This document shows positions 1-21,641 of a DNA stretch of 21,641 nt, piece after piece. The notes under the pieces were generated by a model. The model was not told the origin of the DNA. It did no database searches and worked only from the letters and a program-made list of their open reading frames with translations. Each line of letters begins with the position of its first letter. Position 1 is the first letter of the stretch. The position numbers and the translations under genes are program-made. Source of the stretch: Candidatus Hodarchaeota archaeon (GTDB lineage Archaea; Asgardarchaeota; Heimdallarchaeia; Hodarchaeales; YT1-057); contig JAEOTI010000297.1 in NCBI GenBank assembly GCA_016839955.1, forward strand, positions 1-21,641. The letters run 5' to 3'.

Positions 1-341
1 ATCTGTTTATAGCCACTTTTTAAGGTCATATTCAATGATATTTCTGCTGTAAGTCTAAATTCCAGCTTATCAATTAAATTTGGAAATGCCGTCAATATCG
101 TCGAAAGATTCTTCATTAATTGTGTTTCATCTACATAAACACCAGGAGGAAGATTTATCGAAATATCTGCGAAATTTAATTCTGAATAGGCTGCCTTCAA
201 AGTAAATTGTCTATTTTTAATCGAACCGACCAATCCAGCATATGCGCCAACACCAACTGCTACTAACATGATTAATGCGAGAAATCTAAATTTATTTTGT
301 CTGAAGTCCCGAATCAATTTCATAGTTAAGGGAGCAACCAT
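1..341 (-). CDS. ABC transporter permease, FtsX/MacB-like, N-terminal part only
   Basis: This frame begins with ATG at 341, four bases after the TGA stop of the ATPase gene upstream, and stays open to the window edge (113 codons). The N-terminus has the form typical of FtsX/LolC/MacB permeases: a short basic stretch (KLIRDFRQNKFRF) followed by one hydrophobic membrane segment at about residues 19-35 (LALIMLVAVGVGAYAGL). The start of an extracytoplasmic domain follows. The second in-frame ATG (residue 7) is an equally possible start. The tight linkage to the ATPase implies one operon and one transporter. FtsX-like permeases of this kind move lipids, lipoproteins or peptides, or drive extracytoplasmic mechanics. 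The substrate cannot be told. The gene is truncated by the window, not by mutation. Confidence 0.75.
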   Translation of the reverse strand, partial: MVAPLTMKLIRDFRQNKFRFLALIMLVAVGVGAYAGLVGSIKNRQFTLKAAYSELNFADISINLPPGVYVDETQLMKNLSTILTAFPNLIDKLEFRLTAEISLNMTLKSGYKQ

Positions 342-345
342 CTCA

Positions 346-1119
346 TCACCAAATTAGATCGTTAATTGATATGGTATTAGCTGTGTTATCCTGAATTTTC
401 GTGATCTCTCCCCCACGTAGATAGATTATTCGATCAGCAATTTTTGCTATTTCTGAGTTATGAGTCACTAAGATAACAATTCGACCTTCATCTGGGATTT
501 TTCTCAATAATTTAAGGATTAAACGGCCTGTTTCAAAATCAAGTTCACCAGTGGGCTCATCTGCTAGAACAATAGGTGTTTTCTTAGCTAAGGCTCTGGA
601 AATTGCAATACGCTGTTGTTCTCCCCCTGAACACTCTGCAGGAAACTTTTTAGCATGTTTTGCTAAACCTACATCATCAAGATGTCTGAGTGCTTCCTTT
701 TCTATTTCTTTGCGCTTTTTCCCTTTCATAACAAGTTGAAGGGCAAATTCTACATTCTCTTGAGCTGTTAAAGTTGGGATCAAGTTGAAAAATTGAAATA
801 CGTAACTGATATTTTCCCGTCTGAACTTTGTAAGATTTGTACTCAAATCAATTGGTATTCCATTAACTCTAATTTCTCCTGACGAGACTCTATCTATTCC
901 TCCAATAAGGTTCAACATAGTAGTTTTTCCAGAACCACTAGGACCTAAAATAACGATGAGTTCACCTTTCTCAATGGTAAGAGTAGCATTTTTTAATGCA
1001 AACAGAGTATGTTCGCCGACTTCGTATTTTTTTGTGACATCTTGTAGCCATATTCCTTGTTCTTCGGAAGAAGTTCTAGCATTCAACTCAATATCAGTAA
1101 TTTTTGCTTCTGTTTGCAT
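346..1119 (-). CDS. ABC transporter ATP-binding protein, LolD/MacB family
   Basis: A 257-residue ABC ATPase that powers the adjacent FtsX-like permease. Visible motifs: Walker A GPSGSGKT (59-66), Q-loop VFQFFN (108-112, Gln109), signature CSGGEQQR (163-170), Walker B IVLADE (183-188), D-loop GELD (191-194) and switch His220 in VTH. The signature begins with Cys where Leu is usual; this is a minor variation. The first ~22 residues form a short acidic extension before the ABC core. LolD/MacB-type ATPases typically have about 220-250 residues, so this is full length. A GAGGG sequence lies about 7 bases before the ATG, and an AT-rich TTTTAAAA element at about 1145-1152 could be a promoter part. 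The gene is transcribed divergently from the Lrp-family regulator at 1547, which might control it. Confidence 0.92.
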   Translation of the reverse strand: MQTEAKITDIELNARTSSEEQGIWLQDVTKKYEVGEHTLFALKNATLTIEKGELIVILGPSGSGKTTMLNLIGGIDRVSSGEIRVNGIPIDLSTNLTKFRRENISYVFQFFNLIPTLTAQENVEFALQLVMKGKKRKEIEKEALRHLDDVGLAKHAKKFPAECSGGEQQRIAISRALAKKTPIVLADEPTGELDFETGRLILKLLRKIPDEGRIVILVTHNSEIAKIADRIIYLRGGEITKIQDNTANTISINDLIW

Positions 1120-1546
1120 TTTCTAGCCCTCATTCATGTTATATGTTTTAAAATAGGATTAATTATGGTGAATGTCTTTGAAATAACGACTTTAGTGATT
1201 AATCGTGATATCAATTCTATTTATCCTTTTAATCTTTATTATATCTTATATATATTCTTATATCCGCCATTCAGTCTTATATGAAGGAGATTCACAGATG
1301 TAAAAAAAGTTTTCATAGATGTGAAAATCACTTTTAATTCCATTTTAGGTTGAAAGAGAAGAAAATAATAGAGAAATGATTAGATTTTTTTTTGGGTTAA
1401 AAAAATAAACAGACATTTGTTCAATTTGATCTCAATATAAAATGAAATAGTATTCAATATGTTCAATCTATCATCCAGTTTTTCACATATGTATGGTATT
1501 TTTTAACATATGATCACATTAATTTTCAAAGAAGGAGATAGAGTTT
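1120..1546. promoter_or_regulatory. Divergent intergenic region with repeated TTCAyAkATGT motifs
   Basis: This 427-base gap separates the divergent ABC and Lrp-regulator genes; I see no convincing gene in it. It contains three copies of an 11-base motif: TTCACAGATGT at 1291-1301, TTCATAGATGT at 1312-1322 and TTCACATATGT at 1482-1492. The first two start 21 bases apart. Two CATATG palindromes (1486-1491 and 1507-1512) also start 21 bases apart, about two helical turns. A TATA-like ATATAAAAT lies at 1435-1443, about 100 bases before the regulator start. A strong SD sequence AAGGAG at 1532-1537 sits 9 bases before the ATG at 1547. The repeats could be binding sites for the adjacent regulator, since Lrp proteins often bind phased sites in their own promoters. 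That role is inferred. Confidence 0.5.
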
Positions 1547-2119
1547 ATGGCAACAGTAAAAACACAGAATTATCCTCAAAATGATACAGAAATGAACTCA
1601 ATTGAACTAGATATAACAGATATTGAAATTTTGCGCATTCTTCAAAAAGACAGCAACCTATCAATTAGAGACATTCAAGCGAAACTTCAAGATCGAAATC
1701 GAAAAATTGGCGAACGTGATCCAGCCTTAGCACTAGAAATCAAGACTTCTTTAGGAACCATTCACAATCGCATTAACAAATTAAGGGATTTAGGAATTAT
1801 TAAGGGGTATACCATTATTCTTGATGCTGAGAAGCTTGGTTATGATCTAACCGTAATGATTCAAATGCAAATTGATGTTAATAAGTTGAACGAAGTTAAT
1901 AAATCCTTTGCTACGATTTCAGAGCTTGTTGCAATGTATAACATCACTGGGGACTTCGATCTCGTTTGTTTCGGTCGTTTTAAATGCCGTCGTCACCTGA
2001 ATCAAGTCTTGCGTGAAAAAATTTTACCTAATCCTTATGTTCGTCGGACAGCAACAAGTATTGCACTAAATATCTTGAAAGAGAATTTCTCAGCATTAAA
2101 CATCTTTGAAGAGAATTAA
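1547..2119 (+). CDS. Lrp/AsnC family transcriptional regulator with an insertion in the HTH
   Basis: A DNA-binding regulator of the feast/famine (Lrp/AsnC) family, 190 residues. The winged-helix part runs from about 20 to 90 (LDITDIEILRIL, then the recognition helix TSLGTIHNRINKLRDLG, then IIKGYTIILDAEKLG, the classic family linker). The RAM ligand-binding domain runs from about 97 to 185 and includes ITGDFDLVCFGRF. Unlike the usual protein of about 150 residues, it carries about 19 extra charged residues (48-66) between the second helix and the recognition helix, plus a 20-residue N-terminal tail. The start is fixed by AAGGAG 9 bases upstream. It is directly followed by an asparagine-synthetase gene, recalling the asnC-asnA pairing of E. 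coli, although the synthetase there is of another family. It may sense an amino acid; which one is unknown. Confidence 0.9.
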   Translation: MATVKTQNYPQNDTEMNSIELDITDIEILRILQKDSNLSIRDIQAKLQDRNRKIGERDPALALEIKTSLGTIHNRINKLRDLGIIKGYTIILDAEKLGYDLTVMIQMQIDVNKLNEVNKSFATISELVAMYNITGDFDLVCFGRFKCRRHLNQVLREKILPNPYVRRTATSIALNILKENFSALNIFEEN

Positions 2120-2153
2120 TAATTCTCTGTCTCATTCTTCTTCATTGAGTTCT

Positions 2154-4268
2154 ATGTGTGGTATTCTTGGAATTTTTGCTTCACCAAATGCCCAAAAGCA
2201 GATTCGGATAGGATTGGACCTTTTAAAACATCGAGGGCATGATGGAATTGGAGTTGCAAGTGAAAATAACCTATGGCATGGTCAATTTACTGACGATATT
2301 CCAAATTGGAATAGTTCTAACTTAGTTGGTCATTGTCTTCATGCTGTAGTAAATCATATTCCACAACCTCTTACTAATCAACAATCTCGCTTAGTGGCTA
2401 ATTGTGAGATTTATAATTGGAGAGATCTTATTCCATTATACAACGATACTCCAAGAAATGATGCAGAACTCCTTCACTTAGTTCTCAATCAAGCTTCAGA
2501 GACCAATCTTGAAGCTAAACTTCAACAGTTGCAGGGAGATTATGCTTTTACCTATTGGCATGATGATACAATATGGATTGCCCGAGATCTAGTAGGGGTG
2601 AAACCCATATGGTATGCTTTTGAAAATGAACAATTCGCTTTTGCTTCTGAGCGGAAAGCACTTTTAGCCATGGGTTATGAAGGTCCTCATGAACTTAATC
2701 CAAGACTGATTCTTTCTTACAATCTCAGAACCCATCAATTAGCATTCCTACCCAGAAATTTCTATTCAATTGATCCTGAACATGAAAAAAATCCAAATAT
2801 ATTGACAACAGAGTTACTAAATCTGTTAATTTCTGCGGTCAAGAAGAGAATTCCTTCAGTGCCTTATGGTTTAATGTTTTCTGGGGGTATTGACTCTGTA
2901 ATTTTAGCTGCGATCTTAAAAAAACTTGGAGAAGAATTTCCTTGTTATGTTGCTGTTGCAGATGAAAAAGCCTCTGATTTATCTTGGAGTTTGAAAGCAG
3001 CAGAATTACTAAATCTCGATTTAAGACCTATAATCGTTTCAATTGATCAAATAGAAGAAAAATTAGGTACGCTTGTTCCTCTTATTGAAGAATCTACAGT
3101 TATGAAAGTTGGAGTTGGTCTCCCCTTCTTTTTTGCTTGTCAAAGTGCAGCAAAGGATGGCATGAAAGTTCTCTTCTCAGGAATGGGTGCAGACGAATTA
3201 TTTGGTGGTTATTTCAGACAAGCAATGGCTGCTGCAGTCAATGAAGATTGTCTTTCAGCGATACGGGGAAATTATGAACGAAATGCTTACCGAGATGATG
3301 TAATCACGATGTATTGGGGACTAGAGCTTAGAGTACCATATTTAGATCCAAAAGTTATTTCCTATTCTCTTAAAATTCCTTCAAAATTCAAAATTCAGGA
3401 AAAACAGAACAAATGGATTCTAAGAGAAGTCGCAAAGAAAATAAATATCTCCCAAGAGCTATCTAATAGACCTAAGAAAGCAGCTCAATATGGAAGCCGG
3501 TTTGATTATTACTTAAAACGATTAGCAAAAAAAGAGGATTGTACAAGGGCAGAATTTCTTCGAAATTTCCTCCCCCAACCTTCAATTAAATTAGGTGCCC
3601 TCTTTAGTACTGGAAAAGACAGCTCTTTTGCCTTTCATGTGATGCGTAAACGTAATTATGATGTTGTTTGCCTGATAACTATACAAAGCGAAAATCCAGA
3701 TTCATATATGTTCCATACACCAACAATTGAACTCTCTCAACTTCAAGCTGAAGCCCTTGGATTGCCAATCTTAATTGGTAAAACAAAAGGAGAAAAAGAA
3801 GAAGAATTAAGGGATTTAGAACGAACGTTGAAGCAAGCCATTGATTTATTTAAAATTCAGGGTGTGATTACTGGTGCTCTATACTCTAACTATCAACGAC
3901 AACGTATTGAAAAAATCTGTGATCGGCTTGGAATAAAGTGTTTTAGTCCTTTATGGCATATAGATCAAGAACAAGAGATGCGACAATTGCTCAGAGAAGG
4001 ATTTGAGATTATTTTTACATCTTACGCAGCTTATGGATTGGATGCATCTTGGCTTGGCGTACCCATTACAGAACAGCATGTGGATCGATTAGTCAAACTA
4101 AATCGTGACTTTGGGATTAATATTGCAGGTGAAGGGGGAGAATTTGAGAGTTTTGTGACATGGATGCCAGGATTTTCTCATCATATTTGTTTTCAAGGAC
4201 TATCAATCTCGAAAACTGGAGAATGGTCAGGTAGGATTAAGTATGAATTTGTTTCATTATGCAAATAA
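2154..4268 (+). CDS. Asparagine synthetase (glutamine-hydrolysing) fused to a Dph6-like ATP-pyrophosphatase
   Basis: A 704-residue three-domain fusion. Residues 1-205 form a class II glutamine amidotransferase: Cys2 is the N-terminal nucleophile, and HRGHDGIG, NCEIYN (83-88) and the ND before AEL (102-103) match the glutamine site. Residues 215-460 form an AsnB synthetase with PP-loop SGGIDS (243-248) and SGMGADELFGGY (342-353). Residues 478-704 match the Dph6/MJ0570 family (diphthine-ammonia ligase) with a second PP-loop STGKDS (485-490) and the family motif GEGGEFESFV (659-668). An in-frame ATG at 2106 would add 16 residues and bury Cys2, so the start must be ATG-TGT at 2154. AsnB makes asparagine from aspartate, glutamine and ATP; Dph6 amidates diphthine on EF-2. 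NCEIYN has Cys where bacterial AsnB has Gly. The gene follows the Lrp regulator by 34 bases and is probably co-transcribed with it. Activity of the third domain is inferred. Confidence 0.88.
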   Translation: MCGILGIFASPNAQKQIRIGLDLLKHRGHDGIGVASENNLWHGQFTDDIPNWNSSNLVGHCLHAVVNHIPQPLTNQQSRLVANCEIYNWRDLIPLYNDTPRNDAELLHLVLNQASETNLEAKLQQLQGDYAFTYWHDDTIWIARDLVGVKPIWYAFENEQFAFASERKALLAMGYEGPHELNPRLILSYNLRTHQLAFLPRNFYSIDPEHEKNPNILTTELLNLLISAVKKRIPSVPYGLMFSGGIDSVILAAILKKLGEEFPCYVAVADEKASDLSWSLKAAELLNLDLRPIIVSIDQIEEKLGTLVPLIEESTVMKVGVGLPFFFACQSAAKDGMKVLFSGMGADELFGGYFRQAMAAAVNEDCLSAIRGNYERNAYRDDVITMYWGLELRVPYLDPKVISYSLKIPSKFKIQEKQNKWILREVAKKINISQELSNRPKKAAQYGSRFDYYLKRLAKKEDCTRAEFLRNFLPQPSIKLGALFSTGKDSSFAFHVMRKRNYDVVCLITIQSENPDSYMFHTPTIELSQLQAEALGLPILIGKTKGEKEEELRDLERTLKQAIDLFKIQGVITGALYSNYQRQRIEKICDRLGIKCFSPLWHIDQEQEMRQLLREGFEIIFTSYAAYGLDASWLGVPITEQHVDRLVKLNRDFGINIAGEGGEFESFVTWMPGFSHHICFQGLSISKTGEWSGRIKYEFVSLCK

Positions 4269-4289
4269 CTTATTGTAGGTCAATGTAAA

Positions 4290-4907
4290 ATGGAAATATC
4301 TAATGAACGAATAAGAAGAGTGGTACTGAGCCTATCTGGACTCTTAGTTTTTTTCTATACTTGTTTTTTCCTTCCATTTTTTAGAGTTTTGCCCTATGCT
4401 ACTATGAAAGAAACTCTTTACGTTGTGAATGGCGTTTCTGCAGATTTCTATTACAATAGTATTCAAATTCGTTGGTGGGCTTTAATCGGACTTCTTTCGG
4501 GAAAATTCGATATTAGTTACTCAACAATAGGGAAAGATAGTGATTTCTGGTATTTATGGTATTTAACCCATTATTGGGGCCCAATATCCATGTTTTTAGT
4601 TTTAATAACCTGTATTCTACTCCTTGTTGAAAATCTCGTGATCATACTGCGTAAAAAACCAATTTTTCAGTTTACATGGAAAATAATTTTATTTTTTGGA
4701 ATAGCTGCTGTATTCATTGAATGGTTACTACTATTCACTCTTTGGTTTTCGGGTACTGCCCATATTATAACTGACATAGGGAATATTGGAATAACATTAG
4801 CTCTTGGTCCTGAATTGTTTTTCTTCAACCTATGGGGGGTCATAGCATTAACTTGGTCAAGTTTACAATTAAGAAAGCTCTCTTCAGAGACTAATCTTTT
4901 CTCATAA
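4290..4907 (+). CDS. Membrane protein of unknown function, four predicted TM segments
   Basis: A 205-residue integral membrane protein that I do not recognise. Hydrophobic segments lie at about 11-33, 97-120, 131-153 and 163-189. A loop of about 60 residues between the first two segments is rich in aromatic residues (FYYN, RWW, FWYLWYLTHYW). Basic residues flank segments 1 and 2 (RIRR, RKK), suggesting that both ends face the cytoplasm. It begins 21 bases after the Asn-synthetase fusion on the same strand, so co-transcription is likely, but no clear SD sequence is visible. No catalytic motif or transporter signature can be seen. A pure hypothetical is the safest label. Confidence 0.7.
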   Translation: MEISNERIRRVVLSLSGLLVFFYTCFFLPFFRVLPYATMKETLYVVNGVSADFYYNSIQIRWWALIGLLSGKFDISYSTIGKDSDFWYLWYLTHYWGPISMFLVLITCILLLVENLVIILRKKPIFQFTWKIILFFGIAAVFIEWLLLFTLWFSGTAHIITDIGNIGITLALGPELFFFNLWGVIALTWSSLQLRKLSSETNLFS

Positions 4908-5023
4908 CTCTATTTAACACAAAAAAATCCAATAGTGAAAGTAATAATAACTCGACATAATTCATATAACTTGGATTAACTGATTATTTAAACAAGAATG
5001 ATCATTTTAAGCGTGCTGTAGAG

Positions 5024-5836
5024 ATGTCAGAATTAAATAACAAGAAAAATCTTTCTCAATCTGCAAAACATGAGGAATTAATTTCTATTTCAGGCGGGCA
5101 TATCCTTAAATTAGATAATTCCTTAAATAAAGCGATTCTAGTTGCAAGAAGTATATACGATGCTTATTTTTATCTCAATAACGCAGTTTGGACTTATGGA
5201 AAGAATTTCAGATTTGCTAGGCAACAGGTTGAAGACGACCAAGATGTTGGTGTTGTAAGTTTAGAGGGTTCAACAAAAGCAATTATGGCCGATATCACGA
5301 TTTTACAGCCATGGGCTGAACCTAGGCAGCATGAGAAAGATCCAAACGGCTATGAATATGCTTTAGAATATGGAACGTTATATCTTTTAAGTTCAGAAAA
5401 AGGAAATGAGACCTACACCTATGGGTCAAGATTGCGAGAGAAAGTAGATCAAATTGATACAGCCATTGAAATTTTGAAAGAAAAACCAAACTCAAGACAA
5501 GTATGTTTGACCGTTGCTCGTCCTGCAGATCTTTCACTTCCGGATCCTCCCTGCTTAAGAATCCTCGATTTGAAAATTTATGAAGGTGCATTAACCGTTA
5601 GCGCTTTATTCAGATCTTGGGACCTTTATGGTGCAGCAAACACTAATTTAATGGGTCTAAACGATTTACAGAGCTGGGTTGCAAAAGAAGTTGGTGTGAA
5701 GCAAGGTATCCTCCAAGTAAATGCTACAAACGCTCATATTTACCCTCACGCATTCAAGATGGTTGAAGAATGGGTGACTGGAACAGAAAAAAGCACACCA
5801 ACTGCAGCAAAAAGGTTAGGATTAGATAAGCACTAG
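5024..5836 (+). CDS. thyA: Thymidylate synthase, archaeal ThyA type
   Basis: Converts dUMP to dTMP using a methylene-folate or methylene-pterin cofactor, in the cytoplasm. Diagnostic stretches are NSRQVCLTV (156-164; Arg158 corresponds to the phosphate-binding Arg), PDPPCLRI (173-180) with nucleophile Cys177, RSWDLYGAANTN (197-208) with the pyrimidine-binding Asp and Asn, and NAHIY (236-240). PPCLR rather than bacterial PPCH is typical of archaeal members. At 270 residues the protein carries a ~30-residue polar N-terminal tail. Upstream, TTATTTAAAC at 4984-4993 could be a TATA box that gives a very short leader; there is no good SD. The protein uses the ThyA rather than the ThyX route. It stands alone as a transcription unit, with a T-rich tract downstream (about 5878-5884). 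Confidence 0.9.
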   Translation: MSELNNKKNLSQSAKHEELISISGGHILKLDNSLNKAILVARSIYDAYFYLNNAVWTYGKNFRFARQQVEDDQDVGVVSLEGSTKAIMADITILQPWAEPRQHEKDPNGYEYALEYGTLYLLSSEKGNETYTYGSRLREKVDQIDTAIEILKEKPNSRQVCLTVARPADLSLPDPPCLRILDLKIYEGALTVSALFRSWDLYGAANTNLMGLNDLQSWVAKEVGVKQGILQVNATNAHIYPHAFKMVEEWVTGTEKSTPTAAKRLGLDKH

Positions 5837-5970
5837 TTTTACTATACTCAGATAACCGAAAGATAAATGGCTAGATCCTTTTTTGCTTTAGAATAATTCA
5901 ATATACACAGAAAAAAAGAAAAAAAGTCTAGAAGACAACTGGATATACTTGTTATTATGCGGTGAAGTCA

Positions 5971-6822
5971 ATGGCGCTTAAAATAGGATTTCTAGGACTA
6001 GATGCAGCAGGAAAAACAACATTTTTAGCAGCTTTAGGTAAAACATACGGTTCTATCATCGACGCAAAGCCAACAAAGGGTATTGAACGCTCTGAAAAAA
6101 ATGTTATGGGACAAGCAATAGGTATCTGGGATTATGGAGGACAGACTCAATATCGTGATCGCTATTTGAAGAGCGAAAGAGACCTCGAGGGACTTGATTT
6201 AGTATTCTACCTCCTTGATGTGCAGAATCCGACAAGATTTGATGAAGCAGCAGATTATTTAAGCAATCTCTTAGACAAAATGAAAGGATTTAACCAAGAA
6301 AATCTTATCATTTGTTTCCACAAATATGATCCAGACAGAAGTGAACAACTTAAAGACCAACTGAATAAAGCATGGGAAAAAATGGAATCTATTGCAGAAG
6401 ACGCTTATGCATTTCTCCCGACCTCGATATTCGACGAGAAGCAGATTACAAGAGCTTTTTCCATGGGACTTAGGAAAGTAGCTACTAAGAAAGAAATTGT
6501 CGAAGGAGAGCTTCAAAAAATCATTAAAGATGCTGGTGCAAAAGCTTCAGTGGTTCTTACTACAGATGGTTACGCAATCGCAGCATATGCCGCCGATGAC
6601 AAAGTTGCTGAAGAAATAGAAGGGATTGGAATGTCTTTAGCTATCCTTTGGCAATCATCTGGTCTTAAATTTCAAGAGGTTGTTGGAAAGTTAGACATTG
6701 GTGATTTCAGTTTTGAAACTACATCAGCTGGTGGTAGAGACTATTACATCCTAAATATTGGAGTCAACGACCGACCAACTCTTTTAGGAAAGATACAGAG
6801 TATTCTTGAAACAATTTCCTAA
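5971..6822 (+). CDS. Rag/Gtr-like small GTPase with C-terminal roadblock-type domain
   Basis: A 283-residue two-domain protein. The N-terminal GTPase (1-~175) shows P-loop GLDAAGKT (9-16), switch I Thr35, WDYGGQ (53-58) and guanine-specificity motif HKYD (117-120). It also has TSIFDE (151-156), which matches the TSIWDE I recall in human RagA. HKxD in place of NKxD and the segment YLKSERD after WDYGGQ (RagA: YFTSQRD) are Rag/Gtr features. The WDxGGQ motif is shared by Rag and Arf families. Residues ~177-283 look like a roadblock/LC7 alpha-beta fold (ASVVLTTDGYAIAAYA; DYYILNIGVN), the arrangement found in eukaryotic Rag proteins. A GTG at 5962 is possible, but GGTGA at 5961-5965 is placed exactly for ATG 5971. 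In eukaryotes Rag dimers signal amino-acid status to TORC1; the role here is unknown. It is flanked by a terminator-like hairpin. Confidence 0.88.
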   Translation: MALKIGFLGLDAAGKTTFLAALGKTYGSIIDAKPTKGIERSEKNVMGQAIGIWDYGGQTQYRDRYLKSERDLEGLDLVFYLLDVQNPTRFDEAADYLSNLLDKMKGFNQENLIICFHKYDPDRSEQLKDQLNKAWEKMESIAEDAYAFLPTSIFDEKQITRAFSMGLRKVATKKEIVEGELQKIIKDAGAKASVVLTTDGYAIAAYAADDKVAEEIEGIGMSLAILWQSSGLKFQEVVGKLDIGDFSFETTSAGGRDYYILNIGVNDRPTLLGKIQSILETIS

Positions 6823-6835
6823 ATAACAAAAATTC

Positions 6836-6878
6836 AGTACTCTCAATGGAGAGTACTACTTCCTCTTTTCTTTTTACT
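6836..6878 (+). terminator. Hairpin plus pyrimidine-rich tract after the Rag-like GTPase
   Basis: A perfect 9-bp stem (AGTACTCTC at 6836-6844 with GAGAGTACT at 6849-6857) closes a four-base AATG loop. It is followed by a pyrimidine-rich stretch ending in CTTTTCTTTTT (6858-6876). It begins 14 bases after the GTPase stop codon. This has the form of an intrinsic terminator. Archaeal RNA polymerase generally needs only the T tract, so the stem may instead protect the transcript end. Confidence 0.6.
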
Positions 6879-6946
6879 TGTCTATTTAGTTTTTAAAGGA
6901 TCAAAGGGAATGGTAATTCTGGATTCTTTCCTCAGGTGTTGTCATA

Positions 6947-8104
6947 ATGGGCAATATTGTTATTCTGGGCGCAGGAATGATGAGTTACGGGTTGATCTAT
7001 GACTTAAATCGATCAAATAATATTGGTAGTTTGACTATAGCTGATTCAAATGAAAAAGCTGCGCAAGCTATTGCCAAAAAGGCAAATATTCCTACTTCTA
7101 CAAAAATATTTGATGCAAATTCCTACCAGGCCATATGCAATGTAATCAATGATCACAACACAGCAATTTCAGCTCTCCCCTATACCTATAATTTTGATGT
7201 AGCTAAGGCTTGTATTGATAAAGGAGTTAATATGGTGGATTTAGGAGGAAATTTACATATTGTTCAAAAACAAATGGCATTAAATGAGAAAGCAGTTGCT
7301 AATGAAGTAACTATTATCCCTAATTTAGGTTTAGCACCAGGTCTTATGAACATTCTCGCAATGGGAGCTTTTCATCAATTCTCCAAGGTCGAGTCACTAA
7401 AAATTCGCGTAGGAGGGCTACCTCAGAAACTTATTGGTCCTTTGGGCTATCAACTCACATTTAATCCTGAAGGATTGATTAATGAGTATCGTGAACCATG
7501 TGAAGTTCTACGAGACTTTAAACATGTAACTATTGATCCCCTGTCAGAATTAGAAGATATTTCCTTTCCTGATCCATACAATAATAATCTTGAGGCTTTC
7601 GCTACATCAGGCGGTAGTTCTTCTCTGCCATCTCTTCTCAAAGGAAAAGTAAGAGAACTTGATTATAAAACTATACGATATAAAGGGCATTATCAGAAGA
7701 TAAAACTTCTTAAGGAACTTGGTTTATTTCGGGATGATTTCCTCCGTCTTAAAGACTCAACAATCCGCCCTCGTGATGTACTTTCAAAACTTCTTTGGGA
7801 AGTTTTACCTCAGAATCAACCTGATGTTGTACTAGCACGTCTTTCAATACAAGGAGAATTAGATAAAAAAAAATCAGTAACATTGGTGAATGACCTTATA
7901 GATTATTTTGATCCAGAGTCGAATCTAACAGCAATGATGAAGACAACTGCTTTTCCAACTTCAATAGTAGCTCTAATGTTATTAAATAATGAAATATCGA
8001 TAAAAGGTGTTGTTCCGGCAGAGATTGCTGTAGACTCTACGAAACTAAAAAAAGAACTTGCTCATAGAAACATTATAATCCAAGAAACCATAAAACCCAA
8101 TTAA
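6947..8104 (+). CDS. Saccharopine dehydrogenase / lysine 6-dehydrogenase family oxidoreductase
   Basis: A 385-residue NAD(P)-dependent oxidoreductase. It starts with a Rossmann fold (IVILGAGMM, 4-12). The catalytic-domain segments GLAPGLMN (128-135), RVGGLPQ (154-160) and FNPEGLINEY (172-181) are those of the lysine 6-dehydrogenase / saccharopine dehydrogenase-like group. Known members oxidise the epsilon-amino group of lysine or act on saccharopine; the true substrate cannot be fixed from motifs. AGGTG at 6934-6938 lies 8 bases before the ATG and serves as the SD. TTTAGTTTTTAAAG at about 6883-6898 could hold a promoter. The gene is isolated by the hairpin upstream and an inverted repeat downstream, so it is probably its own unit. 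Confidence 0.85.
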   Translation: MGNIVILGAGMMSYGLIYDLNRSNNIGSLTIADSNEKAAQAIAKKANIPTSTKIFDANSYQAICNVINDHNTAISALPYTYNFDVAKACIDKGVNMVDLGGNLHIVQKQMALNEKAVANEVTIIPNLGLAPGLMNILAMGAFHQFSKVESLKIRVGGLPQKLIGPLGYQLTFNPEGLINEYREPCEVLRDFKHVTIDPLSELEDISFPDPYNNNLEAFATSGGSSSLPSLLKGKVRELDYKTIRYKGHYQKIKLLKELGLFRDDFLRLKDSTIRPRDVLSKLLWEVLPQNQPDVVLARLSIQGELDKKKSVTLVNDLIDYFDPESNLTAMMKTTAFPTSIVALMLLNNEISIKGVVPAEIAVDSTKLKKELAHRNIIIQETIKPN

Positions 8105-8113
8105 TTTACCAAA

Positions 8114-8148
8114 CTATTTGAATTAAATTTGTGATTTAAATCAAATAG
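8114..8148. repeat. 35-base near-perfect inverted repeat
   Basis: The arms CTATTTGA (8114-8121) and TCAAATAG (8141-8148) pair over 8 bp. After one A-A mismatch, a further 6 bp (TTAAAT/ATTTAA) pair around a five-base TTGTG loop. It lies 9 bases after the dehydrogenase stop and 71 bases before the TPR gene. No T-run follows, so it is not a standard intrinsic terminator. It could be an operator for a dimeric regulator or an RNA 3'-end structure. Confidence 0.55.
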
Positions 8149-8219
8149 ACTTTATTGGGTAAAAAAGGAATTTTGAAACATATATTTCAACTAGCTTTTC
8201 TTTCCTAGTGGGATTACCA

Positions 8220-9491
8220 ATGTCAATTTCTGATATGGAGGATATCAAGAAAACTTTACGTAAGGGAAAGCTTTACGCAGATGTTGGTGACAATGAACAA
8301 GCTTCACTAACCTTGAGAGAAGTCATAAGGAAGGGGAAGGCGATTGAATATAGTGAAAATGTTGTTAGTAAGGCAAAAATCGAGTTAGCATGGATTTATA
8401 ATGATATTGGCGATTATCAAGAAGCAGAACGGTTATTTCGAGAAGCAGCTTTACAAACAAAAGAGCATTATCCAAGAACGGAAGCTACAGCGATTAATGG
8501 ATTAGGATCTGTTTTCTCAAGAAAAGGTTTCTTTAGTGAAGCTCTAGAAAAATACCAGTACTCTCTCCGACTTAGACGAAAACTGGGTGATAAACAAGGA
8601 GAAGCTAGTTGTCTAAACAATATTGCAATTGTACTAAAATATCAAGGTAACTACCGTAAGGCTTTGGATTTTTACACCGAAGCAGACGCTCTTCTAAAAT
8701 CCATTGGCGATGAAAATAACAGAGCGATTGTATTGGGCAACACTGGATGGCTCTATTGGGCCATTGAAAATCCGAGATCAGAACTTTGTTTCAGACAAGC
8801 AAAAGAAATTCTTGAAAAAGCCAGAAGGATGAAAACGTTAGCTTATATTGATGTTGTAACTGGTTTGGTTGGATATTTAGCTGATAATGGAACTTTTGAT
8901 GAAGCAAAGAATTTAATTCAGATCGCTAGTCATCTTGGGAGTGATCTCGGTACGGTTGCTGAAGCCAAAACACTTTACTTTCATGCGTATCTTGAAAAAG
9001 CTCAGCTCAAATATACTTTTGCAGAAATGCTATTTAATTCAGCTCTGGCAAAATCTCATAGTTTAGGCCTTTATTGGTTTGAATTGAAATCAAGACTTCA
9101 TCTCATTGAATTTTTACTTAGAGAAAGGAGAATAACTGAAGTCCAGGACCATCTTTCTCGGTCACTTAAAATGGCAGAAGAAGGTCAAAGCCTACCATTC
9201 GTAGTAGCTTGTCATTTTCTGAACGGGTTATTGTACTCTTACATTTACCAGTTTGATGAAGCTATTAACGAACTTGAGCTCACAGAAAAGCTAGCAGAAA
9301 AATATAAGTTTGTGTTATACCAAAAGAAAGCTCTGGAAGAGAGGATTCGAATTCTAGCATCTAAGGAACAATACGAAAGCTTAATGGAACGAGCCCAGGA
9401 TGATACTGAACGACAGGCATTCCGAGAAAGTGAAGAAACAATTGTTTTATCATATTTAAGAATGATTCAGAAGGCTCTTAGACCTCAATAA
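8220..9491 (+). CDS. TPR-repeat protein
   Basis: A 423-residue soluble protein built almost wholly of helical tetratricopeptide repeats. Clear repeats include AWIYNDIGDYQEAERLFREA, INGLGSVFSRKGFFSEALEKY, LNNIAIVLKYQGNYRKALDFY and LGNTGWLYWAIENPRSEL. More degenerate ones follow to about residue 390. The spacing of about 40 residues is that of kinesin-light-chain/LGN-type TPRs, so it is probably a protein-protein scaffold. There is no signal peptide, membrane segment or catalytic domain. A GTG at 8208 could add four residues; I prefer ATG 8220 because GTGGG precedes it at a usable distance. The partner is unknown. The gene converges on the GTP cyclohydrolase gene with 22 bases between them. Confidence 0.85.
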   Translation: MSISDMEDIKKTLRKGKLYADVGDNEQASLTLREVIRKGKAIEYSENVVSKAKIELAWIYNDIGDYQEAERLFREAALQTKEHYPRTEATAINGLGSVFSRKGFFSEALEKYQYSLRLRRKLGDKQGEASCLNNIAIVLKYQGNYRKALDFYTEADALLKSIGDENNRAIVLGNTGWLYWAIENPRSELCFRQAKEILEKARRMKTLAYIDVVTGLVGYLADNGTFDEAKNLIQIASHLGSDLGTVAEAKTLYFHAYLEKAQLKYTFAEMLFNSALAKSHSLGLYWFELKSRLHLIEFLLRERRITEVQDHLSRSLKMAEEGQSLPFVVACHFLNGLLYSYIYQFDEAINELELTEKLAEKYKFVLYQKKALEERIRILASKEQYESLMERAQDDTERQAFRESEETIVLSYLRMIQKALRPQ

Positions 9492-9513
9492 TGCTTCATT
9501 CTTTACCAAATTA

Positions 9514-10254
9514 TCACAGGTCATATTCAAATAAATGATCAATGTCTGTAACATGCGGCTTTTCTTTTTCCAGCATATGTTGACTGCGGGAAGCCTTGGT
9601 TTCAAGATATTTCTTACTATATTTAGTTGCGGGGATTATAAGGGGAACCCTTTCTGTTACATTAATACCATACCGCTTTAGTTGTTCGATTTTTCTTGGA
9701 TTATTTGTCATTAATCGAACACTCAAGATTCCAAGCCTTTGTAGCATTGCGGCAGCAACCTGGTAATCTCGTTCATCATCCTTAAAGCCTAATTCAATAT
9801 TCGCATCAACTGTATCGAAACCTAAATCCTGTAGGGCGTAAGCACGTAATTTATTGAGTAATCCGATTCCACGGCCTTCCTGACGTAAATAAAGAAGGAT
9901 ACCCATCTCTATTGTTCCGATTTGTTTCAAGGCAGTCCTTAATTGGTCTCGACAATCACATCGAAGACTTCCAAGTGCATCCCCAGTTAAACATTCAGAA
10001 TGTATTCGACAGAGAACATTCTCTTTTCCAGAGATATCACCCTTAACAATAGCAGCATGGTCATCACGTCGGTCTTTATTGTTAATAAATCCAATAATTT
10101 TGAATTCCCCAAATCGAGAAGGGAGATTGGCTACAGCAATTATGCGTATACAAATTCCTTTTTCACAATGTTCACAATTTGGGTAGTCAGGGCAATCTAC
10201 ATTCAAAGATTCACTAGATAGGAGTTCCTCGAGGGTGGGAGAAGTTATTGGCAC
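9514..10254 (-). CDS. ribA: GTP cyclohydrolase II with N-terminal cysteine cluster
   Basis: Opens GTP to 2,5-diamino-6-ribosylamino-4-pyrimidinone 5'-phosphate plus formate and pyrophosphate, the first step of riboflavin synthesis. The match to bacterial RibA is strong: zinc ligands Cys88, Cys99 and Cys101 in SECLTGDALGSLRCDC, RQEGRGIGLLNK (124-135), DTVDANIELGF (147-157) and MTNNPRKI (182-189). At 246 residues it exceeds the ~200 of E. coli RibA because of an N-terminal tail that holds four more cysteines (Cys21, 27, 30, 35), a possible second metal site. GTG is the likely start, with GGAG about 10 bases upstream. Many archaea use an unrelated GTP cyclohydrolase (ArfA/type III), so this bacterial-type enzyme is notable. 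The RibB partner lies at 18292-19002. It lies 46 bases behind the thioredoxin-like gene on the same strand. Confidence 0.93.
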   Translation of the reverse strand: MPITSPTLEELLSSESLNVDCPDYPNCEHCEKGICIRIIAVANLPSRFGEFKIIGFINNKDRRDDHAAIVKGDISGKENVLCRIHSECLTGDALGSLRCDCRDQLRTALKQIGTIEMGILLYLRQEGRGIGLLNKLRAYALQDLGFDTVDANIELGFKDDERDYQVAAAMLQRLGILSVRLMTNNPRKIEQLKRYGINVTERVPLIIPATKYSKKYLETKASRSQHMLEKEKPHVTDIDHLFEYDL

Positions 10255-10300
10255 CTACAACAGGCTCCAAGTAAGCCTATTTGAACTTCGATTTAAAGAG

Positions 10301-10645
10301 TCAACTAATTTGGCTCTGAAGTTTTTGGCGAATAATCTTTCGTAAGGTACCTGCTCCTTTTATCCCTGTGGATAGTTCTCCTTGTCCTAGAGTAAAGAAA
10401 GCTAATGTGGGAAATTCATGGAATCGAAAACGCATAGAAATAATGGGATTCTTCTCAATATCTAAGCGAGCAAAATAAACCTGATCCTGAAACTCTCGTG
10501 AAATATTTTTGAGAATATCATCTTGTAAATGACATTGTCCGCAATTATTGTTCTTATAGAAATCTACAACAACTAAGGACTGATTTGAAAACTTGTTAAT
10601 ATATTCATCAAATGTTACGTCAGTTAGTTCATCAACAGACAACAA
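10301..10645 (-). CDS. Thioredoxin-like protein, CGQC active site
   Basis: A 114-residue thioredoxin fold. The order is beta strand LVVVDFYK (24-31), redox pair Cys35-Gly-Gln-Cys38, strand VYFARLDIEKNP (56-67) and the cis-proline loop FPT (78-80). CGQC replaces the classical WCGPC and the preceding Trp is Asn, so the redox potential may differ from that of ordinary thioredoxin. No signal peptide is present, so it is cytoplasmic. Translation appears to start at TTG, with AAGGAG ending 7 bases before it; a second TTG follows directly. The same-strand position ahead of ribA suggests co-transcription, and a role in keeping the cysteine-rich RibA reduced is conceivable but unproven. Confidence 0.82.
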   Translation of the reverse strand: MLSVDELTDVTFDEYINKFSNQSLVVVDFYKNNNCGQCHLQDDILKNISREFQDQVYFARLDIEKNPIISMRFRFHEFPTLAFFTLGQGELSTGIKGAGTLRKIIRQKLQSQIS

Positions 10646-10822
10646 AAAAAATCTCCTTCAATCAAATAAATCATTTTTTTATTTTTTTAGAATAAAATCA
10701 ATCACTCACCTTCCCCAAGATAATAATAGGATTCGTTCTATTAAAGGCTAATCTGAATCGGCAAACACGATAGTCAAGAAAAAAGAATAAAAACTATTAT
10801 TCATTAACATGGAGAAAGGCAT

Positions 10823-10846
10823 GATCCTAAACCTAAGTATAGGATC
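10823..10846 (-). terminator. Hairpin downstream of the stand-alone RAM gene
   Basis: A 7-bp perfect stem (GATCCTA 10823-10829 with TAGGATC 10840-10846), with two further internal base pairs, lies about 30 bases past the stop of the RAM gene as read on the minus strand. A T-rich minus-strand tract follows at about 10780-10798. It may end that transcript before the thioredoxin promoter. Read on the plus strand the same stem is followed by TTTT, but no plus-strand gene precedes it. Confidence 0.4.
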
Positions 10847-10876
10847 TTTTATGACGGCAATGGAAGAAAAATGGAT

Positions 10877-11116
10877 CTAATCTTTTGCTTCAACCACAAT
10901 CATGGTTAGTGTGGATCTTACGGAATCGAGTCCTCTAATTTTACTGAGAATAATTGATTTAAGATCATCCATTTCAGGAGACTCAACCCGGGCAACGATA
11001 TCATAGACACCATAGACCATGTATGCTTCCTTAACCGCATCAATACCCTTTAAAGTCTGTAGGACACTATCTTCTGCCCCAATTTCGCTATTTACTAAGA
11101 CAAAGGCTGTAGGCAT
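10877..11116 (-). CDS. Stand-alone Lrp/AsnC ligand-binding (RAM) domain protein
   Basis: A 79-residue protein that is the ligand-binding half of an Lrp/AsnC regulator with no DNA-binding part. It begins PTAFVLVNSEIGAEDSVLQTL, continues VYGVYDIVARVES (35-47, the effector-site turn) and ends with LTMIVVEAK. Small proteins of this sort are common in archaea. They form ring-shaped oligomers that bind amino acids and may join with full-length Lrp proteins, such as the one at 1547. GAGG lies 9 bases before the ATG. There is no residue that suggests an enzyme. The molecule sensed is unknown. Confidence 0.85.
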   Translation of the reverse strand: MPTAFVLVNSEIGAEDSVLQTLKGIDAVKEAYMVYGVYDIVARVESPEMDDLKSIILSKIRGLDSVRSTLTMIVVEAKD

Positions 11117-11397
11117 TTCTTTTTCCTCTTTATGATTTTTTATGCACTGATTTTACCTATTATTAACATGAATACAACTAGTATTTATTAAAAAAAAGCA
11201 CCCAATACTCCCTTTAAAAAGCTGCCTTATTTTTAAATGAAGTAAGTAGAAATAAGTAGTTTAGTCTTTGACAAAAATTGTGTCTTTGAACAGGTATTTA
11301 ATAACGATGGTTCTTTTTTACTCAAAAACGTATAATAAAGTTATTTTGTAGTGCAAACGACAATCCAACCCTGTGGAATCTTAAAGAGGAACTTCCT

Positions 11398-12189
11398 TTG
11401 TCTTCAAGAACGTATCTGACAAGAAGCTTTGAAGGATGGAAGTTAATACGTAAATGCTTAGTACAAATAGATGAATTAGTGTATGATTTTGAGAATTGTG
11501 CGAAATGTGACTTTTGTTCTTTAATTTGCCCACGTGAAGCATTATCATTTCAAACCAAATCAAATGGAGCCAGAAAGCAATTAGAAATCAACCCAAAAGA
11601 ATGTGTATATTGTGGATACTGTGTAGCATTCTGTCCGTTTCATGCTTTAGAATTACGAATAAATGGAGAATCTACAATACCAGTAATTGAACAAGGGCTC
11701 TTTTTTCCGTTAATTCGAGACAATCAAGTTTGTGTACCTCAAAAAGAAGCTGAAAAATACTGTCCAACTTGCCATATTTGTGTAACTCAATGTCCTAGAG
11801 ATGCTATTTCGATGTCAATAATTGATGGGATTCCAAAGATTATAGTTGACTTCAAGCTTTGTGCTGGATGCAAGAGTTGTAGTTTAAACTGCCCAGTCAA
11901 AATTATTGAAACTGATCCTGTATTCGTTGGTCAATTAGATATGGATATCCAAAAACTTCAACCATTTGGTAAAGCGCTAGTTGAAATTTGTCCAATGGAA
12001 TGCTTTGCTCTTAATGATGATTTTGAGCTAATTTTCTCTAAGGATTCATGCAATTTTTGTGGGGCATGTCAATATATTCCTGGAGCACCAAGTGGAAGCA
12101 TAGTTGTAAGAAGAACTAAAATGAAAACTGATAATAAGTTCTCCGAAACGGTCACTAACGCAATCAAGGAGGCATTCCTCACTGGCTGA
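11398..12189 (+). CDS. Polyferredoxin with four or five [4Fe-4S] sites
   Basis: A 263-residue iron-sulfur protein. Four complete CxxCxxCxxxCP sets are visible: Cys34/37/40/44, Cys69/72/75/79, Cys122/125/128/132 and Cys155/158/161/165. A fifth site can be made from ICP (Cys198) with Cys218/221/224. It therefore looks like a dedicated electron-transfer wire, as in the polyferredoxins of archaeal hydrogenases and oxidoreductases, but no oxidoreductase is encoded beside it. No in-frame ATG or GTG exists upstream; AGAGGA at 11385-11390 fits a TTG start at 11398 with 7-base spacing. The 281-base gap before it holds a possible promoter (TATAATAAAG, about 11331-11340). Its 3' end overlaps the next gene, which implies coupled translation and perhaps a shared complex. 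Confidence 0.85.
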   Translation: MSSRTYLTRSFEGWKLIRKCLVQIDELVYDFENCAKCDFCSLICPREALSFQTKSNGARKQLEINPKECVYCGYCVAFCPFHALELRINGESTIPVIEQGLFFPLIRDNQVCVPQKEAEKYCPTCHICVTQCPRDAISMSIIDGIPKIIVDFKLCAGCKSCSLNCPVKIIETDPVFVGQLDMDIQKLQPFGKALVEICPMECFALNDDFELIFSKDSCNFCGACQYIPGAPSGSIVVRRTKMKTDNKFSETVTNAIKEAFLTG

Positions 12190-12526
12190 CGCAATTTCAG
12201 CTCCTATCTGGGTATATCACCTCTGGAAAGGCATTGTTACAGACGAACAATACGCAGATTATAACGAATTAGATGCAAGTATGGCGGAGGTCATGGAAAA
12301 CGTTCAAAATGAGTTTATAGGTGAAGGGAGAGAGTTTCTAATTGAACTTGATAGTTTTGACGATGATGCGTGGACTATTGAAATTATTACAGGTTTTACT
12401 TGGTTTTTTTTAGAAGATGATGAAGCAGACATGGAGATGATTCTCGAAGAAATTAAGAAGCAATTATCGGATATTTCTGTTGATATCGATGAAGTAATTG
12501 CATTAAATTGGGATGAAGGCGCTTAA
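12182..12526 (+). CDS. Small acidic protein of unknown function, probable CTG start
   Basis: I do not recognise this family. From the first ATG (12281) the product would be 81 residues with no SD. The frame stays open upstream and reads like protein (APIWVYHLWKGIVTDEQYAD), but it has no ATG, GTG or TTG. A near-perfect SD, AAGGAGG, at 12166-12172 lies 9 bases before an in-frame CTG at 12182, giving a 114-residue protein that overlaps the polyferredoxin gene by 8 bases. The sequence is strongly acidic, with long D/E-rich stretches (DSFDDDAW, LEDDEADMEM), a helix LEEIKKQL and tryptophans. It is cytoplasmic with no metal-binding motif. The overlap with the polyferredoxin suggests a partner of that protein. 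ATT at 12194 is a less likely start. Confidence 0.7.
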   Translation: MADAISAPIWVYHLWKGIVTDEQYADYNELDASMAEVMENVQNEFIGEGREFLIELDSFDDDAWTIEIITGFTWFFLEDDEADMEMILEEIKKQLSDISVDIDEVIALNWDEGA

Positions 12527-12528
12527 TT

Positions 12529-13413
12529 TTAAATGACTGGATCAATAAGAATTGGTATGGCAGTTAATATAACAGCAATTAAACCAAATATAATACAGAA
12601 TTTCCAAAAAGGGAATTCTTGACTCATTTTCAATAGGATACCCATAGAAATCCACCCGAGGAGAAAAGTTACAACTAAGGCGGCTAGTAATATATACAAC
12701 TCTATTGAAGCTCCTTCACTAGTTGTAGATTCGACAAAAATCTTACCATTTTGATAATCTATATTTCCTAGTATTATTTCTAACACGCTTGCGCCTAATG
12801 TGGCAAAAAATCCTACAATAAAACTCCCACGAAGTGCCTCTTCTTGTTTTAAACCAATATAGAGTAAGCAAGCAACAGTCATTGCAGATCGAGAAATTCC
12901 AGGAAGGACTGATAATCCCTGAACAAAACCAAGGAGACAAGCTTCCAAGTTACTGATCCGAGTAAAAATTCTTTCACCTTCGGAAATACCTGTTTGTGTT
13001 TTCAAGACAATCCCAGTAATAATCAACGATGTTCCAACAAAGAATGTAACAATTTCTCCACTAGCAGATTCTGATCCTAATTGTTCCGATAATGTTATCC
13101 AGTAGTCTTCAATGAAAAAAAGAAGCGGAATAGCTGTGATAGCTGTAATGAATGTAGTTAACAGTATTGGGCGAATTAAAGGTGATTCTTCGATATTCAT
13201 CATTTGACAGAAATCTTTCCGAAATCGAAGAAGAATTACTCCAGCAGTGGCACCATGGAAAAATAAAGCTAAATTTAATGCAACAGAAAATTCAATTTCA
13301 AGTACTTGGGTAGCTATTAGTACGACTTGCCCTTCGGACGATACAGGTAACCACTCTAATGTCCCCTGTAAAATTCCTAGAATCAAGACCTCCAACAGTG
13401 AAAGTTCATCCAT
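12529..13413 (-). CDS. uppP: Undecaprenyl/polyprenyl-diphosphate phosphatase, UppP (BacA) family
   Basis: An integral membrane phosphatase that recycles the isoprenoid lipid carrier by hydrolysing polyprenyl diphosphate; in archaea the carrier would serve glycosylation. It has 294 residues and about seven or eight hydrophobic segments. The two signature regions are GILQGTLEWLPVSSEGQ (13-29), with the conserved Glu20, and GFVQGLSVLPGISRSA (162-177), with the catalytic Arg in PGISRS (171-176). The bacterial SSTGH motif is SSEGQ here, so the His is Gln; I believe SSEG-type variants occur in other archaea, so this need not mean loss of function. GAAGGGA sits about 10 bases before the ATG. The stop lies two bases from that of the convergent acidic-protein gene. 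Confidence 0.9.
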   Translation of the reverse strand: MDELSLLEVLILGILQGTLEWLPVSSEGQVVLIATQVLEIEFSVALNLALFFHGATAGVILLRFRKDFCQMMNIEESPLIRPILLTTFITAITAIPLLFFIEDYWITLSEQLGSESASGEIVTFFVGTSLIITGIVLKTQTGISEGERIFTRISNLEACLLGFVQGLSVLPGISRSAMTVACLLYIGLKQEEALRGSFIVGFFATLGASVLEIILGNIDYQNGKIFVESTTSEGASIELYILLAALVVTFLLGWISMGILLKMSQEFPFWKFCIIFGLIAVILTAIPILIDPVI

Positions 13414-13520
13414 TAGATAAATTTCCCTTCGATTTCACAAAGAAAGTCCCTAATCTTATATATGTCAAAGTCCAAGAAATTATTGAAATTATTGTGATAC
13501 TAACTCGATTGGTGTCTTCT

Positions 13521-13673
13521 ATGGTAAACTGTTCAGTGTGTGGAAATAATCAACGAGTAGATCGTATTGTTGAACTTTGTATTAACTGTATGGCATATGA
13601 GATTAATGAAGCTGCCAAAAGAGCCTTAATCCGTGGAAGAATAATATTAACTGCAGACAATAAGTTGATTTAA
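13521..13673 (+). CDS. Mini zinc-ribbon protein, 50 residues
   Basis: A very small protein with two CxxC knuckles: Cys4/Cys7 (CSVC) and Cys20/Cys23 (CINC), spaced as in a zinc ribbon. A basic helix follows (EAAKRALIRGRIIL). The frame is open back to an ATG at 13359, but that would overlap the divergent UppP start and add unlike sequence. GGTG at 13511-13514, 6 bases before ATG 13521, supports the short form. Such proteins may bind nucleic acid or a larger enzyme; no specific function can be given. It is followed by 170 bases in which I see nothing except the EndA ribosome binding site. Confidence 0.65.
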   Translation: MVNCSVCGNNQRVDRIVELCINCMAYEINEAAKRALIRGRIILTADNKLI

Positions 13674-13843
13674 CCATATTTTAAGAAAAATTACTCCTTT
13701 CACACCTCTCACTTGGTTTTTGTATGTAATTCGTTATTCTGCTTAGACTCTTGCTTAAATTCAATTTAATAACTTCCAGAATGGAAATTTAGATAGAAAT
13801 TTTAATAGCAATATTTTCATCAACTGATTGGAGAAAAAAAATA

Positions 13844-14494
13844 GTGAATTCTTTAGAAGAGGAAAAATCAGAAGAATTACCAAAAATAATAGGGAAAATA
13901 GAATCTAATTCTACTAAAGTTATTCTTACAAATAGTGATGCAAGAACATTCTATGATCAAAGTTATTTTGGCACTTTTAATAAGCAAGAAGAATTGGAAC
14001 TTCACCCTGAGGAAGCTTTACTTCTTTTTGAAAGAAAGAGGGTAGAAATTAGTTCCAATGAGCTTGAAAACGGACAAGAACATTTTCTTACAGCGAATGA
14101 GCTTGTAAAACTATTTTCTGAAAATGATATATGGTTCTGGGTTAACTATCAAGTTTATAAGGATCTACGAAATCGAGGATATGTTGTTCGTCCCGGATAT
14201 GGAGAGTTTGCCCCGTACCGATTATATCCTCGTGGAGCAAGACCAGAGGAAGCTGTGTCTAAAATTCTGGTTTATCCCCTTGGAGAAGGAAACCACTTAG
14301 ATTTAGAGCGTCTTGATCAAATTGTTTCAGGAGCTCGATTAAGTAGAAAAGACTTGGTATTAGCAGTAGTGGATCGTTTGGGTGATGTTACGTACTATCG
14401 GGCTGAGGCAATGAAGTTGGAACGAAATCCATACAATTATGAATTTAAGAACGAAGGAGAACCTATTCCTCTAAATATTTCAGAAATTAGTTAA
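13844..14494 (+). CDS. tRNA-splicing endonuclease EndA-like subunit lacking the catalytic His
   Basis: A 216-residue protein of the EndA family, which cuts introns from pre-tRNA at bulge-helix-bulge sites. The N-terminal domain shows SYFGTF and LELHPEEALLLFERKRVEI (51-69). The nuclease domain shows YQVYKDLRNRGYVVRPG (102-118), YRLYPRG (125-131) and LVLAVVDRLGDVTYY (171-185). In known enzymes the catalytic triad is Tyr, His ~10-11 later, and Lys ~30 after that. Here Tyr128 and Lys169 fit, but the His position is Val138 (EEAVSKILV instead of GEGHSEYLV). It could be the structural subunit of a two-gene alpha2beta2 enzyme. The start is GTG with GGAG 10 bases upstream. Its stop shares TTAA with the convergent phosphatase gene. 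Confidence 0.85.
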   Translation: MNSLEEEKSEELPKIIGKIESNSTKVILTNSDARTFYDQSYFGTFNKQEELELHPEEALLLFERKRVEISSNELENGQEHFLTANELVKLFSENDIWFWVNYQVYKDLRNRGYVVRPGYGEFAPYRLYPRGARPEEAVSKILVYPLGEGNHLDLERLDQIVSGARLSRKDLVLAVVDRLGDVTYYRAEAMKLERNPYNYEFKNEGEPIPLNISEIS

Positions 14495-15441
14495 TCACAC
14501 ACACTATGCCCACTCCACATTCTTGGAGGTAGACTAACAACTTTTTTGCTTTGTAGATTATAGATCTCCACTGAACCATCTTCTTTCTCTAAAGCGACTG
14601 TTCCTATTGTATTAGGTCCGGTCTTATAAAAATCGGGATCTGATGTAAGGATATGGACGACTAAATCTTTCCACAGGCTATGAAATCCTCCTCTTGAACC
14701 TTCATGTGAACGGAAAAGTCGACGACGTTCAACAACCCGACGTAAAAAGAATTCTGCTGCTCTACATGAAAAATCTTTAGCGAAACCTCCTCTTGATGAT
14801 GGTTTGAATTCTTCTTCAACTAATGTTTCATCAGGATCATTCCAACGTATTTCACCGAATATTCGCTGTAGTTTCATCGATTGCTTAGTTTGTAAATTCT
14901 CAAAATTATCGTGGGGTTTAGGTAAATGAAGAAAATCTTTAAATGAAGTATCCTGAGGGATTCCTCCGTGCAGAAAAAAGGAAGTAGGTGTCTGTGCAGC
15001 TAAAGGTAGAAAGTTATACAATTCATGACAATAATCTATTGCATCTTGAAAAAAACCCTTGAAATGAGTTTTAAGTTCTGTATAAAACCCATATATTGAA
15101 TTCTGGGTCTCTTCTTCATGGTTTCCACGTAAAGGAATGACATTGTCGGGATATTGTATTGCCATTTTGATAATATATTCTAAAGTTGCTAATTGTTTTG
15201 GTCCCCGGTCTACATAATCCCCTAAAAGAACGATACGCCCACATTGAAAAGCCTCAGCCATTTTAAAGATGAGTTTCAATGCAGTAAGGTCACCATGAAT
15301 ATCTCCAATTACCAATGTTTTACCTGGTTCTTCAAATGTAACTAGATTTGGTTTCTCAGCAAAAATGGATTTGAAATTCGATGCCAATTCCCTCAATTTG
15401 AAAATGTTTGGTTGTTCTAGTTGAGGTTCCTCGAATTTCAC
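14491..15441 (-). CDS. PPP-family Ser/Thr protein phosphatase
   Basis: A metallophosphoesterase of the PP1/PP2A-like PPP family, 316 residues. All core motifs are present: GDIHG (46-50), GDYVDRG (74-80), GNHE (106-109), LHGG (157-160), and RSHE (244-247), which matches the C-terminal metal-binding His. Together they hold two metal ions and the phosphate of phospho-Ser/Thr. It is cytoplasmic; no signal or TM segment is seen. A GTG at 15450 directly abuts the SD (GGAGG, 15451-15455), leaving no spacer, so I take the second GTG at 15441, with 9-base spacing. It lies 24 bases behind the PAC3/4-like gene on the same strand, so the two are probably co-expressed. Protein targets are unknown; ApaH-like hydrolysis of dinucleotides is less likely given the RSHE and IRWNDP motifs. 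Confidence 0.88.
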   Translation of the reverse strand: MKFEEPQLEQPNIFKLRELASNFKSIFAEKPNLVTFEEPGKTLVIGDIHGDLTALKLIFKMAEAFQCGRIVLLGDYVDRGPKQLATLEYIIKMAIQYPDNVIPLRGNHEEETQNSIYGFYTELKTHFKGFFQDAIDYCHELYNFLPLAAQTPTSFFLHGGIPQDTSFKDFLHLPKPHDNFENLQTKQSMKLQRIFGEIRWNDPDETLVEEEFKPSSRGGFAKDFSCRAAEFFLRRVVERRRLFRSHEGSRGGFHSLWKDLVVHILTSDPDFYKTGPNTIGTVALEKEDGSVEIYNLQSKKVVSLPPRMWSGHSVCD

Positions 15442-15465
15442 TTTTAGCACCCTCCAGACAGTGTT

Positions 15466-15795
15466 TCAAATAGAAATCTCTTTAAACGCAGCTTTGAGTA
15501 AATCAAGTTTTTCTATTTCAAAATTTAAATGGCAAGAAACCAAGGCAATTTTGGATGATTTCATTGCAAATCTTTCAGCAATAGCTTCAGCAATGGCAGC
15601 TGAAACCTTACTTCGATCACCGAGTACTGTTGAAGATATAGCTCGAGATTCTTCGGGTAAGGGGGTACCAACTGCAACTGTTCCTAATTTTTCATCGTCT
15701 CCATACATAAAGATCTGAACAGCGTTTTCCAATAAAAGTAAAAAATAATGGAAGGTTTTTTCCCCAACTGAGAACTGTCCTTCTTTCGTTTCCAA
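15466..15795 (-). CDS. Proteasome assembly chaperone PAC3/PAC4-like protein
   Basis: A 109-residue protein. By eye it aligns along its length with human PAC4 (PSMG4) and PAC3 (PSMG3) as I remember them. The key part is STVLGD (55-60), matching STSLLGD in PAC4 and TKVLLG in PAC3, followed by a long Ala-rich helix (AAIAEAIAERFAMKS) and strand KIALVSCHLN (82-91; PAC4 KQVFVSYNLQ). The LGT near 37-39 matches MGTLVS of PAC3. PAC3-PAC4 dimers help to build the 20S alpha ring in eukaryotes. The frame can be extended to a TTG at 15846, but AAAAGGAG upstream of the TTG at 15795 (9-base spacing) supports the shorter form, which also starts where the eukaryotic proteins do. Homology is inferred from pattern and not from a search. 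It is followed by the PPP phosphatase. Confidence 0.6.
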   Translation of the reverse strand: METKEGQFSVGEKTFHYFLLLLENAVQIFMYGDDEKLGTVAVGTPLPEESRAISSTVLGDRSKVSAAIAEAIAERFAMKSSKIALVSCHLNFEIEKLDLLKAAFKEISI

Positions 15796-15916
15796 AAGAA
15801 TTATCTCCTTTTGATATGAATATATTGCGACATTGATGAAACTCAAGCTTAATCATATTAATTATTACTAGCAAGTATTAATCTTTCAGAATGTCTTTCT
15901 TCTCTTTGATGTAAAA

Positions 15917-17047
15917 ATGGGTGATGTATTCATTCAAAGTGTTGGAATGACTAATTTTGGAAAATTATCATCTAATTTTCCCCAATTGTTATTAGAAGCC
16001 TCAGAAAACGCTTTAGAAGAAGTTTCTGTTGAAGAAATTGAAGCTATTTATCTTGGAAGTATGAATCCTGACGAATTTGTTGAATTTTCAAGCTTACCTG
16101 CAATGTTATCTGATGAATTAGGTCTGGTTCCAAAATCTGCGGTTAGAATCGACAACTCCTCTGCATCTGGTTCTGCAACAATCCTACAAGCATATCTTGC
16201 AGTAAAATCAGGGTATTTTGAGACAGTACTTTGTGTGGGAGGAGAAAAAATGACAGAAGTGACTACTAAAAAAGCAGGGCGAATTCTAGCAAAGGTTCTA
16301 TCTCCACTTGAAAGAAGATTAGGGCTTACGATGCCAGCACTGGCGGCACTGGCGTGTCGTGCATATATGGACCGTTATGGTCTTTCCAGAGATCAGTTAT
16401 CGACAATACCAATTAAGAATCATCATAACTCAATTTATAATCCATATGCTCATTTCCAAAAGGAGATTAAATTAGAAACTGTAAATAAAAGCAGACTGGT
16501 TGTAGATCCATTAAGACTTTATGATTGTAGTCCTATGTCAGATGGCGCTGCTGCTCTTATTCTTTCAAAGAAACCGGGACCGGTAAAAATCATTGGAATA
16601 GGTAATGGGACAGATTACCTCACTTATGCTCATAGAGACTCTCTTACATCTTCAACAGCGACAAAAAGTGCTGCAAAGAAAGCTTTTGATCAAGCTAAGA
16701 TCGAACCAAATCAAATAGATGTAGCAGAACTTCACGATGCGTTTTCAATCCTTGAAATTATCAACAGTGAAGATATTGGTTTTTTTCGTTCAGGGCAAGG
16801 AGGGATAGCTGCTGAAAGGAATGACACTTCCCTTAATGGAACAATTCCCATTAATCCCTCTGGTGGATTGAAAGCTCGAGGTCATCCAGTCGGTGCAACA
16901 GGGATCGCCCAGGTCATGGAAATCTTCTGGCAACTCACTCAAAATGCTGAAAATCGTCAAGTTGATGGTGTTAAGCGAGGTCTTACACAAAACATTGGAG
17001 GTTTTGCAAGTAATAATGTAGTAACTATAATGGAGGCTGTTCAATGA
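15917..17047 (+). CDS. Thiolase-fold protein with Ser in place of the nucleophilic Cys
   Basis: A 376-residue member of the archaeal/SCP2 thiolase group. Family marks are RIDNSSASGSA (77-87), the active-site loop; DCSPMSDGAAAL (203-214); LHDAFS (272-277, His273); and NPSGGLKARGHPVGATG (313-329, His323). In working thiolases the loop reads x-x-A/S-C-A-S-G; here Ser82 (codon TCT) stands at the Cys position, so ordinary thiolysis is unlikely. Thiolase-like/DUF35 aldolases of steroid degradation (Ltp2 type) likewise lack the Cys. The protein ends in an ATGA overlap with a DUF35 gene, its probable structural partner, and MeaB follows. In archaeal mevalonate synthesis a thiolase-DUF35-HMG-CoA synthase complex is known, but no HMG-CoA synthase is here. 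No clear SD precedes ATG 15917. Confidence 0.85.
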   Translation: MGDVFIQSVGMTNFGKLSSNFPQLLLEASENALEEVSVEEIEAIYLGSMNPDEFVEFSSLPAMLSDELGLVPKSAVRIDNSSASGSATILQAYLAVKSGYFETVLCVGGEKMTEVTTKKAGRILAKVLSPLERRLGLTMPALAALACRAYMDRYGLSRDQLSTIPIKNHHNSIYNPYAHFQKEIKLETVNKSRLVVDPLRLYDCSPMSDGAAALILSKKPGPVKIIGIGNGTDYLTYAHRDSLTSSTATKSAAKKAFDQAKIEPNQIDVAELHDAFSILEIINSEDIGFFRSGQGGIAAERNDTSLNGTIPINPSGGLKARGHPVGATGIAQVMEIFWQLTQNAENRQVDGVKRGLTQNIGGFASNNVVTIMEAVQ

Positions 17048-17349
17048 TAGATATTGGCCTTTGTCACACTTGTGGAAAGGAAATTTACCCGTACAGACTA
17101 ACTTGTCCCAATTGCAGAAATAAATTAACCCAAATTCAAGTTCCTGTGACAGGAACAGTCTTATCTTGGTGTACTATTTTTATACCCCCTGAAGGATATG
17201 GACCTGAACCATATACAATAGCCCTAATAAAAATCACCAACTCTACTGCAAAACTTCTTAGTAAGACAATAGTTCCAAACATCAAAGTTGGTGACAATGT
17301 AGTTCTGTCAAAACAGGATGAGGATTGGACTATCGTTGATATTCAATGA
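17044..17349 (+). CDS. DUF35 zinc-ribbon/OB-fold acyl-CoA-binding protein
   Basis: A 101-residue two-part protein: a zinc ribbon with Cys7/Cys10 and Cys21/Cys24 (CHTC, CPNC), then an OB-fold beginning VPVTGTVLSWCTIFIPPEGYG and ending with the DUF35-type LSKQDEDWTIVDI. In solved complexes DUF35 proteins bridge thiolase-family subunits and bind the CoA substrate. Its ATG overlaps the thiolase-fold gene's TGA (ATGA), so translation is coupled, strong evidence that the two proteins form a complex. The 3' end overlaps the MeaB gene by up to 32 bases. Length is at the short end of the family. Confidence 0.88.
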   Translation: MIDIGLCHTCGKEIYPYRLTCPNCRNKLTQIQVPVTGTVLSWCTIFIPPEGYGPEPYTIALIKITNSTAKLLSKTIVPNIKVGDNVVLSKQDEDWTIVDIQ

Positions 17350-18295
17350 TTTAATTGAACAGTTTCTTGCTAGGGATCGTCGAGCATTTGCTCGGATTAT
17401 AACAAAAGTAGAAGATGGAGATTCTAGTTACGTTCGTCATCTTTTCCCCAAAACAGGTCATAGTCAAATCATTGGAATCACAGGCCCACCTGGGAGTGGA
17501 AAAAGCACTTTAGTTGACAAATTAGCCCTAAAAATCAGGGAACATGGAAAATCAGTTGGAATTATCGCTGTAGACCCAACTAGCCCTTTTACTGGTGGTG
17601 CATTGTTAGGTGATAGAATTAGGATGCAAACTACAGCCCAAGACCCTGGGGTATTTATCCGTTCAATGGGCAGCCGTGGTGCGCTTGGTGGGCTTGCTAG
17701 GGCGACAAACAATGTGATTAAGATTTTTGATGCTTTCGGGTTCGATGTTATTATTGTAGAGACAGTAGGGGCGGGTCAATCAGAAGTTGATATCGTAAAA
17801 ACAGCTCACACTTCCCTTGTTCTTGCTGTACCTGGTCTAGGCGATTCTATTCAAATGATTAAAGCGGGTATATTAGAAATTGCTGATGTTTTTGTTTTAA
17901 ACAAAGCAGATCGTGATGGTATCAATCAACTTGAACTAGAATTGAAATACATGCTAGAGATGACAGATAATGGTCCAAAAATAGATGATTGGACCCCCCC
18001 AATTGTAAGAACGGTAGCAAAAGATGCTATTGGCATTGATGAGCTTTATACAAATATTCAGGAACATTTCATTTTCTTAAAGGAAACAGAAAAACTAGAA
18101 CGATTAATCCAACAACGTACAGAAGATGAAATTATTGAAATTGTAAAAAATAAGTTCGCACAGCACCTCATTACGAAAGCCAAAGAGAGAGGCGATCTTA
18201 AAAAACTTGTAAACTTAGTAATGAAACGAGATCTGGATCCTTATTCAGCTGCGGAGCGATTACTTGATCCCCTAATGCAGAAAGATGATGTTTAA
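17318..18295 (+). CDS. meaB: MeaB/ArgK-type G3E GTPase (methylmalonyl-CoA mutase-associated)
   Basis: A 325-residue GTPase that in known systems loads and protects the adenosylcobalamin cofactor of methylmalonyl-CoA mutase or a related acyl-CoA mutase. Motifs: Walker A GPPGSGKS (56-63), AVDPTSPFTGGALLGDR (84-100), ETVGAGQSE (148-156) and NKAD (195-198). The helical C-terminal arm, used for dimerisation, is complete. The start is uncertain: ATG 17318 overlaps DUF35 by 32 bases, and TTG 17336 would give a protein beginning nearer to where family members start (FNDLIEQFLARDRR). No mutase is in the window. The operon with the thiolase-like and DUF35 genes suggests propionyl-CoA or methylmalonyl-CoA metabolism. 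Its TAA shares TTAA with the stop of ribB. Confidence 0.9.
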   Translation: MRIGLSLIFNDLIEQFLARDRRAFARIITKVEDGDSSYVRHLFPKTGHSQIIGITGPPGSGKSTLVDKLALKIREHGKSVGIIAVDPTSPFTGGALLGDRIRMQTTAQDPGVFIRSMGSRGALGGLARATNNVIKIFDAFGFDVIIVETVGAGQSEVDIVKTAHTSLVLAVPGLGDSIQMIKAGILEIADVFVLNKADRDGINQLELELKYMLEMTDNGPKIDDWTPPIVRTVAKDAIGIDELYTNIQEHFIFLKETEKLERLIQQRTEDEIIEIVKNKFAQHLITKAKERGDLKKLVNLVMKRDLDPYSAAERLLDPLMQKDDV

Positions 18296-19002
18296 ATTTC
18301 CAAAGATTGCCAAGCTTTGATAACGTCTTTTCCTTCAAGAAATATTAGATTATTTTCATTTGCGAATTCTTTTGCTTTTTCTTTTGGTAAAGCACGTTTC
18401 TCAGTCATCATCTCACATCCAACTGCAATTGGTATTAAATCTGCCATGGTAATTAGTGCCACCCCAAGTTCTGTATGACCAAATCGATCCTCTAAAGGGG
18501 TTTGGGAGGAGTTACAAAGAAATACATGTCCTGGTGCTCTAAATTTTTGCCCAAACAACCGTTGAGATTCAATTTGGGATAAGTCTCTAATTTCTCCAGC
18601 GAGTTTTGCAAATTCTGAGATTGTTAAGGCTCGATCATCATCTGTAATACCGGTAAATGTATTCCGATGGTTAATAGTAATCGAAAAAGACGATTTAGTA
18701 TCATAAGGAATGTCATTAGGAATTAATTCTTTTAGTACAGGCCATCTATTGCCTTCCTGAAAGAAAATATCTGTTAAAAAAGGTAAATCAAGTTTTTTTC
18801 TTGTAAGGTAATCTACAATTAGAAATACAAGCCCTCCTCCTTTTGTTCTCATCTCTCGAATATTTTCAGGTGTTACATATTGAGCAGCCATAATAAAGTC
18901 AGTTTCTTCTTCACGTCCATCTGCATCATAAACAAGAACAAATTTTCCTTCACGTAAAGCTGATAGAGCTTTTTGAAGGGTATTTCCGGTTGTAGTTGTC
19001 AT
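18292..19002 (-). CDS. ribB: 3,4-dihydroxy-2-butanone 4-phosphate synthase
   Basis: Converts ribulose 5-phosphate to 3,4-dihydroxy-2-butanone 4-phosphate and formate, giving the four-carbon unit of riboflavin. It has 236 residues. The acidic metal/substrate loop YDADGREEETD (25-35), HRNTFTGITDDDRA (112-125), PGHVF (157-161) and GHTEL (175-179) are the RibB signatures. The sequence from GREEETDFIMAAQYVTPE onward has the archaeal form. It is monofunctional, with no RibA domain attached; RibA is coded separately at 9514-10254. The gene lies 59 bases behind the secreted paralogues on the same strand; a weak AGAGAAG precedes the ATG. Confidence 0.92.
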   Translation of the reverse strand: MTTTTGNTLQKALSALREGKFVLVYDADGREEETDFIMAAQYVTPENIREMRTKGGGLVFLIVDYLTRKKLDLPFLTDIFFQEGNRWPVLKELIPNDIPYDTKSSFSITINHRNTFTGITDDDRALTISEFAKLAGEIRDLSQIESQRLFGQKFRAPGHVFLCNSSQTPLEDRFGHTELGVALITMADLIPIAVGCEMMTEKRALPKEKAKEFANENNLIFLEGKDVIKAWQSLEI

Positions 19003-19061
19003 TTTTTTCTTCTCTCTTGAAATAAAACTTGTGGTACAACAAGAGAGATAGAAATGAAACT

Positions 19062-20288
19062 TTAATTTCTATATTTTCGTTTACTAATCAAGACAAGAAT
19101 TCCTGATATCACAAAGAATAGTTCATATTCGGAAATCTTTGGAATAGATTTTTCGTCATCTAAGGAGGTTAATTCCACCATGTAATTGGTCTTGGAATTC
19201 CAAACATTGAAATTTTCATTTGTTGTCCATACAAATGTATTAGTTCCATCAAATAAAATAAATTTTAATTTCCCAGAAGCAGTATTAGGAAAAAATCGAG
19301 TGTCCCATAAAATTATTATTTTTTGGCCTACTAAATCAGTTACAAGCATTTGATGAACGATTGAGTAGTTATTATTGGGTATTTCACACGGGATATAGAG
19401 AATATTGAGAATGAGAGGATGATCATCTCTTACATCATTGTTATTTTCTAAATTTGGATCGTTTATAATGAACTCTAATCCTTGTTGGCAGGCTAAAGAT
19501 CCAGAAATTTCCTGAAAAAAGAGTGTACTTGGAATATTCTTGTGATTATTAATATTTACACTAGCAGAATGAGAATAAATATTACCTAATGAATCTTTAG
19601 CGGTAGTAAGAAGCCACCATTCTCCATCTTCAATTGAATAGGTATCTAAATCAACTGTGGCTCCTTTTACATGAGCTTCATGTACAGCAGGAAATTTTGC
19701 ACTAATCTTAATCGTTCCGTTATTTTGTTCGCCTGCATAGTTATAGATGCGGATCCAATAGTAACCATCTGATGTGATAATTCCACTCCAAACTTCTGGA
19801 CTTCCACCAGCAGTAACCATCGCCCAATCTGTGTAATCATACCAATAGCTATAACCATAACATCCACAAAAAAAGCCAAAATCCATCATATCCTCTTCTG
19901 GCTTATTATTCCACGAACATTCAAGAGAAAGCGTTGTGTTTTCTGGAAAATACCAACCTGGAGACTCAGGAATGAGTTGATCTCCGTAATCACCTGAATA
20001 TTCATATTGATATTCCTTAAAGATCATTTTTTCGTGAACACTAAGAGAAGCTTCAATTATTTGAACATCAGGAAATTCTTTAGCGTTATTTGGTGTCCAA
20101 GTTAATGAAAGAATAGATGAGCCATATTCACTTTGTAACCCAACACACGATCCATTAGTAGGAAACTCTTGTGCTGAAAGTTCTGAGTACAGCACCAAAT
20201 TTGAGGTAGCTGGAGTTGTAGTATTTACACTGAGTATTAAAGGAAAAATAAAACCAGAAACTACGAACAAAAGCAGAACGGATTTCAT
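19062..20288 (-). CDS. Secreted, C-terminally anchored beta-sandwich protein, paralogue 2
   Basis: A 408-residue protein with a signal peptide (residues 1-~22, basic start then LLLFVVSGFIFPLIL) and a C-terminal membrane segment (about 387-402) ending in KRKYRN. The long middle part therefore faces outside. The region at about 140-205 (TAGGSPEVWSG, YYWIRIYNYAGEQNNGTIKISA) resembles a PPC-type (bacterial pre-peptidase C-terminal) beta domain. The region at about 210-255 (DGEWWLLTTAKDSLGNIYSHSASVNI) resembles an Ig-like surface domain. Several cysteines (NGSC, LECSW, FCGCYG) may form disulfides. No enzyme motif was seen. It lies 32 bases behind its close paralogue and shares its layout throughout, so it arose by tandem duplication. 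AAGGGGA precedes the ATG. A surface or cell-envelope role is inferred. Confidence 0.8.
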   Translation of the reverse strand: MKSVLLLFVVSGFIFPLILSVNTTTPATSNLVLYSELSAQEFPTNGSCVGLQSEYGSSILSLTWTPNNAKEFPDVQIIEASLSVHEKMIFKEYQYEYSGDYGDQLIPESPGWYFPENTTLSLECSWNNKPEEDMMDFGFFCGCYGYSYWYDYTDWAMVTAGGSPEVWSGIITSDGYYWIRIYNYAGEQNNGTIKISAKFPAVHEAHVKGATVDLDTYSIEDGEWWLLTTAKDSLGNIYSHSASVNINNHKNIPSTLFFQEISGSLACQQGLEFIINDPNLENNNDVRDDHPLILNILYIPCEIPNNNYSIVHQMLVTDLVGQKIIILWDTRFFPNTASGKLKFILFDGTNTFVWTTNENFNVWNSKTNYMVELTSLDDEKSIPKISEYELFFVISGILVLISKRKYRN

Positions 20289-20320
20289 TTTTTTCCCCTT
20301 CTTTTTGGCTTAATTAGTGT

Positions 20321-21538
20321 TTAATTCCTGGATTTCTTCTTGCTAATAACAAATAGACTACAAATAATGAGGAGAAAAACATCAATTCCAATGATATTTG
20401 ATACAGATTTTTCCCCACTTTTGAAATTCTCTGGATTCCAAACCTCAAAATATTCATTTGATGTTAATTCATTTGTCCGATTTCCATCAAATAATATAAA
20501 TTTCAGCGTCCCATAGGCAGTATTTGGATATTGGCGAGTATCCCATAATATAGTAATTTCTTCTCCAACTAAATCGGTTACAGCCATTTTAGATACGACT
20601 GTAAATACCTTCTCAGGTAATTCATATCGTACATATAAAACATCGAGAAATAAAGGATGATCATCTCTTTTATCTTCATTTTTTTCGAGATTTACATCTT
20701 TGATTGTCAAATTTATCTTTTCTTGGCCTGACATAGTCCTAGACAATTCATGAATAGTAAGGAAGGAAGGAGTGTTTTCATGATTGATTATGTTAACAAA
20801 AACGCTATGTGAATACACGTTGCCCAATGAATCTTTGGCAGTAGTAGTGAGCCACCACTCTCCATCATCAATTGGGAAAGTATCTATTTCAACAGTTGCA
20901 CTTTTTACATGAGTTTCGAGAACAATAGTATGTTGTTTCGCAAAAACTTTTATTGTTCCACTATTTGGTTTTCCTGCAAAATTAAGAATCCGAAGCCAAT
21001 AGCATCCAGCAGCCGGTAATGTGCCTTCCCATTTTTCAGGGCTTCCACCTGCGGTAGCTAGACTCCAATCTGTGACTTCATCATCACAATAACAACTCGT
21101 AATTACTCCATAAGACCCACAATAAAGGCCAAAATCCATCATGTCTTTTTCTGAGTCATTTTCCCAAGAACATTCTAATGAAAGAAAGGTATTTTCTTGA
21201 AATTCCCATCCAGGAGATTCAGGGACAAACTGGTTACCAAAATCATTAGTAAAAACATACCGATATTCTTTTTGAAATGGCATTTCGTAAATACTAATAG
21301 AACTCTCAATAATTTCAATATCAGGATATTCAATTCCGTCTGGAGCCCATGTTAATGAAAGAACGGATGATCCATATTCACTTTGTAATCCAATACACGA
21401 TCCATTAGTCGGAAACTCTTTTGAAGGAGAATTTGTGTTTAATCCCAGATTTGAAGTAGCTGAAACAATGAAATTACTATTGAATACAAAAGGAAACAAC
21501 AAACCAAATACTACTAATAATAATAAATTGGATTTCAT
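20321..21538 (-). CDS. Secreted, C-terminally anchored beta-sandwich protein, paralogue 1
   Basis: A 405-residue protein with the same plan as the next gene: signal peptide (1-~22, LLLLVVFGLLFPFVF), a shared N-terminal segment EFPTNGSC then GLQSEYGSS, a PPC-like region (TAGGSPEKWEG, CYWLRILNFAGKPNSGTIKV), an Ig-like region (DGEWWLTTTAKDSLGNVYSHSV), and a C-terminal membrane helix (about 383-399) ending in KKKSRN. The most divergent part is the cysteine-containing loop at about 135-150, where this copy has YCGSYGVITSCYCDDE and the other has FCGCYGYSYWYDY. GGAGG lies 7 bases before the ATG and a TATA box about 55 bases upstream, so this is the first gene of the pair. Function is unknown; I infer surface exposure only. 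Confidence 0.8.
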   Translation of the reverse strand: MKSNLLLLVVFGLLFPFVFNSNFIVSATSNLGLNTNSPSKEFPTNGSCIGLQSEYGSSVLSLTWAPDGIEYPDIEIIESSISIYEMPFQKEYRYVFTNDFGNQFVPESPGWEFQENTFLSLECSWENDSEKDMMDFGLYCGSYGVITSCYCDDEVTDWSLATAGGSPEKWEGTLPAAGCYWLRILNFAGKPNSGTIKVFAKQHTIVLETHVKSATVEIDTFPIDDGEWWLTTTAKDSLGNVYSHSVFVNIINHENTPSFLTIHELSRTMSGQEKINLTIKDVNLEKNEDKRDDHPLFLDVLYVRYELPEKVFTVVSKMAVTDLVGEEITILWDTRQYPNTAYGTLKFILFDGNRTNELTSNEYFEVWNPENFKSGEKSVSNIIGIDVFLLIICSLFVISKKKSRN

Positions 21539-21604
21539 CTCTATTCCTCCACTATCAACTTTTTCATATCAATTAGTTTATATTATATGCCAGTATATAT
21601 AAAG
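21539..21604 (-). promoter_or_regulatory. Promoter and ribosome binding site of the secreted-protein pair
   Basis: On the minus strand CTTTATATATAC (21593-21604) is a good archaeal TATA box. A start of transcription about 25 bases downstream would fall near 21573 and leave a leader of about 35 bases. The leader carries GGAGG (21546-21550), 7 bases before the ATG at 21538. This is the clearest promoter plus SD arrangement in the window. Confidence 0.55.
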
Positions 21605-21641
21605 TTATCTAAAAATTATGATTTTGTCTTTTCTTCTTTCA

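Follow-up and report, generated by a model that had tools for sequence, protein, structure and literature searches.

The 109-residue protein encoded at 15466–15795 on the reverse strand of the 21,641-nucleotide stretch of Candidatus Hodarchaeota DNA analyzed here (the window) belongs by sequence to the neighborhood of PAC4, and its predicted fold is that of PAC3/PAC4. In our judgment it probably serves an Asgard-type archaeon as a proteasome assembly chaperone of the PAC3/PAC4 type, with PAC4 as its nearest relative at the sequence level. Proteasome assembly chaperones have been portrayed as meeting a need that arose in eukaryotes with their seven distinct α subunits. If a protein of the PAC4 type exists in the closest lineage to eukaryotes, PAC3/PAC4 would have arisen before eukaryotes did, which raises the question of its use for a simpler ring, a question testable with small recombinant proteins.

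The stretch 15466–15795 is a genuine protein-coding gene. It opens with a TTG codon (15795), and a Shine-Dalgarno-like AGGAG on the same strand (15805–15809) lies 9 bases ahead of it. The G+C content at codon positions 1, 2, and 3 is 48, 36, and 25 %, respectively, which resembles that of the five neighboring genes for which it was computed, and the start column of the alignment is common to the window protein and all five of its close relatives (P0002–P0006). A longer frame of 126 residues, opening at TTG 15846, was rejected on the grounds that no ribosome-binding motif of the AGGAG type precedes it and that the G+C content of the 51-base extension deviates (29, 18, and 35 % by codon position). 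An initial annotation had placed a 109-residue open reading frame at 15466–15795, where the frame indeed sits, and the motifs that it named are all present: LGT (residues 37–39), SSTVLGD (residues 54–60; 15616–15636, reverse strand), the Ala-rich helix α1 (residues 64–80; 15556–15606, reverse strand), a hydrophobic strand (residues 83–89), and a C-terminal helix (residues 96–106) with LLKAAFKEI at 99–107.

The best Pfam family of the 109-residue protein is PAC4 (PF16093), which is matched over its full profile with an E-value of 2e-6 and 28.1 bits; the 126-residue frame gives 2.7e-6. This score is below the curated cut-off of 31 in release.10 of PF16093, and the precomputed database annotation gives PF16093.11 to the same protein. 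PAC4 is the best family in each of the 18 family members scanned, the window protein included, with E-values of 2e-6 to 9.3e-3 and all scores below the cut-off, and a precomputed PF16093 label is carried by 6 of the 125 retrieved proteins. At E ≤ 10, the only Pfam rows for the window protein are PAC4 and PAC_bac (PF21758), with no PAC1/2-type family among them; PAC_bac is matched weakly by five of the 18 scanned proteins, at best with an E-value of 4.9e-5 (P0005). The profile searches return PAC4, and not the unrelated family that would, by the terms of the initial annotation, have refuted its reading. The PAC3 model (PF10178) was in the library and is absent from the results of all 18 scanned proteins at E ≤ 10, so PAC3 was rejected as the nearest family by sequence. 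The initial annotation had also ascribed features of both PAC3 and PAC4 to the protein. Because the sequence signal is that of PAC4 alone, this description is true of the predicted fold, and not of the sequence statistics.

Searches of the PDB point the same way once the family is used as the query. A profile of 69 members retrieves human PAC4 only, with E-values of 1.8e-4 and 1.9e-4, the next match lying at 0.92. With the single sequence, a chance match (0.019) comes ahead of PAC4 (0.072 and 0.13), and PAC4 is missed altogether by a profile of the three closest sequences. Scored with the 69-member profile, the human PAC4 segment reaches 23.9 bits; either of two sub-groups taken alone gives it about 14 bits. 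When the Pfam PAC4 model was run over 14 control genomes, a set that holds no positive control, none gave a match at E ≤ 0.01; weak matches at E ≤ 10 occur in seven of the 14, bacteria among them, which marks the noise level. With other libraries, NCBIfam gave an acyl-carrier-protein row alone, in two of eight proteins (E-values of 0.038 and 0.13), and PHROGs gave a single weak row for each of two proteins.

A single-sequence search of 5.8 billion proteins at E ≤ 0.01 found two relatives beyond the window's own protein, namely P0002, from a Candidatus Hodarchaeota metagenome-assembled genome (MAG), and P0003. A three-sequence profile added five more: P0004, from a Candidatus Heimdallarchaeota MAG, P0005, P0006, and the remote P0007 and P0008, with E-values of 3.3e-5 and 5.6e-5, respectively, against that profile. 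A further profile combined the window protein with P0007 and P0008; of its 420 matches at E ≤ 10, the best 120 were used, all with E ≤ 6.2e-37 and three of them being the query sequences. The family comprises a close clade of six sequences, in which the five relatives are 61–66 % identical to the window protein, and a larger group (P0007–P0125; 119 sequences among the matches listed) at 29–38 % identity. Both named members of the close clade are Asgard MAGs, hence our term Asgard-type for it. Organism labels are available for three of the 125 proteins, these being the Hodarchaeota and Heimdallarchaeota MAGs and P0076 (a Methylomirabilota bacterium); the last, from a MAG, is the one host label among the 119 members of the larger group, which we do not claim to be archaeal throughout. 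PAC4 is the best Pfam family in all 12 scanned members of this group, and no functional name stands on any of the 125 retrieved proteins among the matches listed. Among the residues that never vary across the 69 aligned sequences are Asn24, Ala25, Gly38, Thr39, Pro45, Ser54, Ser55, Gly59, Glu74, and Ser87. No relative was found in the genome contig collection, searched with the family query and with the GTPase at 5962–6822, or in the viral contig collection, and tblastn of P0079 against plasmids and of P0001 against phages gave no match.

The predicted single-chain fold consists of five strands, a helix, a strand, and a helix, and matches the solved structures of PAC3 and PAC4; a fold unlike these, which the initial annotation had named as refuting its reading, is not what the prediction gives. 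An AF2 model from three sequences was poor (pLDDT 57.6), and its top structural matches are still PAC3/PAC4 and LpdD. The predicted fold also matches LpdD, which is outranked as a structural match by 8qyj_M, both by Foldseek and by Z. In the alignment with human PAC4, SSTVLGD falls on 64-STSLLGD-70. A docking model has human PAC4 contacting α5 through Arg48, and α4 through Ile61, Asp70, Gln81, and Arg85 (PMC6539346). Two of these five positions look conserved in the pairwise alignment, where Asp70 corresponds to Asp60 and Gln81 to Glu74 in helix α1, and three are changed (Arg48 to Gly38, Ile61 to Arg51, and Arg85 to Met78). All six close sequences keep Asp60, and the remaining 119 have Gly, Ala, or Ser at this position; Glu74 is shared by all 125.

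According to passages of a study of human assembly intermediates (PMC11327110), PAC3/PAC4 lies on the α-ring side awaiting the late β subunits, with α5 at the PAC3/PAC4 interface, and serves both to steady the α ring and to exclude the late β subunits. Passages of two further reports state that PAC3, PAC4, and LpdD are each able to form a homodimer (PMC6539346, PMC10865409), and it is for this reason that we expect two copies of the window protein to pair sheet to sheet in the same manner. Such a dimer could bind the β-facing side of the α subunits via helix α1 and the SSTVLGD loop, where it would bridge adjacent α subunits during ring formation and block premature entry of β subunits, to be displaced eventually by the incoming β subunits themselves. 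A single homodimer would suit a ring of identical α subunits, or of few kinds, as compared to the duplicated pair with fixed places on the seven-subunit ring of eukaryotes. The 25 other frames of the window that were scanned gave no match to a proteasome subunit, and the sole proteasome-named row in them is a sub-cut-off RPN7 match within a TPR protein.

A PAC-fold protein could instead serve another complex, for example together with the metallophosphatase encoded 15 bases downstream, a reading that we consider unlikely. The metallophosphoesterase gene in question (14491–15450, reverse strand; PPP-phosphatase-like by eye) is the next one on the same strand, and the two are probably carried on one transcript; since a GGAGG abuts its listed GTG, its true start may lie a few codons later. 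Homology to assembly chaperones is indeed no guarantee of a proteasome function, as illustrated by PbaA, an archaeal PAC1/2 homologue whose complex with PF0014 has an architecture suggesting a proteasome-independent function, according to passages of PMC6992696. The three altered PAC4 contact positions fit another partner as well, but it is PAC4 in particular that the sequence matches best, and Glu74, at one of the contact positions, does not vary in the family.

We regard it as quite improbable that the protein is a chaperone of the LpdD kind, which would bind the reduced flavin cofactor prFMNH2 and load it into an enzyme. As described in passages of PMC10865409, LpdD is a homodimer of the PAC3/PAC4 fold that binds reduced prenylated flavin and has a metal site formed by His35, His61, and Asp63. 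The same passages report that both histidines are strictly conserved, that the H35A variant does not bind prFMNH2 in vitro, and that both histidine variants retain residual activity in cells. LpdD demonstrates that the PAC3/PAC4 fold can serve another task. In the present family, however, histidine occurs in at most six of 125 sequences at any column, and the lack of a conserved histidine argues against an LpdD-type function; it is on the missing His35/His61 metal site that this function was rejected as first choice. Furthermore, LpdD is absent from the PDB sequence matches up to an E-value of 10 and stands below 8qyj_M in both structural rankings, and none of the 25 other frames scanned matches UbiD or UbiX. 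Finally, a chance resemblance or a non-coding stretch is extremely improbable: the single-sequence score of 28.1 bits is modest, the helix is Ala-rich, and an 85-residue open reading frame overlaps on the opposite strand, but PAC4 is matched by none of 10 shuffled or reversed versions (two of which weakly match other families, at 0.02 and 0.038), the scores of the human PAC4 segment against the family and sub-group profiles are reached by none of its 1000 shuffled versions (a score being reported for 850 of them), the antisense frame matches nothing in Pfam at E ≤ 0.1 and was rejected as a gene, and the family profile, the conserved relatives, the predicted fold, and the ribosome-binding site all speak for a real gene and a real match.

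The remainder of the window holds several other genes worthy of description. A thiolase gene lies upstream of the PAC4-like gene in divergent orientation. At 2106–4268 (forward strand), a glutamine-amidotransferase/asparagine-synthase part and a diphthamide synthase part (Diphthami_syn_2) share a single frame of 720 residues; the true start of this frame is probably the methionine of MCGILG at 2154, and the fusion could feed ammonia to diphthamide synthesis. The frame at 5962–6822 (forward strand) encodes an Arf/Gtr1-RagA-like GTPase with approximately 80 extra C-terminal residues past the Pfam matches; GTPases of this type are typical of Asgard genomes. Genes for GTP cyclohydrolase II (RibA-type) and DHBP synthase are found at 9514–10254 and 18292–19002 (reverse strand), the RibA-type first step being unusual for archaea. 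Two tandem genes at 19062–20288 and 20321–21538 (reverse strand) encode proteins of 408 and 405 residues that are 54 % identical, have no Pfam match at E ≤ 0.1, and show by eye a signal-peptide-like start and a hydrophobic end.

With regard to evolution, we tentatively propose that the eukaryotic PAC3–PAC4 pair stems from a single homodimer of the Asgard host lineage, which would have aided α-ring assembly before there were seven kinds of α subunit, and of which the Hodarchaeota and Heimdallarchaeota proteins may be the living form. This scenario is possible, if somewhat short of probable; a split of one ancestral homodimer into PAC3 and PAC4 is plausible. The archaeal homologues of assembly chaperones described in passages of PMC3605417 are of the PAC1/2 type. 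Among the matches listed in a search of titles and abstract openings of the open-licence literature, which leaves subscription papers and most preprints outside its scope, there is no report of archaeal PAC3/PAC4 homologues, and the passages seen of Asgard papers and of a 2026 review of proteasome assembly mention none. The family itself is known and visible to automated annotation; its Asgard member appears to be undescribed.

Compared to known systems, the window protein stands closest to eukaryotic PAC4/PSMG4 (yeast Pba4, PF16093), with 21–24 % identity to 8qyj_M and a score below the Pfam cut-off in release.10. It differs from eukaryotic PAC4 in coming from a prokaryote, in having no known PAC3 partner, and in the changes at three of the five contact positions. 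Eukaryotic PAC3/PSMG3 (yeast Pba3, PF10178) is more distant, at 11–13 % identity and with no profile match in the 18 scanned proteins. LpdD from Lactobacillus plantarum, the prFMNH2-binding protein, has the same fold, whereas its metal-binding histidines are missing here and there is no sequence match. PAC_bac is found above its own cut-off in Methanosarcina acetivorans, the only one of the 14 control genomes in which this is the case, and archaea may therefore already be known to carry a different kind of PAC-fold family. Unlike PbaA and PbaB, the PAC1/PAC2 homologues described in passages of PMC6992696 as a homopentamer and a homotetramer, respectively, the window protein has no Pfam row of the PAC1/2 type; like them, it is an archaeal relative of a eukaryotic proteasome assembly factor.
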